Shown here: one piece after another, positions 1-64,000 of the stretch
Position numbering within the stretch: the stretch's first letter is position 1
Layout of the letters: each line of letters begins with the position of its first letter
NCBI RefSeq assembly: GCF_003369795.1
Contig: NZ_CP026730.1
Coordinates: 2,976,001-3,040,000 of the forward strand
Reading direction: 5' to 3'
DNA length: 64,000 bases
Origin: Streptomyces sp. CB09001
GTDB taxonomy: Bacteria; Actinomycetota; Actinomycetes; Streptomycetales; Streptomycetaceae
Made by a program: the position numbers and the translations under genes
The notes under the pieces: model-generated
Database searches by the model: none
The model's input: only the letters and a program-made list of their open reading frames with translations
Told to the model about the DNA's origin: nothing

Positions 1-968
1 AACCGCTGCGGGGCATCACCGTGGTGGAGGCGACCCGGCGTATCCAGGGCCCGATGGCCGGGCACGTCCTCCAGATGCTCGGCGCGCACGTCGTACGCGT
101 CGAACCCCCGGGCGGCGATCCGCAGCGCGGCGCGGAGCCGGTGGTCGGCGACTGTTCCGCCCGGTTCCTCGCCCTGAACGAGGCCAAGAGCGTGGTCGAG
201 GCCGACCTCAAGACCGCCGAGGGCCGGCGCACGGTCCGGGAGCTGGCCCTGCGGGCCGACGTCTTCCTCCACAACTGGGCGCCGGGCAAGGCCGAGGTCT
301 TCGGCCTCGACGCCGAGACCCTCTGCGCGGCCAACCCCGCCCTGGTGCACGCCCACGCCTCGGGGTGGGGGCCCTCGTCGGCTCCGGACCTCTTCCCCGG
401 TACGGACTTCATGGTCCAGGCCCGGTCCGGTCTGGCCTGGGAGATGGCCGACGGCGCCGACCGGCCCCGGCCGACGCTGATGACGGTGCTCGACATCCTG
501 GGCGGGCTCATATCGGCCGAGGGCGTTCTCGCCGGGCTGCTGGCCCGCGAACTCGGGGGCGGACCCCAGCGGGTGGACACGTCCCTGCTGTCCGCGGCGT
601 CGGTTCTCCAACGCCTGGAAGCAGACCGCGGCCCCTCCGCACCTGCGCATGCGGCGTGGGAGGGCCCCTACCGCACGGCGAAGGGCCACATCGCCCTGTC
701 GCTGCCGGCCGCCGGAGGGCGGAGGCTTCTGGCCACGGCGCTGAACATCCCGGCCACCGGGCCGCAGCCACCCCTGCGTGCCACCGTCGCCGCCCGCCTT
801 CTGACCCGACCGGCCCGGAGCTGGATCGAGGACCTCGGCCGGAACGGGATCGAGGCGGTCCTCGTCCAGCAACACATCTCAGCCGTCGCCCGGGACCCGG
901 CCTTCCGCGCGGACCTCCGTCATGGCGCGTGCGCGCTGGTGGCACCCCCTTGGAGGTTCCTGTCATGA
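1..968 (+). CDS. CaiB/BaiF family III CoA-transferase, 5' truncated
   Basis: The reading frame is open from the window edge (first full codon at base 3), so the true start lies to the left. The N-terminal PLRGITVVEATR stretch and the following GPMAGHVLQMLGAHVVRVEPP match the family III CoA-transferase fold. A GTDFMVQARSGLAW segment carries the Asp expected to form the aspartyl-CoA intermediate, and VDTSLLSAAS is also typical. The family moves CoA between carboxylic acids in the cytoplasm; the substrate cannot be read here. At about 320 residues it is shorter than the usual 380-430, mainly in the C-terminal part. Its TGA overlaps the next ATG (ATGA at 965-968), so it is translationally coupled to an acyl-CoA synthetase and probably acts in the same acid-activation pathway. 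Confidence 0.85.
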   Translation, partial: PLRGITVVEATRRIQGPMAGHVLQMLGAHVVRVEPPGGDPQRGAEPVVGDCSARFLALNEAKSVVEADLKTAEGRRTVRELALRADVFLHNWAPGKAEVFGLDAETLCAANPALVHAHASGWGPSSAPDLFPGTDFMVQARSGLAWEMADGADRPRPTLMTVLDILGGLISAEGVLAGLLARELGGGPQRVDTSLLSAASVLQRLEADRGPSAPAHAAWEGPYRTAKGHIALSLPAAGGRRLLATALNIPATGPQPPLRATVAARLLTRPARSWIEDLGRNGIEAVLVQQHISAVARDPAFRADLRHGACALVAPPWRFLS

Positions 969-2635
969 CCGTGCAGCTGCCCGACCTCGTCCCTGCCGGA
1001 CTGCGCCGGCGCTGGAGGGCCGAGGGCGTCTATCCCGGACGCCCGCTGTTCGACCTCTTCCGGGAACGGGCGCGCGAACACCCCGACGCCCACGCCGTGG
1101 TGGAGCCGCACGGCACCACCACGTACGCCGGACTCCTGCGCGCCGCCACGGCTCTCGCCGCCGAACTGGACGAGCGGGGCGTTCGCGGAGGTGACGTCGT
1201 CGCGGTCAACCTGGCCAACGGATGGCGAGCGCTCGCCGCCGACCTGGCCATCGCGGCGACGGGGGCCGTCAGCCTGCCGTATCCCCTCGGCCGCAGACGT
1301 CAGGACACCAGGGCCATCCTGGGGAAGTCCCGCGCCGTCGCGGCACTCATCACCCGTACGGTCGGGGACCAGGACTACGCGCGGACGGTCGACGAGCTCC
1401 GGGCGGACCTGCCCGAACTGCGGCACGTGTACGTCGAGGGCCCACGACTGCCCGGCATGCGCGCGCTGGAACCGGTGTGGCACGGCCCGGTCCCGCCGCA
1501 GGACCGGCTCCCCCGGGCGTCCCCGGACCCCGACTCGGCCGCGCGCATCATCGTGTCGTCCGGCACGGAGGCGGCGCCCAAACTCGTGGCCTACTCCCAC
1601 AACGCGCTCGCCGCCAGCCGTGGACGCCTGCTGCTGAACCTGCGCGCCGGCGACCGGGAACCCCTGCGCCTGCTGTGCATGGTCCCGCTGGCCTCCGCCT
1701 TCGGTTCGGTCGGCCTGGTCGCACTGTGCGTGCTGGGCGCGACGGTGCTCGTCACCCCCCGCTTCTCCCCCTCGGCGACACTCCGCATGGTCGCCGAACG
1801 ACGCCCGACCCACCTTCTCGGCGTACCCACGATGTACCAGGAACTCCTCACCGACCCGACGCTGCCGGACACGGACGTGTCCTCGCTGCGCTGCGTCGTC
1901 AGCGGCGGTGCACCGCTCCACCCGGAGACCGCCGCGCGGTTGCGGCGCGGCCTGTGCGCCACGGTCACCACCGTGTACGGGTCGGCGGACGGGGTCAACT
2001 CCCACACCCGCCCCGGGGATCCCGCGGAGGTCGTGGACACCACGGCGGGGCGCCCGGACCCCTCCATCGTGCGGCTCAGGATCGCCGACGAGCACGGCAC
2101 CGAGGTCCCCGCCGGCCACACCGGCGAGATCTGGGCGCGCGGCCCCATCACACCCCTGTGCTACGTCAACGACCCCGACCTCAACCGCCGTTACCGCGCC
2201 CCGGGCGGTTGGGTGCGCACAGGGGACCTGGGGGCGCTGACCCGCGACGGAAGACTACGGCTCACCGGCCGCAAGAAGGACATCGTGATCAGGGCCGGAC
2301 TCAACATCAGCCCGGCGGAGGTCGAACTCCACGTCTCGTCCCACCCCGACGTGGCCGGCGCCGTGTGCCGCGGCGTACCGGACACACTGCTCGGCGAGCG
2401 CCTCGCGGTCTTCGTGGTCCCGACACCGGGCGCACCGCCTCCGACCCTGCCCGCACTCCACCGTTTCCTCCTCACCGACCGCGGCCTGGAGCGTGCGAAG
2501 CTGCCGGAGGTCCTGCGCGTCCTCCCGGCATTTCCGTTGGGCCCGTCGGGAAAAGTGGACCGCGAACGGCTCGACGCCCTCGCCCTCACTCCCGAACCCG
2601 GAAATTCCCCACCCTCGAGAGAAGACGCCCCATGA
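965..2635 (+). CDS. AMP-forming acyl-CoA synthetase / ligase (ANL superfamily)
   Basis: This 556-residue protein has the core motifs of adenylate-forming enzymes. The P-loop-like IIVSSGTEAAPKL is near residue 195, followed by VYGSADG, the hinge region RTGDLGALTRDGRL and GRKKDIVIRAG. The C-terminal GPSGKVDRE supplies the catalytic Lys. It should activate a carboxylic acid through an acyl-AMP and transfer it to CoA or a carrier protein; the acid is unknown. The ATG at 965 overlaps the upstream stop and the stop overlaps the next ATG, so the three genes form a tight operon. The longer open frame beginning at 365 is only readthrough across the preceding gene. Confidence 0.9.
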   Translation: MTVQLPDLVPAGLRRRWRAEGVYPGRPLFDLFRERAREHPDAHAVVEPHGTTTYAGLLRAATALAAELDERGVRGGDVVAVNLANGWRALAADLAIAATGAVSLPYPLGRRRQDTRAILGKSRAVAALITRTVGDQDYARTVDELRADLPELRHVYVEGPRLPGMRALEPVWHGPVPPQDRLPRASPDPDSAARIIVSSGTEAAPKLVAYSHNALAASRGRLLLNLRAGDREPLRLLCMVPLASAFGSVGLVALCVLGATVLVTPRFSPSATLRMVAERRPTHLLGVPTMYQELLTDPTLPDTDVSSLRCVVSGGAPLHPETAARLRRGLCATVTTVYGSADGVNSHTRPGDPAEVVDTTAGRPDPSIVRLRIADEHGTEVPAGHTGEIWARGPITPLCYVNDPDLNRRYRAPGGWVRTGDLGALTRDGRLRLTGRKKDIVIRAGLNISPAEVELHVSSHPDVAGAVCRGVPDTLLGERLAVFVVPTPGAPPPTLPALHRFLLTDRGLERAKLPEVLRVLPAFPLGPSGKVDRERLDALALTPEPGNSPPSREDAP

Positions 2636-3735
2636 GCGCACTGTTCACCCCTCTCGTCATGCGCTCCCTCGACATACGCAACCGCGTATGGATGGCGCCG
2701 ATGTGCCAGTACTCCGCCCCCGTCGGCGGAGAGCGGACAGGGGCACCGGGCGACTGGCACTTCACCCACCTCTCGACACGGGCCGTGGGCGGCGCGGGGC
2801 TCATCATGACCGAGGGAACAGCCGTGACGGCGGCCGGCCGGATCACCCCGGCGGACCTCGGCCTGTGGAACGACACCCAGCAGGCGGCGTTCCAGCGCAT
2901 CGCGCAAGGTCTCCGGGCCCTCGGCTCGGTGCCCGCCATCCAGCTGACGCACGCGGGAAGGAAGGCGTCGACCGCCCGCCCCTGGGACGGCGGCACACCA
3001 CTTCCACCGGAGTACGGAGGGTGGCGCCCGATGGGCCCGAGCCCACTCCCCTACGGCCCGGGCCATCTCGTTCCCGACGAACTGACCGTCCCCGAGATCC
3101 GCCGGATCGTCGGCGACTTCGCCCGGGCGGCACGACGCGCCCTGGACGCGGGTTTCCAGGTGGTCGAGGTGCACGGCGCACACGGCTACCTGATCCACCA
3201 GTTCCTTTCCCCCTACACCAATCGACGCGGCGACCAGTACGGCGGCTCATTCTCCAACCGGATCCGCTTCGCGCTGGAGGTGGTCGACGCGGTGCGCTCC
3301 GTATGGCCGGACGACCTCCCCGTCTTCTTCCGCGCATCGGCCACGGACTGGCTGGAGAGGCCGACCGCCGAGGGCCCGGGCAGCGGCTGGGAGGTCGAGG
3401 ACACCGTGCGACTCTCCGTCGAGCTCATGGACCACGGCGTGGACCTGCTCGACATCTCCTCCGGAGGGGTGGCCCCCGGGATCAGAAAACCGGTGGCACC
3501 CGGCTACCAGGTCCCCTTCGCCACGGCAGTCCGGCACAAGGCCGGCGCCCCGGTCTCCGCCGTCGGCCTCATCACCGACCCGCACCAGGCGGAACACATC
3601 GTGGCAACGGGCCAGGCCGACGCGGTGATGCTGGGCCGAGAACTACTCCGCGATCCGTACTGGCCCCACCGGGCGGCACGGGAACTGGATGCCGACCACA
3701 CCTGGCCAAAGCCATACGAAATGGCCCACCCATGA
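2632..3735 (+). CDS. NADH:flavin oxidoreductase, old yellow enzyme family (YqjM-like)
   Basis: A 367-residue FMN-binding TIM barrel. It opens with LFTPLVMRSLDIRNRVWMAP and MCQYSA, the YqjM-type signature whose Cys tunes the flavin. QLTHAGRKAS and VEVHGAHGYLIHQFLSP supply the substrate-binding His pair, and VSAVGLITDP plus MLGRELLRDPYWP form the C-terminal phosphate-binding part. Members reduce activated C=C bonds of enones with NAD(P)H. It is the last gene of the CoA-transferase/ligase operon, so reduction of an unsaturated acyl intermediate is a reasonable inference. The 4-base overlap with the ligase fixes the start. Confidence 0.9.
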   Translation: MSALFTPLVMRSLDIRNRVWMAPMCQYSAPVGGERTGAPGDWHFTHLSTRAVGGAGLIMTEGTAVTAAGRITPADLGLWNDTQQAAFQRIAQGLRALGSVPAIQLTHAGRKASTARPWDGGTPLPPEYGGWRPMGPSPLPYGPGHLVPDELTVPEIRRIVGDFARAARRALDAGFQVVEVHGAHGYLIHQFLSPYTNRRGDQYGGSFSNRIRFALEVVDAVRSVWPDDLPVFFRASATDWLERPTAEGPGSGWEVEDTVRLSVELMDHGVDLLDISSGGVAPGIRKPVAPGYQVPFATAVRHKAGAPVSAVGLITDPHQAEHIVATGQADAVMLGRELLRDPYWPHRAARELDADHTWPKPYEMAHP

Positions 3736-3827
3736 CACCCCCCAAGCCCCCGGGGGACCCGCCCCTCCCCTACAACGCCCCCAGCGGCCGCCGGGGCTCA
3801 CCCGCTACACTGTCGCCAGTCGCCAAC

Positions 3828-3900
3828 GCCTCCGTAGCTCAGGGGATAGAGCACCGCTCTCCTAAAGCGGGTGTCGCAGGTTCGAATCCTGCCGGGGGCA
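3828..3900 (+). tRNA. tRNA-Arg (anticodon CCT)
   Basis: The 73-base sequence folds as a complete cloverleaf. A 7-bp acceptor stem (GCCTCCG with CGGGGGC) surrounds a D-arm containing TAGCTCAGGGGATAGAGCA. The anticodon stem CCGCT/AGCGG presents loop CTCCTAA, giving anticodon CCT. The T-arm is GCAGG-TTCGAAT-CCTGC, and the discriminator base is A. CCA is not encoded, as usual in Streptomyces. It reads AGG codons. It lies alone between the oxidoreductase operon and the lipase gene. Confidence 0.97.
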
Positions 3901-3907
3901 CGGGGAG

Positions 3908-3948
3908 AAGGGCCGGCTCGGGAGGGGTTTCCTCCCGGGTCGGCCCTT
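3908..3948 (+). terminator. Strong hairpin terminator after tRNA-Arg
   Basis: Arms 3908-3925 and 3931-3948 pair over 18 positions (two G-U wobbles) around a 5-base loop. There is no long T-run, which is common for Streptomyces terminators. It directly follows the tRNA. The remaining bases to 4238 hold no convincing gene. Confidence 0.75.
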
Positions 3949-4238
3949 CGTCGTGTCCGGGGTCGTGCCACACGCGTGCCACTACGCGCTACCAGGTCTG
4001 GGGCACCATCCCTCAGGGCGTGTCCGACGGACCGCGTGGCACACCACCGCCCATCGACGTCCCCCGGACGAAGCCCTGGTGGCCCTCGCCCCCGGCCCGA
4101 CCCATCCGCTGCCGAACAGTACGGTCCACTCCCCCGCACCATCAGGTATCCCCTACGGACCCCGAGGGGGTTTCCCCCTTTGCGGTCCGGGGGCTCGCTC
4201 CATGTCCCAGCGGAGCGGCCGACGGGCATGATCCATCC

Positions 4239-5459
4239 ATGACTTTACGGCGAACAAGTATCCGGATTCTGGCTGGTGCGGCGGTGCTCGGCAGTGTGTC
4301 CGCCCTGGTGGCTCCGGTCTCGGCGGCGGCCGGCTCCCACAGCGAGCGGGCACAGGGTGGGGCCGTTGTCTCCGTCGAGCAAGCGGCCGACCTCACAGCG
4401 GAGGAAGTGGCCGGGGAACTCCGCGGAAAGATCGACTCCTCTCAGGTCCGCTACGGCGTGACCGCCTATCGGGTCACCTACCGCACCACCGACAGCACGG
4501 GCGCCCCCACGACCGCGAGCCAGCTCGTCGTCCTGCCCAAGAACGGGGCACGTCACCTGTCCACCGTCTCCTGGCTGCACGGCACCACCGTCTACCGCAA
4601 GGACGTCGCCTCGGAGAATCCGAAGTCGAACGACCGGCTCGTCGCCCTGCTGTTCGCCTCGACCGGGCGGGCCGTTTCGGCACCCGACTACGTGGGCCTC
4701 GGCTCGGGCGAAGGCTTCCACCCCTACGGTGACCCTCGGGCCACCGTCGCGGCCTCGGTGGACGGCCTGCGCGCAGCCCGGACCTTCGCCCACCGGAACG
4801 GCCGGGAACTGAAGCGGAAGGTCCAGGTCAGCGGGTTCTCGCAGGGCGGCCCCGCAACCATGCTGGTAGGCCGGGCGCTTCAGCAGGAGGGCGCCGACCG
4901 CTACTTCAGACTGGGGGCACTCGCCCCGGTCAGCGGCCCCTACAACCTCTCGGCCTTCGAAGCCGCCGCAGCCGACGACAAGATCGCCAAATCCGGCATC
5001 TACCTCGCCTACTTCGTCACCGCCTGGAACAAGACGTACGGCCTCTACACGTCACCTGGCGACGTCTTCCGCTCCCCCTACGACAGCGAGGTGGAGGGTC
5101 TCTTCGACGGCCATCACACCACCAAGCAGATCGTCGACACACTCCCGACGTTCTCCAAGGACCTGTTCACCGAGGACTTCCTGAACAAGATCCGCAAGCC
5201 CGACGGTGTCCTGAAGGACAAACTGCGCCCGATGGACAACACCTGCGACTGGCGGCCGAACGTACCAGTGGAGATCTTCCACGGCCGGGGCGACAAGGAC
5301 GTCGACATCAGTCACGCGGCCTACTGTGCCGACCAGTTGACGAGGAACGGCGCCGCACACCGGCTGACCGACGTCGGCGAATACGACCACAACGGGTCGG
5401 TGCGGCAAGCCCTGCCCCGGATCGTCAGGTTCTTCGACGAGTCGGCGAAGATCGGCTGA
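4239..5459 (+). CDS. Secreted lipase-like alpha/beta hydrolase
   Basis: A 406-residue protein with an export signal: MTLRRTSIR, a hydrophobic run to about residue 28, then a likely signal peptidase site after APVSAAAG. The mature part has the alpha/beta hydrolase triad. The nucleophile is in VSGFSQGGPATM (GxSxGG), the Asp in IFHGRGDKDVDIS, and the His in YDHNGSVRQA. The overall pattern, including SAPDYVGLGSGEGFHPYGDPR, resembles the secretory lipase family, so an extracellular esterase or lipase role is likely. The ATG at 4239 is chosen because it precedes the signal peptide; the longer open frame upstream is not coding. A terminator follows. Confidence 0.85.
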   Translation: MTLRRTSIRILAGAAVLGSVSALVAPVSAAAGSHSERAQGGAVVSVEQAADLTAEEVAGELRGKIDSSQVRYGVTAYRVTYRTTDSTGAPTTASQLVVLPKNGARHLSTVSWLHGTTVYRKDVASENPKSNDRLVALLFASTGRAVSAPDYVGLGSGEGFHPYGDPRATVAASVDGLRAARTFAHRNGRELKRKVQVSGFSQGGPATMLVGRALQQEGADRYFRLGALAPVSGPYNLSAFEAAAADDKIAKSGIYLAYFVTAWNKTYGLYTSPGDVFRSPYDSEVEGLFDGHHTTKQIVDTLPTFSKDLFTEDFLNKIRKPDGVLKDKLRPMDNTCDWRPNVPVEIFHGRGDKDVDISHAAYCADQLTRNGAAHRLTDVGEYDHNGSVRQALPRIVRFFDESAKIG

Positions 5460-5479
5460 AGTGCGCCACCGCCAACGGC

Positions 5480-5506
5480 CGGTCGGGCGAAGGGCGCGCC
5501 CGACCG
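5480..5506 (+). terminator. Hairpin terminator after the hydrolase gene
   Basis: CGGTCGGGC (5480-5488) pairs perfectly with GCCCGACCG (5498-5506) around a 9-base loop, 20 bases after the stop codon. Base composition drops soon afterwards, at about 5540, which marks the edge of the AT-richer locus A. Confidence 0.65.
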
Positions 5507-5669
5507 TGCCGCTCGTCACCTGTTGGACATGCCCTAGCTAGGATCTTGGCCCCAACGTCGCGCTTCAACGGGCAGGTCCACAGACTGCCCGACTCGCCAT
5601 CAGCTTACGGGCCCAAGATCACTCGCCCCAAAGCAGCTCCAGCACAAAGCCGCTCCGCCGACCTCGACT

Positions 5670-6473
5670 TTAAGGATTCCACACACCAACGGCAACTAGG
5701 GAGGCACCTGCAGCCGCAAGCGCGTACAGAGCGGTAAGCAGATGCGGTGCCCAGATTTCACGCGACGTGGAAGAGCGATACACCTTAGGGTTCTGGCCCC
5801 GCTCTAGAGCCTCCCACTCGGAATAGAAGATTGCAGCAGGCAGAAACCGCTCAAGTCTGTTGATTACCGCGAATTTTCCTGTATTGAGTTGCCCAAATGA
5901 GACGATAAGGCTCTTCCAGGCATTGGCGAGGATAAGGCCCGTCAGGGCGATCACAAGAACTCCGACGGACTTGAGTATCTGACTTCCACCCGCCTTGATG
6001 AAGAACCCTAGCCCTGTCAACATCACACCATTTGCAGTGATGAAGAAAGTATTTACGCCTTGACGACGACCTACTAGCCCTTCCGAGCTCTGCACCATGA
6101 GTTTATATAGCTCAAAAAGTCGCTCCTTATCCTCTTCCGTGGTTGGAGGACCATACGGAACCAACGCCTGAGTGACCCGATCCTGGCTCGTCAACCGCTC
6201 GGCCACTTTACGAATGGCCAGCACATAAACAGCGTCCTGCTGTTGCACTGATGAGGAAAGCTGATCGTACGGAAGTAAATAGGCATGGGAAGGATCATGC
6301 TTCAACTGCCATGCGCTCCAAACATCATGCACGTCTGAAGCTGTTACATCAACGCCTTTCGCGTAAGCGAGAGCCGCATACATGTTGAGCAAGTCATTCA
6401 CGTCGCCGCGAGGCAAGACGGAGGTCGGAATCTCAGCCCGAATATCAGCGGCCACTTGTTCCAGATAGTTCAT
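5670..6473 (-). CDS. SLATT/RipA-like membrane protein with RyR/DUF7701-like N-domain
   Basis: A 267-residue protein. The first ~100 residues look like the RyR/DUF7701 pattern (VHDVWSAW, then LLPYDQL and QQQDAVYVLAIRKVA). The C-terminal half has the membrane fold seen twice more in this window: RRQGVNTFFITANG enters TM1, TM2 follows (VGVLVIALTGLILAN), then SFGQLNTGKFAVINRLE, LPAAIFYSEWEALERG, and a final hydrophobic helix. SLATT-type proteins are predicted membrane effectors that open or oligomerise on a nucleotide signal; this role is inferred here. The start lies 3 bases past the upstream stop, so it is co-transcribed with the ThsB-like gene. A rare TTA leucine codon (bases 6276-6278, in AYLLPYD) suggests bldA dependence. 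Codon use is AT-richer than neighbours. Confidence 0.75.
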   Translation of the reverse strand: MNYLEQVAADIRAEIPTSVLPRGDVNDLLNMYAALAYAKGVDVTASDVHDVWSAWQLKHDPSHAYLLPYDQLSSSVQQQDAVYVLAIRKVAERLTSQDRVTQALVPYGPPTTEEDKERLFELYKLMVQSSEGLVGRRQGVNTFFITANGVMLTGLGFFIKAGGSQILKSVGVLVIALTGLILANAWKSLIVSFGQLNTGKFAVINRLERFLPAAIFYSEWEALERGQNPKVYRSSTSREIWAPHLLTALYALAAAGASLVAVGVWNP

Positions 6474-6476
6474 CCA

Positions 6477-6860
6477 TCACACCCAGGTTGAGAGCCATGA
6501 GGAAATCTGAGCGAAGTCCCATCGAATTACACTCTCCGAGGGGATACCCTTCGGGAGTGGATGAGTTTCTCCATCGTTTACCTGAATCCCAAAGATTTGA
6601 TGACCTTGCTCAAGAGTTTCTTTGATCTCCCACTCCACCGGCTCTGACTGATGCGTGGTTGCCCCAATCAGGACGATGGTTCCCTTCGTCTCGGCGATCC
6701 TCAGCTTGCACTGCCTCTTCCATGATGAGTCGAAAGGATCATGAATGGAGTAGTCGATGAACTCCACCGCGTCTTTCGTGTCCCGCGCGTGTTCCTTCAG
6801 GAAGTCCCGAGCCCAGCGATCTTCCATGCGGAAACTAATAAAGGCCCTCGGGCGCTCCAT
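6477..6860 (-). CDS. ThsB-like TIR domain protein (Thoeris family)
   Basis: A 127-residue single-domain protein matching the TIR-like fold of Thoeris ThsB (MTH538/DUF1863 type). It has RAFISFRMEDRWARDFL as strand A and helix, VEFIDYSIHDPFDSSW, then CKLRIAETKGTIVLIGATT, and EPVEWEIKETLEQGHQIFGIQ. The W-E pair matches the conserved WE motif of the family. ThsB proteins sense phage and make an ADP-ribose-derived signal for a ThsA effector. No ThsA is in this operon; the adjacent membrane protein is the plausible effector. The second ATG (6860) has GAGG 7 bases upstream and is preferred; an ATG at 6866 is also possible. It lies between, and in the same operon as, the other two locus A genes. Confidence 0.8.
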   Translation of the reverse strand: MERPRAFISFRMEDRWARDFLKEHARDTKDAVEFIDYSIHDPFDSSWKRQCKLRIAETKGTIVLIGATTHQSEPVEWEIKETLEQGHQIFGIQVNDGETHPLPKGIPSESVIRWDFAQISSWLSTWV

Positions 6861-6946
6861 GTCCATACCTCGCCTCTCTTAGCGGCAGGCATCGTAACAC
6901 TCGGAGTAAATAGGGGAACCGGGGAGCCAGTGGGAGGGTTCTAGCG

Positions 6947-7816
6947 CTAGACGGGGCGCAGGGTAGCCACGTTTTCCCTTTCCTCTCCGTCCCGCCCCTG
7001 CCACCTGACTGTGCAGTTGAACTGGCTCGGGCTACCCATGCTTAGCGCAAGTGGGAACCGGATTTCCGAATCGGGAGCAATCGCATCGATAGCCTGGTCG
7101 TCGTCACGTAGGATCATGCCATCGTCCGGCTCAATGAAGAACGTCACATTCTTTGCTGGGGTGCGCCCTCTGTTTGTGAGGACAATGTAGTGAGATCGGC
7201 GAGTACGCACCCTTCCCTTGGAGTCCGTTTCAACCCGCTCTCTGAAGTCCACACTCGGCCAAACTCCGGGGTCTTCCTCTGGTGTACGACTTTTCGCGCC
7301 AGAGGCTTTCGCCATGAACACTGTCGCCTGCCTGCTCAGCAGATTATCGACCCTGCTCACCAGTTCGGCCTCGTTGGCGTAAGTCATCACCAACGCGTTC
7401 GGTTCGATACTTTTAAGGTAGTCACGCAATGCGACTTGCTGCTCAAGGTCACCACTGGAAACCGGTCGAGTGCAATGCAAAATGGTCACTGTTTTGCCAG
7501 CACGTGCCATACGTTCAATCTCTTCAGATGTTCCGGATACTGCCCGATCCGACCTCGTTCCCAGACGGGCCCAGAAGATAGCAAGAGCCATATCTGCACC
7601 ATCAACAAGTTGTCTGTTGATGACGTCTTGAGGGTGCTCTCCGAATTCTCCAGACGCATTCTCACCCCACCAAATCGGCAGGATCGTTAGCTGGAATTGC
7701 TGCCCATAGTTGACATTCCATCGATTCACTGATCGATGGATTACTTCCCGATCCTCATTGGTGATATCCCCCGGGCAGGAGATCAGCAAATGCAGCGTCG
7801 TGGCCTGGTACGCCAT
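6947..7816 (-). CDS. DUF4062/TIR-like protein with C-terminal beta-sandwich
   Basis: A 289-residue protein with two parts. Residues ~5-125 resemble DUF4062/TIR-like domains: LHLLISCPGDITNEDREV, ILPIWWGENA, PQDVINRQLVDGADMALAIF, and SGTSEEIERMARAGKTV, which holds a conserved Glu. A linker follows. From ~205 to the end (HYIVLTNRGRTPAKNVTFF, then alternating hydrophobics) it reads as an Ig-like/CARDB beta-sandwich. This family is common in defence and STAND-type signalling proteins; its biochemical activity is not established. It is the first gene of the locus A operon, 80 bases before the ThsB-like gene. Its base composition, AT-richer than the surrounding genome, fits horizontal acquisition. 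Confidence 0.65.
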   Translation of the reverse strand: MAYQATTLHLLISCPGDITNEDREVIHRSVNRWNVNYGQQFQLTILPIWWGENASGEFGEHPQDVINRQLVDGADMALAIFWARLGTRSDRAVSGTSEEIERMARAGKTVTILHCTRPVSSGDLEQQVALRDYLKSIEPNALVMTYANEAELVSRVDNLLSRQATVFMAKASGAKSRTPEEDPGVWPSVDFRERVETDSKGRVRTRRSHYIVLTNRGRTPAKNVTFFIEPDDGMILRDDDQAIDAIAPDSEIRFPLALSMGSPSQFNCTVRWQGRDGEERENVATLRPV

Positions 7817-8221
7817 GGGCTATCCCCTCACTCTGGTGCACGAGGCAGATTGCCACGGCTGAGGTCAGCGAGACATCCAGTCGGGCATACCGTTACGGGC
7901 AGTCGAAGCCTGATCCGCGGTCGCACCCCCGCCTGCGGCCCGGCCGCCTGGGCCGCCCCTGGGCCGTCCAGAGCCAGCCGACGCTGACCAACAACGACGG
8001 AGGCCCACGGCATCTGAACTGGTCAGATGCCGTGGGCTTCTTCAGGTCCGCTGGTCAGCGGTAGGGGTGATCAGTAGACGGGCTTCTGAGCGCTGACAGG
8101 AGGGCCACCGGCATTTCCGGGACGCAGAGCCCTTCTGGGGTGCAGTCGGTGCAGGCGTCCACGGCGGATATACCCAGAGAGCCAGGTGCCACCATGTCGA
8201 ATCGTGGCGAGCGCGGCAAGG
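7817..8221. other. Intergenic stretch with a terminator-like hairpin, no supported gene
   Basis: This 405-base stretch separates locus A from the zinc-ribbon ORF. Open frames here lack coding character. The only clear structure is the 15-bp perfect hairpin near 8003-8037, preceded by GC-rich sequence that may be the tail of a lost gene. Confidence 0.5.
8003..8037 (+). terminator. Perfect 15-bp hairpin, terminator-like
   Basis: GCCCACGGCATCTGA (8003-8017) pairs without mismatch with bases 8023-8037 around loop ACTGG, and is followed by CTTCTTC. It looks like a rho-independent terminator, but no intact gene ends just before it. It may be the remnant of a deleted transcription unit. Confidence 0.6.
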
Positions 8222-8437
8222 ATGAAAGTGCACGTAATAAGCGGCGAGGCCCCATCCTGCCCCGAGTGCGGCCAACCTCTAAGGCCGCTCGGGCTGATCC
8301 TCGCCAAGCGGGAAGACGACGGGCGGCGGACTTGCCGGGCAGTGTGGCGGTGCTCCGACCGGCACACGTGGTGGCGATGGGCAGACCGGCCGGAGGATGT
8401 GTTGGAGGTCTCCCCAGCTCCGGATCTGTTCCGTTGA
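8222..8437 (+). CDS. Small zinc-ribbon-like protein, unknown function
   Basis: A 71-residue ORF beginning MKVHVISGEAPSCPECG. CPECG and a later CRAVWRC with a His in DRHTWWRW make four potential metal ligands. Tryptophans are clustered (HTWWRWADRP). Similar short proteins are, to my recollection, widespread in Streptomyces with no known role. The start at 8222 has only a weak AAGG immediately before it; a longer frame starts at 8186. No operon partner: the convergent MerR gene ends 64 bases downstream. Function is not recognised. Confidence 0.5.
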   Translation: MKVHVISGEAPSCPECGQPLRPLGLILAKREDDGRRTCRAVWRCSDRHTWWRWADRPEDVLEVSPAPDLFR

Positions 8438-8501
8438 CATCCAACGGTGACATCAACCAGCGCACACGCCGCGCGTCCGGGATCGACGGGAGCGGCGCCG
8501 G

Positions 8502-8945
8502 TCAGGAGGTGTCGTCGTTGCGCTGTGCGTCCGCGGGCGGGGCCGTTTGGTTCAGGCGGGCTGCCAGGGTGGTGGCGAAGTCCTCGGCGCGGGAGAGTTG
8601 GGTTCGGAGTTTCTCCACCTGTTCGGCGGCGGCCTGCTGGTAGGTGCGGACGCGTTCCAGCAGGGCGTCGCGCTCGGCCGTGTCGAGTGGGGCGTCGCCG
8701 TCCAGGCGGTCGGTGGCGTCGAGCAGGTCGCGCATCTGCTCGAGGGTGAAGCCGAGCGGCTTCATCCGGCGGATGACCATGAGGCGGGCGACGTCGGTCT
8801 CGGTGTAGAGGCGGAAGCCGCCCTGGGACCGGGCGGAGGGGATGACCAGGCCGGTCTCCTCGTAGTGCCGGATGGTGCGCAGGGACAGCTCCGTCCGCGC
8901 GGCGACCTCACCGATCTGCATGTGCCTGTCGTCCACGTCGTCCAC
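8502..8945 (-). CDS. MerR family transcriptional regulator
   Basis: A 147-residue protein. The N-terminal winged helix (MQIGEVAARTELSLRTIRHY, then EETGLVIP and GFRLYTETDVARLMVIRRMK) is followed by a dimerisation coiled coil (about residues 80-130) and a polar tail without the metal-binding Cys residues of metal sensors. It should bind spaced promoters and activate by DNA untwisting. The GTG at 8945 has GGAG 6 bases upstream. It is divergent from the SulP transporter gene, and a near-perfect dyad lies between them, so it probably controls itself and the transporter. Confidence 0.88.
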   Translation of the reverse strand: MDDVDDRHMQIGEVAARTELSLRTIRHYEETGLVIPSARSQGGFRLYTETDVARLMVIRRMKPLGFTLEQMRDLLDATDRLDGDAPLDTAERDALLERVRTYQQAAAEQVEKLRTQLSRAEDFATTLAARLNQTAPPADAQRNDDTS

Positions 8946-8988
8946 GCCGTTCTCCTGGCTCTTCGCGTCGGCCCGTCGGCTCGCCGGC

Positions 8989-9012
8989 CTCTACTCTAAC
9001 GTTAGGGTAGAG
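8989..9012. promoter_or_regulatory. MerR-type operator dyad
   Basis: Two 12-base arms centred on 9000/9001 (core TCTAACGTTAGGGTAGA) are mirror complements with one mismatch. The position is 44 bases before the MerR start, in the divergent region facing the SulP gene. Dyads of this length are typical MerR binding sites, so it is the likely operator. Confidence 0.6.
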
Positions 9013-9334
9013 TTGGGGACGGTGAGGGCGGCCTCGGCTGCCCACCCTGCCGTTCCGGGGCCGATGACGCCCCCGGCGAAGATCCGATTCCCGCGGGAGA
9101 GAGCGTGCGCGAGCCCCTGACGCCGGTCGCCGCCGCGTGCCCGCCGTGACCCTTCGCCCCTGGATGTGAGCAGCCCGGCCGGGTCCGCGTCGGCCCTGCC
9201 CCGCGTCCCTCGCCCCTGGACTTCCGGCCCGCCCCGCGGGTCACCCGCGGGGTGCCGGCCCGGCCCCCTGCGCGCCCCTGCCGCACGCCCGGCCTGCCCG
9301 TGGGTGTGCCCGAGCACGACAGGTACGCATCTCC
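9013..9334. other. Long leader upstream of sulP, no supported gene
   Basis: About 320 bases between the operator and the transporter start. I see only very short ORFs and GC-rich sequence. It may be a 5' leader, but no recognisable riboswitch fold is evident. Confidence 0.4.
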
Positions 9335-10849
9335 TTGTCTTCTGCCGCTGTGACTGCCACGACTCCCGCGGCGCGGCTGCGCGCCCTCAAGCCCGACTGG
9401 CTGAACGATCCGAAGGTCTGGCGCACCGAGGTCCTGGCCGGCCTCGTCGTCGCCCTGGCCCTGATCCCCGAGGCCATCTCGTTCTCGATCATCGCCGGTG
9501 TCGACCCGGCGATCGGCCTGTTCGCCTCCTTCACGATGGCCGTGACGATCTCGATCGTCGGCGGTCGCCGTGCGATGATCTCCGCCGCCACCGGCGCGGT
9601 CGCGCTCGTCATCGCGCCGATGAACCGGGAGCACGGTCTGGGCTACCTGGTCGCGACCGTCATCCTGGCCGGCGTCTTCCAGATCGTCCTGGGCGCGGTG
9701 GGCGTGGCCAAGCTCATGCGGTTCGTGCCCCGGTCGGTGATGACCGGCTTCGTCAACGCCCTCGCCGTCATGATCTTCATGGCGCAGGTGCCGGAGATGC
9801 ACGACGTGCCCTGGCCGGTCTACCCGCTGATCGTCGGCGGCCTGGCGCTGATGGTGTTCTTCCCGAAGGTCACCAGGGTGGTGCCGGCCCCGCTGGTGTC
9901 CATCGTCATCCTCACCGTGATCACCGTCGCGGCCGGGATCGCGGTGCCCACCGTCGGTGACAAGGGCGAGCTGCCGTCCTCGCTGCCGGTGCCGGGCCTG
10001 CCGGACGTGCCCTTCACCCTGGACACCCTGACCACCGTCGCGCCCTACGCCCTCGCCATGGCGCTGGTCGGCCTGATGGAGTCGCTGATGACCGCCAGGC
10101 TCGTCGACGACATCACCGACACCCACTCCTCCAAGACCCGGGAGTCCATCGGCCAGGGCGTCGCCAACATCGTCACCGGTTTCTTCGGCGGCATGGGCGG
10201 CTGCGCCATGATCGGCCAGACCATGATCAACGTGAAGGTGTCCGGCGCCCGTACCCGCGTCTCCACCTTCCTCGCCGGGTCGTTCCTGATGGTGCTGTGC
10301 ATCGTCTTCGGCCCGGTCGTCTCCGACATCCCCATGGCCGCTCTGGTCGCCGTCATGGTCATGGTCGCCTTCGGTACCTTCGACTGGCACTCCATCGCGC
10401 CGAAGACCCTGAAGCGGATGCCCGCCGGGGAGATCGCCGTCATGGTCATCACGGTGATCGTCGTGGTCGCCACCGACAACCTCGCCATCGGCGTCGTCGT
10501 CGGCACGGTCACCGCCATGGTCGTCTTCGCCCGGCGCGTCGCCCATCTCGCCGAGGTCACCGCCGTCACGGACCCCGACCGCACCACGGTCGTCTACCGG
10601 GTCACCGGAGAGCTGTTCTTCGCCTCCTCCAACGACCTCGTCGGCCGGTTCGACTACGCGGGCGACCCGGACCGGGTCGTCATCGACCTGTCCGCCGCCC
10701 ACATCTGGGACGCCTCCTCCGTGGCCGCCCTGGACGCGATCGAGACGAAGTACGGGCAGCGCGGCAAGACCGTCGAGATCACCGGCCTGAACACCCCGAG
10801 CGCCGACCTCCACGGCAGGCTCACCGGCGAACTCACCGGCAGTCACTGA
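9335..10849 (+). CDS. SulP family anion transporter with C-terminal STAS domain
   Basis: A 504-residue membrane protein with roughly 10-12 hydrophobic helices from residue 30 to about 400 and a cytoplasmic STAS domain (about 410-500; VVYRVTGELFFASSNDLV, VVIDLSAAHIWDASSVAAL). VALALIPEAISFSIIAGVDP is the SulP signature. Family members carry sulfate, bicarbonate or other anions; the substrate is not determined. It is divergent from a MerR regulator with a shared operator. The TTG at 9335 is used; a GTG at 9350 is equally plausible since neither has a good ribosome site. A hairpin terminator follows. Confidence 0.9.
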   Translation: MSSAAVTATTPAARLRALKPDWLNDPKVWRTEVLAGLVVALALIPEAISFSIIAGVDPAIGLFASFTMAVTISIVGGRRAMISAATGAVALVIAPMNREHGLGYLVATVILAGVFQIVLGAVGVAKLMRFVPRSVMTGFVNALAVMIFMAQVPEMHDVPWPVYPLIVGGLALMVFFPKVTRVVPAPLVSIVILTVITVAAGIAVPTVGDKGELPSSLPVPGLPDVPFTLDTLTTVAPYALAMALVGLMESLMTARLVDDITDTHSSKTRESIGQGVANIVTGFFGGMGGCAMIGQTMINVKVSGARTRVSTFLAGSFLMVLCIVFGPVVSDIPMAALVAVMVMVAFGTFDWHSIAPKTLKRMPAGEIAVMVITVIVVVATDNLAIGVVVGTVTAMVVFARRVAHLAEVTAVTDPDRTTVVYRVTGELFFASSNDLVGRFDYAGDPDRVVIDLSAAHIWDASSVAALDAIETKYGQRGKTVEITGLNTPSADLHGRLTGELTGSH

Positions 10850-10877
10850 CCCTCGCGCCGGAGCCCGCAGCAGTGCA

Positions 10878-10897
10878 CCCCGGCCCGACAGCCGGGG
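10878..10897. terminator. Hairpin terminator between convergent sulP and regulator genes
   Basis: CCCCGGC (10878-10884) pairs with GCCGGGG (10891-10897) around a 6-base loop, followed by TTCT. It lies between the convergent ends of the SulP and NB-ARC genes. Confidence 0.55.
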
Positions 10898-10919
10898 TTC
10901 TCCGGTCTCCACCGGTGCC

Positions 10920-13475
10920 CTACCCCGGCGAGGGACCGGGGCGGGCGCCGGTCGCCGCTGCCGGCCCGTTGTTCCGAAACGCCCTCTCCAGCGCGTGACG
11001 CAGACCGAGGGTCTGGCCTTCCTGGTACGCACGTGCGTACTCGATGTCACCGAGGGACGTACGGGCGTTGCGGATGCAGCGTTCGCGGTGGGAGGTCAGG
11101 AGAGCGAAGCCGAAGAGCCGAGGGGTGCCGGACGGGTGCCACACGCGGTCCACGGCCCCCAGTACGACTGCCGCCGAGCGTACGTCGCCATAGGAGGAGG
11201 ACACCCAGGCCAGGGTCTCGCCGAGGACTGCCTCTCCCAGGTGTTCGTCGATCTCCCCGGTGTGCTGGAGCGCGCGGTGCAGGAGTCGCAGGGCGACCTC
11301 CGGTCGCTCGGCCTCGCCGTGATCCACGGCGAGGGCCCACAGCAGGTAGCACCGGTGCCATGTGTCCCCTCGGGCCTCGGACATCGCGAGGGCCTGTTCG
11401 AGCAAGGCGGTGGAGCGCGCACGATCGCCCTGGATGACGGCGGTGAAGCCGAGTTGGGCGATGCACTGTGCGTGCGTCAACAGGGAGTCGGACCACTGTC
11501 CGATCGCCAGGGAGGACCGCGCGTACGCCGCCGAGGCCTCCGTGTCGCCGGAGATCAGTGCCGCCAAGCCGCGTAACTGGAGGAACGCGGCAGAGATTTC
11601 GGCCCTGCTCGCCCCGTGCGCGGAGGGGCCCGTGTCGCCGGACGCGGCGGGCATGCCGGCCAGAGCTCGTTCGCCCCGGCTGATCATGTCCCCGGTCCTG
11701 CCGTGATCCCCGTGGAGAAGCAGCAGGAAGCCGGCCACCCAGACCGCTTGGCACCAGATGCCGACGGCCTCGGGGGACAGAGGCCGCGGGTACCGTTCGA
11801 GTGTCTTGCGCATCCAACGTGCGCCCTCTCCCACGTTGGCCGACGTCAGACAGTGCAGCCAGAAGCCGAGGGAGGCGCGCAGTACGGTCTCCGCGGGTTC
11901 ACCGACCGGGGGCGGTGCGGTGACGATCTGCCGCAGATTGGGGTGTTCGGCGCGCAGGCGACGCAGCCAGCCGGCCTCTTCGCGGGAGCCGTAGGCGTTT
12001 CCCGCTTGTGCGGCCAGGCCGAGATACCAGGCGCGATGGCGTCGTAGGGCGTGCTGTGCCCGGCCGCTTTCGGCGAGGCGTTCCTGCCCGTAGGCGCGAA
12101 CGGTCTCAAGCATGTGCAGACGGGTCTGACCGCCGGTCTCCTCACTGGTGAGCAGTGACTTGTCCACGAGACCGGCCACGGCTTCGAAGGCGTCGTCGGC
12201 CGCGTCGGAAACGGGCACGTCATGTTCGCCGGCACTCCCGCAGAGTTGCTCGGCATCGGCCAGCAGCGCCCCGCCGGAACACAGCGACAGCTGCTGCCAG
12301 GCCCTTCGCTCTGCCTGGGTGCACAACTCGTAGCTCCAGTCGAAGAGCGCGCGCAGTGCCTGGTGGCGGGGGTGGACCGTGCGGTCACGGCCGCCGGGAC
12401 CGAGCAGGCGGAACCGGTGGTCGAGTCGTTCCAGAAGTTCCTCGATGGTCACTGTGCGCAGCCGGCGCGCGGCGATCTCCAGGGCGAGGGGAAGGCCGTC
12501 CAGCCGCCGGCACACGCGAGCGACGGTGTGCCGGTTCGCCTCGGTGACCCGGAAGCCGGGCGAGGCCGCCTCGGCCCGGTCGGCGAAGAGAGTCACGGCC
12601 GGTGAGGCCATGGGGTCCTCGTCCCCGGCGGGGCTGTGGAGCGGATGACCACGCCCCACGGCCGGCAGGTCCAGTGGCCTCACCCGCAGCACGTGCTCGG
12701 CGCCGACGTCGAGTGGTTGCCGGCTGGTGGCGAGCACGCGGAGGTCCGGCAGGAGCGTGAGCAGGTCGCGGACGGCGTGGGCACAACCGTCCAGCACGTG
12801 CTCGCAGTTGTCGAGCAGGAGGAGGACCCTCCGTCCACGCAGTGCCCCGGCCAGCGTGTGCATGGGGTCCTGCCCCGCCGCGACCTGTACGCCGAAGGCC
12901 GAGGTGACCGCCTCGACGATCGCGTCGCCGCTGCCCAGGTCGGCCAGCTCGGCACAGTACGTGCCGTCCTCGAACCGCTCGGCCACCTCACGGACGATGC
13001 GCCTGGCCAGCCGGGTCTTCCCCACCCCGCCCGTCCCGACCAGCGTGACCAGCCGGCACCGCTCCAGAAGCCCGCTGCCGACGGCCAGTTCGGGCTCGCG
13101 GCCCACAAAGCTCGTGGCCTCCGCCTGGTCGGGACGACGCTGGGTGGCGCGGGAGACCTTCTCCTGCTTCTCGGCCCCGTAGACCTCACGTCGTACGGAC
13201 TCCCAGCGCTCTTCCCATCCGTGCGGGTCCCCACCGCAGGCGCGGACGTAGGCACGGAGTACCTCTCGGGTGGGGAGCCGCTGCCCGGCGGCGGCCTGGG
13301 ACAGGGTGCTGGCGGAGTAGCGGGCCGTCTCAGCCATCTCCGTGTAGGTGAGCCCGGCCCGGTGGCGCAGAGCCCGCAGCCCCAGCGCGAAGCGTGCGAG
13401 CGGCCCCTCTCGTGGGTCGAGCGGCTGTTCCCGACGCCCCGGCCTGCCCGCCAACTCGGACCACCTCCCGGGCAT
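10920..13475 (-). CDS. XRE-HTH/NB-ARC (STAND) regulator with TPR-like C-terminus
   Basis: An 851-residue protein. A XRE helix-turn-helix (LARFALGLRALRHRAGLTYT, then MAETARYSASTLSQAAAG) occupies about residues 30-90. The NB-ARC ATPase (140-420) contains FVGREPEL, Walker A VGTGGVGKTRLARR, Walker B RRVLLLLDNCEHV and VLATSRQPL. The remaining ~430 residues are helical TPR-like repeats. STAND proteins switch on ligand-triggered ATP binding; here the HTH suggests transcriptional output. It is divergent from the deoxyribosyltransferase-like/S1 gene of locus B and likely regulates it. The frame extends to a GTG at 13529, but the added residues overlap a promoter-like stretch, so the ATG at 13475 is preferred. 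Confidence 0.85.
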   Translation of the reverse strand: MPGRWSELAGRPGRREQPLDPREGPLARFALGLRALRHRAGLTYTEMAETARYSASTLSQAAAGQRLPTREVLRAYVRACGGDPHGWEERWESVRREVYGAEKQEKVSRATQRRPDQAEATSFVGREPELAVGSGLLERCRLVTLVGTGGVGKTRLARRIVREVAERFEDGTYCAELADLGSGDAIVEAVTSAFGVQVAAGQDPMHTLAGALRGRRVLLLLDNCEHVLDGCAHAVRDLLTLLPDLRVLATSRQPLDVGAEHVLRVRPLDLPAVGRGHPLHSPAGDEDPMASPAVTLFADRAEAASPGFRVTEANRHTVARVCRRLDGLPLALEIAARRLRTVTIEELLERLDHRFRLLGPGGRDRTVHPRHQALRALFDWSYELCTQAERRAWQQLSLCSGGALLADAEQLCGSAGEHDVPVSDAADDAFEAVAGLVDKSLLTSEETGGQTRLHMLETVRAYGQERLAESGRAQHALRRHRAWYLGLAAQAGNAYGSREEAGWLRRLRAEHPNLRQIVTAPPPVGEPAETVLRASLGFWLHCLTSANVGEGARWMRKTLERYPRPLSPEAVGIWCQAVWVAGFLLLLHGDHGRTGDMISRGERALAGMPAASGDTGPSAHGASRAEISAAFLQLRGLAALISGDTEASAAYARSSLAIGQWSDSLLTHAQCIAQLGFTAVIQGDRARSTALLEQALAMSEARGDTWHRCYLLWALAVDHGEAERPEVALRLLHRALQHTGEIDEHLGEAVLGETLAWVSSSYGDVRSAAVVLGAVDRVWHPSGTPRLFGFALLTSHRERCIRNARTSLGDIEYARAYQEGQTLGLRHALERAFRNNGPAAATGARPGPSPG

Positions 13476-13479
13476 TCGG

Positions 13480-13495
13480 ATTGATTCATTGATTA
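13480..13495. promoter_or_regulatory. Direct octamer repeat in the divergent locus B promoter
   Basis: ATTGATTC followed directly by ATTGATTA (13480-13495) stands out as AT-rich in a GC-rich neighbourhood. It lies at the start of the NB-ARC gene and upstream of the locus B effector gene. It may be a regulator site; this is inference. Confidence 0.3.
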
Positions 13496-13624
13496 TGGCT
13501 TCTCCCGCCAGGTGGCGAACAAATCTCACCGTCCCCGATGCTCAAGATCAATCACCCGTCGGCAGCGGACGCCGGGGACAGCGCAGCGCTCCGATCGAAC
13601 TGGAGCGCCATCAGCGGAGGAAGA

Positions 13625-14935
13625 ATGACACTGGATCTGCGACGTCGAGGGTCGGTCGAAGAGGACATGGTCTTTTTCGCGATGCCCTACGACGAGAAGG
13701 AACTGCCGAACGGCCGCGTGGAGAACTTCGACGATCTGTACGAAGGTCACTTCGAGGACTGGATCAGGAACTGGGAACTGCGCGCCGAGCGCGCCGACAA
13801 GGCTCCGGGTACCACCGAGAGCGCGATGGACGTCGCCTGGTCCGGGATCGACCGGGCCGGCTTCGTGGTCGCCGATCTGTCCGTTCCCTCGACGTCCGTC
13901 GCCATGGAGTTGGCCTGGGCGCTGTGCCTGAGGAAACGGCTCGTGGTGATCGCGCACGAGGGCGCCGTGGTGCCCAGCAACACCCACGGGCAGTTTCGCG
14001 TGGTGTCGTACGAGTGGAGCTTCAGGGGCCTGGCCAAGCTGCGCAGCGATCTGCACGCGGAGATCGAAGCGATGCGTCAGCAACGGCGTGAGCCCGAGAT
14101 GGATCTGCGCCCCTACATCCCTGAGGACCGGTTGCGCGCCAAAGCCAGAGTCGAGGAGATCAGCGAGGACCATATCCGAGTGCGCGACGTCCGCAATCCG
14201 CGTCGCATCGCCGAGATGCACAAACAAGACGTGAGCTACCGGGAGGCCGTCCCGGACCACATGTCGCAGAGGTTTTTCGTCGGCAAGGAAGTCTCCGGCT
14301 TTTTCGTGAATCGGGAGAACACCCTCATCTTCACGCAGCAGGAAGGCGAAGATCCGTGGGAGGAGTGGGAACAGACCTATCGGCGGGGCTCGGCATTCAC
14401 CGCACGGGTGTACGACGTGAACAAGGCGGGTGTCTGGGTCGAGTTGCCCGGGGGCGGCCGCTCCCGGGTGCGGGACCATGAGGCGACGGGGCTGAAGGAG
14501 CAGGACGAGGTGCCCGTCGTCATCAGGTGGATCGACCGGGCGCGCCAGCGCATCGAGATCGCGCTCGCCAACCAGCCGACCGGTGTGCCGGCTCCCGCCG
14601 TTCCGCCTCCGGCTCCGTCGCTGGACGCGTACCCCCGGGTCGGGGAGCGGCAAGGTGCGACCGTAAGCGTCCCGAACGCGGGATTCGTGCTGGTGAGGCT
14701 GGACGGATACCCGGACCTGCCCACGCTCGCCCTGTTGCACGCGCGCAGGATGTCGCAGTCGCTGCGCGAGGACCTGGAGGCCAGCCGGGTCAAAGAGGGC
14801 AGGCGGATGTGGGTCGCCGTCGAGGAGGTCGCCCCTTCCCGCAACAAGCCGGGGAGGATCGACATCAAGGTGCGCGAGGTCGAGGAGGAACTGCCGCCGC
14901 CGGAGGCCGGGGACGTCGAGGAAGTGCCCGCGTGA
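13625..14935 (+). CDS. Nucleoside deoxyribosyltransferase-like (SLOG-like) protein with S1/OB repeats
   Basis: A 436-residue protein. Residues 14-115 have a Rossmann-like pattern close to nucleoside 2-deoxyribosyltransferase-like proteins: DMVFFAMPYDE, a W/AERAD segment, GFVVADLSVPSTSVAMELAW with the conserved Glu, and RKRLVVIAHEG. The rest reads as OB/S1-like units: RAKARVEEISEDHIRVRDV, then GSAFTARVYDVNKAGVWVEL through DEVPVVIRWIDRARQRIEIAL, and a third weaker copy before an acidic tail. Such N-domains bind or cleave nucleotides; S1 domains bind RNA. The start has GGAGG at 13616-13620; an upstream ATG at 13538 lacks one. Its TGA overlaps the GTG of the membrane protein gene, so the two are coupled. 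Confidence 0.65.
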   Translation: MTLDLRRRGSVEEDMVFFAMPYDEKELPNGRVENFDDLYEGHFEDWIRNWELRAERADKAPGTTESAMDVAWSGIDRAGFVVADLSVPSTSVAMELAWALCLRKRLVVIAHEGAVVPSNTHGQFRVVSYEWSFRGLAKLRSDLHAEIEAMRQQRREPEMDLRPYIPEDRLRAKARVEEISEDHIRVRDVRNPRRIAEMHKQDVSYREAVPDHMSQRFFVGKEVSGFFVNRENTLIFTQQEGEDPWEEWEQTYRRGSAFTARVYDVNKAGVWVELPGGGRSRVRDHEATGLKEQDEVPVVIRWIDRARQRIEIALANQPTGVPAPAVPPPAPSLDAYPRVGERQGATVSVPNAGFVLVRLDGYPDLPTLALLHARRMSQSLREDLEASRVKEGRRMWVAVEEVAPSRNKPGRIDIKVREVEEELPPPEAGDVEEVPA

Positions 14936-15474
14936 GTCCTGACGCGACGGACACCCACGCCCTCACCGAGTTGGACGACCGACTGTGGAACGGCCGCCTG
15001 GACGCCGGGCATTACACCGCGGACAGGGAGAAGTACCAGGCGGCGATCATGGAGCAGTACAGGCTCTGCGTGGAGATGGCCGACCGGATCAGCGCCCGCA
15101 GGAGCCTGACCAACACCTTCTTCCTGACGGTCAACGCGGCCCTGCTGGCCGCCGCCGGCGCGGTCGGCGGCACCGTCCTGCGGGGCACGCCGGCCTGGGG
15201 AGTGGTGGTGGCCGGACTCGTCGCCGTGGGCCAATGCGGAGCCTGGTTCCTGCTCATCACCTCCTACCGGCAGCTCAACCGGGCGAAGTACAAGGTCATC
15301 GGCGCGCTCGAGCAGCGGCTGCCCGCGCGCTCGTACGACGCCGAGTGGGCAGAACTGGGCGACGGGAAGACGCTGAGGCAGTACGTCCCGCTCACGCTGG
15401 TGGAGCTGTGGATTCCGGCCTTGTTCATCGTGTTCTACGTGGCGGCAGGCGTCGCAGCCCTGAAGTCGGCCTGA
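14932..15474 (+). CDS. SLATT/RipA-like two-TM membrane protein (locus B)
   Basis: A 180-residue protein, GTG start overlapping the upstream stop (GTGA). EKYQAAIMEQYRLCVEMADR is an amphipathic helix; ISARRSLTNTFFLTVNAALL enters TM1. TM2 is GVVVAGLVAVGQCGAWFLL, then SYRQLNRAKYKVIGALEQRL, YDAEWAELGDGK and a final hydrophobic helix. It is clearly homologous to 37035-37547 and more distantly to 5670-6473. SLATT proteins are predicted pore-like effectors paired with nucleotide-sensing proteins, matching its coupling to the deoxyribosyltransferase-like protein. Effector activity is inferred, not shown. Confidence 0.75.
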   Translation: MSPDATDTHALTELDDRLWNGRLDAGHYTADREKYQAAIMEQYRLCVEMADRISARRSLTNTFFLTVNAALLAAAGAVGGTVLRGTPAWGVVVAGLVAVGQCGAWFLLITSYRQLNRAKYKVIGALEQRLPARSYDAEWAELGDGKTLRQYVPLTLVELWIPALFIVFYVAAGVAALKSA

Positions 15475-15538
15475 CGGCCGGGCCGGACCGGGCTGGGCCA
15501 GGAATCGGGGAGCAGGGGGAGGGAGCGCCTGACGCGCG

Positions 15539-16465
15539 TCAACTCGCGGTGCCGAACCACGCCTCCGCGAGCGACGGGAGTGTTTCCCCGGCCGGCACGG
15601 GCAGTTCGCGCAGGTACCAGGGGAGGTCGCTGTACACGTGCAGCAGCGTGTACGCGAGCAGTACCGACGGGTCGAAGGTGCGGCCGTACGCCTTGGCCAG
15701 GCGGGCCAGCAGGTCCGGGTCGCCGCCGGTGACGAACAGGCCCACTGCCACGAAGTCGTAGGCGCGGTCACCGATCATGGCGGGTTCGAAGTCGAAGAGC
15801 CCGGTCAGCCGCCACCCGTCGGGGTCGACCAGGAGGTGCTGTCGCATCACCTCGGTGTGCAGCAGGCAGCCGTCCGGGTCGCGCGGCAGCGGGACCGAGG
15901 CCAGGAAGCCGGGGATCTGCTCCAGCCGGCCGGCCGGCAGCCCGTGGGCGCGCTGCTGTGCCACGGCGCCGGCTCGCTGACGGTCCAGGAAGGCGCCCCA
16001 GTCGCCGGGACCGAGGACGTCCCCGAGGGGGGCGGGGTCGAGGGAGTGCAGTACCGCGAGGGTTTCGCCGACCTCGGTGACGAGCCGTTCGCGGTGGTCG
16101 CGCGGCACGCGGTCCCAGGCGTGGGCAAGGTTCTCGCCGCGGAGGCGGGACATCAGGACGTACTGCCAGCCGTTCTCGTACGGACCGAAGTCCCGGACTC
16201 GCGGGGTCGGTGTCGGCAGCCGTCCCTGGAGGTGGGTGAGGACGCGGCCCTCCGCGATGCCGTCCTGCGCCGCGGCTGCCGGGAACAGCTTGAGCACGTG
16301 CTCGTCGCCCACCGCGTAGACCGGTTGGGAGCCGTCCGGGAAGCGGGTCAGCGGCGCGTCGGCGAGGCCCAGGCGTGCGCACAGGTCGGCCGCACCGCGG
16401 CGCATCACCGTCTCGTCGGGGACGACCGCGCCCCACTCCTCGTCCGTTTCCACCGAGGGCAGCAT
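15539..16465 (-). CDS. Aminoglycoside phosphotransferase (APH) family kinase
   Basis: A 308-residue protein with the APH/choline-kinase-like fold. QPVYAVGDEHVLKLFPA supplies the nucleotide-binding Lys, and FGPYENGWQYVLMSRLRGE is the hinge. The catalytic loop is LLHTEVMRQHLLVD, where Thr-Glu replaces the usual Gly-Asp of HGD. The metal-binding segment is LTGLFDFEPAMIGD. The altered catalytic loop makes phosphotransferase activity less certain. Members modify antibiotics, sugars or small metabolites; the substrate is unknown. ATG 16465 is used; an ATG at 16489 is in frame. It is convergent with locus B and divergent from the DUF4396 gene. Confidence 0.8.
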   Translation of the reverse strand: MLPSVETDEEWGAVVPDETVMRRGAADLCARLGLADAPLTRFPDGSQPVYAVGDEHVLKLFPAAAAQDGIAEGRVLTHLQGRLPTPTPRVRDFGPYENGWQYVLMSRLRGENLAHAWDRVPRDHRERLVTEVGETLAVLHSLDPAPLGDVLGPGDWGAFLDRQRAGAVAQQRAHGLPAGRLEQIPGFLASVPLPRDPDGCLLHTEVMRQHLLVDPDGWRLTGLFDFEPAMIGDRAYDFVAVGLFVTGGDPDLLARLAKAYGRTFDPSVLLAYTLLHVYSDLPWYLRELPVPAGETLPSLAEAWFGTAS

Positions 16466-16532
16466 GACCGGGACGGTAGGCCACCGCATGCCGGGGAGCA
16501 ACGGAGATTCGCCGCTCCTCCTTCTGGACTGG

Positions 16533-16549
16533 ATACCCCTGGGGGGTAT
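16533..16549. promoter_or_regulatory. CsoR-type copper operator upstream of the DUF4396 gene
   Basis: ATACCCCTGGGGGGTAT is a palindrome with 7-base arms, matching the G/C-tract operator of CsoR copper repressors. It sits 13 bases before the ATG at 16562, so a repressor there would block initiation. Release by Cu(I) is the known CsoR mechanism; CsoR itself is not in this window. Confidence 0.7.
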
Positions 16550-16561
16550 ATTCTCCCCGTC

Positions 16562-17065
16562 ATGGACCACAGCACGCACCACTCCGCCCCCGCAGGCACC
16601 GGGCACGGTCACGGTCACACCCACAGGCACGGCACCACCTGGGCCACTGCCATGCAGGCGACGCTGCACTGCCTCACCGGGTGTGCCATCGGCGAGATCC
16701 TCGGCATGGTCATCGGCACCGCGCTGATGTGGGGCAATGTGCCGACCATGGTGCTGGCCATCGCCCTGGCCTTCGTCTTCGGCTACTCCCTCACGCTCTT
16801 CGCGGTGGTGCGCGCCGGGGTGTCCATGAAGGCCGCGATCAAGGTGGCGCTGGCCGCCGACACCGTCTCCATCGCCGTGATGGAACTGGTCGACAACGGG
16901 ATCATCGCCCTCGTACCGGGCGCGATGGACGCGCACCTGTCGGACGGGCTGTTCTGGTACGCCCTGCTCGGCGGCTTCGCCGTGGCGTTCGTGATCACCA
17001 CGCCGGTCAACAAGTGGATGATCGGCCGCGGCAAGGGCCACGCCGTCGTCCACGCCTACCACTGA
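16562..17065 (+). CDS. DUF4396 membrane protein, probably copper-linked
   Basis: A 167-residue membrane protein. A His-rich N-terminus (HSTHHSAP, GHGHGHTHRHG) precedes four hydrophobic helices (starting near residues 32, 58, 85 and 125). TLHCLTGCAIGEILGM contains a Cys pair in TM1, and a VNKWMIGRGKGHAVVHAYH tail follows. This matches DUF4396. The His-rich end and the Cys pair suggest metal binding. A CsoR-type operator lies just upstream and a copper-storage gene converges downstream, so a role in copper handling is likely; transport is not proven. Confidence 0.85.
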   Translation: MDHSTHHSAPAGTGHGHGHTHRHGTTWATAMQATLHCLTGCAIGEILGMVIGTALMWGNVPTMVLAIALAFVFGYSLTLFAVVRAGVSMKAAIKVALAADTVSIAVMELVDNGIIALVPGAMDAHLSDGLFWYALLGGFAVAFVITTPVNKWMIGRGKGHAVVHAYH

Positions 17066-17114
17066 CCGCGCGCATCACCGACCGCGCGCATCACCGACCG
17101 GGCCGCGGCCCAGG

Positions 17115-17525
17115 TCAGCCCAGGCCGGCGAGCAGTTCCTCGCACGCCTGCTCGCAGCTCCGGCACGCCTCGGCGCAGACCCGGCAGTGCTCGTGCATGT
17201 CGGCGTGCCGGGCGCACTCGTCGCCGCACGCCGCGCAGACGGTCGCGCAGGCCTGGAGCACGGCCCGGGTGACGTTGGCGTCGTAGCCCGTGTGCCGGGA
17301 CAGGACCGCGGCCGTGGTGGTGCAGACGTCGGCGCAGTCCATGTCGGTGCGGATGCACTTGGTCAGATCGGCGACGGTGGGCTCCGACAGACAGGCGTCG
17401 GCGCACGCGGTGCACGCCTGGGCGCACCTGAGGCACTCCTCGATGCACCTGGCCATGGCCTCCCGGTCCACGCCGCCGAGGTCGGCCGGGTAGGTACGGA
17501 GCAGGTCGTTGACGGTGGTGGGCAT
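17115..17525 (-). CDS. Four-helix-bundle copper storage protein (Csp3/DUF326-like)
   Basis: A 136-residue cytosolic protein rich in Cys placed on helix faces: ARCIEECLRCAQACTACADACL, CIRTDMDCADVC, QACATVCAACGDECARH and HCRVCAEACRSCEQACEELL. The spacing (CxxxC on helices) is that of Csp3, which stores many Cu(I) ions inside a four-helix bundle. The ATG at 17525 starts MPTTVNDLL; upstream residues in the frame are not needed. A perfect CsoR-type palindrome lies 100 bases upstream. It is convergent with the DUF4396 gene and probably shares copper-responsive control. Confidence 0.9.
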   Translation of the reverse strand: MPTTVNDLLRTYPADLGGVDREAMARCIEECLRCAQACTACADACLSEPTVADLTKCIRTDMDCADVCTTTAAVLSRHTGYDANVTRAVLQACATVCAACGDECARHADMHEHCRVCAEACRSCEQACEELLAGLG

Positions 17526-17616
17526 GGTGGCCGCTTCCCTTCCGTTCACGCGTACGTGTGGGTGCCTGCCGGGTTTCACCGTGCGGCGCACCGCAAACCG
17601 AGCACCGCCGCCCCCC

Positions 17617-17988
17617 TCAGCCCCGTACCCCTGAGGGGTACTTCTGCCCCCGGGTGCGGGCCAGTGCGCGGCCTCCGAGGACGGCGGCGACGAGGCCCAC
17701 GAGCAGGGCCACGTAGGCGCCGCCGAGGCCGTTGCCCGTGCCGAGGCCCCCGTCCGCGGTGACCGCCACCAGGCCGCCGAGGGCCAGGGAGAACAGCCCG
17801 GCGGTCAGCGCCGTCACCGCTCCCAGCCGGCCGGTGCCGGTGCCGAGGCGGCCGGTGGGGCGGGCCAGCGCCAGCCATCCGGCGGCCACGCCGCACAGGG
17901 CGAGTACCGCTGCCGTCGAGGCCCCCAGCCGGCCGGCGCTCATGTCGTAGGCGTCGGCGGCGAGTGTCCAGGCCGCGGGTGTGAGCAT
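17617..17988 (-). CDS. DUF6223-like small membrane protein
   Basis: A 123-residue protein with four hydrophobic helices (LGASTAAVLALCGVAAGWLAL, then LGAVTALTAGLFSLALG, then AYVALLVGLVAAVLGG) and Gly-rich loops. It resembles short Streptomyces membrane proteins grouped as DUF6223. The ATG at 17988 has GGAG upstream. It is in the same direction as the copper-storage gene, and its 3' end contains that gene's operator. Function unknown. Confidence 0.7.
   Translation of the reverse strand: MLTPAAWTLAADAYDMSAGRLGASTAAVLALCGVAAGWLALARPTGRLGTGTGRLGAVTALTAGLFSLALGGLVAVTADGGLGTGNGLGGAYVALLVGLVAAVLGGRALARTRGQKYPSGVRG
17625..17641. promoter_or_regulatory. CsoR-type copper operator upstream of the copper-storage gene
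   Basis: GTACCCCTGAGGGGTAC is a perfect palindrome with 8-base arms around one central base. It matches the CsoR operator type and the second copy at 16533-16549. It overlaps the last codons of the DUF6223 gene. Confidence 0.75.
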
Positions 17989-18252
17989 GTCCGTCTCCCT
18001 CTCTCCCGTTTCGCGTCTTCTCGTGCGCCGCGCTCCCGATGCGGTGTGCGCGTCACGCCCGCACTGCAAGTGAGGGTGCCTGCCGGGACCGTCGCGGGTC
18101 GTCCCGCCGCGGCAGGCACTTCGCGCTGCCGCCGACGGCGTACGGGCCTGCCGCGGACGCGGCAGAGAGCCGCCCGCCTACCGCGGTCGCGGTAGTGGCG
18201 GCTCGTGCGCGCGCGGGACTCGCCTCGCACGGCGGGTGGCTAGGGTGCGCGC

Positions 18253-19518
18253 ATGGGCAAACGACGGTTCGGTGTCCCGGTCCCGGTCCCGGTCCCGGTC
18301 CGGGCGCGGGCGCGGGTGCCGGTCCCCGTGCGGGTGCCGGTCCCCGTGCGGGTGCCGGTCCCCGTGCGGGTGCGGGTGCCGGTCCCGGTGCCGGTCGTCG
18401 ACTGGACGATCGCCGTCGGCGTGGCGGTGGCACTGCTGCTCGCCGGCCGGTCCGGCGGGGACTTCGGCACCGGACCCGGTCCGCTGCTGGGCCACGCGCT
18501 GCTCGCCGCCGGCGGCCTGGTGCTGGCCGCCCGTCGCCGGGCTCCCCGGCTCGTACTGGCGGTGACCGCTCTGTGCGCCGTGGGTTACCAGGCGGCTGGG
18601 TTCGACGTGCCGGTCGTCGCGTTCCTGTTCGCGGTGTACGCGGCCGTGCGGGCCGGGCACCGCGCCGTCACGGTGATCGCCTCCGTGGCCATGGTGGCCG
18701 CCCTGCCGCTCGCCGCCCTGGTCTCGCTGCACGACCTGGGGGAGGCGTACGCGCGGGCCCGTGGCGCCCTGGAGATCGCGTGGCTGATCGCCGCGGCCGC
18801 CGCCGGAGAGGCGCTGCGGCAGGCCGAGCGGCGTGCGGAAGAGGCGGAACGCACCCGGGAGGAGACCGCGCGGCGCCGTGCCGACGAGGAACGGCTGCAC
18901 ATCGCCCGGGAGTTGCACGACTCCCTCACCCATCAGATCTCGATCGTCAAGGTGCAGTCCGAGGTCGCCGTCCACGTCGCCCGCCGGCGGGGCGAACCCG
19001 TGCCGGAGGCGCTCCTGGCGATCCAGGCGGCCGGCCGGGAGGCGACCCGGGAGCTGCGCGCCACCCTGCGGGCCCTGCGCGACGAGGACACCACCCCGCC
19101 GCGCGGACTCGACCACATACCGGAGCTGGTGGCGCGGGCCGGCCGCACCGGGCTGGCGGCGGAGCTGGTGGTCGACGGGCCGGCCGGCGCAGAGCGGCCC
19201 GACGTGCCGGCCGCGGTGGGCCGGACCGCCTACCGGATCGTGCAGGAGTCGCTGACCAACGTCGCCCGGCACGCCCGCGCCGGCACCGCGTCGGTCCGCA
19301 TCGACTACCGCCCCGGCGTCCTCGCGATCCGGGTCGACGACGACGGCACGGCCACCCCGGACACCGTCGCGGTCCCCGGCATGGGGCTGCTCGGGATGCG
19401 GGAACGCGTCGACGCCCTCGGCGGCCGGCTGCGCGCCGAACCGCGCCGCGGACGCGGCTTCACCGTCCAGGCCGAACTCCCTCTGGAGCACATGGAGCAC
19501 ATGGAGCACACCCCTTGA
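18253..19518 (+). CDS. NarL-type sensor histidine kinase with repeat-rich N-terminus
   Basis: A 421-residue kinase. Residues 8-48 are an unusual Val-Pro/Arg-Val-Pro repeat, followed by about five membrane helices (50-180). The HisKA_3 dimerisation motif with the phospho-acceptor is LHIARELHDSLTHQISIV. The HATPase domain has RTAYRIVQESLTNVARHA and GMGLLGMRERVDALGG. It autophosphorylates and passes phosphate to the response regulator whose TTG start overlaps its stop. The signal is unknown. The C-terminus ends in an EHMEHMEH repeat. Downstream cobalamin genes are close but separately initiated. Confidence 0.92.
   Translation: MGKRRFGVPVPVPVPVRARARVPVPVRVPVPVRVPVPVRVRVPVPVPVVDWTIAVGVAVALLLAGRSGGDFGTGPGPLLGHALLAAGGLVLAARRRAPRLVLAVTALCAVGYQAAGFDVPVVAFLFAVYAAVRAGHRAVTVIASVAMVAALPLAALVSLHDLGEAYARARGALEIAWLIAAAAAGEALRQAERRAEEAERTREETARRRADEERLHIARELHDSLTHQISIVKVQSEVAVHVARRRGEPVPEALLAIQAAGREATRELRATLRALRDEDTTPPRGLDHIPELVARAGRTGLAAELVVDGPAGAERPDVPAAVGRTAYRIVQESLTNVARHARAGTASVRIDYRPGVLAIRVDDDGTATPDTVAVPGMGLLGMRERVDALGGRLRAEPRRGRGFTVQAELPLEHMEHMEHTP
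18273..18396 (+). repeat. In-frame tandem repeats in the kinase N-terminus
   Basis: A GGTCCC hexamer is repeated about five times around 18277-18300. Three perfect 18-base units follow at 18314-18331, 18332-18349 and 18350-18367. Unit lengths are multiples of three, so copy changes would lengthen or shorten a Val-Pro-rich segment before TM1 without breaking the frame. Confidence 0.85.
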
Positions 19519-20177
19519 TCCGTGTCCTGCTCGTCGACGACCAGCCGCTCGTGCGCAGCGGCTTCCGCGCCCTGCTCGACCTCGAGGACGACATCGAGGT
19601 GGTGGCCGAGGCGGGCGACGGCAGGGAGGGCCTGGCCCTTGCCGGGGAACTGCGGCCCGACATCGCGCTCGTCGACGTGCAGATGCCGGTCCTGGACGGC
19701 ATCGAGACCACCCGGCGCATCGCTGCCGACCCGGCGCTGGCGGGCGTGCACGTCGTCGTCCTGACCAACTACGGCATGGACGAGTACGTCTTCGAGGCGC
19801 TGCGCGCGGGCGCCGCCGGATTCCTCGTCAAGGACATCCTCCCGGACGACCTCGTGCACGCCGTGCGGGTCGCGGCCCGCGGCGAGGCGCTGCTGGCTCC
19901 GTCGATCACCCGCAGGCTGATCGACCACTACGTCAGCCGTCCGCTCCACCACGACGCCGGTACCCGGCTGGCGGAGCTGACCGGACGCGAACGCGAGGCC
20001 GTCGCACTGGTCGCGCAGGGGCTGTCCAACGACGAGATCGCGGCCCGCCTGGTGATCAGCCCGCTGACCGCGAAGACCCACGTCAACCGTGCCATGGCCA
20101 AGCTGCACGTCCGCGACCGGGCGCAACTCGTCGTCCTCGCCTACGAGTCGGGCCTGGTCGCTCCCCGCCCCCGTTGA
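19515..20177 (+). CDS. LuxR/NarL family response regulator
   Basis: A 220-residue regulator. The receiver domain has [16 protein letters not shown] with acidic residues, [13 protein letters not shown] with the phospho-acceptor Asp, VVLTNYG and FLVKD with the conserved Lys. The LuxR-type HTH is [18 protein letters not shown] then [20 protein letters not shown]. It begins at a TTG that overlaps the kinase TGA, so the pair is translationally coupled. Targets are unknown. Confidence 0.92.
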
Positions 20178-20256
20178 CTCTCCCGGCGCCCGTTCGGGTG
20201 GTCGGTATGCTCCCCGCCGTGGCCGTCCGCCGACCGAGAGCAGCGAGAAGAGCACC

Positions 20257-20919
20257 GTGACCCCGTACGACGCCAAGAACGAGTACGAGTACGAGTACGA
20301 GTACGAGAAGGACGGTGCGGCCATCTACCGCCAGTCCTTCGCCACCATCCGCGCGGAGGCCGACCTGTCCGGGCTGCCCGCCGACGTCGGCCGGGTCGCG
20401 GTCCGGATGATCCACGCCTGCGGCATGGTCGACCTGGTCCGCGACCTGTCCTGGTCCCCCGGCGTCGTCTCCCGCGCCCGCGAGGCCCTGCTGACCGGTG
20501 CTCCCGTGCTGTGCGACGTACGGATGGTGGCGAGCGGTGTGACCCGCGCCCGGCTGCCCGCGGACAACGACGTCGTGTGCACCCTGTCCGACCCCGCCGT
20601 CCCCGGGCTGGCGGCCCGGCTCGGCACCACGCGCAGCGCCGCCGCGCTGGAGCTGTGGCGGGACCGGCTGGAGGGCGCCGTGGTCGCCGTCGGCAACGCG
20701 CCCACCGCGCTCTTCCGGCTCCTGGAGATGATCGACGAGGGGGCTCCGCGCCCGGCCGCGGTCATCGGCGTACCCGTCGGCTTCGTCGGTGCCGCCGAGT
20801 CCAAGGAGGCGCTGGCCGCCCACCCGTCCGGGGTGGAGCACCTCGTCGTACGGGGGCGCCGCGGGGGCAGTGCGCTCGCCGCCGCCGCGATCAACGCGAT
20901 CGCCCGCGAGGAGGAGTGA
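20257..20919 (+). CDS. cobH: Precorrin-8X methylmutase
   Basis: A 220-residue enzyme of cobalamin synthesis that moves a methyl group in precorrin-8X to give hydrogenobyrinate (cytoplasm). The motif set is present: [15 protein letters not shown] with the catalytic His, [30 protein letters not shown], and [21 protein letters not shown] 20257 has AGCGAGAAGAG upstream. The N-terminus carries an odd [10 protein letters not shown] tract from a GAGTAC hexamer repeat. It is convergent with cobK, another corrin-ring gene. Confidence 0.92.
20281..20304 (+). repeat. GAGTAC hexamer repeat inside cobH
   Basis: Four perfect GAGTAC copies followed by a partial one encode alternating Glu-Tyr at residues 9-17 of CobH. 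This lies ahead of the conserved fold and could vary in length without a frameshift. Confidence 0.9.
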
Positions 20920-20953
20920 GGCGGGCGACCGGGCAGCGGCCGGTCGGGACTGG

Positions 20954-21742
20954 CTAGGCCCTGTCCTGGGGCCGGCGTCCCGCCCGCGCCCGCGCCTGCG
21001 CCTGCGCCTGCCGGACCCACTGTGCCGCCTGTCCGGGTCCGGCCACGACCGGCACTCCCTCGGGCAGCGGGGGCCTGCGGACCACGAGCACGGGCAGCCC
21101 CGCCTCACGGGCCGCCGTCAGCTTCGGGGCGGTGGCCGCTCCCCCGCTGTCCTTGGTGACCAGGACGTCGATCCGGTGCCGGCGCAGCAGCTCGCGCTCC
21201 CCGTCGAGGGTGAAGGGGCCGCGGTCCAGCAGTACCTCCGTGCGGGGCGGGCAGGGCGCCTCGGGCGCGTCGACGGACCGTACGAGGAACCACGGGTCGG
21301 TCAGAGCGGCGAAGGCCGCCAGGCCCGTCCGGCCGGTGGTCAGGAAGACCCGCCGGCCGAGCGCGGGCAGCAGCGCGGCGGCCTCCGCCAGGGAACCGGC
21401 CTCGTGCCAGTCGTCCCCTTCGACCCGCCGCCAGCCGGGGCGGCGCAGCGCGAGCAGGGGGACCCGGGTGGTGGCGGCGGCGTGTGCCGCGTTGCGGGTG
21501 ATGGTGCCGGCGAAGGGATGCGTGGCGTCGACGAGCAGGTCGACGGCGTGCTCGCGGAGCCAGCCGGTGAGTCCTTCGGCGCCGCCGAAGCCGCCGACGC
21601 GCACCTGGCCGGGGGGTGTTCCGGGCGCGGAGACCCGTCCCGCCAGGGAGGTCGTCACGCGTAGCCCCGCCGGCTGTCCGGCCGCCAGCAGTTCGGCGAG
21701 GCGGCGGGCCTCCGTGGTGCCGCCGAGGATGAGCACGTGCAC
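20954..21742 (-). CDS. cobK: Precorrin-6A reductase
   Basis: A 262-residue NADPH-dependent reductase of cobalamin synthesis. VLILGGTTEARRLAELL is the N-terminal nucleotide site; LLVDATHPFAGTITRNA is the family hallmark; VFLTTGRTGLAAFA and DVLVTKDSGGAAT are the second lobe. The GTG at 21742 begins VHVLILGG. It is convergent with cobH. The C-terminus has an Arg/Ala/Gln repeat (QAQAQARARAG). Confidence 0.92.
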   Translation of the reverse strand: MHVLILGGTTEARRLAELLAAGQPAGLRVTTSLAGRVSAPGTPPGQVRVGGFGGAEGLTGWLREHAVDLLVDATHPFAGTITRNAAHAAATTRVPLLALRRPGWRRVEGDDWHEAGSLAEAAALLPALGRRVFLTTGRTGLAAFAALTDPWFLVRSVDAPEAPCPPRTEVLLDRGPFTLDGERELLRRHRIDVLVTKDSGGAATAPKLTAAREAGLPVLVVRRPPLPEGVPVVAGPGQAAQWVRQAQAQARARAGRRPQDRA

Positions 21743-22011
21743 GGCAGTCCGTCTCCCTTCCCCGGGGTCTCGCGGTTTCTCCGGGGTTCTCGCGGCTGCG
21801 TCGCCCCAAGCACACCCGTCGGCCGAGTTGCCACGCGGAGCCGATGCGAGAAGGTGCGGTGGAAGACCGGGCCGCGAAGGGAGCGTGCGGCGCCTCCGCG
21901 CCGGATGCGAACGCGTCGGTGGCGACCTGCGCGGTCACCGTCGGCCTCTGGTCCTGGCCAGAGCTCCGCTCTCAAGGTATCAGGGCAGGGGTGAAGGGCA
22001 TCCTTGGTCGC

Positions 22012-22150
22012 AAGGTGTCCGCCCCACAGGTACCGGCGGACGTGGCTGTAGTGAGCGCGCTCCGTCAACACTTGGCGACGAAGACCAAGTGAACGTGCAG
22101 GTTATAGACAATATGGCGACCGGTTCTGACATCCGGATTGGGGTTCCAGC
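22012..22150 (-). pseudogene. Decayed tnpA (IS200/IS605 Y1 transposase) remnant
   Basis: Read on the minus strand, NPDVRTGRHIVYNLHVHLVF (from about 22145) matches the start of IS200-type TnpA. It stops at a TGA at 22065-22067. A second frame then gives HYSHVRRYLWGGHL, which resembles the TnpA C-terminal region. The middle of the enzyme, including the catalytic Tyr and HUH region, is gone, so mobility in cis is lost. It is divergent from the intact tnpB. Confidence 0.6.
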
Positions 22151-22183
22151 GGAGCGACCCAAACCGATGCTAGTTTCTCGATC

Positions 22184-23464
22184 GTGAGCCAAGGCACCCT
22201 GGAGAAGCGACAGTTCGGGCACCGCTCCCGGCTCGCACTGTCGCCCGCCGAGGTGTCGAAGAACGATGCTCAGGCGCACGCCGCCCGCACGATGTGGAAC
22301 CTGCTGCACGCATGGTGGCAGATGATGCCGAAGGAGAAGCGGACACTCGCACACGCCGACGCCGCAATCCGGCAGGCCCGTCAGGACATCGACTTCCTGG
22401 CGGTTCTCCCCGCCCAGGCCGCGCAAACGGTCCTCAAAACCTACTTCCGTGCGTGGAAGAATTGCTGGGAGGGGCGGGCGAACGCCCCGAAATTCAAGGG
22501 CCGGTTCCGGTCGGTGATGTCCGTGGACATCCCGCAGGGCCGGGACCTGAACATCGTCCGCGTGCACCGCCGCTGGGGCATGGCCAACATTCCCAGGGTG
22601 GGCCGGGTCCGCTTCCGCTGGACCAAGGACCTGCCCGTCGGCAAGCACGCCGGACCAGAGAACCGGATCACCGGGGCCCGGCTGGTCAAAGACGCCCTCG
22701 GATGGCACATCGCCTTCCGCGTCCAGACTCTTGGGACCAAGCCCGAGCCCCACAGCGGCCCCGAAGTCGGCATCGACGTCGGAATCAACGTGCCCATCGC
22801 CCTCTCCGACGGCGAAACCTACGAGCACGGCGAGTGGCTGACCGCCAAAGAACAGGCACGGCTCCTGCACCTCGAGCAGCGCGCCGCCCAGCGTAAACGG
22901 CACCGGAAGCCCGGCGAGCGCACCAGCCGCCGACTTCACCGTACCTATGACCAGATCGCAGAACTGCGCGCGAAAGCCAAGCGCCGGGCCTTTGACTGGC
23001 AGCATCGGACGACCACCGCCATCGCCCGCACCTACGGCACCGTCGTCGTCGAAGCACTCACCCTCACGAGCATGGTCAAGTCGGCCAGGGGAACGATCAA
23101 GGAGCCAGGGAAGCATGTAGCCCAGAAAGCTGGGTTGAACCGCTCCATCAGCGGGGAGGCATGGGGCCGGACGGTCAGCATGCTGACGTACAAGACCGCC
23201 CTGCTCGGCGGCACCCTGCACCAGGTCCCCGCCCCCGGCACCTCCCGACGCTGCTCGGCGTGCGGTATCACCACTCCCGGCAGCCGGGAGTCCCAGGCCG
23301 TGTTCGTGTGCAAGAACCCGGACTGCGGCTGGACGGGCAACGCCGACCACAACGCAGCCCGCAATGTCCTGCACCTGTACCGGACGGGCCTCGCGCGCGT
23401 CCCGGCTGCCGGGAGGGCAGTCGTCAGGCGCGCCAAGCGCGTCAAGCCCGCTGCCGCAAGGTAG
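22184..23464 (+). CDS. tnpB: TnpB, RNA-guided nuclease of an IS605-type element
   Basis: A 426-residue TnpB. The RuvC-like active site is complete: VGIDVGINVPIAL (first Asp), VVVEALTLTSM (Glu) and GNADHNAARN (last Asp). The zinc finger has CSACG and CKNPDCGW. TnpB proteins cut DNA guided by an RNA from the element's right end and help the element survive after excision. GTG 22184 follows a short gap from the tnpA remnant. All visible catalytic residues are intact although its transposase is broken. Confidence 0.92.
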   Translation: MSQGTLEKRQFGHRSRLALSPAEVSKNDAQAHAARTMWNLLHAWWQMMPKEKRTLAHADAAIRQARQDIDFLAVLPAQAAQTVLKTYFRAWKNCWEGRANAPKFKGRFRSVMSVDIPQGRDLNIVRVHRRWGMANIPRVGRVRFRWTKDLPVGKHAGPENRITGARLVKDALGWHIAFRVQTLGTKPEPHSGPEVGIDVGINVPIALSDGETYEHGEWLTAKEQARLLHLEQRAAQRKRHRKPGERTSRRLHRTYDQIAELRAKAKRRAFDWQHRTTTAIARTYGTVVVEALTLTSMVKSARGTIKEPGKHVAQKAGLNRSISGEAWGRTVSMLTYKTALLGGTLHQVPAPGTSRRCSACGITTPGSRESQAVFVCKNPDCGWTGNADHNAARNVLHLYRTGLARVPAAGRAVVRRAKRVKPAAAR

Positions 23465-23503
23465 GCAGGAATCTCCCGGCTTCGACCGGGAGAGCACTCC
23501 AAA
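23400..23503 (+). ncRNA. Probable omegaRNA scaffold and right end of the IS605-type element
   Basis: TnpB guide RNAs overlap the tnpB 3' end and finish at the element end. Just past the stop there is a hairpin (CTCCCGG 23473-23479 with CCGGGAG 23486-23492) inside GGAATCTCCCGGCTTCGACC, close to the usual IS605 right-end pattern. The 5' limit is a guess. The guide would be the bases immediately after about 23503. Confidence 0.45.
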
Positions 23504-23559
23504 ACCCCGTCTCCCAGCACTGCACCAAGGTCCGCGCGGGACATCCCGAGCGACGGCCA

Positions 23560-23721
23560 GTGGTGAGCACGGCACGTCGGCTCGTCGACCGGCTGAGCAC
23601 GCGCTGGGGCGTCCGGCACAGCCGCCACGACGAGACCATCTGGGCGGAACAGCGACTCGACGGAGCGCCCCCGAGGGCTCGGCGGACACGACCGACGCGG
23701 CGGACCTGGCGGGCCCGATGA
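23560..23721 (+). pseudogene. C-terminal fragment of a HATPase anti-sigma-like protein
   Basis: VVSTARRLVDRLSTRWGVRH and DETIWAEQRL match the C-terminal end of Streptomyces ATP-binding (anti-sigma/SpoIIAB-like) proteins. The upstream part is absent; the IS element ends about 55 bases before it. The tail runs on in two frames to stops at 23721 and 23756. It is probably a gene truncated by the insertion. Confidence 0.5.
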
Positions 23722-23774
23722 ACGCCTACGACCCGCCGGACACCCGGGATCCGTGAATGGCACCTCCCGGTGCC

Positions 23775-26700
23775 TCACCGCTCCGTTCCGCCGGCGGCGC
23801 GCCGCCGGTGCGGATCGGCCAGGAGGTGGCGGGGGTCGGTGGCGCGGGTGATGGCGGACTCGACGGCGGCGACGCGGTCCGCGAGCAGGCCCAGGGCGGC
23901 GACGGCACGGGTGAGCGGGTCGTCCTCCGGGCCGCCGAGGGTGCGGGCGCGGACGTGGGCGGTGCGCACCTCGGCCCAGCGGTCGGCCTCCTCGGGGGTG
24001 AGCGTGCCGCGCAGTTCGGCGAGCTTGAGGAGGTTGGCCTCGGCTCCGTGGGTGAGGGTCTGTGCCTCGGCCGTGTAGTGGTCGTCGAGGACGGCGGCGC
24101 GTTCGGCGTCGTTCATGACGGGGCGGATGCGCTGGGCGATCTTGTTCATGTTGCGGTAGGAGCCCTGGAGCCGGAAGGCGGGTTCCGTACGGGTCTCGTC
24201 CGACCGGGCCGCGGAGGCGATGTAGGCGGCGTTGACGGCCAGCACCGTCTCGCGGGCGGCCACGAGGTGGCGCAGGACGGACAGGATCCGCTCCAGTTCG
24301 GCCGGCGGTTGGGCGTGGGCGAGGCGGTCGGCGCGTGCGGTGGGGTCGCCGGTGGCGAGGCGGACGAGCAGCTCCAGGTCGGCGCGGTCGCGGCCGGCCA
24401 GCGGGGCCAGGACCGGGTTGGCGGTGAGCGCGTTCTCCAGGAAGCTGAGCGCGAAGGCCTCCTCCTTGCCGGTGAGGACGTCGCCGAGGTTCCAGACGTC
24501 GGCGCGGTTGGCGAGCATGTCGGGGACCTGGAAGCGGGCACCGGACTCGGTGTAGGGGTTGCCCGCCATGCAGACGGCGAAGCGCTTGCCGCGCAGGTCG
24601 TAGGTGCGGGGCGCGCCGTCCCACACGCCGTCCACCCGGCGGGTGGCGTCGCACAGCGGGATGAACTTCTGGAGGAGCTCCGGGGAGGTGTGCTGGATGT
24701 CGTCCAGGTAGAGCAGCGTGTTGTTCGCGGACGCCAGCGCGAAGTTGATCTTCTCGACCTCCTGGCGTGCGGTGGCGTTCGGCGCGTCGGCCGGGTCGAG
24801 CGAGGTGACGCCGTGACCGAGCGCGGGGCCGCCGACCTTCACCAGCATCAGCCCGAGGCGCTCGGCGACGTACTCGACCAGGGTCGTCTTGCCGTACCCG
24901 GGCGGGGAGAGCAGCAGCAGGAGGCCACCCGTGTCGGTGCGCTTGCCGTCGCCGGTGGCGCCGAGCTGTTTGGCCAGGCTGTCGCCGACGAGCGGCAGGT
25001 AGACCTCGTCCACGAGCCGGTTGCGGACGAAGGCGGACATGACGCGCGGCCGGTGGTCGTCCAGACGCAGGCGGGCCCGCTCGGCGCCCACGAGGGCGGT
25101 ACGGCGCCGCTGGTAGGCGCGGAACGCGGGGACGTCCTCGGCCGCGAAGCGGGCGGTACGGGCGAGGAACTCGTCGAGGCGCAGCGCCAGCCTGCCTCCG
25201 GTGATGCGCGGGTGGGCACCCAGCAGGCCCTCCGCGGTGGCCGTCGGCGGGGCGTCGCCGTCATAGCGGGGCAGGTCCGGGCACAGCTCGGCGGCGACCG
25301 CCTCGGCCAGGTCGCCGGGGGCGAGGCCGGCGCCGGTGGCGGCGGCGTACGACGAGATCCATGCCTCGGCGAGCTGCCCGCGGGCGGCCAGGTCGTCCAC
25401 CGCGGCCAGATCCTCGTCGTAGGCCGGGCCGCCCACGGTGCGGCGGAACTTCTCCAGGAGCGTGCGCGTACCGGCACCGAGAACGAAGCCGTCGGGGGCG
25501 GTGGTCAGTTCGTGGAAGAGGTACGCGGCGGCGGCTCGGGCGGTGTCCTCGCCGGTCACCGAGCCCGTCCGCGCCCACGCGCCGACGGCCTCCGCCAGTT
25601 CCTCCTCCAGGGCGGCGATCGCGGCCGAGAGGCCGAAGGTGTCGCGGGCGCGGGCCAGGGAACGGGCGCGCCGGGTCCAGGCCTCGCGCGCTCGCGGCGT
25701 GGTGCCGTGGACCCAGAAGAGCTGGGCGGCGGCGCGCGCGGCGGGCTCGTGGACGAGGGTCCCGGCCCGCTCGTACAGCGGCAGCAGCGCCGTCAGGACG
25801 ACCGTCGCGTCGTGGTCGTGGACGCCCCGCTCGTAGCCCTCGTCGTACGCCTCCTGCGCGGCCTCGCGGACGAGGGCGGGCAGGTCGTCGGCGCCGGCCA
25901 GGGCGCTCGCGCCGTGCTGCCGCAGCAGGCGGGCGGCGAGGTGTTCGGCGCGGTAGACGCCGGGGGACTCCGAGGGCAGGGTGCGGTCCCAGTGGGCGCG
26001 GGTGGCCGCGAAGTCCGGGTCGGTGACCGGCGAGCGGTAGTCCGTGCCGGTGAGGGCGAAGGCGAGGCCGTCGCCGTCCGGGACGAGGGTGAGGTCGAGG
26101 GGCTGGGTGTTGACGGCGAAGAGGTGGGCGCCCAGGCGCAAGGTGCGGCCGTCGTCGGCGTACAGGTCGGTGCGGTCGCGCAGGGCGCGGGTGGCCTCCT
26201 GGCGGGCCGATTTGAGGCGCCCGTCCAGTTCCTCCGCGCGGACGCTGTCGCCGAGGGCGCGCAGTTCCTCGGCGGTGCGGCGGACCTTGGCCGGCATGGG
26301 GTCGGAGGCGAAGTAGGTGCTGACCGCGTCGGCGTCGGCGAGGGTGGCGCACCGTCGGGTGACGGTCTCCATGATCCGGGCGGCGGAGGCGGCGAGTTGC
26401 TCGGCGCGGCGGGCGCGGGTGTCGGCGAGGGCCTGCTTGCGGGCGGCGAGCGCGTCGTAGATCTCGGTGCGCTTGTCGGCGAGTTCGGTGAGGAAGCCGT
26501 CGAACTCCGCGAAGCGGGACTCCAGGTCCTCCAGGCGGGCCAGCAGACGGGCGAGCTGGTCGTCGCAGCGCTCGGGGGTGTCGGCGGCGGCGAGCGCGGC
26601 GGTGACGGCCTGGCCGAGCAGGGCCGTCTCGGCGGTGAACTCGGCGCGGCCCTCCCGGTCGAGGAGGGCGCGGCGGCGGGCGTCGAGGGTGGCGCGGGCG

Positions 26701-28811
26701 CGGTTGACGCCGCCCAGGACGGCGGCGGCGCGTTCCAGCAGGGCGGTGCGGACGGTGGCGTCGCCCATGTCGAGTTCGGCGACGACGTCGGTGACCGTGC
26801 GCAGCCCGTCGGCGAGTTCGTCGAGCCGGGCCGCGACCGGTACGGCCTCGGCGACGGTGGTGATGGCCTCCGCGTCGGCGACGAGCGCCGCGACGTCCGC
26901 GCGCTGGGCGTCGAAGGCGTCCTCGCGGGCGAGGAAGGCCACGGCCCGCTGCCCCAGCTCGGCGAGCGACGTCTCGGCCTCCTCGGCCAGGGCGTCGATG
27001 CCGGGGGCGTCGGCGTACCGCAGCTCCTTGACGGTCAGCAGGTGCCCGTGGGCGTGCCGCAGTTCGGTCAGGCCCCGTACCCAGGCGGCGGCCTCCTTGG
27101 GCGCCTCGCCGCGCAGCCGCCGGACCACCGACGCGATCCGCTCGGCGGCCTCGTCACGGGCCTCGGCGGCCAGCCGGGTCAGGTCGCGCACCGTCTCGAA
27201 CTCGGCCAGCACCTGCTCGGCGGTCTCCCGGACCGCGGCCAGCGCGCCGGCCAGGTCGCCCAGGTCCGCCTCGCCCAGCCAGTGGTGGCCGTCGGCCGCG
27301 CGCACGCAGGAGGCGGCCAGCGCCCGGTAGCCCTCGGCGGTGGTGATGCCCTCGCCGACGGCCCCGGCGACGGACAGGCAGGCGGAGATGCCGCGCACCA
27401 GGTCGGCGTTGCCGACGCGAGCCAGCGGTCCGCTCCCGGCGGGCGCGGCGGCGGCGTGCGTGTCGGAGACGTACGGCGAGTGCCACAGCTGCACGGGGTG
27501 CACCTGGGCGGGTTCGTCGCCGTCCGCGCGCAGCACGGTGAAGGTGCCGTCCTCCGCCAGGGCCCAGCCCCGGCAGGGCAGCGGGTTGGCGACCTCCTTG
27601 CGGATGGTGTTGTACGACAGGAGCAGGCCCCGGCTCTCGCCGCGCGCGTGGAAGGCGTACAGCACGTCCTCGCCGTTCGGCGAGCGCACTTCCCGCTCGA
27701 ACTCCAGCCCGGTCGCGTCGAGTTCGTACGTCTTGTGGACGCCGGTGGCCAGGCAGTAGCCGCCGGGGAAGACGATGCCCTGGTCGTCGGGCAGGCGGCG
27801 GCAGGCCAGGCCGACGCCGTCCAGGCGGAGCACCGACTTGGTGAGGGTGTTGAAGACCAGGTGACGGTCGGTGTCCTCCTTGTAGGGCCGTACGCGCAGC
27901 AGGATCAGGGCGCCGACCCGGGCGTGCGCGATGTCGGCGTCGGCCAGGGACTGGAGGGGTTCGTCGACGGGCTCGGAGTAGACGCCCTCGGCGGTCTCGG
28001 TGTCGTCCTCCAGTTTGACGGTGAGGGCGCCGCCGACCGCGCTGACGTGGAACTCGCCGCGCACCGACACGTGCGGGTGGCGGCCCAGGACGTGGTCCTC
28101 GCGGGTGGCGGCGGTCCACTCGAAGTCGTGGGACGGCGGGAACACGTCGTCGCGTTCGCCCCGCGCGTCCAGGAAGGCCGCCCGCCCGTCCTCGGTCGGC
28201 TCCCAGCGCAGGACGCGGATGTCGTCGGCCTTCTCGCCGGTGCGGAAGACGGCCAGCAGTCTGCCGTCGACGGGACGCAGCCGCAGCAGCCGGGCCTGCC
28301 GGTAGTAGCGGTGCAGGTCCGCGAACTCCCGCACGAAGGCCGGGTCGTCGAGCAGGCCGGGCACGGCCGACTCGGGCAGCGGGTTCAGGTCGCGGTCGTA
28401 CAGCGTGAAGACGTCGGCCACGGCCGCCGTCCGGGTGCGGTGGCCCGGGCGGCCGGTGGAGCCGAGGAGCAGGGCGTCGCCGACGGCGACGAGGTCGCAC
28501 GGCACCCCCGGGTGCTCGGTGCGCAGCCGCTCGGTGGAGGCCAGTTCGAGCCGGGCCGAGCCGAACTCCTCCACCCGGCGGGTGTTGAGGAGGTCGGCGC
28601 GGCGGGCGAGGTCGGCGGTCTGCGCGGCGAGACGGTCGCGGAGCACCTCGTACGCGCCGGCGTCGGTGGCGTCGTACGTGCCGGTGAGGCCCGTCGCGGC
28701 CGTCGTGTCGGTGGCGGCCGTCGGGTCCGTGGTAGCCCTCGGGTCCGTGGTAGCCCTCGGGTCCGTGGCAGCCGTCGGGTCCGTGGTAGCCGTCTCCGCA
28801 GCGGTGGCCAT
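23775..28811 (-). CDS. Giant AAA ATPase, DUF3686-type ('DNA repair ATPase')
   Basis: A 1678-residue protein. After a Thr-Asp-Ala repeat (about residues 5-38) there is a long N-terminal beta-rich region, then helical and coiled-coil segments (about 560-920). A C-terminal AAA+ domain has Walker A SPPGYGKTTLVEYVAERLG, Walker B NTLLYLDDIQHTSPELLQKF and KRFAVCMAGNPYTESG. The architecture matches the DUF3686 family annotated as DNA repair ATPase, whose role is not established. It sits 87 bases downstream of a flotillin gene in the same direction; these two families are often neighbours. ATG 28811 has GGAAGGA upstream. The opposite strand carries a spurious 2418-codon frame. Confidence 0.85.
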   Translation of the reverse strand: MATAAETATTDPTAATDPRATTDPRATTDPTAATDTTAATGLTGTYDATDAGAYEVLRDRLAAQTADLARRADLLNTRRVEEFGSARLELASTERLRTEHPGVPCDLVAVGDALLLGSTGRPGHRTRTAAVADVFTLYDRDLNPLPESAVPGLLDDPAFVREFADLHRYYRQARLLRLRPVDGRLLAVFRTGEKADDIRVLRWEPTEDGRAAFLDARGERDDVFPPSHDFEWTAATREDHVLGRHPHVSVRGEFHVSAVGGALTVKLEDDTETAEGVYSEPVDEPLQSLADADIAHARVGALILLRVRPYKEDTDRHLVFNTLTKSVLRLDGVGLACRRLPDDQGIVFPGGYCLATGVHKTYELDATGLEFEREVRSPNGEDVLYAFHARGESRGLLLSYNTIRKEVANPLPCRGWALAEDGTFTVLRADGDEPAQVHPVQLWHSPYVSDTHAAAAPAGSGPLARVGNADLVRGISACLSVAGAVGEGITTAEGYRALAASCVRAADGHHWLGEADLGDLAGALAAVRETAEQVLAEFETVRDLTRLAAEARDEAAERIASVVRRLRGEAPKEAAAWVRGLTELRHAHGHLLTVKELRYADAPGIDALAEEAETSLAELGQRAVAFLAREDAFDAQRADVAALVADAEAITTVAEAVPVAARLDELADGLRTVTDVVAELDMGDATVRTALLERAAAVLGGVNRARATLDARRRALLDREGRAEFTAETALLGQAVTAALAAADTPERCDDQLARLLARLEDLESRFAEFDGFLTELADKRTEIYDALAARKQALADTRARRAEQLAASAARIMETVTRRCATLADADAVSTYFASDPMPAKVRRTAEELRALGDSVRAEELDGRLKSARQEATRALRDRTDLYADDGRTLRLGAHLFAVNTQPLDLTLVPDGDGLAFALTGTDYRSPVTDPDFAATRAHWDRTLPSESPGVYRAEHLAARLLRQHGASALAGADDLPALVREAAQEAYDEGYERGVHDHDATVVLTALLPLYERAGTLVHEPAARAAAQLFWVHGTTPRAREAWTRRARSLARARDTFGLSAAIAALEEELAEAVGAWARTGSVTGEDTARAAAAYLFHELTTAPDGFVLGAGTRTLLEKFRRTVGGPAYDEDLAAVDDLAARGQLAEAWISSYAAATGAGLAPGDLAEAVAAELCPDLPRYDGDAPPTATAEGLLGAHPRITGGRLALRLDEFLARTARFAAEDVPAFRAYQRRRTALVGAERARLRLDDHRPRVMSAFVRNRLVDEVYLPLVGDSLAKQLGATGDGKRTDTGGLLLLLSPPGYGKTTLVEYVAERLGLMLVKVGGPALGHGVTSLDPADAPNATARQEVEKINFALASANNTLLYLDDIQHTSPELLQKFIPLCDATRRVDGVWDGAPRTYDLRGKRFAVCMAGNPYTESGARFQVPDMLANRADVWNLGDVLTGKEEAFALSFLENALTANPVLAPLAGRDRADLELLVRLATGDPTARADRLAHAQPPAELERILSVLRHLVAARETVLAVNAAYIASAARSDETRTEPAFRLQGSYRNMNKIAQRIRPVMNDAERAAVLDDHYTAEAQTLTHGAEANLLKLAELRGTLTPEEADRWAEVRTAHVRARTLGGPEDDPLTRAVAALGLLADRVAAVESAITRATDPRHLLADPHRRRAAGGTER
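28690..28800 (-). repeat. 18-base coding repeats at the ATPase N-terminus
   Basis: The first codons after the start repeat a unit encoding Thr-Asp-Pro-Arg-Ala-Thr and close variants. On the plus strand this reads as repeated GGGTCCGTGGTAGCC blocks. The length variation would stay in frame. Confidence 0.7.
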
Positions 28812-28898
28812 GAGCGGTTGGTCCTTCCAGGAAGCGAGGGGGTGCCGAAGCCGCCGACCCCCGTACGGCGGTCCCGGCACCCGGTCTGTGGTGGCCGG

Positions 28899-30932
28899 TC
28901 AGGCCCTGGCCGTGCCGTTCAGGGCGGTGAGCGGGGTGTCGGCGAGGCCGAGCTCGCCCGCGCGGTCCAGGAGGCGCTGCACCTGCCCGGCGTCCGTGCC
29001 GCCCGACTTCATCAGCTTCATCAGCAGCGCGGAGACCGTCAGGTTCTGCACGTCCGCCGTGGAGAAGGAGCCCAGTACGCGGGTCAGGTCGTCGGTGAAG
29101 CTCGACGAGCCGTCCAGCCAGGGCCCGGCGAGGGCCCGCGCGGTCTCGGAGTGCTTGACGAACCCGTCGACGCCCTTGCCGAGCGCGACCGAGGACATCA
29201 GGCGGTCGAAGAAGACCGTGTCGCCGCCGACGATGTCGATGTCGGCGTTCTCCAGGCCGGTGGCGAGCACCGTGGCCTGCGCCTCGGCGACCTGCCGCTG
29301 CACGTCCAGGCCGGCCAGCCGGATGTCCTTCTCCGCCTCCAGGCGCAGCCGGTACTCCTCGTGACCGCGCGAGGCGTCGTCCAGGGCGGCCATCGCCGCG
29401 GCCTTCTCGGTGAGTCCCGCGGCCTCCGCCTTCAGCTTGCTGCCGATGGCCTCCGCCTCGGCGAGGGCCTTGGCCCGCGCGCCCTCGGCCTCGGCACGCA
29501 TCCGGGCCCCGGTCGCCTCCGCCTCCGCGCGGCCCGCCTTCTCGATGACCTCGGCCTCCTTGTCGCGGACCTGGACCGCCGCAAGGCCCGCCGCGGCCGC
29601 CTCGGCCTGGATGCCCTCGGCCATCCGCAGCTTGGCCTGCGCCTCCAGGTCGGCGCTCTTCAACCGGGCCTCGGCCATGGTGAGTTCCTCGGCGGCACGG
29701 TGGCCGGCCGCGGCCTCCGCCGCCTCGGCCGCCTTGATGTCCTTGACCAGCCGCTCCTGCGCCTGGGCCTCGGCGGCGATGATCACGGTCTGCCGGTCCC
29801 GCTCCGCCTCCTCCACGGCGCGCAGCTTCTTGATGGACTCCTCCTGCTCGGCGACCGTGCGGTCCACGGCGACGCGCTCGCGGATGACCTCGGCGATGTC
29901 CCGCCGCTCGGCCTCGACCTCCTTCTCGGCGGCGATCCGGGTCAGCTCGGTCTCCCGCTCCCGGCCGATGACCTCCAGCATGCGGTCCTTCTCGATGCGC
30001 TCGTTCTCCACGGCGATGACCCGCTCGCGGTTCTTCGCGGCGACCGCGACCTCGCGGGCCTGGTTCTCGCGCTGCACGCCGAGCTGCTCCTCCGTGCGCA
30101 GGAACGCCGCCTGCGCGCGCAGCCGCTCCTCCTCCACCACCCGTGCCGTCTCGGCCTCCTCGCGGGCCCGGGTGGTGTCGATCTCGCGCTTCTGCTTGAT
30201 CTCGGCGTCGGCCTGCCGGCGCTCCAGCTCCAGTACGGCCTCGCGCGCGTCGACGTTCTGCCGGGTGATCTCCTTCTCCTCGGTGCGCCGCGCCTCGTTG
30301 GTGCGCACGTGCTCCACGGCCGTCAGCTCGGTGATCTTCCGGATGCCCTGGGCGTCGAGGACGTTGGCCGGGTCCAGCTGGGTCAGCGGCGTCTGCTCCA
30401 GGTAGTCGATCGCCGCGTCCTCCAGGTGGTACCCGCTGAGGTCGACGCCGATGACCTCGATGATCCGGTACCGAAGCTCCTCGCGCTTGGTGTAGAGGTC
30501 GGTGAAGTCCAGCTGCTTGCCGACGGTCTTCAGCGCCTCGGAAAACTTCGCGTGGAACAGCTCCTGCAGCGTGTCCCGGTCGCTGGCGCGGGCCGTGCCG
30601 ACCGCCTGGGCGACCTTGACGACGTCCTCGACGGTCTTGTTGACCTTGACGAAGAAGGTGATGCGGATGTCCGCCCGGATGTTGTCCCGGCAGATCAGCC
30701 CCTCCTTGCCGGCCCGCGTGATCTCGATCGTCTTGACCGAGATGTCCATCACCTCGGCCCGGTGCAGCACCGGCAGCACCACCTGGCCGGTGAAGGTCAC
30801 GTCCACCTTGCGCATCTTCGAGACGATCAGCGCCTTGCCCTGCTCCACCTTGCGGAAGAGCCGCGAGACGCCGAACAGCGCGACGGCGAGGAGGAGCAGG
30901 CAGACGAGGGCGAGGACACCGATGACTTCCAT
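28899..30932 (-). CDS. Flotillin / SPFH-domain membrane protein
   Basis: A 677-residue flotillin. A single N-terminal TM (VIGVLALVCLLLLAVALFGV) is followed by an SPFH domain (about 28-200, including EQGKALIVSKMRKVDVTFTG and DLSGYHLEDAAIDYLEQTPL). A long Glu/Ala/Arg-rich coiled coil (200-540) and a C-terminal oligomerisation part follow. Flotillins organise membrane microdomains in the cell membrane. It is the upstream gene of the operon with the DUF3686 ATPase, which suggests the ATPase acts on a membrane-associated scaffold. Confidence 0.93.
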   Translation of the reverse strand: MEVIGVLALVCLLLLAVALFGVSRLFRKVEQGKALIVSKMRKVDVTFTGQVVLPVLHRAEVMDISVKTIEITRAGKEGLICRDNIRADIRITFFVKVNKTVEDVVKVAQAVGTARASDRDTLQELFHAKFSEALKTVGKQLDFTDLYTKREELRYRIIEVIGVDLSGYHLEDAAIDYLEQTPLTQLDPANVLDAQGIRKITELTAVEHVRTNEARRTEEKEITRQNVDAREAVLELERRQADAEIKQKREIDTTRAREEAETARVVEEERLRAQAAFLRTEEQLGVQRENQAREVAVAAKNRERVIAVENERIEKDRMLEVIGRERETELTRIAAEKEVEAERRDIAEVIRERVAVDRTVAEQEESIKKLRAVEEAERDRQTVIIAAEAQAQERLVKDIKAAEAAEAAAGHRAAEELTMAEARLKSADLEAQAKLRMAEGIQAEAAAAGLAAVQVRDKEAEVIEKAGRAEAEATGARMRAEAEGARAKALAEAEAIGSKLKAEAAGLTEKAAAMAALDDASRGHEEYRLRLEAEKDIRLAGLDVQRQVAEAQATVLATGLENADIDIVGGDTVFFDRLMSSVALGKGVDGFVKHSETARALAGPWLDGSSSFTDDLTRVLGSFSTADVQNLTVSALLMKLMKSGGTDAGQVQRLLDRAGELGLADTPLTALNGTARA

Positions 30933-31306
30933 GGCATACGTCCTTACGGCATGAGGCGGCTGTCACGGCGGCCGGACGAGCGCGGCCGGCCGCCGCCGAT
31001 GTTGGTGTGGTGACGCCCGTGCGGACAGGCGTGGTTCCGGGGGCGGGTCTTCGGACGGACCACGCCCGCGCCGGGCCCCCGGCAGAGGCGGTGAGCGGGT
31101 CTCAGACGGCGCGGCGGCCGTGCGCCGCGACACCGGCGGCGCGAGACGCGCGGCCGGGTTCGTCCGGGCGGGGGCGGAGTTGGTGGAGGGGGCGGACGAA
31201 CGGACTGTGCGTCGTGTTCGTCGTCATCGCCCGGCCCCCTCTCCGCGGTGCTCCCCCGTGCGCCCCATGATGCGTGACCGCGCCACCTATCCGCATTGCC
31301 GGTTTC
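30933..31306. other. Intergenic region between the flotillin gene and locus C
   Basis: About 370 bases between divergent units. Apart from the doubtful 41-codon ORF at 31102-31227, I see no gene. The right part merges into the regulatory repeats upstream of locus C. Confidence 0.5.
31102..31227 (-). CDS. Possible 41-residue ORF, unknown
   Basis: MTTNTTHSPFVRPLHQLRPR begins a 41-codon frame with a purine-rich GGAGAGGGGG upstream. Composition is Arg/Pro-rich and no family is recognised. It may be non-coding. Confidence 0.25.
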   Translation of the reverse strand: MTTNTTHSPFVRPLHQLRPRPDEPGRASRAAGVAAHGRRAV

Positions 31307-31434
31307 CGGAAGCGTTCACCAGGGCTTGGGTGCCGGTGAGCCGCCCGGGGCGATCAGCGGGGCGACCGACGGTCCGGCCATACCGGAAGCCGATCGGAAG
31401 CGCATCGGAACCCCGGAAATCTGGTTCCGGAAGC
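31307..31434 (+). promoter_or_regulatory. SARP-like heptamer direct repeats upstream of locus C
   Basis: CGGAAGC occurs at 31384-31390 and 31395-31401, then CGGAACC at 31406-31412, each separated by exactly 4 bases (11-base period). Further CGGAAGC copies at 31307 and 31428 fall on the same 11-base register. Heptamers with 4-base spacers on one DNA face are the classic binding site of SARP/OmpR-type winged-helix activators. A protein with this DNA-binding module is encoded at 34844-36301 in the same cluster. Function is inferred. Confidence 0.6.
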
Positions 31435-31494
31435 GCCGCCACTGGTCGGATCGGGCGATGCACATGGCACATCGGCCCACTCGGGACGCGTGCC

Positions 31495-31514
31495 GTATCC
31501 GCCCGGCCGGATAC
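31495..31514. promoter_or_regulatory. Inverted repeat just before the first locus C gene
   Basis: GTATCCG (31495-31501) and CGGATAC (31508-31514) form a perfect 7-base dyad with a 6-base spacer, 20 bases before the ATG at 31535. It may be an operator. Confidence 0.4.
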
Positions 31515-31534
31515 CGGCGGCAATGAGGTGACAG

Positions 31535-32272
31535 ATGAGCAGTACACGCGTCCCGTCCGGCGCCAGGGGTTCCTACCCCGCACCGGGGCTCGCACTCACG
31601 CCCGGCCCCGTACGCAACCAGGCCCTGGCCGTGATCGCGGTCCCCTTCGTCCTCATAGTCGTGCTGGCCGTCGTGCTCGCCACGACCGGCCCGGACGACG
31701 GAGCGCCCGCCACCGACGGGCTCTACGGCAGCGGAGCGCTGCCGGACTGGGGGTCGGGCACGACCGACGAGGGCACGGCCGACGACGGCACCTCGGAGGA
31801 CGGCACCGACCCCGACGGCACGTACGGCGGCAACGGCACGTACGAGGACGGCACTTACGGCGACGACACGTACGACGACGGCACGTACGGCGACGGCACC
31901 ACGGACGAGACCCCCACGGACGACACCACGACCGGCGACACCGCGACCGACGACCCCGCCGCCGAGGACACCACCGCCGACGGGAGCGGGCCGGAGGCGA
32001 CCGTGACGGCGTACTTCGACGCCATCAACAACCGTGATTTCGCGGCCGCGTGGGAGCTGGGCGGCAGGAACCTCGACCAGGACTACGACTCCTTCGTCGC
32101 CGGCTTCGGGACGACGCAGCGGGACGACGTCACCGTGACCGGCACGTCCGGCGACGACGTCTCGGTCACGGTCGTGGCCTGGGAGACCGACGGCACGCAG
32201 ACGACGTACGAGGGCACCTACACGGTCAGCGGCGGCGTCATCACCTCGGCCGACATGCGGGAAGGGAACTGA
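31535..32272 (+). CDS. Membrane-anchored NTF2-like protein with acidic repeat linker
   Basis: A 245-residue protein. A single TM (LAVIAVPFVLIVVLAVVLAT) follows about 28 cytosolic residues. Residues ~55-150 are Asp/Gly/Thr/Tyr repeats (GTYGDDTYDDGTYGDG). The end has an NTF2-like pattern: ATVTAYFDAINNRDFAAAWE, then VTGTSGDDVSVTVVAWETDG. The NTF2-like part probably lies outside the cell as a ligand-binding or structural unit. The ATG has GAGGTG 5 bases upstream. It is the first gene of cluster C1, 6 bases before the next; its role there is unknown. Confidence 0.65.
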   Translation: MSSTRVPSGARGSYPAPGLALTPGPVRNQALAVIAVPFVLIVVLAVVLATTGPDDGAPATDGLYGSGALPDWGSGTTDEGTADDGTSEDGTDPDGTYGGNGTYEDGTYGDDTYDDGTYGDGTTDETPTDDTTTGDTATDDPAAEDTTADGSGPEATVTAYFDAINNRDFAAAWELGGRNLDQDYDSFVAGFGTTQRDDVTVTGTSGDDVSVTVVAWETDGTQTTYEGTYTVSGGVITSADMREGN

Positions 32273-32278
32273 GCAACC

Positions 32279-33871
32279 ATGACCACCCACGCCGCCCCGC
32301 CGCCCCCGGACACGACGAGCAACGCCACCCGCCTGCTGTGCGCGGGCACCTACCTCGACCCCGTCTACCGCAAGGCCGTCATCCGGGAGCTGCTGACCCA
32401 CCGCTACCGGGTGGTGGCCCCCTCCTACGGCTACGACGCCGCGCCCGTCCTGGCGCACGCCCTGGCCGCCCACAACCTGCGCCGCAACCAGCTGATCGCC
32501 CTCGGGGCGGGCGCGGCCGTCATCGCGCTGCTCATGGCCGCGGACGTGCTGGGCGGCTGGACGGCCGCCCTGTTCGCGTTCTGGCTCGCCTGGGCCACGA
32601 TGTTCCTGCGCAGGCTCGCCGTCCTGCAGGCCCTCGCCGAGCACCTCGCGCCCCCGGCGGACGACCGCCCCGGATTCGACGGCTCCCACCCGATCACCTC
32701 GCGCCTCACCCCGGAGCTGGTCGGCAAGATCAACCGGGAGCAGGCCTCGGACACCGTGTACTACGGCGGCTACAAGCCGTTCATCGGCGCGGGCCACTCG
32801 GTCAAGCGGTGGGCCAACGCGGAACTGCTGCTCGGCGCCCCGAGGTCCCGGGCCGGCGCGCTCGGCCAGACCCTGCTCAACGGGCACGTCCCCGCCCAGC
32901 ACGGACCGGCGGACGGCACGGACGGCACGGACGGAGCCGGGCGGACGGAACGCAAGCCGATCATCCCCTTCACGGTCGAGGACATCACCACCCGGGTCTG
33001 CGAGGAACTGCTCGCGGAACTGCGCGACAAGCCCGCGCCGAGCGACCGCGTCGAACTGCTCTCCGTCGACCGGCGCCGGTTCACCAAGGCGGTGCGGACC
33101 GCCGAGGGCAGCGACCCCGTCGCCGTGCTCCTGGACACGCCCGACCCCGGCCACCCCGACCACACCGCCGCACACTGGCGGGAGGACTACGACGCCCGCC
33201 GCGAGTACCTGTGCGTCCGCATCGGAGCCTGGCAACAGGAGCTGGTCACCTCGGTGTTCATCGGCTTCGACATCAAGGGCAGCACCCTGCACACCGAGTT
33301 CTACACCTACGTGCTCGGTCCCCTGCCGGAGAGCTTCCACCTCGCCGACCGGCTGCCGGCCGCCATCGACGGCAAGCTCATGTGCCGCATCGCCTGGGAC
33401 GTGACCCGCAGCGCGCCCGGCGAGCTGCTGCGGCTGATCACCAACCCGCTGCGCGAACGGCTGCCCAGCCGCTTCTCCACCGACACCGTCCGCAAGCTGG
33501 TCGGCCAGCCCGCCGACACCAGCGAGTTCCGGCTCGGCCGCTACGCCCTGACCGCGGTGGACTGCGGCGCCCTCACCAGCGTCCGCGAGCTGGCGCCCGA
33601 CCACGCCTTCCACCACTTCTTCCAGGAGTCGGACGCGATCAAGTACATCCAGATCATCGAGCGCCACCTGTTGCAGATCGTCGGCGACTTCCTGCGCGAC
33701 CACGACGTCGACACCCGGGAGCACGAGGCGAACCAGACCAACATCCTCCAGCAGAACTTCGGCGCCAACAGCACCAACAACTTCGGCGGCAACCAGAGCG
33801 TCGGCAACACCAACACCACCCAGACCTTCGGCAACAACTCCGGCGTCACCAGGGAGGCACGGCAGGCATGA
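32279..33871 (+). CDS. Two-TM protein of unknown function with C-terminal NFG-rich tag
   Basis: A 530-residue protein. RLLCAGTYLDPVYRKAVIRE is near the start; two membrane helices lie at about residues 63-110 (ALGAGAAVIALLMAADVL and AALFAFWLAWATMFL). A ~370-residue cytosolic region has no fold I recognise. The last ~40 residues hold an Asn/Gly/Phe/Thr-rich tag (QQNFGANS, STNNFGGNQS, TTQTFGNNS) that recurs at the N-terminus of the next protein. Its stop overlaps the next start (ATGA), so the two are coupled. The shared tag suggests they associate; amyloid-type homotypic binding is one possibility. Confidence 0.6.
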   Translation: MTTHAAPPPPDTTSNATRLLCAGTYLDPVYRKAVIRELLTHRYRVVAPSYGYDAAPVLAHALAAHNLRRNQLIALGAGAAVIALLMAADVLGGWTAALFAFWLAWATMFLRRLAVLQALAEHLAPPADDRPGFDGSHPITSRLTPELVGKINREQASDTVYYGGYKPFIGAGHSVKRWANAELLLGAPRSRAGALGQTLLNGHVPAQHGPADGTDGTDGAGRTERKPIIPFTVEDITTRVCEELLAELRDKPAPSDRVELLSVDRRRFTKAVRTAEGSDPVAVLLDTPDPGHPDHTAAHWREDYDARREYLCVRIGAWQQELVTSVFIGFDIKGSTLHTEFYTYVLGPLPESFHLADRLPAAIDGKLMCRIAWDVTRSAPGELLRLITNPLRERLPSRFSTDTVRKLVGQPADTSEFRLGRYALTAVDCGALTSVRELAPDHAFHHFFQESDAIKYIQIIERHLLQIVGDFLRDHDVDTREHEANQTNILQQNFGANSTNNFGGNQSVGNTNTTQTFGNNSGVTREARQA

Positions 33872-34617
33872 GCGGCCAGCAGTTCCACGGCAACGGCTTC
33901 GGTCAGGGCAGCACCAACAACTTCGGGGGCAACCAGAGCACCGGCAACACCGACACCACCCAGACCTTCGGCGACAACTCCCCCGTCCACGCCGCGCCGC
34001 CCGCGCCGTCCGCCCCGCCCGCACAGCCGTACGCCGACGGGTGGCGGCGCCCGGCCACCGCGGTGCCCTCAGACGCCGAGCGGGCCCGCGGCGTCTTCGT
34101 CGTGCACGGCCGCGACGACCAGGTGCGGCGCGAGATGTACGAACTGCTGCGCCGGCTCGACCTGCGGCCCAAGGAGTGGGAGGACCTGGTCCGGGCGACC
34201 GGCCAGGCCTCCCCCTTCCTCGGCGACGTGGTCGCGGGAGCCCCCGCCCAGGCCCAGGCGGCGCTGGTCCTGCTCACCCCGGACGACATCGTCACCCTCC
34301 ACCCGGACCTGCGCGGCCACGACGAACCGGACCACGAGACCCGGCCGGTGTGCCAGCCGCGCCCGAACGTCCTGATCGAGCTGGGCATGGTGCTGATGGC
34401 CTACCCGGAGCGCACGCTGATCGTCGAGGTCGGCGGGGTGCGGCCGATCGCCGACATCGCCGGCCGCAACGTCATCCGCTTCGACGGCTCCGAGACGGCG
34501 CTGGGCAAGATCGTGGAACGGCTGAAACTGGCGGGCTGCACGGTCAACGACACCGGCTCGGACTGGCGCCAGACCTACCCCTTCCGCCACCTGTCGGCCT
34601 ACCACCGCCGGCCGTAG
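33868..34617 (+). CDS. TIR-like nucleotide-binding protein (PF10137/CAP12 type) with NFG-rich N-tag
   Basis: A 249-residue protein. Residues 11-37 carry the same STNNFGGNQS...TTQTFG tag as the preceding protein. A Pro/Ala linker leads to the TIR-like domain (about 70-225): GVFVVHGRDDQVRREMYELL, EWEDLVRATGQASPFLGDVV, AALVLLTPDDI, and RPNVLIELGMVLMAYPERTL with the Glu expected to be catalytic. This is the predicted nucleotide-binding TIR-like family (PF10137), seen as an NAD-cleaving effector in CBASS and related systems. It lies just before the BTAD-Macro gene; it may make the nucleotide signal that the Macro domain reads (inference). Confidence 0.8.
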   Translation: MSGQQFHGNGFGQGSTNNFGGNQSTGNTDTTQTFGDNSPVHAAPPAPSAPPAQPYADGWRRPATAVPSDAERARGVFVVHGRDDQVRREMYELLRRLDLRPKEWEDLVRATGQASPFLGDVVAGAPAQAQAALVLLTPDDIVTLHPDLRGHDEPDHETRPVCQPRPNVLIELGMVLMAYPERTLIVEVGGVRPIADIAGRNVIRFDGSETALGKIVERLKLAGCTVNDTGSDWRQTYPFRHLSAYHRRP

Positions 34618-34680
34618 GCGTCCTGCCACCGCCGGCGCAGTCGCCCGGCGGATCCGGCGCCGCTCGGGGGACCGGCGCAA

Positions 34681-34730
34681 CCGGCCCCCGGGGCACGTCC
34701 CGTCACCGCGGTACGTGTCCCGGGGGCCGG
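34681..34730 (+). terminator. Strong hairpin between the TIR-like and BTAD-Macro genes
   Basis: An 18-base arm (34681-34698) pairs with 34713-34730 with a single G-U pair. It would end transcription of the upstream C1 genes. The AT-rich stretch ACAATTGATACGCT at about 34769-34782 could then be a separate promoter for the BTAD-Macro gene. Confidence 0.65.
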
Positions 34731-34843
34731 CCCGCACCAACCGGCCGAAACCACAACTCCCCCAAACGGACAATTGATACGCTGCCGACACCTCTCCCGC
34801 GACCACCGGTCGGGAGAGTGTGAAGCGAGTGGAGACCACTTGT

Positions 34844-36301
34844 ATGGCGCGCATCCGTGTGAGCGTCCTGGGTCCGGCCAGGCTCGAAATCGACGGCGCA
34901 CCCGCCCGGTTGACCCCGTTGACGACACGGCTGCTGGTCCGGCTGGTGGCGGCGGACGGCGAGCCCGTGCCGGTGCGCCGACTGCACCGGGACGTGTGGG
35001 CACTCGCCGGCGACCAGCCGCACGCGGCGCAGCGCCACCGCAACGAAGTGCAAAAACGCGTCCTCGAACTGCGCCGCGCCCTCGATCCCGCGCAGCGCGG
35101 TGACGGCGCCCGGGTGCTGCGCACCGAGCAACTGCTGGCCGGCCCGGCGCCCGAGACGGCGTACCGGCTGGTGCTCGCGCCCGACGAACTGGACTGCGCG
35201 GAGTTCACCGACCTGGTCGACTCCGCGCTGCTCGCGGCGCCCGCGTCGGCCGCCGACCGGCTGGCCGCGGCGCTGGCCCTGGTGCGCGGCCGTCCCCTGG
35301 CCGAGGCGGGCGACGAGGACTTCGCCCGGCCGCTGGTGCGCCGGCTCACCGCGCTGTACGAGACCGCCCGCCGCCAGCTGATCCGCAGCCGGATGGACCT
35401 GGGCCGCCACGACCTCGCGCTGCCGGTCGCGGAACGGATGGCCCGGGAGCGGCCGGACGACCAGGACGTCGCCGAGCTGCTCGGCGCCCTGCGGACCCGG
35501 CTGCGCGAGCGGCACGGACGGGAACTGCTGCGGCAGCCGTTCCCCGGCGCCGGTGACCTCGTGGTGGTGCGGGGCGACCTGTTCGACCAGGAGGACGCCA
35601 ATCTGGTCGTCGGGTTCACCGACACCTTCGACACCGCCACCGAGCAGGATCTGGTGATCAGCCGGGACAGCGTCCAGGGCCAGCTGGTGGAGCGGCTGTT
35701 CGGCGGGGAGCGCAAGCTGCTGGACGACCGGATCCAGGCCGGGCTGAGGGCGTTCCGGCCGCTGCGCACCGAGCGGCCCCAGGACAAGCCGCGCGGCCGG
35801 CGCGTCCGCTACCCCCTGGGCACCACCGTGCCGCTGACGGTGGACGGCCGCCGGGTCTTCGCCGTGGCCTACTCCCGGCTCGGCAACGACCTCGTCGCCC
35901 GCTCCGGACCGGCCGATCTGCGGGCGAGCCTGGACACCCTGTGGCCGGCCGTCGCCCGGTACGGCATGTACCGGCCGCTCGCGATCCCCCTGATCGGCTC
36001 CGGTCTCGCCCGGATCGTGGAGCTGGACCGCACCCGGCTGCTGCTCATGATCGTGGAGAGCTTCGCCGACCACTGCCGCCGCGATCCGGCGACCGCCCCC
36101 GAGCTGCGCGTCGTGATCCGCCCGGCCGACCTGGAGCGGACCGACCTGTCGGCGCTCGGCACTTATCTGCGCACCGCGCGACTGCCCGGCACCAACAGCA
36201 CCGCCGACTCCGGCACCAGCGCCGACGTCGGCGCCGGCACCGGGAGCCAGGACACCGGTGCCGGCGCCGGCGACAGCGGTGGGGCGTACGGCCGCCGGTG
36301 A
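34844..36301 (+). CDS. SARP-like winged-helix/BTAD protein fused to a ThsA-type Macro domain
   Basis: A 485-residue fusion. Residues 1-105 form an OmpR/SARP winged helix (RIRVSVLGPARLEIDG, ARLTPLTTRLLVRLVAADGE, VQKRVLELRRALDP). Residues ~110-225 are a BTAD helical domain. From ~238 there is a Macro-like domain of the Thoeris type II ThsA class (DUF6430): VVVRGDLFDQEDANLVVGFT, TFDTATEQDLVISRDSVQGQ, RVRYPLGTTVPL, and PLAIPLIGSGLARIVELD. ThsA Macro domains bind a TIR-made ADP-ribose derivative and normally drive a membrane effector. Here the output domain is DNA-binding instead. ATG 34844 is used; a GTG at 34820 is in frame. A poor acidic/Ser-Gly tail ends the protein. Confidence 0.8.
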   Translation: MARIRVSVLGPARLEIDGAPARLTPLTTRLLVRLVAADGEPVPVRRLHRDVWALAGDQPHAAQRHRNEVQKRVLELRRALDPAQRGDGARVLRTEQLLAGPAPETAYRLVLAPDELDCAEFTDLVDSALLAAPASAADRLAAALALVRGRPLAEAGDEDFARPLVRRLTALYETARRQLIRSRMDLGRHDLALPVAERMARERPDDQDVAELLGALRTRLRERHGRELLRQPFPGAGDLVVVRGDLFDQEDANLVVGFTDTFDTATEQDLVISRDSVQGQLVERLFGGERKLLDDRIQAGLRAFRPLRTERPQDKPRGRRVRYPLGTTVPLTVDGRRVFAVAYSRLGNDLVARSGPADLRASLDTLWPAVARYGMYRPLAIPLIGSGLARIVELDRTRLLLMIVESFADHCRRDPATAPELRVVIRPADLERTDLSALGTYLRTARLPGTNSTADSGTSADVGAGTGSQDTGAGAGDSGGAYGRR

Positions 36302-36417
36302 CGTCGACATGCCTTTACGGCATCAGGGACTCCGCTTCCGGAACCAGCGGCCCACCGCTTCCGAACCGCTTCCGGTTCCGGGTTCCGGCACCGGTCCGCG
36401 CGGGTCGGCGGCCGTTC
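36302..36417. repeat. GGTTCCGG/CCGGAACC repeat cluster between convergent C1 and C2
   Basis: Several CGCTTCCGG and GGTTCCGG copies fill this gap. CGCTTCCGGAACCAG (36333-36347) is the exact inverted copy of 31421-31435. The arms can fold into hairpins, so it may end transcription from both sides. Its heptamers only partly keep an 11-base period. Confidence 0.55.
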
Positions 36418-36975
36418 CTACCGGGAGTCCGCCCGGCGCGCGGCCCCCTCCGGCCACACGACGTCGACGGGGATCCCCGCCGCCCGGGCCGCGAGCACCA
36501 GGTCGGCGGTGCCGCCGCCCCGGCCGCTGGGCGGTTCGCCGTTCCACACGGCCACCAGCCGGTCGGCACGTTCGAGGAGCAGGGCGTTGGCGGCCTCGTA
36601 CGCCTGCCGGTCGGCCCTCTCGCGGGGCAGGACGACGACCTCGTCGGCGGCTGCGGCGAGACGGTCGAAGAGGGGGGCGTCGTCGGGCTCGACCGTGCTG
36701 CGGCGGTAGTCCCGCGAGGGGACGACGACGACCAGGCGACCGCCGACGGCCAGTACGGCTTCGGCGAACAGCGAGTCGGCCCCCTTGGCGATGCAGGAGA
36801 TCCCGACGAGCGGCTTCCCTGAGCCCCGGTCCCAGCTCTGACCCCAGTCCCGGTCCTGGTCCCGATCTTGGTCCAAGTCCCGGTACCGGGCCAGCAGTTC
36901 GTCCAGGGCGGCGCGGACCGCGGGGACGCTCTCCTCCGTCAGGTCCATGTGCCCGGTCACCGCGAGGGCCGTCAC
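36418..36975 (-). CDS. SLOG (DprA/LOG-like) family nucleotide-sensor protein
   Basis: A 185-residue Rossmann-like protein: TALAVTGHMDLTEESVPAVR, then GISCIAKGADSLFAEAVLAV, LVVVVPSRDYR, YEAANALLLERADRLVAVWN and GGTADLVLAARAAGIPVDVV. This order matches SLOG-type sensors. SLOG proteins are thought to bind or hydrolyse NAD- or nucleotide-derived ligands. An Asp/Arg/Gln-rich insertion (DLDQDRDQDRDWGQSWDRG) after the first helix is unusual. It is the last gene of cluster C2, after the SLATT-like membrane protein; SLOG plus SLATT is an established computational pairing. Confidence 0.8.
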   Translation of the reverse strand: MTALAVTGHMDLTEESVPAVRAALDELLARYRDLDQDRDQDRDWGQSWDRGSGKPLVGISCIAKGADSLFAEAVLAVGGRLVVVVPSRDYRRSTVEPDDAPLFDRLAAAADEVVVLPRERADRQAYEAANALLLERADRLVAVWNGEPPSGRGGGTADLVLAARAAGIPVDVVWPEGAARRADSR

Positions 36976-37034
36976 GGTCTCCCCCTCGGTCGATGGCCTG
37001 CCGGCAGGCCCCGGATCCTATCGCGGCCCGTGGC

Positions 37035-37547
37035 TCACCGGGCGACGAGGGCGGAGAATCCCATGACGTAGGAGACGGCGAAGACGGCCGGGACCCACTG
37101 CTCGACGTAGGTCAGGGGCAGATACCGGCGCCAGTCCCGGCCCTCGCCCAGCGCGCCCCACTCCGCCCTGCTGTACGCGAACGCCGGCAGCCTCTCCTCG
37201 AAGGCGCCGATCACCGCGTACTTGGCGCGGTTGAGCTGCCGGTACGACCGCACCATGACGTACCAGGCGGCGCACTGGACGAGCAGGATGACCAGCCCGG
37301 CCAGCAGCAACGGGACGGACGCGTCGGCCGGGGCGCCGCCCGACACCGCGGCGACCACGGCGACCACCGCGCTGTTGAGCGACAGGAAGAACGTGTTGGT
37401 CAGATTCCGCCGGGCACTGACCCGGTCGGCCATCTCCACGCAGAGCTTGTACTGGTCGAGCACCGCCTGCCGGTAGCGGTCGTCGGCCACCGAGTACTCG
37501 GCCGGGCCGACCTCCGTGTTCCACAGCGCGTCCCCCATGTCACTCAT
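37035..37547 (-). CDS. SLATT/RipA-like two-TM membrane protein (locus C)
   Basis: A 170-residue protein closely resembling locus B's 14932-15474. DDRYRQAVLDQYKLCVEMAD and RVSARRNLTNTFFLSLNSAV lead into TM1; TM2 is VPLLLAGLVILLVQCAAWYV; then SYRQLNRAKYAVIGAFEERL, YSRAEWGALGEGRDWRRYL and a last hydrophobic helix. The ATG overlaps the stop of the membrane-TIR-like gene (ATGA) and it precedes the SLOG gene by 59 bases, making a three-gene operon. It is the predicted membrane effector; its activity is untested. Confidence 0.75.
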   Translation of the reverse strand: MSDMGDALWNTEVGPAEYSVADDRYRQAVLDQYKLCVEMADRVSARRNLTNTFFLSLNSAVVAVVAAVSGGAPADASVPLLLAGLVILLVQCAAWYVMVRSYRQLNRAKYAVIGAFEERLPAFAYSRAEWGALGEGRDWRRYLPLTYVEQWVPAVFAVSYVMGFSALVAR

Positions 37548-38893
37548 GCCTCGCCGTGCCCCCCGTCCGCCCGCAGTTCGAGTTCGGTCAGGCGCACCAT
37601 GGCGGGCCACATGGCACGGTCCAAAGAGCCCACGAGCTGGTCTTCGAGCGGTGAGGGCCGGCGCAGGCGGACGAACTCCGCCGTCCAGTCCGGCTCGAAG
37701 TGGATGATTCCCCGGACCCGCGACGACAAAGCACGGCTGCGCCGGTACGCGGGCAGCACACCGGGCGCCAGGTCGCCCGCGAGCGCGCGGAACTCGTCGT
37801 ACGCCTTCTCCTTCATCGGTACGAGCAGCAGCAGCCGCTCCGGCGGCAGGATCCGCATCGCCTCGCGGATCTCCCAGAGCGTCCCCCGGCCCTTCCCGAG
37901 CACGATCACGACGAGCGCGGCGCCGCGCATCATGGTGCTCACCGGTGTCTGCCAGTCGTCCGCCGGCAGGTACAACCGCCGGGCACCGGCCCGGGGCACA
38001 CGCTCCCCGGGCGCCCCCACCCCGACGAGGGTGCCGGCCCAGGAGAGGGCGTCGGCGATGCGCTCCTCCTCGCCCTGGCCGATGCCGACGGCGGCGCCCA
38101 GCCAGGCACCGGCCAGGGGGATGCGGTGGGGGCGCGAGAGCCGCTGGTCGTCGCGGAAGGAGCGCAGGTAGAGGACGTACTGGCGGCCCGCGAGGTCGTC
38201 CGGGGAGGAGACGACCGTGTCGTAGTACTGCACTCCGGTGCGCAGGATCGTGTTGCCCAGGCCCATGAAGAGGACCGTCTGCACGGACAGACCGACGACG
38301 ACCAGGGATGCCCACCACGGATCGTCGTCGGTCGTCAGCAGGTCCCGCAGGGCGAGGAGGGTGAGGCAGAAGAACAGCGAGCCGAGCCCGGAGACGACCG
38401 CGCCGAAGACGGCCGTCATCGTGAAGGGGACCCAGCGCGCCCCGGGCCGCGGCTCGCCGAGCGGCGCGGCGGGCTTGAGCAGCCCGTTCTCCGCACGGTG
38501 CCGCCGCAGTCCCGACAGGCCGAGCTGCGCCGCGCGCCGCACCTTCCTGCCGTGCAGGAAGAACTGGAGGCCCAGGAGGAAAAGGACGGCCGCGCTCCCG
38601 TGGGGGCCGAGCGAACCGTCCCGCAGCATCACGTAGTAGGCGAACGCCTGCGCCAGCACACCCGTCGCGCACAGCCCGGTCCCGGCCGCCAGGTGCCACA
38701 GCGCGGGCTTCCTGGTCGTGGCGTAGGCCACCGCCACGAAGGCCACGGCGCACAGCACCGCCGCGTACACCGGCCCCCACAGGACGGCCACCAGGAGGGA
38801 AGCGGGGAACACCGCCGGCAGCCACCGGGGCAGCGGCGGCTCGGGCACCCGGTCGGGCGACCGTCCCGGCTGGGGTCTGCTCATCCTGGCCAC
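37544..38893 (-). CDS. Multi-TM protein with C-terminal TIR-like cytosolic domain
   Basis: A 449-residue protein. Hydrophobic helices lie at about 28-60, 70-105, 155-180 and 195-220. The cytosolic part (about 235-400) reads YVLYLRSFRDDQRLS, EEERIADALSWAGTLVGVGA, ARRLYLPADDWQTPVSTMMR, GAALVVIVLGKGRGTLWEIR and LLLLVPM. This alternation, with a Trp-Glu pair in the last conserved block, resembles TIR-like domains. It may act as the membrane receptor or signal source for the SLATT and SLOG partners. The assignment is by pattern only. A second ATG at 38884 is possible. Confidence 0.6.
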   Translation of the reverse strand: MARMSRPQPGRSPDRVPEPPLPRWLPAVFPASLLVAVLWGPVYAAVLCAVAFVAVAYATTRKPALWHLAAGTGLCATGVLAQAFAYYVMLRDGSLGPHGSAAVLFLLGLQFFLHGRKVRRAAQLGLSGLRRHRAENGLLKPAAPLGEPRPGARWVPFTMTAVFGAVVSGLGSLFFCLTLLALRDLLTTDDDPWWASLVVVGLSVQTVLFMGLGNTILRTGVQYYDTVVSSPDDLAGRQYVLYLRSFRDDQRLSRPHRIPLAGAWLGAAVGIGQGEEERIADALSWAGTLVGVGAPGERVPRAGARRLYLPADDWQTPVSTMMRGAALVVIVLGKGRGTLWEIREAMRILPPERLLLLVPMKEKAYDEFRALAGDLAPGVLPAYRRSRALSSRVRGIIHFEPDWTAEFVRLRRPSPLEDQLVGSLDRAMWPAMVRLTELELRADGGHGEA

Positions 38894-38988
38894 ACCGTAG
38901 TGAACCGCCGACCGGGCCGGGCGGGAACCCCGTCGGCGTCACACGATCCGGTGATACGGCCGGGGCCCGGCCCCCGTCGGCAGCCGCC

Positions 38989-39657
38989 CTACGGCGCCGG
39001 GCTCGGGCCCGGGACGCTCAGCGCGGCGAGCCGCTCCGCGAAGGGCGTGACCTCCTCGAAGGAGTCCCGCTTCGGCAGCGGGCGCCCCGTGGACGGCCCG
39101 GACGCCCGCGAGGGCCCCGACAGCCCCGCCATCAGGGCCGCCAGCTCAGTCGCGGCCCGCCCGATCCGGGCGTCGAGCCCTTCCGCGCCCCAGTCCTCGG
39201 AGGCGGCGTAGACCCCGGTGGGGACGATCACCGCCTTCAGGTAGGCGAAGAGCGGCCGCAGCGCGTGCTCCAGCACCAGGGAGTGCCGGGCGGTGCCGCC
39301 GGTCGCGGCGATCAGGACCGGCTTCCCGGTGAGGGCGTCCTCGTCGGTGACGCCCAGCGCGTCGAAGAACGACTTGAACAGCCCGCTGTACGACGCCGAG
39401 AACACCGGCGTGACGACGATCAGTCCGTCGGCCGCCGCGACCTCGGCGAACGCGTCCGCGAGCGCCGGTGCCGGGAAGCCGCTGGTGAAGGTGTGCGCGA
39501 TCTCCACGGCGAGGTCGCGCAGCTCGATCACCCGGACGTCGGCCGGGGCGGGCTCGGGCGCGGTGGCCGCCGGGGCGGCGACCGCGGCCAGCCGGTCGGC
39601 GAGCAGCCGGGTGGACGACGGCACGCTCAGCCCCGCGGAGACGACGACGAGCTTCAT
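38989..39657 (-). CDS. NAD(P)H-dependent FMN reductase
   Basis: A 222-residue flavodoxin-like reductase. LVVVSAGLSVPSSTRLLADR holds the phosphate loop, LIVVTPVFSASYSGLFKSFF the flavin ring site, and VLIAATGGTARHSLV the second loop. It supplies reduced FMN. Its ATG overlaps the stop of the luciferase-like monooxygenase upstream, so they form a two-component flavin monooxygenase. The last ~35 residues are Ser/Pro-rich. Confidence 0.9.
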   Translation of the reverse strand: MKLVVVSAGLSVPSSTRLLADRLAAVAAPAATAPEPAPADVRVIELRDLAVEIAHTFTSGFPAPALADAFAEVAAADGLIVVTPVFSASYSGLFKSFFDALGVTDEDALTGKPVLIAATGGTARHSLVLEHALRPLFAYLKAVIVPTGVYAASEDWGAEGLDARIGRAATELAALMAGLSGPSRASGPSTGRPLPKRDSFEEVTPFAERLAALSVPGPSPAP

Positions 39658-40775
39658 GCGCGCGCTCCTTCCTTGTCATGGCTGTCCCGCTTGTCCTGCC
39701 CGGCGGCCTTCGCGGCCAGCAGGGACGCGTGGGTCGGCGCGTCCGGCACGCCCGCTGGACGGTCCTTGGCGAACTCCTTGCGCAGCACCGGCACGACCTC
39801 CTCGCCGAGCAGGTCGAGCTGCTCCAGGACGGTCTTCAGGGGCAGCCCGGCGTGGTCCATCAGGAACAGCTGGCGCTGGTAGTCACCGGCGTAGTCGCGG
39901 AAGGCGAGCGTCTTCTCGATCACCTGCTGCGGCGAGCCGACGGTGAGCGGCGTCTGCGCGGTGAAGTCCTCCAGCGACGGTCCGTGTCCGTACACGGGTG
40001 CTTCGTCGAAGTACGGCCGGAACTCGCGCACCGCGTCCTGACTGTTCTTCCGCATGAACACCTGGCCGCCGAGGCCGACGATCGCCTGCTCGGGCGTGCC
40101 GTGCCCGTAGTGGGCGTAGCGGGCCCGGTACAGCTCGATCATGCGCTTGGTGTGGTCGGCGGGCCAGAAGATGTTGTTGTGGAAGAAGCCGTCGCCGTAG
40201 TAGGCCGCCTGCTCGGCGATCTCCGGCGAGCGGATCGACCCGTGCCAGACGAAGGGCGCGACCCCGTCCAGCGGACGCGGGGTGGAGGTGAAGCCCTGGA
40301 GCGGGGTGCGGAACTTGCCCTCCCAGTTCACCACGTCCTCGCGCCACAGGCGGTGCAGCAGGTTGTAGTTCTCGACGGCGAGGTTGATGCCCTCGCGGAT
40401 GTCCTTGCCGAACCAGGGGTAGACCGGGCCGGTGTTGCCGCGCCCCATCATCAGGTCCACCCGGCCGTCGGCCAGGTGCTGGAGCATCGCGAAGTCCTCG
40501 GCGATCTTCACCGGGTCGTTCGTGGTGATCAGGGTGGTGGAGGTGGACAGGACCAGCCGCTCGGTGCGGGCCGCGACGTAGCCGAGCATGGTCGTCGGCG
40601 ACGAGGGCACGAAGGGCGGGTTGTGGTGCTCACCGGTGGCGAAGACGTCGAGCCCGACCTCCTCGGCCTTGAGCGCGATGGCGACCATGGCCTTGATGCG
40701 CTCACGCTCGGTCGGCGTACGGCCCGTGGTCGGGTCGGGCGTGACGTCGCCGACGGTGAAGATGCCGAACTGCAT
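39654..40775 (-). CDS. LLM class flavin-dependent oxidoreductase
   Basis: A 373-residue luciferase-like barrel: VGLDVFATGEHHNPPFVPSS, LMMGRGNTGPVYPWF, FVWHGSIRSPEIAEQAAYYG, and AIVGLGGQVFMRKNSQDAVR. It uses reduced FMN from the coupled reductase to oxidise an organic substrate. The substrate is unknown; relatives act on sulfonates, alkanes and xenobiotics. GGAGG lies about 10 bases upstream of the ATG. Two inverted repeats near the promoter point to MarR- or similar control. Confidence 0.9.
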   Translation of the reverse strand: MQFGIFTVGDVTPDPTTGRTPTERERIKAMVAIALKAEEVGLDVFATGEHHNPPFVPSSPTTMLGYVAARTERLVLSTSTTLITTNDPVKIAEDFAMLQHLADGRVDLMMGRGNTGPVYPWFGKDIREGINLAVENYNLLHRLWREDVVNWEGKFRTPLQGFTSTPRPLDGVAPFVWHGSIRSPEIAEQAAYYGDGFFHNNIFWPADHTKRMIELYRARYAHYGHGTPEQAIVGLGGQVFMRKNSQDAVREFRPYFDEAPVYGHGPSLEDFTAQTPLTVGSPQQVIEKTLAFRDYAGDYQRQLFLMDHAGLPLKTVLEQLDLLGEEVVPVLRKEFAKDRPAGVPDAPTHASLLAAKAAGQDKRDSHDKEGARA

Positions 40776-40782
40776 GATCGCT

Positions 40783-40809
40783 CAACCTCCAGGTTGTTGA
40801 CTGTTCAAC
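40783..40809. promoter_or_regulatory. Inverted-repeat operator candidate for the monooxygenase operon
   Basis: CAACCTCCAGGTTG (40783-40796) is a perfect 6-2-6 dyad, and GTTGACTGTTCAAC (40796-40809) is a 5-4-5 dyad sharing one base. They lie within 35 bases of the start codon. The second resembles MarR-type TTGAAC...TCAA sites. The regulator is not in this window. Confidence 0.45.
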
Positions 40810-40902
40810 TATACCCTGGAACGGAGCGCCCCCGGTCGTTATTCCCCCAGGTCCGCCGCTCCGGACGAACCCGGTGGGCACCCGGCGTGCGAAGCTGCCC
40901 GC

Positions 40903-41241
40903 ATGCTCGTGCTCCGCTCCGCCGCCCTCTTCGTCGTCGCCGCCCTGTTCGAGATCGGCGGTGCCTGGCTGGTCTGGCAGGGGGTGCGCGAGCAGCGCGG
41001 CTGGCTGTGGGCGGCGGGCGGGGTCCTCGCCCTCGGCGCCTACGGCTTCGTCGCCACCTTCCAGCCCGACGCGCACTTCGGCCGCATCCTCGCCGCGTAC
41101 GGCGGGATCTTCGTGGCCGGCTCGATCCTGTGGGGCGTGGTCGCCGACGGCTACCGCCCGGACCGCTGGGACATCGCGGGGGCGCTGGTCTGCCTGGCCG
41201 GGATGGCCCTGATCATGTGGGCCCCGCGCAACGGCGGCTGA
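40903..41241 (+). CDS. YnfA family (UPF0060) small membrane protein
   Basis: A 112-residue, four-helix membrane protein with the YnfA pattern: [20 protein letters not shown] in TM1, [20 protein letters not shown], then [20 protein letters not shown] and [20 protein letters not shown]. Family members are small multidrug-resistance-like transporters of uncertain substrate. It is divergent from the monooxygenase operon and 55 bases before an SDR gene in the same direction. Confidence 0.9.
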
Positions 41242-41296
41242 CTACCCTGGGCGGCGACCGTCCGCACCGCCCTTCGTACGCACCAGGAGCAGCCCC

Positions 41297-42079
41297 ATGG
41301 CCACCGCAGCAGCCGCCCCGTCCGCCGCCTCCCGCATCGCCGTCGTCACCGGCGCGAGCAGCGGCATCGGCGCCGCCACGGCCCGGCAGCTGGCCGCGGC
41401 CGGGTACCGCGTCGTCCTCACCGCGCGCCGCAAGGACCGCATCGAGGCGCTGGCCGAGGAGATCGAGGCGGCCGGGCACAAGGCGACGGCCTACCCCCTG
41501 GACGTCACCGACCGCGAGGCGGTCGACGAGTTCGCCACCGCGTTCAAGACGGTCGGCGTCCTCGTCAACAACGCGGGCGGCGCGCTCGGCGCCGACCCGG
41601 TGGCCACCGGCGACCCGGACGACTGGCGCCGCATGTACGAGACGAACGTCATCGGCACCCTCAACCTCACCCAGGCCCTGCTCCCCAAGCTGGAGGCGAG
41701 CGGCGACGGCACGATCGTGGTCGTCTCCTCGACCGCGGGCCTGTCCACCTACGAGGGCGGCGCGGGCTACGTCGCCGCCAAGCACGGCGAGCACGTCCTC
41801 GCCGAGACCCTGCGCCTGGAGATCGTCGGCCGCCCGGTCCGCGTCGTCGAAGTCGCGCCGGGCATGGTCAAGACCGACGAGTTCGCCCTGACCCGCTTCG
41901 GCGGCGACCAGGACAAGGCGGCCAAGGTCTACCAGGGCGTCGCCGCCCCCCTGACCGCCGACGACGTCGCCGACACCATCACCTGGGCGGTCACCCGCCC
42001 GGCCCACGTCAACATCGACCTCCTGGTCGTCCGCCCCCGCGCCCAGGCCTCGAACACGAAGGTGCACCGAGAGGCGTAG
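41297..42079 (+). CDS. SDR family NADP-dependent oxidoreductase (YdfG-like)
   Basis: A 260-residue short-chain dehydrogenase: AVVTGASSGIGAATARQL (TGxxxGxG), LVNNAGGALG (NNAG), VVVSSTAGLSTYEGGAGYVA with Ser-Tyr, and the catalytic YVAAKH. The C-terminal APGMVKTDEFALTRFGGDQD is like serine/allo-threonine dehydrogenase (YdfG) members. Cytosolic; substrate unknown. A hairpin overlapping its last codons ends the unit. Confidence 0.93.
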   Translation: MATAAAAPSAASRIAVVTGASSGIGAATARQLAAAGYRVVLTARRKDRIEALAEEIEAAGHKATAYPLDVTDREAVDEFATAFKTVGVLVNNAGGALGADPVATGDPDDWRRMYETNVIGTLNLTQALLPKLEASGDGTIVVVSSTAGLSTYEGGAGYVAAKHGEHVLAETLRLEIVGRPVRVVEVAPGMVKTDEFALTRFGGDQDKAAKVYQGVAAPLTADDVADTITWAVTRPAHVNIDLLVVRPRAQASNTKVHREA

Positions 42080-42098
42080 ACCCGCCCCCGGTGCACCT
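42060..42098. terminator. Hairpin overlapping the SDR stop, convergent with rtcB
   Basis: AGGTGCACCG (42060-42069) pairs perfectly with CGGTGCACCT (42089-42098), spanning the SDR stop and ending just before the convergent rtcB stop at 42113. It likely works in both directions. Confidence 0.55.
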
Positions 42099-42112
42099 GG
42101 CGCGTCCGGGCG

Positions 42113-43306
42113 TCAGCCCTTCACGCAGACGACCTGCTTCAGCTTCGCCACGACCTCCACCAGGTCGCGCTGCTGGTCGATGACCTGGTCGATCGGCTTG
42201 TAGGCGCCCGGGATCTCGTCCACGACGCCGGAGTCCTTGCGGCACTCCACACCCCGCGTCTGCTCCTCCAGGTCCTTGGTGGAGAAGCGGCGCTTGGCGG
42301 CGTTCCGGCTCATCCGCCGACCGGCGCCGTGGGAGGCGGAGTTGAAGGACTTGGCGTTGCCGAGTCCCTTCACGATGTACGAACCCGTGCCCATGGAGCC
42401 GGGGATGATCCCGAAGTCCCCGGAACCCGCGCGGATCGCGCCCTTGCGGGTCACCAGCAGGTCCATCCCGTCGTACCGCTCCTCGGCCACGTAGTTGTGG
42501 TGGGCGCTGATCTCCTGCTCGAAGACCGGCTTGGCCTTCTTGAACTCCTTGCGGACCACGTCCTTGAGGAGCGCCATCATGAGCGTGCGGTTGTACTTCG
42601 CGTACTCCTGCGCCCAGAACAGGTCGTTGCGGTACGCGGCCATCTGCGGGGTGTCCGCGACGAACACCGCGAGGTCGCGGTCGACCAGACCCTGGTTGTG
42701 CGGGAGCTTCTGGGCGACGCCGATATGATGCTCGGCCAGTTCCTTGCCGATGTTGCGGGAACCGGAGTGCAGCATCAGCCAGACAGAACCGGTCGTATCC
42801 GTGCACACTTCGACGAAATGATTTCCGCCTCCGAGCGTACCCATCTGCTTTCCGGCCCGTTCGTGACGGAACTTGACCGCTTCGGCGACTCCGTCGAACC
42901 GCCCCCAGAAGTCGTCCCACCCGCCGGTCGCCAGCCCGTGGAAGCGCCCCGGCTCAAGAGGACTGTCGTGCATCCCCCGCCCCACCGGAATCGCCTGCTC
43001 GATCTTCGAGCGCAGCCGGGACAGGTCACCGGGCAGGTCGTTCGCCGTCAGGGACGTCTTCACCGCCGACATGCCGCAGCCGATGTCGACGCCCACCGCG
43101 GCCGGGCACACCGCGCCGCTCATCGCGATCACGGAGCCGACCGTCGCGCCCTTGCCGTAGTGCACGTCCGGCATGACCGCGAGGCCCTTGATCCACGGCA
43201 GGGTCGCGACGTTGCGCAGCTGCTGGAGCGCGCCCTCCTCGACCGTCGCCGGGTCGGTCCACATCCGGATCGGCACCTTCGCGCCCGGCATCTCCACGTA
43301 CGACAT
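42113..43306 (-). CDS. rtcB: RtcB family RNA ligase
   Basis: A 397-residue RtcB. Metal and GTP motifs are present: VMPDVHYGKGATVGSVIAMS, VGVDIGCGMSAVKT, GGGNHFVEVCTD, LHSGSRNIGKELA, and GSMGTGSYIVKG. The guanylylated His is in SASHGAGRRMSRNAAKR. RtcB joins 3'-phosphate and 5'-OH RNA ends using GTP and Mn2+, repairing tRNA and rRNA breaks. The gene is single and convergent with the SDR gene. It may matter for repair of RNA cut by toxins; that link is speculative. Confidence 0.95.
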   Translation of the reverse strand: MSYVEMPGAKVPIRMWTDPATVEEGALQQLRNVATLPWIKGLAVMPDVHYGKGATVGSVIAMSGAVCPAAVGVDIGCGMSAVKTSLTANDLPGDLSRLRSKIEQAIPVGRGMHDSPLEPGRFHGLATGGWDDFWGRFDGVAEAVKFRHERAGKQMGTLGGGNHFVEVCTDTTGSVWLMLHSGSRNIGKELAEHHIGVAQKLPHNQGLVDRDLAVFVADTPQMAAYRNDLFWAQEYAKYNRTLMMALLKDVVRKEFKKAKPVFEQEISAHHNYVAEERYDGMDLLVTRKGAIRAGSGDFGIIPGSMGTGSYIVKGLGNAKSFNSASHGAGRRMSRNAAKRRFSTKDLEEQTRGVECRKDSGVVDEIPGAYKPIDQVIDQQRDLVEVVAKLKQVVCVKG

Positions 43307-43510
43307 ATCGTCCTCATTCCCCCGGAAAACAAACAGAAGTCTCGAAGCGCAAAACCGGCGCCAAGGGCAGCCAAAGGGACGACTGACCGGCGTTCACGGC
43401 GGCGCGTGCGATACACATTGTCTCCAGGGGACGCCCCCGCGCGGCAAGCGAATAACCAGCGGGGACACTGGAGTACCGACCACAGCCACACCGGCGAGAG
43501 GAGCCGCACC

Positions 43511-44389
43511 GTGCAGCGGAAGGCCTACGTACCGGGCGTCGCCGCCCTCCTGGCGGCGTTGCTGGCCGGCTGCACCGGCGGCTCGGGCGGCGGCGCCACC
43601 GCGGACGACTCGAACCCGGGTCAGCCCGGGGTCGCGACCGAGGCGGCCGAGCCCGGCAAGTACCGCACCCTTCCGGAGCCGTGCGCCGTGGTCGGCCACA
43701 AGGCGCTGGACACCCTCCTGCCCGGCATCGAGGAGATCGCCGACGAGGAGCAGCGCGAGAAGGCGTACGCGGGCGAGCCGACGCTCGCGTACGACACGGA
43801 CCGCAAGGTCGGCTGCCGCTGGAAGGTGGAGTCGGCGGAGGCCACCGATCATCTCTTCGTCGACTTCGAGCGGGTGGTGTCCTACGACGGCTCCGTGAGC
43901 GACGACAGCGAGGCCGAGCAGCTCTTCGCGCAGCAGGTGGAGGCCGCCGACCTGCCCGAGCCGGTCGTCTCGGAGTCCGGGTCCGCCACCTCGGACTCCC
44001 CGACCGGCAGCCCCTCCTCGTCCTCCGGAGAGTCCGGGGAGCCCGGGGAGTCCGGAGAACCGGCCGGCGGCGCGGGCGGCACGCCCTCGTCCTCGGCCTC
44101 CGCGCCCTCGTCCTCCCCCTCCTCCTCGTCGACCGCGTCCCCCGCCGAGGTCCAGCCCCGGCTCCTGGACGACCTGGGCGACGAGGCGTTCGTGGACGAC
44201 GCGCTCAGCAGCTCCGGCTCGACGGCGAAGCGGCGCACCGTGACTGTGGCGTTCCGCACGTCGAACGTCATGGTGACCATCGAGTACGCGGAGCAGTCGG
44301 CGACGCTCGGAGCCGTCCCGGACAGCGAGGAAATGCAGGACATGGCGCGGAAACTGGCTTCCCAGCTGGCGGATTCACTGGGCGGTTGA
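43511..44389 (+). CDS. DUF3558-like lipoprotein
   Basis: A 292-residue lipoprotein. The signal peptide MQRKAYVPGVAALLAALLAG ends in the lipobox LLAGC. The folded part begins KYRTLPEPCAVVGHKALDTL with the DUF3558 CxxV pattern, pairs with a second Cys in KVGCRWKVES, and is interrupted by a Ser/Gly/Pro-rich stretch (about residues 155-220). DUF3558 proteins are cell-surface lipoproteins of unknown function. GTG 43511 precedes the signal peptide. It is followed by a second related lipoprotein. Confidence 0.85.
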   Translation: MQRKAYVPGVAALLAALLAGCTGGSGGGATADDSNPGQPGVATEAAEPGKYRTLPEPCAVVGHKALDTLLPGIEEIADEEQREKAYAGEPTLAYDTDRKVGCRWKVESAEATDHLFVDFERVVSYDGSVSDDSEAEQLFAQQVEAADLPEPVVSESGSATSDSPTGSPSSSSGESGEPGESGEPAGGAGGTPSSSASAPSSSPSSSSTASPAEVQPRLLDDLGDEAFVDDALSSSGSTAKRRTVTVAFRTSNVMVTIEYAEQSATLGAVPDSEEMQDMARKLASQLADSLGG

Positions 44390-44521
44390 GTCGCTCCGGG
44401 GCTCCCACGCGCCCGCGTGCGCTGCCGCCGAAGCGGGACCGCACGATTTCTTCACCGCGTACGGTGGCCCCTCGGACCCGTTCCGAACGCAGGAATGACG
44501 AGTGCCATGAGTGAAGGAACC

Positions 44522-45361
44522 ATGCAGCTACGAGCCCAGCGTGACCAGCGAGACCCGCAAGCGAAGCGAGCGAAGCGACTCACCCGCGTCCTTGTCGGCG
44601 CGGCCGCCGTACCCGTGATGCTGGTGGCAGCCGGCTGCTCCTCGGACTCCGGCTCCGAGGACGGCAAGGACAAGGCCGCCGAGGAGTCCGCCGCGTCGAA
44701 GTCCGCGAGCCCGTCCCCGACGGTGCAGGCGGCGGCGTACGCGAAGCTTCCGGAGCCGTGCTCGGTGGTGACGAAGAAGACGCTGGACGACCTGGTGCCG
44801 AAGGGCGACTCCGGCAAGGAGGGCTCGTCCAACGACACGGCGATGCGGGCCGGTTGCTCCTGGGACAGTCTCGACGACAACGGCGTGAAGGGTTCCCAGT
44901 TCCGCTGGCTGAGCGTGTCGATGCTGCGCTTCGAGTCGGACGTGACGCGCGGCGAGGGCGAGAAGCTGGCGCACGACTACTACCTGAAGCAACTGAAGGA
45001 CGCGCAGGCCGCGGAGGGGGCGAAGAGCCTCAGGACCGCGCCGGTGAGCCGCACGGGCAACGAGGCCTCCGTGGTGAGCTACGACCTGAAGAAGAAGGAA
45101 GGCACCTTCAAGCAGCAGACCGTCGTGGCACGGGTCGAGAACGTCGTCGTCACCCTCGACTTCAACGGCGCGGGCCTGGCGGGCGACAAGACCCCGGACG
45201 CCGACGACCTGGTGAAGGACGCGCAGAAGGCGGCCAAGGAGGCTGTGGCCGCGGTGATGAAGGCCAACGACACTGCCGCCGGTGCCAAACCGAGCGGCGC
45301 CCCGAGCGGCACGCCGGCGCCCTCCGGCTCGTCCTCCAAGGCGCCCTCGAAGGACAGCTGA
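44522..45361 (+). CDS. DUF3558-like lipoprotein, second copy
   Basis: A 279-residue lipoprotein with a basic N-terminus (RDQRDPQAKRAKRLTR), hydrophobic core and lipobox LVAAGC. The mature part shows YAKLPEPCSVVTKKTLDDLV and AGCSWDSLDDNG, the paired-Cys pattern of the first copy, then a Ser/Pro/Ala tail. ATG 44522 has GAAGGA upstream; in-frame ATGs at 44495 and 44507 are alternatives. The tandem arrangement suggests duplication. Confidence 0.85.
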   Translation: MQLRAQRDQRDPQAKRAKRLTRVLVGAAAVPVMLVAAGCSSDSGSEDGKDKAAEESAASKSASPSPTVQAAAYAKLPEPCSVVTKKTLDDLVPKGDSGKEGSSNDTAMRAGCSWDSLDDNGVKGSQFRWLSVSMLRFESDVTRGEGEKLAHDYYLKQLKDAQAAEGAKSLRTAPVSRTGNEASVVSYDLKKKEGTFKQQTVVARVENVVVTLDFNGAGLAGDKTPDADDLVKDAQKAAKEAVAAVMKANDTAAGAKPSGAPSGTPAPSGSSSKAPSKDS

Positions 45362-45411
45362 CGGTCTCTTCGACCCACCGGCCACCCGTCCCCCGCACAC
45401 ATGTGCCACTC

Positions 45412-45425
45412 TGTTGCGCGCAACA
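45412..45425. promoter_or_regulatory. Perfect palindrome upstream of the DUF2637 gene
   Basis: TGTTGCGCGCAACA is a 14-base perfect palindrome, 25 bases before the GTG at 45450 and ahead of its GGGAGG ribosome site. It looks like an operator; no regulator is assigned. Confidence 0.45.
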
Positions 45426-45449
45426 ACACGCAATGGGAGGGGAGTACGG

Positions 45450-46769
45450 GTGGCCGCGCCACTTCAGCTGACCCGGACGCACCGCGTCCTCATCGGCCTG
45501 GTCGTCTTCGGTGCCGTGATCATCGCCGGGATCGGCTTCGCGGGTTCGTACGCGGCGGTGCGGGAACTGGCCCTGAAGAAGGGGTTCGGGAATTTCTCGT
45601 ACGTCTTCCCGATCGGCATCGACGCGGGCATCTGTGTGCTGCTCGCCCTGGACCTGCTGCTGACCTGGATCCGCATCCCCTTCCCGCTGCTGCGGCAGAC
45701 GGCGTGGCTGCTGACGGCGGCGACGATCGCGTTCAACGGCGCCGCGGCCTGGCCCGACCCGCTGGGCGTGGGCATGCACGGCGTGATCCCGATCCTGTTC
45801 GTGGTGTCCGTCGAGGCCGCCCGGCACGCAACTGGCCGGATCGCCGACATCACCGCCGACAAGCACATGGAGGGCGTCCGCCTCACCCGCTGGCTGCTCT
45901 CGCCGGTGCCGACGTTCCTGCTGTGGCGCCGCATGAAGCTGTGGGAGCTGCGCTCCTACGAGCAGGTCATCAAGCTGGAGCAGGAGCGGCTGGTGTACCG
46001 GGCCCGGCTGCGGTCCCGCTTCGGCCGCGCCTGGCGCCGCAAGGCTCCCGTGGAGTCCCTGATGCCGCTGCGGCTGGCCCGCTACGGCGTCCCGCTGGCA
46101 CAGACCGGCCCCGCCGGGCTGGCGGCGGCGGGCATCGAACCGGCGCTGCTCCCGCCGGTGCCGCGGCAGCTCCCGGAGACGGACCCGCAGACCCCCGCGG
46201 GCGAACAGCGCGCCGAGCTGGTCAAGGGCCCCGAGGCGGACCGGCCCGGGCCCGAGGTCCGGTCCCGGCCCGCGGACCGTTCCGGGCCCGAGGATCTGCC
46301 GCCGCAGGGTGCCGGGGAGGAGGACGGCCCGGAGCAGAGCCCCTGGTTCAACACCCGCCAGGTCGCCTACCAGGGCGGTTACGACCCCAGCTACGACCCC
46401 GGCGAGCAGTACGCCCAGTGGTACGAGGAGCAGCAGCAGGCCGACCAGTACCGGGACCAGTACGAGGAGGAGCCCCCGCTGCAGGAGCCCTCGCCGGAGG
46501 AGACGGGCAGCTTCCCGATACCGGTCGTGCCGGGGCGCACCCGCGAGCTGGGTGAGGGCGTCGGCACGGCCGAGCCGGAACCGACGGAGGAGGACTACTA
46601 CACGGTCTTCCGGAAGTCGATCGACGGCAGCTACCCCACGGTTGCCCAGTTCCGCAACGACGTGGAGGCGACCTTCGGCGTGCCGCTGGCTCCGCGGGAG
46701 GCCGATCGCATGGTGAAGGCGTTCAGCGAGCGCCACATGCGGGAGCTCCAGGAAGAGCACATCGCCTGA
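45450..46769 (+). CDS. DUF2637 membrane protein (SpdB-like)
   Basis: A 439-residue protein. Four TM helices occupy residues 10-125 (VLIGLVVFGAVIIAGIGFAG, VFPIGIDAGICVLLALDLLL, WLLTAATIAFNGAAAW, VIPILFVVSVEAARH), as in DUF2637. A basic helical segment follows (WRRMKLWELRSYEQVIKLEQ), then a Pro/Glu-rich linker (about 240-380), and a C-terminal helical domain (SIDGSYPTVAQFRNDVEATF). Relatives occur on conjugative elements and on core chromosomes beside lysS, as here. GTG 45450 has a strong GGGAGGGGAG. Function unknown. Confidence 0.88.
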   Translation: MAAPLQLTRTHRVLIGLVVFGAVIIAGIGFAGSYAAVRELALKKGFGNFSYVFPIGIDAGICVLLALDLLLTWIRIPFPLLRQTAWLLTAATIAFNGAAAWPDPLGVGMHGVIPILFVVSVEAARHATGRIADITADKHMEGVRLTRWLLSPVPTFLLWRRMKLWELRSYEQVIKLEQERLVYRARLRSRFGRAWRRKAPVESLMPLRLARYGVPLAQTGPAGLAAAGIEPALLPPVPRQLPETDPQTPAGEQRAELVKGPEADRPGPEVRSRPADRSGPEDLPPQGAGEEDGPEQSPWFNTRQVAYQGGYDPSYDPGEQYAQWYEEQQQADQYRDQYEEEPPLQEPSPEETGSFPIPVVPGRTRELGEGVGTAEPEPTEEDYYTVFRKSIDGSYPTVAQFRNDVEATFGVPLAPREADRMVKAFSERHMRELQEEHIA

Positions 46770-46781
46770 GGCGGCTACGGC

Positions 46782-46817
46782 GAAGGGGGCGCCCGGCGAG
46801 AACCGGGCGCCCCCTTC
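46782..46817. terminator. Bidirectional terminator between DUF2637 and lysS
   Basis: GAAGGGGGCGCCCGG (46782-46796) pairs perfectly over 15 bases with 46803-46817 around a 6-base loop, between two convergent genes. Confidence 0.8.
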
Positions 46818-46837
46818 TTCGTACCGTCCGTGCGGTG

Positions 46838-48583
46838 CTACTCCCCGAGCAGGGCCCGCACCCGGTCCTGCCCCACCGCGAGCAGCAGCGTGGGCAGGCG
46901 CGGGCCGGTGTCGCGGCCGACGAGCAGGTGGTAGAGCAGCGCGAAGAACGTCCGCTGGGCGGTCTTGATCTCCGGCGGCAGCTCCTTGGGCGTGGCGTCG
47001 GCGGGGAAGCCGGCCTGGACCTTGGGAACGCCGTAGACGTGGTGGGTGAGCCCGTCCAGGGACCAGTGGTCGGCCAGCCCGTCGAGCAGCAGCCGCAGGG
47101 ACTGCCGGCTCGGCTCGTCGAGGGACTTGAGCAGCTCGGCGTCGGGCTCCTGGCGCACGATGGTGCGCTGGTCGGCGGGGACGTGGGTGTTGATCCACGC
47201 CTCGGCCTTGTCGTAGCGCGGCCGGGCCTGGTCCAGCGACGCGATCGGGTCGGCCGGGTCCAGCTCGCCGAGGATGCGCAGCGCCTGGTCCTCGTGCCCG
47301 GCGGTGATGTCGGCGACGGAGGCGAGTGTGCGGTACGGCAGCGGCCTGGGCGTGCGCGGCAGCTCACCGGCGGCCGTGCCGACGGCGCGCGCGTGGGCGG
47401 CGGCGTCGGCGGGGAGGGCGCTGCCGTCGGCGACCTTGGCGTCGAGGCGGTCCCACTCGTCGTACAGCCGCTGGATCTCCTGGTCGAAGGCGATCTTGAA
47501 GGACTGGTTGGGGCGGCGGCGGGCGTACAGCCAGCGCAGCAGCTGCGGCTCCATGATCTGGAGCGCGTCGGCCGGGGTGGGGACTCCGCCCTTGGACGAG
47601 GACATCTTGGCCATGCCGCTGATGCCGACGAAGGCGTACATCGGGCCGATGGGCTGCTTGCCGCCGAAGATGCCGACGATCTGCCCGCCGACCTGGAAGG
47701 AGGATCCGGGGGACGAATGGTCGACACCGCTGGGCTCGAAGACGACGCCCTCGTAGGCCCAGCGCATCGGCCAGTCGACCTTCCAGACCAGCTTGCCGCG
47801 GTTGAACTCGCTCAGCCGCACGGTCTCGGAGAAGCCGCAGGCCGTGCAGGCGTAGGTCAGCTCGGTCGAGTCGTCGTCGTAGGCGGTGACCGTGGTCAGG
47901 TCCTTCTCGCAGTTGCCGCAGTACGGCTTGTACGGGAAGTATCCGGCGGAGCCGGAGCTGCCGTCGTCCTCGGCGGCGGCGCCGGAGCCCTCGGCGGCCT
48001 CCAGCTCGGCCTCGTCGACGGGCTTCTGCGACTTCTTGCCGGTCGTCTTCGGCTTGGTCCGGTACTGGTCGAGGATGGCGTCGATGTCCCGCCGGTGCTT
48101 CATGGCGTGCAGGATCTGCTCGCGGTAGACGCCGGAGGTGTACTGGGCGGTCTGGCTGATCCCGTCGAACTCGACGCCCATCTCGGCGAGCGAAGCGACC
48201 ATCGCGGCCTTGAAGTGCTCCGCCCAGTTCGGGTGCGGGGAGCCCTTCGGGGCCGGGACGGAGGTCAGCGGCTTGCCGATGTGCTCGGCCCAGGACTCGT
48301 CCACGCCGGGGACGCCGGCCGGGACCTTGCGGTAGCGGTCGTAGTCGTCCCAGGAGATGAGGTGCCGCACCTCGTACCCGCGGCGGCGGATCTCGTCGGC
48401 GACCAGGTGCGGGGTCATGACCTCGCGCAGGTTGCCCAGGTGGATGGGACCGGAGGGGGAGAGTCCGGAGGCGACGACGACACCTGGTTTGCCCGGGGCA
48501 CGACGCTCCGACTCGGCGATGACCTCGTCCGCGAAACGGGAGACCCAGTCGGTGGTCTCTGTGCTCTGAGCCACGATCGGCAC
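46838..48583 (-). CDS. lysS: Lysyl-tRNA synthetase, class I
   Basis: A 581-residue class I (archaeal-type) LysRS. The HIGH-equivalent is SGLSPSGPIHLGNLRE; the KMSKS-equivalent is GMAKMSSSKGGVPTP. A zinc-ribbon-like segment, YCGNCEKDL and YACTACGFSE, lies between. It charges tRNA-Lys with lysine using ATP. Class I LysRS is unusual in bacteria but known in Streptomyces. The GTG at 48583 starts VPIVAQSTE and has GAAGAGG upstream; the frame extends further without coding character. It is divergent from argS. Confidence 0.95.
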   Translation of the reverse strand: MPIVAQSTETTDWVSRFADEVIAESERRAPGKPGVVVASGLSPSGPIHLGNLREVMTPHLVADEIRRRGYEVRHLISWDDYDRYRKVPAGVPGVDESWAEHIGKPLTSVPAPKGSPHPNWAEHFKAAMVASLAEMGVEFDGISQTAQYTSGVYREQILHAMKHRRDIDAILDQYRTKPKTTGKKSQKPVDEAELEAAEGSGAAAEDDGSSGSAGYFPYKPYCGNCEKDLTTVTAYDDDSTELTYACTACGFSETVRLSEFNRGKLVWKVDWPMRWAYEGVVFEPSGVDHSSPGSSFQVGGQIVGIFGGKQPIGPMYAFVGISGMAKMSSSKGGVPTPADALQIMEPQLLRWLYARRRPNQSFKIAFDQEIQRLYDEWDRLDAKVADGSALPADAAAHARAVGTAAGELPRTPRPLPYRTLASVADITAGHEDQALRILGELDPADPIASLDQARPRYDKAEAWINTHVPADQRTIVRQEPDAELLKSLDEPSRQSLRLLLDGLADHWSLDGLTHHVYGVPKVQAGFPADATPKELPPEIKTAQRTFFALLYHLLVGRDTGPRLPTLLLAVGQDRVRALLGE

Positions 48584-48768
48584 GTCCTCTTCCCTGAAAC
48601 TTCTCTGACTTCTTCTCCGGAACCGCTCCGAAGACAGCCGGTACGGTCGCACGGCTGACCGTGCCATTCTCCCAGCCCGGCCCGCATCCGCGAAAACCGC
48701 TTTTCACCGCGTGGGATACTCGGCTTCTGTACTACTTCCAGGAACCCGAGCAGAACGGCAGCCACTCC

Positions 48769-50532
48769 ATGGCCTCGGTCACGTCCCTCAGCGACTCCGT
48801 CCAGCAGCACCTCGCGTCCGCCCTCACGGCCACCCGGCCGGAGGCCGCCGGCGCGGACCCGCTGCTGCGACGAAGCGACCGGGCGGACTACCAGGCCAAC
48901 GGCATCCTCGCCCTGGCCAAGAAGGCGAAGGCCAACCCGCGGGAGCTGGCGGCCGAGGTCGTCGCGCGGATCACCACCGGTGACGAGCTGATCAAGGACG
49001 TCGAGGTCTCGGGACCCGGCTTCCTCAACATCACCGTCGCCGACCGGGCGATCACCGCGAACCTCGCCGCGCGGCTCGCGGACGGCGAGCGCCTCGGCGT
49101 GCCGCTGAAGCAGGACGCGGGGATCACGGTCGTCGACTACGCCCAGCCGAACGTGGCGAAGGAGATGCACGTCGGCCACCTGCGCTCCGCGGTCATCGGC
49201 GACGCCCTGCGCGGCATGCTCGACTTCACCGGCGAGCAGACGATCGGCCGGCACCACATCGGCGACTGGGGCACCCAGTTCGGCATGCTCATCCAGTACC
49301 TGTTCGAGCACCCCGGCGAGCTGGCCCCGCCCGGGGACGTCGACGGCGAGCAGGCCATGTCGAACCTGAACCGGGTGTACAAGGCGTCGCGCGCGGTCTT
49401 CGACGCGGACGAGGAGTTCAAGGAGCGGGCCCGGCGGCGGGTCGTCGCCCTGCAGTCCGGCGACAAGGAGACGCTGGAGCTGTGGCAGCAGTTCGTGGAC
49501 GAGTCGAAGGTCTACTTCTACTCCGTCTTCGAGAAGCTCGACATGGAGATCCGCGACGAGGAGATCGTCGGCGAGTCCGCGTACAACGAGGGCATGCCCG
49601 AGACCGCCCGCATCCTGGAGGAGACGGGCGTCGCGGTGCGCTCCGAGGGCGCGCTCGTGGTGTTCTTCGACGAGATCCGCGGCAAGGACGACCAGCCGGT
49701 GCCGCTGATCGTGCAGAAGGCCGACGGCGGCTTCGGCTACGCGGCCTCCGACCTGACCGCGATCCGCAACCGCGTCCGGGACCTGCACGCCACCACGCTG
49801 CTGTACGTCGTGGACGTGCGTCAGTCGCTGCACTTCAAGATGGTCTTCGAGACGGCCCGCCGGGCCGGCTGGCTCGGTGACGAGGTCACCGCGCACAACA
49901 TGGGCTACGGCACGGTGCTCGGCGCGGACGGCAAGCCCTTCAAGACGCGTGCGGGCGAGACCGTGCGGCTCGAGGACCTGCTGGACGAGGCGGTGCAGCG
50001 GGCGGCGGAGGTCGTGCGGGAGAAGGCGCGGGACCTCACCGAGGACGAGATCCAGGAGCGGGCGGCGCAGGTCGGCATCGGCGCCGTGAAGTACGCGGAC
50101 CTGTCGACGTCGCCGAACCGCGACTACAAGTTCGACCTGGACCAGATGGTCTCGCTCAACGGCGACACCAGCGTCTACCTCCAGTACGCCTACGCCCGTA
50201 TCCAGTCCATCCTCCGCAAGGCCGGCGAGGTCCGCCCCGCCGCCCACCCGGAGCTGGAGCTGCACGAGGCGGAGCGCGCGCTGGGCCTGCACCTGGACGC
50301 GTTCGGCACCACGGTCTTCGAGGCGGCGGCGGAGTACGCCCCGCACAAGCTGGCCGCGTACCTGTACCAGCTGGCGTCGCTGTTCACGTCGTTCTACGAC
50401 AAGTGCCCGGTGATCAAGCCGCAGCCGCCGCGGGACGTGGCGGAGAACCGCCTGTTCCTGTGCGACCTCACGGCCCGCACCCTGCACCGGGGCATGGCCC
50501 TGCTGGGCATCCGGACGCCCGAGCGACTCTGA
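48769..50532 (+). CDS. argS: Arginyl-tRNA synthetase
   Basis: A 587-residue class I synthetase. The N-terminal Add-1 domain (1-120) recognises the tRNA D-loop. The HIGH-equivalent is [20 protein letters not shown], the KMSKS-like loop is [20 protein letters not shown], and the C-terminal helical domain ends with [12 protein letters not shown] and [13 protein letters not shown] 48769 begins MASVTSLSD. Divergent from lysS, as in other Streptomyces. Confidence 0.96.
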
Positions 50533-50537
50533 GCCGC

Positions 50538-50564
50538 CCGGGGCGGGAGCACCGCCCGCCCCGG
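50538..50564. terminator. Bidirectional terminator after argS
   Basis: CCGGGGCGGG (50538-50547) pairs perfectly with CCCGCCCCGG (50555-50564), 5 bases after the argS stop and just before the convergent gene's end. Confidence 0.75.
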
Positions 50565-50572
50565 CCGGACCG

Positions 50573-51022
50573 TCAGCAGCGGTGCCGGTCGGCGTAGTCC
50601 GCGAACGCGGCCTGGGTGCGAGCCCCGGCGATCCCGTCGACGGACAGGTTGTAGCCGTAGCCGCGGGAGTTCAGGTAGCGCTGGAGCGCCGCGACCGTCC
50701 CGGAGCCGACGATGCCGTCGATGGGGCCGCTGTAGAAACGCTGCGGAGTGAAGAAGGTCTGCGCCGCCTTCCAGCTGGTGGTGCCGAGCTGCCCGTCGAT
50801 CGTGCCGGGCTTGTAGCCCAGGTCGCGCAGCCAGCACTGCCACTTCTTCGCCTGCGTAGTGGTCAGCCCCAGGTTGACCACCGCCAGCGGCGCCACCTCC
50901 GGGCTCGCGGACCGCTGGGTGGGGGCGGGCACCGCTCCGGCCGTCCCCGCGGCCGCCAGTCCTCCGCCGGCGATCGCCGCTGCCGTGGTGACGCTGACAA
51001 GTACCTTCGTGAGTGCTCGCAT
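50573..51022 (-). CDS. Secreted peptidoglycan-binding-domain protein
   Basis: A 149-residue protein with a signal peptide (MRALTKVLVSVTTAAAIAGG, cleavage near AGTAGA-VP). Two peptidoglycan-binding (PG_binding_1) units follow: WQCWLRDLGYKPGTIDGQLG and VAALQRYLNSRGYGYNLSVD with GIAGARTQAAF. It should sit in the cell wall; no catalytic domain is attached. Two Cys residues, in the first unit and at the C-terminus, may form a disulfide. Confidence 0.88.
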   Translation of the reverse strand: MRALTKVLVSVTTAAAIAGGGLAAAGTAGAVPAPTQRSASPEVAPLAVVNLGLTTTQAKKWQCWLRDLGYKPGTIDGQLGTTSWKAAQTFFTPQRFYSGPIDGIVGSGTVAALQRYLNSRGYGYNLSVDGIAGARTQAAFADYADRHRC

Positions 51023-51211
51023 GCTGTCGTGCTCCCCTGATCGACGTTCGTTGTCGTGGTCGGCACCCAGCTTGCTCGTTCGGCGCCCCGCGGGGCGCCG
51101 AACGCCCCGAAGTGACGGCGTCCCGGGACGTCCCGCCGCCTGACCTGCTCGGACGCCGCCGTTCGAGTCCCTACGGTGGGACGGCCCGGGAGCGATCCGG
51201 CCGGCGCCGGG

Positions 51212-52433
51212 CTAACGCGCGGCCCGCAGACCCTCCCCCAGTCTCCGCAGCCCCTCCGCGATCTCGTCCGGTGTCTGGGTGACGAAGCAGAGCCGCAGCG
51301 TGGTGCGGTCGGGCTCGCCGGCGTGGAAGGGGGCTCCGGGGACGTACGCCACGTCGTGCCGGACCACCTCGGGGAGCAGGGCGGTGGTGTCGTACCCCGA
51401 GGGCAGTCGCGCCCACAGGAACATGCCGCCCTCGGGACGGGTCCACACCGACCCGGCCGGGAGGGCGTCCGCGAGGCCCGCGAGCATGGCGTCCCGGCGC
51501 TCGCCGTAGACGGCGGCGACGCGGGCGACGTGGGCGTCCAGGTCCCGGTCGGCCAGGTAGCGGGCGGCGGCGAGCTGGTTGACGGTCGGGGTGTGCAGGT
51601 CGGCGGCCTGCTTGGCGACCGCGCAGGCCCGGCGCAGCTCGGCGGGTGCCCGCAGCCAGCCCAGGCGCAGGCCGGGCGCCATGACCTTGGAGAAGGAGCC
51701 CAGCAGCACGGTCCGGTCCCGGGCGCCGTCGTAGGAGGCGATCCACGGCACCCGCTGGCCCTCGAAGCGCAGTTCGCCGTACGGGTCGTCCTCGACGATC
51801 CACAGGCCGCACCGCCCGGCGACCTCGGCGACGGCGGCGCGGCGGGCGGGCGGCGGGCATGGTGCGGCCGGTGGGGTTGGAGAAGGTGGGAACCGTGTAG
51901 AGCAGCTTGGGGCGCTCGCGCACCACCAGCTCCTCCAGCGCACCGGGGTCGATTCCGTGCTCGTCCCCGGGCACGGCCACCACCCGGGCGCCGGCGAAGC
52001 CGAACGCCTGGAGCGCGGCCAGGTAGCAGGGGCGCTCGACGAGGACGGTGTCGCCGGGTTCGAGCAGGGCGGTGGCGAGGAGCGAGAGGGCCTGCTGCGA
52101 GCCGGTGGTGACGAGGATGTCGTCGGCGCCGGTGGCCAGCCCGCGCGCCGAGGTGCGGGCGGCGAGCGCGGCCCGCAGCGTGGGCTCGCCCTCGGTCGTG
52201 GAGTACTGCAGGGCCCGCGCGGGCGTCTCGGCGAGGACGTCCCGGTACGCGGCGGCGATGCCCTCCGCGTCGAAGAGTTCGGGGGCCGGCAGCCCGCCCG
52301 CGAAGTTGATCACCTCGGGGCGGGCGGTGACGGCGAGGATGTCCCGTACGGGCGAACCGCCGATCGACCGGGCCCGCGCGGCGAGCGGCGGCAGCGGAGC
52401 GGTGGCGACGGGCACGTTCTCGGTCACGGTCAT
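51212..52433 (-). pseudogene. PLP-dependent aminotransferase gene with a frameshift
   Basis: The first frame (52433 down) encodes VRDILAVTARPEVINFAGGL, VTTGSQQALSLLATALLEPG and TVPTFSNPTGRTMPAAR, then loses sense. The second frame (to the stop at 51212) continues with RAAVAEVAGRCGLWIVEDDP, YGELRFEG, the PLP Lys in LLGSFSKVMAPGLRLGW, and PEGGMFLWARLPSGYDT. Together they give a full MocR/LysN-type fold-type I aminotransferase. The break lies at about 51845-51865 in a GCCCGCCCGCCGCG tract, consistent with a 4-base (CCGC) duplication or a sequencing error. Confidence 0.8.
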
Positions 52434-52516
52434 GCGCGCAGCCTAAAGAAATACGTGCCGTCTACAGGTGACTTTCCGCGATCCGGACACCCGCGCGACT
52501 CGCGACCGCCGAGCCG

Positions 52517-53419
52517 TCAGCCCTTGGTGCCCAGCCCGCCGTACACGTTGATGTCCGCGTCCGTGACGTCGTTGATGTCCCGGTAGCGGACCTTCTCGAT
52601 GTCGTCCAGCTCGGCCAGGTACGACTCCTCCGGCTGCTCCGGCACCGGTGCCGCGTGGTCGGGCCGCCAGTGGTGCACCGGGACGACCCCCGGCTCGGCC
52701 AGCTCGAGACCGGTCTCGGTGAAGAACCGCTCGACGTCCTTGCGGGAGCGCAGCACGAAGGTGAAACCCCGCTCCGTGTACGTCCGCTGGACCGCGCGGA
52801 TGTTCTCCGGGTTGAGGTCCTCCGTGAGGTGGCTGAGGACGAGCCGGCTGCCGGCGGGCAGCGCGTCCATCAGCTCGCGGACGATCGGGTACGCCTCCGC
52901 GTCCTCGACGAAGTGCAGGATGGCGACGAGGCAGAGCGCCACCGGCCGGTCGAAGTCGAGGGTCTCGGCGGCCTGTTCGAGGATCCGCGCCGGGCTCTTC
53001 AGGTCCGCGTCGATGTAGTCCGTACGCCCCTCGGGACCGCTGGTGAGCAGGGCACGGGCGTGGGCCAGTACGACCGGGTCGTTGTCGACGTAGACGACCC
53101 TCGACTCGGGGGCGATGCGCTGGGCGATCTGGTGCACGTTCTCGGCCGTGGGCAGCCCGGTACCGATGTCGAGGAACTGCCGGATGCCGTCCTCGCGGGC
53201 GAGCGCGGTCACCGCGCGCCGCAGGAAGTCGCGGTTGTGCCGTACGTCGAGGTAGCCGCGCGGGTTGGCGGCTAGCCCGGCGGCAGCGGCGGCCAGGTCG
53301 GCGGGGTAGTGGTCCTTGCCGCCGAGGAAGACGTCGTAGACCCGGGCCGGGTGCGCCTTGCTGCTGTCGATCCTCCTCCGCAGCTCCGCGGGGTCCTGAC
53401 TGAGGGCGTCACCGGGCAT
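52517..53419 (-). CDS. SAM-dependent methyltransferase, DUF574 family
   Basis: A 300-residue protein typical of the large Streptomyces DUF574 (PF04672) family. IDSSKAHPARVYDVFLGGKD is the N-terminal hallmark. The SAM site is FLDIGTGLPTAENVHQIAQR and VVYVDNDPVVLAHARALL, then ALCLVAILHFVEDAEAYPIV. The substrate is unknown. Such proteins are often near NB-ARC or cvn operons. Its 3' neighbour is the damaged aminotransferase. Confidence 0.92.
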   Translation of the reverse strand: MPGDALSQDPAELRRRIDSSKAHPARVYDVFLGGKDHYPADLAAAAAGLAANPRGYLDVRHNRDFLRRAVTALAREDGIRQFLDIGTGLPTAENVHQIAQRIAPESRVVYVDNDPVVLAHARALLTSGPEGRTDYIDADLKSPARILEQAAETLDFDRPVALCLVAILHFVEDAEAYPIVRELMDALPAGSRLVLSHLTEDLNPENIRAVQRTYTERGFTFVLRSRKDVERFFTETGLELAEPGVVPVHHWRPDHAAPVPEQPEESYLAELDDIEKVRYRDINDVTDADINVYGGLGTKG

Positions 53420-53523
53420 GGGCGTCCCACCTTTCGGATGTCGCCTGAGGAAGCGAACCGGTTAGATGGTCAACAACCTATCCCCCGGCCGGACTTGCCG
53501 CTGCCCCGCCGCTGCCGCCCGCG

Positions 53524-54882
53524 TCAGCCGCCCTCGACCGGCTCCCAGTGGTCGCCGCCGAGGGGGTACGCGTAGGAGGAGTCGTCCCGGGAGGCGCTGG
53601 TGCGGAACGGCTTGCCGTGGTCGTCGACGCGCGTCATACCCTGCCGGCCGCCGCTGGACCACTCCAGCTCCAGGTACCAGCTGACGTCCTGGCCACTGGT
53701 GTGCGCGGTGGCGTGGAAGACCTCCGTGTCGGACTCCGTGACGCTGTACGGAAAGTCCCGCTGGCCCCCGATCGGTACCGCCGTCGGTGTGCCCAGGTCG
53801 AGCGAGACGTCGAAGGACGCGGTGTCCACCTGGCCGCCGCAGCCGTTGCCCATCACGTACTGGTTCCAGTCCAGCGCCGGACCGCTGCTCACCACACGGA
53901 CGTGCAGGTCCTCCAGGACCACCGTCTCCGGGCCGGTGCCCTGCACGGTGAGGACGACCTCCTGCCGGTTCGCGGAGACCGCCTTGAGGGGGGCGGCCCA
54001 GCCGACGGCGCCCTGCTGCGGCGGCGGCTCCGGCACGTTCTGAGGGCTGCGGTCGACCAGGAAGGCGTGGTCGCAGGGCACGTCCCAGAAGTACGGGGTG
54101 GTCGACACGGTGAGCGGAGGCCCGGCGGGGGGTGCCTCGCGGCTCGGCCCGTCGGTGGCCCGGCGCGATGGCGTCGAGGAGGGGGACCCGGACGGGGGCG
54201 CGGAGGCGGACGGGGAGGACGTGGAGGCGGACGTGCTCGGGGAGCCCGACCCGGTCGCGGTCGCGGACACCGACGCGGAGGTCTGCGCGACGGCCCCGGC
54301 GGGACCGTGCCGGCCATCGCCGTCCGGGCTCGACACGAGGTTGGCCACCAGCGCCACGGCGGCACTGACGGCGACGACGCCGGACGCGGCGTAGAGCGCG
54401 GCGCGCGGCACCCGACGGCGGGCCGGAACGGGTGCGCCCAGGACGGACGGCGCGTCCGGCACGGCCGGGACCTCCGGCACGGGCGGAGTCGCCGAAGCCG
54501 GTGGGGCGGACGGGGCGCTGTCCGCGACCGGACCCTCGGAGTCCTCGGCTTCCCCGGAGCCGCCCTGGGAGCCCTCGGAGCCCTGGGAGCCCTGGGAACC
54601 CTCGCCGCCCTCGCCGCCCTCGGCCTCGTCCTTCTTCACGCCGCGCAGGGCGTCCGCGCGGATCCAGCGGCGGTGGAGTTCGAGCAGTTCCTCGGGCGTC
54701 GCCCGGCACACGCGGGCGAGGCGTTCGACGGGCGCGAACTCGACCGGCACCACCTCCCCGCTGACGTACCGGTGCAGGGTCGAGCCGCTCATGTGCAGCC
54801 GCTTGCCGAGTGCCCCGTAACTCAGTCCGGACCGCTCCTTCAGCTCCCGAAGCAGTCCCGCGAAGTCGTCCCCCGCCACCGT
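53524..54882 (-). CDS. Membrane-spanning XRE-HTH protein with extracellular domain
   Basis: A 452-residue protein. A XRE HTH (DFAGLLRELKERSGLSYGAL, KRLHMSGSTLHRYVSG) is at residues 4-65. A Glu/Gly/Ser-rich linker leads to one TM (AALYAASGVVAVSAAVALVA, near 185-205). A Ser/Pro/Thr-rich stalk and an extracellular beta-rich domain (LTVSTTPYFWDVPCDHAFLV, VVLTVQGTGPETVVLEDLHV) follow. It resembles transmembrane regulators that sense at the surface. GTG 54882 has GGGAGG upstream; an ATG at 54900 is possible. Divergent from the DUF4232 lipoprotein. Confidence 0.85.
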   Translation of the reverse strand, partial: TVAGDDFAGLLRELKERSGLSYGALGKRLHMSGSTLHRYVSGEVVPVEFAPVERLARVCRATPEELLELHRRWIRADALRGVKKDEAEGGEGGEGSQGSQGSEGSQGGSGEAEDSEGPVADSAPSAPPASATPPVPEVPAVPDAPSVLGAPVPARRRVPRAALYAASGVVAVSAAVALVANLVSSPDGDGRHGPAGAVAQTSASVSATATGSGSPSTSASTSSPSASAPPSGSPSSTPSRRATDGPSREAPPAGPPLTVSTTPYFWDVPCDHAFLVDRSPQNVPEPPPQQGAVGWAAPLKAVSANRQEVVLTVQGTGPETVVLEDLHVRVVSSGPALDWNQYVMGNGCGGQVDTASFDVSLDLGTPTAVPIGGQRDFPYSVTESDTEVFHATAHTSGQDVSWYLELEWSSGGRQGMTRVDDHGKPFRTSASRDDSSYAYPLGGDHWEPVEGG

Positions 54883-55091
54883 TCCTCCCTCTCCTCGCAT
54901 CCCCGTACCGCATCCCAGAGGGACGTCGTTCCCGCAGGTCAGAGCGTTCCTGGCGTCCCATTGTCCCGCATGATCGCCCGACGCTGGCGGCTGGGACGAA
55001 CCCGGCCGCAAGCTGTGGTCATCAAAGCAGCCGCTCCCGGAGAACAGTCGACCGGCTCGCCTCAACTCCCCTCTTATGAAGGAGAACCTCC

Positions 55092-55865
55092 ATGTCCGCA
55101 CGCCGTATCACCCGTACCCGCCTGTTCGCCGCCACCACGGTCGCGCTGGCCGCGCTCTCCCTCACGGCCTGCGAGGGCGACGAACTCACGGGCTCCCCGG
55201 CACCCGACTCCACCGCCTCCGCGTCGGCGGACGGGAACAGCGTCCAGCCGGCGGGCAGCGCGAAGGGTGTCGAGGGATCGACGGGCTCGAACGGATCCAC
55301 CGGCTCCACCGGCTCGAACGGCTCGAACGGCTCGAACGGATCCACCGCCTCGAACGGCTCCGCCGGAAACGACAAGGCATCGGGCTCGGGCTCCGGCTCG
55401 GGCTCCGGCTCGGCCTCCGGCTCCAGCACCGGCGCCGACAAGGACTCCGACTCGGACGTCCCCGGCGAGTGCTCCGCCTCCGACGTGCGGATCACCGCGG
55501 CGAACGCCCCCCGCCCGATCAACCACCTGCTGCTGACCGCCACCAACACCGGCGCGAAGACGTGCGCGCTGCCGCCGTACCCGGCGGCGCGGTTCGGCGA
55601 GGCGCAGTCGGTGCCGCCGGTCGCGGAGTCCAGCAAGCCGCAGTCGCTGACGACGCTGGCCCCGGGCGAGTCGGGCTACGCGGGCGTACGGCTGTCGTCC
55701 GGTGACGGCAGCGGCGAGAACGGCTACGACGCGAAGACCCTCACCATCCCCTTCGAGGACGGCTCCATCGCCCGGGTCAAGCTGCCCTCCGGCGGCGTGT
55801 ACGTCGACACCGCTCTGACGGTCACCTACTGGCAGACCAGCGTGTCGAACGCGCTCGACTACTGA
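55092..55865 (+). CDS. DUF4232 lipoprotein with Ser/Gly repeat linker
   Basis: A 257-residue lipoprotein: signal ARRITRTRLFAATTVALAAL, lipobox LSLTAC. A long Gly/Ser/Asn repeat (about residues 55-115) precedes the DUF4232 beta-domain (CSASDVRITAANAPRPINHL, LTATNTGAKTCALPPYPAAR, DTALTVTYWQTSVSNALDY) with two conserved Cys. It is surface-anchored; function unknown. AAGGAG lies 7 bases before the ATG. Confidence 0.88.
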   Translation: MSARRITRTRLFAATTVALAALSLTACEGDELTGSPAPDSTASASADGNSVQPAGSAKGVEGSTGSNGSTGSTGSNGSNGSNGSTASNGSAGNDKASGSGSGSGSGSASGSSTGADKDSDSDVPGECSASDVRITAANAPRPINHLLLTATNTGAKTCALPPYPAARFGEAQSVPPVAESSKPQSLTTLAPGESGYAGVRLSSGDGSGENGYDAKTLTIPFEDGSIARVKLPSGGVYVDTALTVTYWQTSVSNALDY

Positions 55866-55914
55866 AGGGGCCGGCACCCCCGCACCCCCTGTATGAAGGG
55901 CCGGCACAGGTCGC

Positions 55915-56907
55915 TCAGCGCAGGGTGCGAGCGACCTCGGTTGCCCAGTACGTCAGGATGTTGCGCGCGCCCGCCCGCTTGATCCCGGTGAGGGACTCCA
56001 GGATGGCCCGGTCGCGGTCGATCCACCCCTTCTCGGCGGCGGCCTCGATCATCGAGTACTCGCCGGAGATCTGGTAGGCGGCGACGGGCACGTCCGAGGC
56101 CTCGGCGACCTTGGCGAGGATGTCGAGGTAGGGCCCGGCCGGCTTGACCATCACCATGTCGGCGCCCTCCTCCAGGTCCAGCGCCAACTCCCGCAGCGAC
56201 TCCAGCGCGTTGGCGGAGTCCTGCTGGTAGGTCTTGCGGTCCCCCTTGAGCGACGAGCCGACGGCCTCGCGGAAGGGCCCGTAGAAGGCGGAGGCGTACT
56301 TGGCGGTGTACGCGAGGATCGCGACGTCCTCCCGCCCGATCTGGTCGAGCGCGTCCCGGACGACCCCGATCTGCCCGTCCATCATCCCGCTGGGGCCCAC
56401 CACGTGGGCGCCCGCGTCGGCCTGGACCTGCGCCATCTCGGCGTACCGCTCGAGCGTGGCGTCGTTGTCGACTCGCCCCTCGGCGTCGAGCACCCCGCAG
56501 TGTCCGTGATCGGTGAACTCGTCGAGGCACAGGTCGGACATCACCAGCAGCTCGTCCCCGACCTCGGCCCGTACGTCCCGCAGGGCGACCTGCAGAATCC
56601 CGTCGGGGTCGGTGCCCGCCGTTCCGGCGGCGTCCTTCTTCCCCTCCTCCGGCACCCCGAAGAGCATGATCCCGGAGACCCCGGCCTCGACCGCCTCCGC
56701 GGCCGCCTTCTTCAGCGTGTCCCGCGTGTGCTGCACGACCCCGGGCATCGCCGCGATCGGCACCGGCTCGCCGACGCCCTCGCGGACGAACGCGGGGAGG
56801 ATGAAGTCGGCGGGGTGCAGCCGGGTCTCGGCGACCATCCGACGCATCACGGGGGTGGTCCGCAGTCGCCGGGGCCGGGTGCCGGGAAAGGATCCGTACG
56901 TCGTCAT
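55915..56907 (-). CDS. hemB: Delta-aminolevulinic acid dehydratase (porphobilinogen synthase)
   Basis: A 330-residue Hem[21 protein letters not shown] begins the barrel. The two active-site lysines are in [17 protein letters not shown] and [14 protein letters not shown]. The metal region is [20 protein letters not shown]. It condenses two ALA molecules to porphobilinogen, the substrate of HemC, encoded about 7 kb upstream in the same orientation. ATG 56907 begins [17 protein letters not shown]. Confidence 0.96.
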
Positions 56908-56917
56908 ACCACCTACG

Positions 56918-57219
56918 CTACGCCCGCCCCACCCGTGCCTTTGCCGACGGGAAGTCGGCCCGGTTCGGCCTCGGGCAAGGGTTGACCTCGCCATACGCCG
57001 CCGGAGGGACCGGCGGCCACGGCACGTCGGCCGGCAACGGAAGCAGTACCTCCTCCTCGTGGTCGAGATGCGCGTTGAGCTGTGCGGACATCTCGTCCAG
57101 CTCGCCCGGAAGCGCACTGGATCGGCGATGGCGACACCGTCCAGCGGGGCGACCAGCTCACCCTGGATGCGGGCGACCGTGCGGTGCTCGTCGGCGAGCC
57201 GGTCGAAGACGTCGGTCAG
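56918..57219 (-). pseudogene. Broken hemerythrin-like gene
   Basis: On the minus strand one frame gives [20 protein letters not shown] and DPVRFRA, and a second frame, entered near 57111, gives [35 protein letters not shown] to a stop at 56918-56920. The two frames join if one base is added (GCGAGC for GCGGAGC). The expected start codon reads CTG (57217-57219). The HxxxE metal pattern (NAHLDHEEE) is that of hemerythrin-like oxygen or iron sensors. It lies between hemB and a quinone oxidoreductase. Confidence 0.55.
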
Positions 57220-57229
57220 CCCTGCCGGC

Positions 57230-58186
57230 CTACGCGACGCGCACGACGTGCTTGCCCCGAACACCCCCGGCCGCCAGGGCCCGTTGGGCGTCGGCGACCC
57301 GGTCGAGCGGGTGGACGGTGTCGACGACGGGGACGATGTCACCGCGCTCGGCGAGCCGGGCCACCTCGGCGAGCAGCGCGCTGTCGGGATTGCCGCTGAA
57401 GGCACGGATCCGCCCCTTCCCGTGCACGACGGAACCGAGCACGGTGCCGATCGCGGCGAGCGGCCGGTCGAAGTCGACGGTGACGGCGACCATGCGCCCG
57501 CCCGGCGCCAGCAGCCGCCGCACACGCGCCTGTTCGGTGCCGACGGTGTCGAGGACGACGTCGAAGCGGCCGAGGGTGGACAGCGGAGTCCTCCGGTGGT
57601 CCAGCACGTCCTCGGCGCCCAGCCCCCGCACGAAGTCGAGGTTCCTCCCACCGGCGAGCGCGACGACACGGGCACCCAGCAGCCTGCCCACCTGCACGGC
57701 GACGCTGCCCACGCCCCCGCTCCCGCCCCGCACGAGGAGCCGCTCACCGGGCTGCAGGGCGGCCTTGTCCCGCAGCGCGGTCACCGCCGTGGCCCCGCCC
57801 GCGAGCAGCGAGACCGCCTCCTCCGGCGTGAGGTTCTCGGGGGCGGACGCGATCCGCCGCGGGCTGACGGCGACGTACTCGGCCATGCTGCCGGTACGGC
57901 GCCCCAGCAGCCCCCACACCCGCTCCCCCACCCGCACCCCGGTGACGGACCTGCCGACGTCGGCCACCTCCCCCGCGAAGTCGATGCCGCACCCCTTGGG
58001 GAAGGCCCTGCCGGTCACCAGGCGCACCTTGCCGGCCCGGTCGTGCAGGTCGCCGCCGTTGACCCCCGCGGCGTGCACCCGCACCAGCACCTCGTCGGGG
58101 CCGACGTCGGGCACCGGCCGCCGCCCGACGTAGAGCACCTCGGGAGGCCCGTAACGGTCGAAGAGCACCGCGTTCATCTCGCTCAT
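57230..58186 (-). CDS. Zinc-independent quinone oxidoreductase / MDR family dehydrogenase
   Basis: A 318-residue medium-chain reductase: [51 protein letters not shown], and the NADPH loop [19 protein letters not shown]. It lacks the Cys/His ligands of zinc alcohol dehydrogenases. It likely reduces quinones or enones. It is divergent from a TetR gene across an operator-like dyad and probably repressed by it. The adjacent hemerythrin-like gene downstream is decayed. Confidence 0.92.
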
Positions 58187-58262
58187 GTTTCATGATCCAT
58201 ATCGGGTTCGGGGGAGCGCGGGGGGTCGCGTACGCCCGCTGCTAGGCTCACGTTAGACCCAC

Positions 58263-58284
58263 AAGTGGACGAGGCCTTCCACTT
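58263..58284. promoter_or_regulatory. TetR-type operator dyad
   Basis: AAGTGGA (58263-58269) and TCCACTT (58278-58284) form a 7-8-7 dyad, 17 bases before the TetR start and facing the divergent oxidoreductase gene. A second, partial half-site (CCGGAAGTGAG) follows. The position suits autorepression and control of both genes. Confidence 0.6.
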
Positions 58285-58301
58285 ACCCGGAAGTGAGAAA
58301 C

Positions 58302-58988
58302 ATGCCTGATCAGACCTCTCACAAGCCCTCCGAGCACACCGCCGGCGACTCTCCGTCGGGGGCGCTGCGCGCCGATGCCCGCCGCAACCGCGAACGCGTC
58401 CTGGAGGCCGCGCGCGAGGTCTTCGCGGCCCAGGGCGTCGACGCCCCGATGAGCACGGTCGCCCGCCGGGCGGGCGTCGGCGTGGCCACCCTCTACCGCC
58501 GCTTCCCCACCCGCTCCGCGCTCGTCACCGCCGCCTTCGAGGACCAGCTCGCCGTGTGCGCGACGGCGTTCGAGGAGGCCATGGCGGACCCCAGCCCGGG
58601 CCACGGTCTGTACGCCCTGCTGGAGAAGGTGTGCGCCACCCTGGTCACCGACCGCGGCTTCGAAACCGTCTTCATGGCCGGCTTCCCCGAGGCCCTGCAC
58701 TACGACCGGGAACGCGCCTGCGCCGAGGAGCGCCTGGCCCACCTGATCCGGCGCGCCCGCGACGCCGGCCAACTGCGCGAGGACTTCTCCCCCGCCGACA
58801 TCCCCCTGCTCCTCCTGGCGGTGAGCGGCCTGGCCTCCCAGCCCCCCGAGACCGCCCTCCCCGCCGCCCACCGCCTCCTGACCTACCTCTTCCAGTCCTT
58901 CCAGGCTCACCCTCCGGCACACCCGGCCCCCCTGCCGCCCGCCCCGGCGCTGGACCTGGGCGGGCTGCGCCGGCCGGAGCGCCCGTAG
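58302..58988 (+). CDS. TetR family transcriptional repressor
   Basis: A 228-residue TetR. The HTH is RNRERVLEAAREVFAAQGVD, then APMSTVARRAGVGVATLYRR and FPTRSALV. The C-terminal ligand pocket is helical and ends in a Pro-rich tail. It probably represses the divergent quinone oxidoreductase gene and itself. ATG 58302 has GGAAG upstream; a GTG at 58293 is in frame. Confidence 0.9.
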   Translation: MPDQTSHKPSEHTAGDSPSGALRADARRNRERVLEAAREVFAAQGVDAPMSTVARRAGVGVATLYRRFPTRSALVTAAFEDQLAVCATAFEEAMADPSPGHGLYALLEKVCATLVTDRGFETVFMAGFPEALHYDRERACAEERLAHLIRRARDAGQLREDFSPADIPLLLLAVSGLASQPPETALPAAHRLLTYLFQSFQAHPPAHPAPLPPAPALDLGGLRRPERP

Positions 58989-59009
58989 CGGGTGCGCCCC
59001 GCGCCCCGG

Positions 59010-59786
59010 CTACTCGGGGAACGGACCGCGGACCGAGACCCCGCCGTCCAGCACGATCTGCTGGCCGGTGATGTAGCGCGCCTCGTCCGAGGCCAGATAG
59101 ACGGCCGCGGCGGCCATCTCCTCCGACGTGCCGTAGCGGCCCGCCGGGATCTCCGGAACCCATGCGGCGGAGGGGCCGGCGTTGACGGCGGTACTGATCG
59201 CCCCGCCCGCGACGACGTTCATCCGGATGCCGTCGGCCGCGTACTCGGCCGCGACGGTCCGCGCCAGGCTGTGCAGGCCGGCCTTGGCCGCGCCGTAACC
59301 GGCCTGCATCGGCGCGGCCATGAAGCCGGTGACCGAGCCGATGCCGACGATGCTCCCGCCGGTGCCCTGTTCAAGGAACAGCCGGAGCACGCGTCGCACG
59401 GCACGAGCCACGTAGCGCAGGTTCAGTTCGTAGACGGTGTCCCAGTCGGCGTCGGCCATCTCGTGCAGTTTGACCGCGGGTACGAACGCCACCTGCCCGC
59501 CGACCACCGTGACCAGGACGTCGAGACCGCCGAGCCGTTCGGCCGCGCCGACGATCACGTCTTCGAGCTGCTCGCGGGAACGGACGTCGCCGCTCAGCGC
59601 ATGGGCGACGTGTCCGGCCGCCAGCAACTCGTCCGCCGCCTCGGTCGCCCGGGCGGCGTCCACGTCGGCCACCGCCACTGCCGCCCCTGCGGCCGCACAG
59701 GAACGGACGATGCTCCGGCCGATCCCCGCCCCGCCACCGCCGATCACCAGAGTCCGCTTGCCTTCGAGCCTGCCCAACCCGGTCAT
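59010..59786 (-). CDS. SDR family oxidoreductase
   Basis: A 258-residue SDR. The cofactor loop is LVIGGGGAGIGRSIVRSCA, then AVADVDAARATEAADELL. The active site is IVGIGSVTGFMAAPMQAGYG with Ser and the Tyr-Lys pair in YGAAKAGLHSL, and GGAISTAVNAGP follows. It reduces or oxidises an unknown alcohol/ketone. It is 48 bases downstream of the MBL-fold gene in the same direction and may share its mRNA. Confidence 0.9.
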   Translation of the reverse strand: MTGLGRLEGKRTLVIGGGGAGIGRSIVRSCAAAGAAVAVADVDAARATEAADELLAAGHVAHALSGDVRSREQLEDVIVGAAERLGGLDVLVTVVGGQVAFVPAVKLHEMADADWDTVYELNLRYVARAVRRVLRLFLEQGTGGSIVGIGSVTGFMAAPMQAGYGAAKAGLHSLARTVAAEYAADGIRMNVVAGGAISTAVNAGPSAAWVPEIPAGRYGTSEEMAAAAVYLASDEARYITGQQIVLDGGVSVRGPFPE

Positions 59787-59834
59787 GCACCCTCCACCGT
59801 CGTCAAGTCACCCAAGGCTAAGCGGGGTGGGGGG

Positions 59835-60764
59835 TCAGTAGCGGGGGAAAGGCGCCCACTGCTTGATCGCGAAGCCGGTGCCCGAGTTCTCGATCTCCAG
59901 GGCGGTGTGCCCGCTGAAGTGGGCGGGGAACATGAGGGCCTTGTTGTCGGCGGCCCAGCCGAGCAGCCGGAGACGGGTGGCCCGGGACTGGGCCGGGTCC
60001 AGGTCGAAGCAGCTGTTGTGGTCGGGGTGGGCGATCTGCAGGGGCGTGTGGAGGATGTCGCCCGCGAACAGCGCCCGGTCGCCGCGGGAGTCGAGAGTGA
60101 TCACGGCGGCGCCGGGGGTGTGGCCGGGAGCGGCCTCCAGACGCAGGTTGGCGTCGATCTCCCGGCTCGTCTCCCACAGTTGGGCCTGGCCCGAGGCCAG
60201 GACGGGGGCGATGCTGTCCTCGAACGCGTTTTCGTTGACACCGCCGGTGATGTCCGGGTTGTTGGCGGGGTTCCAGTATTCGACGTCGATCTTCGGCATG
60301 AGGTAGGTGGCGTTGGGGAAGGTGGGTGCCCAGACGCCGTCGACGAGTCGGGTGTTCCAGCCGATGTGGTCACTGTGCAGGTGGGTGTTGACCACCAGGT
60401 CGACGTCCTCGGGCCGCACACCGGCACGGGCGAGGTTTCCGAGGTAGTCCAGCGTGAGGTGGTCCCAGCCTTCGACGGCCGGCCGGGTCTTGTCGTTGCC
60501 GACGCCGGTGTCGATCAGGATCGTCCGGCCGCCGCTGCGCAGTACCCAGGTCTGCATGGCGGTGTGGACCATGACACCGTCGGCTCCCAGGTGGTCGGGC
60601 ACGAGGTTCTCGCGGTGGTCCTGCCACGCCTGCTCGGGCATGTCGGGAAAGAACTGGTCCGCGGGCATGATCGGCCCGTGCATCTCCTCGACCCGGCTGA
60701 CGGTGACCTCGCCCAGGGTGATCTCGTGGGTGGTGTCGTGGGTGGTCTCGTACATGTCCTGCAT
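59835..60764 (-). CDS. MBL-fold metallohydrolase
   Basis: A 309-residue metallo-beta-lactamase-fold enzyme: ILIDTGVGNDKTRP, metal motif VVNTHLHSDHIGWNTRLVDG, RLEAAPGHTPGAAVITLDSR with a third His, and LFAGDILHTPLQIAHPDHNS. The pattern is near lactonase/glyoxalase II-like members. ATG 60764 has AAGGAG 6 bases upstream; in-frame ATGs upstream (60794) have no such site. It is followed by an SDR and preceded by a XRE regulator in the same direction. Confidence 0.9.
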   Translation of the reverse strand: MQDMYETTHDTTHEITLGEVTVSRVEEMHGPIMPADQFFPDMPEQAWQDHRENLVPDHLGADGVMVHTAMQTWVLRSGGRTILIDTGVGNDKTRPAVEGWDHLTLDYLGNLARAGVRPEDVDLVVNTHLHSDHIGWNTRLVDGVWAPTFPNATYLMPKIDVEYWNPANNPDITGGVNENAFEDSIAPVLASGQAQLWETSREIDANLRLEAAPGHTPGAAVITLDSRGDRALFAGDILHTPLQIAHPDHNSCFDLDPAQSRATRLRLLGWAADNKALMFPAHFSGHTALEIENSGTGFAIKQWAPFPRY

Positions 60765-60861
60765 GTGCTTCTCCTTCGGTGCGGATGCAGCCATCGGCGT
60801 GCCGCCGGGCAACATGTGACGTATGACGTTCGACGTGCGACGTGGTTGCGTCCCGCGCGGG

Positions 60862-61761
60862 TCAGTCCTGGGCGCCGCAGGGCCCGGTCCGTGTCGGTTC
60901 GGCGGAGGAACCGGACGGTGCGGTGGCTCGGGCGAGCAGGGTCAGCCCCGCCCGTGAGGGCGAGTCCGGTTCCGTGGTCGCGACTACCACGACGGGGCCC
61001 GGCCCGTGGCTGAGCGTCTGCTGCGTGACGGTCAGCGAACCCACCAGCGGATGGCGCATCCCGTAGGTGGCGACGGTGCACGCCCTGATCCGGTGGTCGG
61101 CCCACATGGTGGCGAACTCGCCACTCTTCGCGGACAGTTCACCCACGAGTGCGTGCAGTGCCGTGTCCTCCGGATGCCGGCCCGCCACCAGGCGCAGACT
61201 TCCGACCACCGCCCTGGCCTTGCTCGGCCAGTCCGCGTACAGCTCACGGACATGGGGGTCGAGGAACACCAGCCGGGCCATGTTGGGGCGCTCACGGGGA
61301 AGGTCCGGGGCGCCCGGGTCCAGGTGCCCGGCGAACAGCGCGTGCCCCGGCCGGTTCCACGCCAGCACGTCGCTGCGACGTCCCAGCACGATCGCCGGAA
61401 CATCCCCCAGCACGTCCAGCAACTGGCGGGTCGGCTCCGACACGCGTTCCGGCGCGGGCCGCCGGCCGCGGGTGCGCTGCCTGCCCGTACGGGCCACGTC
61501 GTGCAGGTACCGCCGCTCGGACTCGTCCAGCAGCAGCGCCCCGGCGAGCGCGTCCAGCACCTCGGGGGACGCGCTCTGGGACTCCCCCCGCTCCAGCCGT
61601 GTGTAGTACGAGGCGCTCACCCCCGCGAGCAGCGCGAGCTCCTCGCGGCGAAGACCCGGCACACGCCGGCGCTCCCCGTAGGTGGGCACGCCGACATCCT
61701 CCGGGCGCAGTTGGGAGCGCCGTGTGTGCAGGAAGTCCCCGAGGGGCGTTTTCGCGGCCAT
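60862..61761 (-). CDS. XRE family regulator with MmyB-like ligand domain
   Basis: A 299-residue regulator. The HTH is FLHTRRSQLRPEDVGVPTYG, RRVPGLRREELALLAGVSAS, YYTRLERGESQSASPEVLDA. The C-terminal MmyB-like domain contains VLGRRSDVLAWNRPGHALFA and HPLVGSLTVTQQTLSH. Such proteins are often local regulators of a neighbouring oxidoreductase. It precedes the MBL-fold and SDR genes in the same direction and probably controls them. ATG 61761 begins MAAKTPLG. Confidence 0.92.
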   Translation of the reverse strand: MAAKTPLGDFLHTRRSQLRPEDVGVPTYGERRRVPGLRREELALLAGVSASYYTRLERGESQSASPEVLDALAGALLLDESERRYLHDVARTGRQRTRGRRPAPERVSEPTRQLLDVLGDVPAIVLGRRSDVLAWNRPGHALFAGHLDPGAPDLPRERPNMARLVFLDPHVRELYADWPSKARAVVGSLRLVAGRHPEDTALHALVGELSAKSGEFATMWADHRIRACTVATYGMRHPLVGSLTVTQQTLSHGPGPVVVVATTEPDSPSRAGLTLLARATAPSGSSAEPTRTGPCGAQD

Positions 61762-61905
61762 GCCCCCAGTGTGGGACGTGTCCCCGCGGGTTGCCTGCCC
61801 CGACCAGGGGTAGGCAGCGGTGGTCCGGGGCAACGCCAACGGGGCGCCCGCAAAGGACGCCCCGCATCAGCTCACGCCGAAGACCACCTCACGCCGAAGA
61901 CCACC

Positions 61906-63603
61906 TCAGGTCGAAGTCCGCCGCCTCCGCGACCCGGGCCGCCGCTCGCTCGGCCGGGTCACCGGATCCCCCGCCTCCAGGGCCGCCGCGCGGCGCCGCA
62001 GACCGAAGTCGGCCAGGGCCTCCGCCAGCTTGTGGACGGACGGTTCGGGGGCCATGACGTCGACGCGCAGCCCGTGCTCCTCGGCCGTCTTGGCCGTCGC
62101 CGGGCCGATGCACGCGATCACCGTGACGTTGTGCGGCTTGCCCGCGATGCCGACCAGGTTGCGGACCGTGGACGACGACGTGAAGAGCACCGCGTCGAAG
62201 CCGCCGCCCTTGATGGCCTCCCGGGTCGTGGCCGGGGGCGGCGAGGCGCGCACCGTGCGGTAGGCCGTGACGTCGTCGACCTCCCAGCCCAGCTCGATCA
62301 GACCGGCGACGAGAGTCTCGGTCGCGATGTCGGCACGAGGCAGGAAAACCCGGTCAATGGGATCAAACACCGGGTCGTACGGCGGCCAGTCCTCCAGAAG
62401 ACCCGCCGCCGACTGCTCTCCGCTCGGCACCAGGTCCGGCTTCACGCCGAAGGCGATCAGCGCGTTCGCCGTCTGCTCGCCGACCGCTGCGACCTTGATG
62501 CCCGCGAAGGCACGGGCGTCGAGGCCGTACTCCTCGAACTTCTCGCGGACCGCCTTCACCGCGTTGACCGACGTGAACGCGATCCACTCGTAGCGGCCCG
62601 TCACCAGGCCCTTGACCGCCCGCTCCATCTGCTGCGGGGTGCGCGGCGGTTCCACCGCGATGGTCGGGACCTCGCTGGGGACGGCCCCGTAGGACCGCAG
62701 CTGGTCGGAGAGCGAAGCCGCCTGCTCCTTCGTGCGCGGGACGAGGACCTTCCAGCCGAACAGCGGCTTGGACTCGAACCACGACAGCTGGTCGCGCCGG
62801 GCGGCGGAGCTGCGCTCGCCGACCACGGCTATCACCGGGCGGCCGCCGTCCGGGGACGGCAGCACCTTCGCCTGCTTCAGGGTCTGGGCGACCGTGCCGA
62901 GCGTCGCGGACCAGGTGCGCTGCCGTGTCGTCGTACCGGCGATCGTCACCGTCAGCGGGGTGTCCGGCTTGCGGCCCGCCGAGACCAGCTCGCCGGCCGC
63001 CGCCGCGACCGAGTCGAGCGTCGTCGACACGACCACCGTGCCGTCGGAGGCGCCCACCTCGGTCCAACAGCGGTCCGACGCCGTACGGGCGTCCACGAAG
63101 CGCACGTCCGCGCCCTGGGCGTCCCGCAGCGGCACACCGGCGTACGCGGGCACGCCGACGGCGTTCGCGATGCCCGGGACGACCTCGAAAGGCACCCCGG
63201 CCGCGGCGCACGCCAGCATCTCCTCGGCGGCGTACGCGTCGAGCCCGGGGTCCCCGGTCACCGCACGCACGACCCGCCTGCCGCCCCGCGCGGCCTCCAT
63301 GACAAGATGTGCGGCATCCCGCACAGCGGGGGCGCCGAGGGTCGTTGACGCACCGTCAACTACCGTCAGCTGGGGCGCGCCTGTGCCCGGATCCGCCGGA
63401 TCGGCATCCGTGTGCACTTCCGACACGCCCTGCCTCGCATGCGTGCGTACGACGTCGAGCACCTCGTGCTCGGCGACGAGGACGTCCGCGTGCGCCAGCG
63501 CCTCGACGGCGCGCAGAGTCAGCAGTCCCGGATCTCCGGGTCCGGCACCGAGGAAGGTGACGTGCCCGTGTTCCGGACCGGCGGGAAGGGTGGTGGGGCT
63601 CAC
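61906..63603 (-). CDS. hemD: Fused uroporphyrinogen-III methyltransferase / uroporphyrinogen-III synthase
   Basis: A 565-residue bifunctional enzyme. Residues 13-255 are an SAM methyltransferase: VTFLGAGPGDPGLLTLRAVE, VVRAVTGDPGLDAYAAEEML, VEVVPGIANAVGVPAYAG-like, and PLTVTIAGTTTRQRTW. Residues ~295-540 are the HemD synthase: VLVPRTKEQAASLSDQLRSY, WIAFTSVNAVKAVREKFEEY, VAAVGEQTANALIAFG, AVLFTSSSTVRNLV. It makes uroporphyrinogen III and methylates it toward siroheme/cobalamin. The GTG at 63603 overlaps the hemC stop. A basic tail ends the protein. Confidence 0.95.
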   Translation of the reverse strand: MSPTTLPAGPEHGHVTFLGAGPGDPGLLTLRAVEALAHADVLVAEHEVLDVVRTHARQGVSEVHTDADPADPGTGAPQLTVVDGASTTLGAPAVRDAAHLVMEAARGGRRVVRAVTGDPGLDAYAAEEMLACAAAGVPFEVVPGIANAVGVPAYAGVPLRDAQGADVRFVDARTASDRCWTEVGASDGTVVVSTTLDSVAAAAGELVSAGRKPDTPLTVTIAGTTTRQRTWSATLGTVAQTLKQAKVLPSPDGGRPVIAVVGERSSAARRDQLSWFESKPLFGWKVLVPRTKEQAASLSDQLRSYGAVPSEVPTIAVEPPRTPQQMERAVKGLVTGRYEWIAFTSVNAVKAVREKFEEYGLDARAFAGIKVAAVGEQTANALIAFGVKPDLVPSGEQSAAGLLEDWPPYDPVFDPIDRVFLPRADIATETLVAGLIELGWEVDDVTAYRTVRASPPPATTREAIKGGGFDAVLFTSSSTVRNLVGIAGKPHNVTVIACIGPATAKTAEEHGLRVDVMAPEPSVHKLAEALADFGLRRRAAALEAGDPVTRPSERRPGSRRRRTST

Positions 63604-64000
63604 TGTGCTCGCTCCCCCATCAGACCGGCCGCGCCCTGGGCGAGCATCTCGGTGGCGAGTTCGCGACCGAGTGCCAGCGCCGCCTCGTGCGTTTCAGGCA
63701 CGGGACCGGTGGTGGACAGCTGCACCAGCGTCGAGCCGTCGGTCGTGCCGACGACGCCGCGCAGGCGCATCTCCTTGACAGTCTGCCCGTCGGCCAGAAG
63801 GTCGGCCAGCGCGCCCACAGGGGCGCTGCAGCCGGCCTCCAGGGCGGCGAGCAGTGACCGCTCGGCCGTTACGGCGGCCCGCGTGAACGGGTCGTCGAGC
63901 TCGGCGAGCGCGGCGGTCAGCGAGGCGTTGTCCGCCGCGCACTCGACCGCCAGTGCCCCCTGGCCGGGGGCCGGCAGAACCGTGTCGACCGACAGGAAGT
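63600..64000 (-). CDS. hemC: Hydroxymethylbilane synthase, C-terminal part (cut by window)
   Basis: The frame is open to the window edge. Reading toward the stop it contains FLSVDTVLPAPGQGALAVEC, ALEAGCSAPVGALADLL with the Cys that holds the dipyrromethane cofactor, and LRGVVGTTDGSTL. HemC joins four porphobilinogens to hydroxymethylbilane, passed to the HemD domain next door. Its stop overlaps the GTG of hemD (translational coupling). Confidence 0.95.
   Translation of the reverse strand, partial: FLSVDTVLPAPGQGALAVECAADNASLTAALAELDDPFTRAAVTAERSLLAALEAGCSAPVGALADLLADGQTVKEMRLRGVVGTTDGSTLVQLSTTGPVPETHEAALALGRELATEMLAQGAAGLMGERAQ

Follow-up and report, generated by a model that had tools for sequence, protein, structure and literature searches.

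The SARP proteins are the best-known activator family of Streptomyces and have been studied mainly for antibiotics. The window considered here, a stretch of 64,000 nucleotides of Streptomyces DNA, carries a series of short, regularly spaced repeats ahead of genes that include one for a TIR protein, and the question is which protein recognizes these repeats and what it might accomplish there. An earlier note, prepared from the window alone, had proposed that the repeats are SARP-type heptamers, that a SARP-like protein encoded in the same cluster binds them, and that the arrangement amounts to an autoregulated, signal-responsive operon. We examined these proposals by comparing orthologous loci, surveying Streptomyces genomes and predicting protein folds.

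A phased heptamer array upstream of the TIR gene

Five heptamers had been reported in the region, and all five are present: CGGAAGC at 31307, 31384, 31395 and 31428, and CGGAACC at 31406, each on the plus strand. Four of them form a single array with 11-bp phasing, a period of one helix turn, as had been claimed, and this phasing is far above chance. The first member, H1 (CGGAAGC, 31384-31390), is conserved in orthologues and is followed after a 4-base spacer by H2 (CGGAAGC, 31395-31401). H3 (CGGAACC, 31406-31412) is a weaker copy, and close orthologues carry CGGAACT, CGGAACG, CGGAACC or CGGAAGC at its position. H4 starts at 31428, 44 bp from H1, and forms with a preceding CTG the unit CTGGTTC CGGAAGC (31421-31434).

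The remaining copy (31307-31313) lies 77 bp before H1. It had been counted with H4 as keeping the 11-base register; H4 does belong to the array, whereas the copy at 31307 is in register but not conserved. Because its position is empty of CGGAAGC in all 11 close orthologues examined, we ruled it out as a member of the array; its register is probably a product of chance, and it probably lies outside the operator. A fifth heptamer in the fourth 11-bp slot (31417) was also ruled out, since the bases there are AAATCTG. A promoter scan found no sigma-70-like or consensus promoter after the upstream array. The hexamer CACTGG at 31440 resembles the afsS -10 element CACTGT, but it varies among orthologues, and we therefore do not claim a promoter role for it.

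Repeats of this kind might reflect chance or low-complexity sequence in GC-rich DNA. Single heptamers indeed occur in the window at chance frequency (31 matches to CGGAASC versus 31.4 expected from shuffles), and Streptomyces DNA contains numerous 11-bp microsatellites whose spacers are identical. It is the phasing that departs from expectation: pairs of the form CGGAASC-N4-CGGAASC occur three times in 64 kb versus 0.007 times per simulated window, and a phased triple occurs once versus in none of 150 simulated windows. A scan for any heptamer repeated three times at an 11-bp period, with at most one mismatch, picked up the upstream array on both strands and, apart from it, only a single low-complexity run of CCGCCGC. 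Throughout the 7.79 Mb genome, CGGAAGC-N4-CGGAAGC is found in only two places, the upstream array and an array behind the SARP gene. The degenerate form CGGAASC-N4-CGGAASC has four genomic matches, comprising two overlapping ones in the upstream array, one in the downstream array and one unrelated CGGAACC pair. A chance origin also runs counter to the conservation at orthologous loci described below, and we give it practically no weight.

Conservation of the arrays at orthologous loci

Our comparison began with 27 orthologues (L001-L027), to which others from more Streptomyces genomes were added. The counts that follow refer to 33 loci, namely the window and 32 orthologues, leaving out three loci with another layout (L044-L046), a relic (L047), a locus without the regulator (L050) and a duplicate of L014 (L053). 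Upstream sequence is lacking for L004, L017 and L026, and downstream sequence for L009. The usual layout consists of the upstream array, three genes that we call TMDT, TMdom and TIR, a macro gene on the minus strand, the regulator gene SARP-macro, and a second array facing inward. Directly upstream of the first array in the window are a very large gene (23775-28880, minus strand) and, adjoining it, a gene (28899-30932, minus strand) that looks flotillin-like by eye and has no Pfam or NCBIfam match; a flotillin-like gene occupies this place in L007, L008 and L051 as well.

The earlier note had named a search for the same repeats at orthologous clusters as its check, and the exact phased pair was found upstream, at the same spacing, in 25 of 30 loci; downstream it is present in 26 of 32. 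When CGGAANN words are admitted, these counts become 29 of 30 and 30 of 32. The misses are L049 upstream, which is scored as such though only about six bases precede its first gene, and L020 and L048 downstream. The exact pair occurs in the opposite orientation at none of the 33 loci, and elsewhere it occurs nowhere in 458,486 bp. The arrays thus accompany SARP-macro through orthologues of 61-95% identity, and they also do so in three of 43-49%.

An inward-facing array behind the regulator gene

The second array, overlooked in the earlier note, lies on the minus strand at 36334-36374, directly behind the SARP-macro gene. Its heptamers are at 36334-36340, closest to the SARP-macro stop codon, at 36357-36363, 23 bp from the first, and at 36368-36374, a further 11 bp away. 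By eye, a CTG-N4-CGGAAGC unit like that at H4 closes most downstream arrays, and a CTG stands at an equal distance before the last heptamer of both arrays in the window and in close orthologues. The 0/11/34 spacing of most downstream arrays also occurs upstream in L013 and L052, and in L027 with one variant word. In a set of 20 downstream arrays picked for having the common geometry, the heptamer columns are invariant (21 of 21) versus only 8 of 84 other columns. Spacers thus vary and heptamers do not, which is contrary to the microsatellite pattern, and the orthologue comparison already refutes a chance origin.

The downstream array is directed back towards the regulator gene, and we see no evident target there. 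It may drive an antisense transcript, support looping or act as a reserve site. A terminator or RNA element behind SARP-macro was ruled out: the repeats are direct and so form no common stem, and the fold z-score is -1.9. No terminator-like site was found behind the gene, no promoter consensus behind the array, and no Rfam match within 31000-37000. Farther along, the window encodes a 185-aa protein (36418-36975, minus strand) that looks SLOG-like by eye and has no Pfam match; among the loci compared for flanking genes, the window shares such a gene behind SARP-macro with L002, L003 and L051 only.

A SARP fused to a ThsA-type macro domain

SARP-macro (34844-36301, plus strand) comprises a winged helix, a BTAD and a ThsA-type macro domain (residues 240-426). 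The SARP-like winged helix that had been read at these coordinates is borne out by the predicted fold, which matches EmbR (2ff4) and AfsR (8hvr, 8k60); Pfam Trans_reg_C scores below its cut-off (17.1 of 26.2 bits). The BTAD is recognized by PF03704 (33.8 bits versus a cut-off of 22.1), and the macro domain by PF20016 (1.5e-50) and as ThsA by PADLOC. The AlphaFold2 model (mean pLDDT 82) best matches the ThsA macro structures 8r66, 8v6q, 8v6r and 8v6s, of which 8v6q and 8r66 are also matched to the macro domain by sequence. EmbR and AfsR come next, and their winged helix and BTAD correspond to the N-terminal half of SARP-macro. By its macro-domain match and its EmbR/AfsR fold match, the regulator thus unites a SARP and a Thoeris-type sensor in one protein. 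In L051 (genome G118) the SARP-macro gene is split at residues 151/152 by a frameshift or a sequencing error.

The additional macro gene of the usual layout, on the minus strand, separates TIR from SARP-macro in 24 of 28 loci (for example, L022:5993-6830), and is missing from the window, L005, L009 and L020, and also from L051. We call it TM-macro because the L022 product contains a macro domain of the ThsA type and because two hydrophobic helices were computed at the N-terminus for L001 and L022; the name also rests on sequences from ten loci. We compared six of the pocket or stabilising residues named in PMC11204291 (D83, D100, N114, S175, S217 and T220) in both proteins by alignment, using our own residue count. 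Every one of the 26 SARP-macro rows and 13 TM-macro rows retains the equivalents of EcThsA D83, D100 and S175. In both proteins alike N114 is replaced by Q and T220 by A or S, and S217 is variable; because these positions differ from EcThsA, the ligand may differ as well. Since the same residues are kept and changed in the two proteins, SARP-macro and TM-macro of one locus probably sense one ligand class. That the regulator responds to a signal, as had been proposed, is plausible for a protein whose ThsA-type macro domain keeps several ADPR-pocket residues.

Which protein uses the arrays?

Our survey covered 199 Streptomyces genomes, 14 of which carry SARP-macro (that of G118, in two pieces, was counted as full); G092 has a fragment. 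The exact pair has 105 matches in these genomes. By hand counts of the match table, made twice, 23 of the matches fall within 12 of 15 SARP-macro loci (including the G092 fragment), which leaves 82 elsewhere, a number similar to the 74 matches of a reversed control pattern. Among the 14 genomes with SARP-macro, G068, G177 and G182 lack the exact pair. Seven genomes have a macro gene without SARP-macro, and none of them has the exact pair at that gene.

At three divergent loci, L044-L046 (43-49% identity), SARP-macro is partnered by a CATRA-N/CATRA-C-TIR fusion instead of TMDT, TMdom and TIR. The heptamers there immediately precede SARP-macro, and their orientation with respect to the gene is reversed. 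Only L044 and L045 contain the exact pair, and in L044 and L046 the heptamers are followed by TTAGACT, which resembles a good -10 element. Two homologues from other actinobacterial families (L087 and L088) carry no phased array. L088 (about 42% identity) has an altered recognition helix and an adjoining TIR match. L087 (55% identity) shows words of the CGGAASC type at four places some 190-290 bases before the gene, none of them phased, and no match to TIR, TMdom or TMDT within the 8.8 kb examined, of which about 270 bases lie behind the gene.

That the CGGAAGC heptamers constitute a SARP-type operator, as the earlier note had it, is well supported: the arrays follow SARP-macro through near and divergent orthologues, and the N-terminus of the regulator is predicted to fold like AfsR and EmbR. 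Sequence comparison makes it highly probable that SARP-macro itself is the protein that binds them. We considered whether another regulator of 11-bp direct repeats, such as a different SARP or a PhoP-type protein, might occupy the arrays while SARP-macro acts elsewhere. The genome encodes at least two other proteins with SARP-like N-termini. In addition, G056, a genome without SARP-macro, has five phased CGGAAG-type words (L050:9776-9826, minus strand) between an esterase gene and a phosphatidylglycerol lysyltransferase gene, which implies that another protein can use such words. The relic L047 (3695-9041) likewise retains both arrays although its SARP match is limited to residues 11-160. However, confinement of the CGGAAGC pair to the two ends of one locus in the genome would be odd for a global regulator, and wherever pairs outnumber the control across the 199 genomes, the surplus falls at SARP-macro loci. 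Furthermore, at L044-L046 the heptamers stay with SARP-macro despite changed neighbours and layout, which argues against another regulator. Overall, we regard this alternative as quite unlikely.

The inward-facing arrays could also be read as the ends of a mobile element, that is, as words bound by a transposase and not as operators. They flank the locus, and in L047 they are kept with a replaced interior, whose genes look by eye like those for an aquaporin, a glycerol kinase and a dehydrogenase. Moreover, the window's flanking genes were not found near the distant orthologues L013-L027. Yet none of the nine window genes tested has a transposase match, the downstream flanking genes are the same in 11 of 13 group-1 loci (the window and L001-L012), and the heptamers of L044-L046 are located beside the regulator start instead of at two ends. 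An empty-site comparison by two flanking genes yielded no usable synteny. We consider a mobile-element origin very improbable and retain the operator reading.

The array-headed genes and their covarying tails

The upstream array heads three genes on the plus strand. The product of TMDT (31535-32272) contains a single hydrophobic helix and an acidic linker rich in Thr, Asp and Gly, and it has no family match. TMdom (32279-33871) encodes a membrane-type protein with an N/G/Q-rich C-terminal tail and no family match above cut-off; its predicted fold had a mean pLDDT of 49.8 and was not used. The third gene (33868-34617) encodes a CAP12/PCTIR-type TIR protein, an enzyme of a type that cleaves NAD, matched by PF10137 (5.5e-27) and by PADLOC PDC-S35 instead of ThsB models, for which no match was found.

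A TIR homologue with E<=1e-45 is present in 14 of 14 genomes with SARP-macro, where its gene lies beside that of the regulator, and in 0 of 185 others (Fisher p 9e-22), with both this cut-off and the 14-genome set chosen after the tables were seen; at 1e-20, three further genomes have one. TMdom matches with E below 1e-130 occur in 11 genomes, all within the 14. Weak TMdom relatives (1e-21 to 1e-25) were found at four sites, and at three of these the genome lacks SARP-macro.

The tail of TMdom (approximately 33749-33847) and the N-terminal tail of the TIR protein (approximately 33898-33987) carry a common N/G/Q-rich motif, which varies from locus to locus and does so in step in both proteins. 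We scored the tails of each locus against its own and shuffled partners, leaving out L020 and L051 and taking the whole TIR protein of L054 as its tail (L054 is not among the representatives mentioned below). For 28 loci, the own-pair score is 3062 versus a shuffled mean of 1807 (sd 139), and for 11 representatives it is 1097 versus 582 (sd 76); in each case none of 20,000 shuffles reaches the observed value. The own partner is the best tail match for 9 of the 11 representatives. Shared ancestry of whole loci contributes to this covariation, and the use of representatives reduces but does not remove its share.

A possible regulatory circuit

We think it likely, all told, that both arrays are operators of SARP-macro and that this regulator senses a nucleotide made by the TIR protein and raises expression of the TIR operon. 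SARP-macro would be expressed from its own promoter, and the TIR protein, once activated, would produce an ADP-ribose-type nucleotide that the ThsA-type macro domain would bind. Binding side by side in the manner of AfsR, the SARP part would then occupy the phased heptamers and increase transcription of TMDT-TMdom-TIR, creating positive feedback. Of the individual steps, control of SARP-macro by the TIR product is, in our estimate, evenly balanced between true and false, and activation is moderately favoured over repression.

With the opposite sign, SARP-macro would repress both the TIR operon and itself until the nucleotide frees it from the heptamers. Repression would suit a harmful TIR enzyme, and arrays at both ends of the locus could support a loop. 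However, SARPs described so far are mainly activators, and AfsR rescues poor promoters, according to portions of PMC10936776 and PMC10972967. The BTAD domain of SARP-macro also speaks against repression, which we consider unlikely on balance.

The autoregulated operon that the earlier note had envisaged is supported only in part. A -10-like box, TACGCT (34778-34783, plus strand), is a candidate promoter ahead of SARP-macro, with no heptamers within 320 bases. The distance from this box to the SARP-macro match is 52-73 bases in the 26 of 28 loci that have it (all except L013 and L027), and the 320 bases ahead of SARP-macro are heptamer-free in 22 of 28; L007, L011, L015, L018 and L023 have one heptamer in this interval, and L027 has three unphased ones. 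Given the TACGCT box, the heptamer-free stretch and, in the 24 loci noted above, an opposite-strand macro gene ahead, SARP-macro probably lies outside the operon of the array and probably has its own heptamer-free promoter here. Direct autoregulation is suggested only by the three divergent homologues L044-L046, in which heptamers come just before SARP-macro; in loci of the window type, the array that follows the gene gives a looser hint.

Comparison with known systems

To our knowledge, the effectors targeted by the bacterial TIR signals described so far either kill the cell or stall it. Tentatively, and with more doubt than confidence, we propose that a TIR-made ADP-ribose nucleotide is here read by a transcription factor in which a Thoeris macro sensor is fused to a SARP. 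In most orthologues the signal would have two readers, a TM-macro effector and a gene switch that works through arrays at both locus ends, and the TIR protein would be activated by the amyloid-like tail, specific to each locus, of a membrane protein. If this is true, then immune signalling becomes transcriptional and the SARP family is linked to defence-like systems. Pairs of CGGAAGC at a distance of 11 bp, inward-facing at either end of a locus, would serve as a genome marker. In the open library searched, we found no publication joining SARP, TIR domain, Streptomyces and macro domain; a SARP-macro fusion does not appear among the matches listed, and the term SARP is absent from PMC8195603.

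The targets of SARPs, as described in part of PMC10972967, are direct repeats of heptamers separated by 4-15 nt, and CGGAAGC-N4-CGGAAGC has this form, consistent with a role as a target. A close parallel is the operator of PimR, a SARP-LAL protein, with three CGGCAAG heptamers and 4-bp spacers, two of the heptamers being needed for binding (excerpts of PMC5930380). Both systems have at least three 7-bp direct repeats at an 11-bp period and a SARP domain fused to a larger part. They differ in that the word here is CGGAAGC and not CGGCAAG, the C-terminal part is a macro domain and not an ATP-binding part, the putative target is a TIR operon and not an antibiotic regulator gene, and a second, inward-facing array lies behind the regulator.

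AfsR of Streptomyces coelicolor, with its afs box, shares the winged helix and BTAD fold (8hvr, 8k60) and the 11-bp repeats. Sections of PMC10936776 report that it binds two such repeats side by side in rescuing poor promoters, and describe SARP promoters as poor in general. Unlike SARP-macro with its ThsA-type macro domain, AfsR has a NOD-TPR part and responds to ATP and kinases (portions of PMC10972967 and PMC10936776).

The tails of TMdom and TIR resemble bacterial amyloid signalling pairs, whose BASS motifs have been reported on TIR proteins too (in parts of PMC7889193; see also portions of PMC8086366). As in those pairs, adjacent genes share a short, N/G/Q-rich, locus-specific tail motif, here TMdom and TIR. 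The partner in this case is a membrane-type protein, in contrast to BASS, and neither partner has an NLR or NTPase match in Pfam.

According to part of PMC11204291, ADPR and imidazole adenine dinucleotide are ligands of ThsA macro domains. The TM-macro type of Thoeris (EcThsA, PcThsA) has in common with our locus the PF20016 macro domain, a nearby TIR gene and, in the loci with a further macro gene, a TM-macro protein wherever that gene was inspected. The signal of this Thoeris type is His-ADPR. In contrast to Thoeris, the TIR protein here is of the CAP12/PCTIR type (PF10137, PDC-S35) and not ThsB, the window has no TM-macro gene, and the macro domain forms one polypeptide with a DNA-binding regulator.
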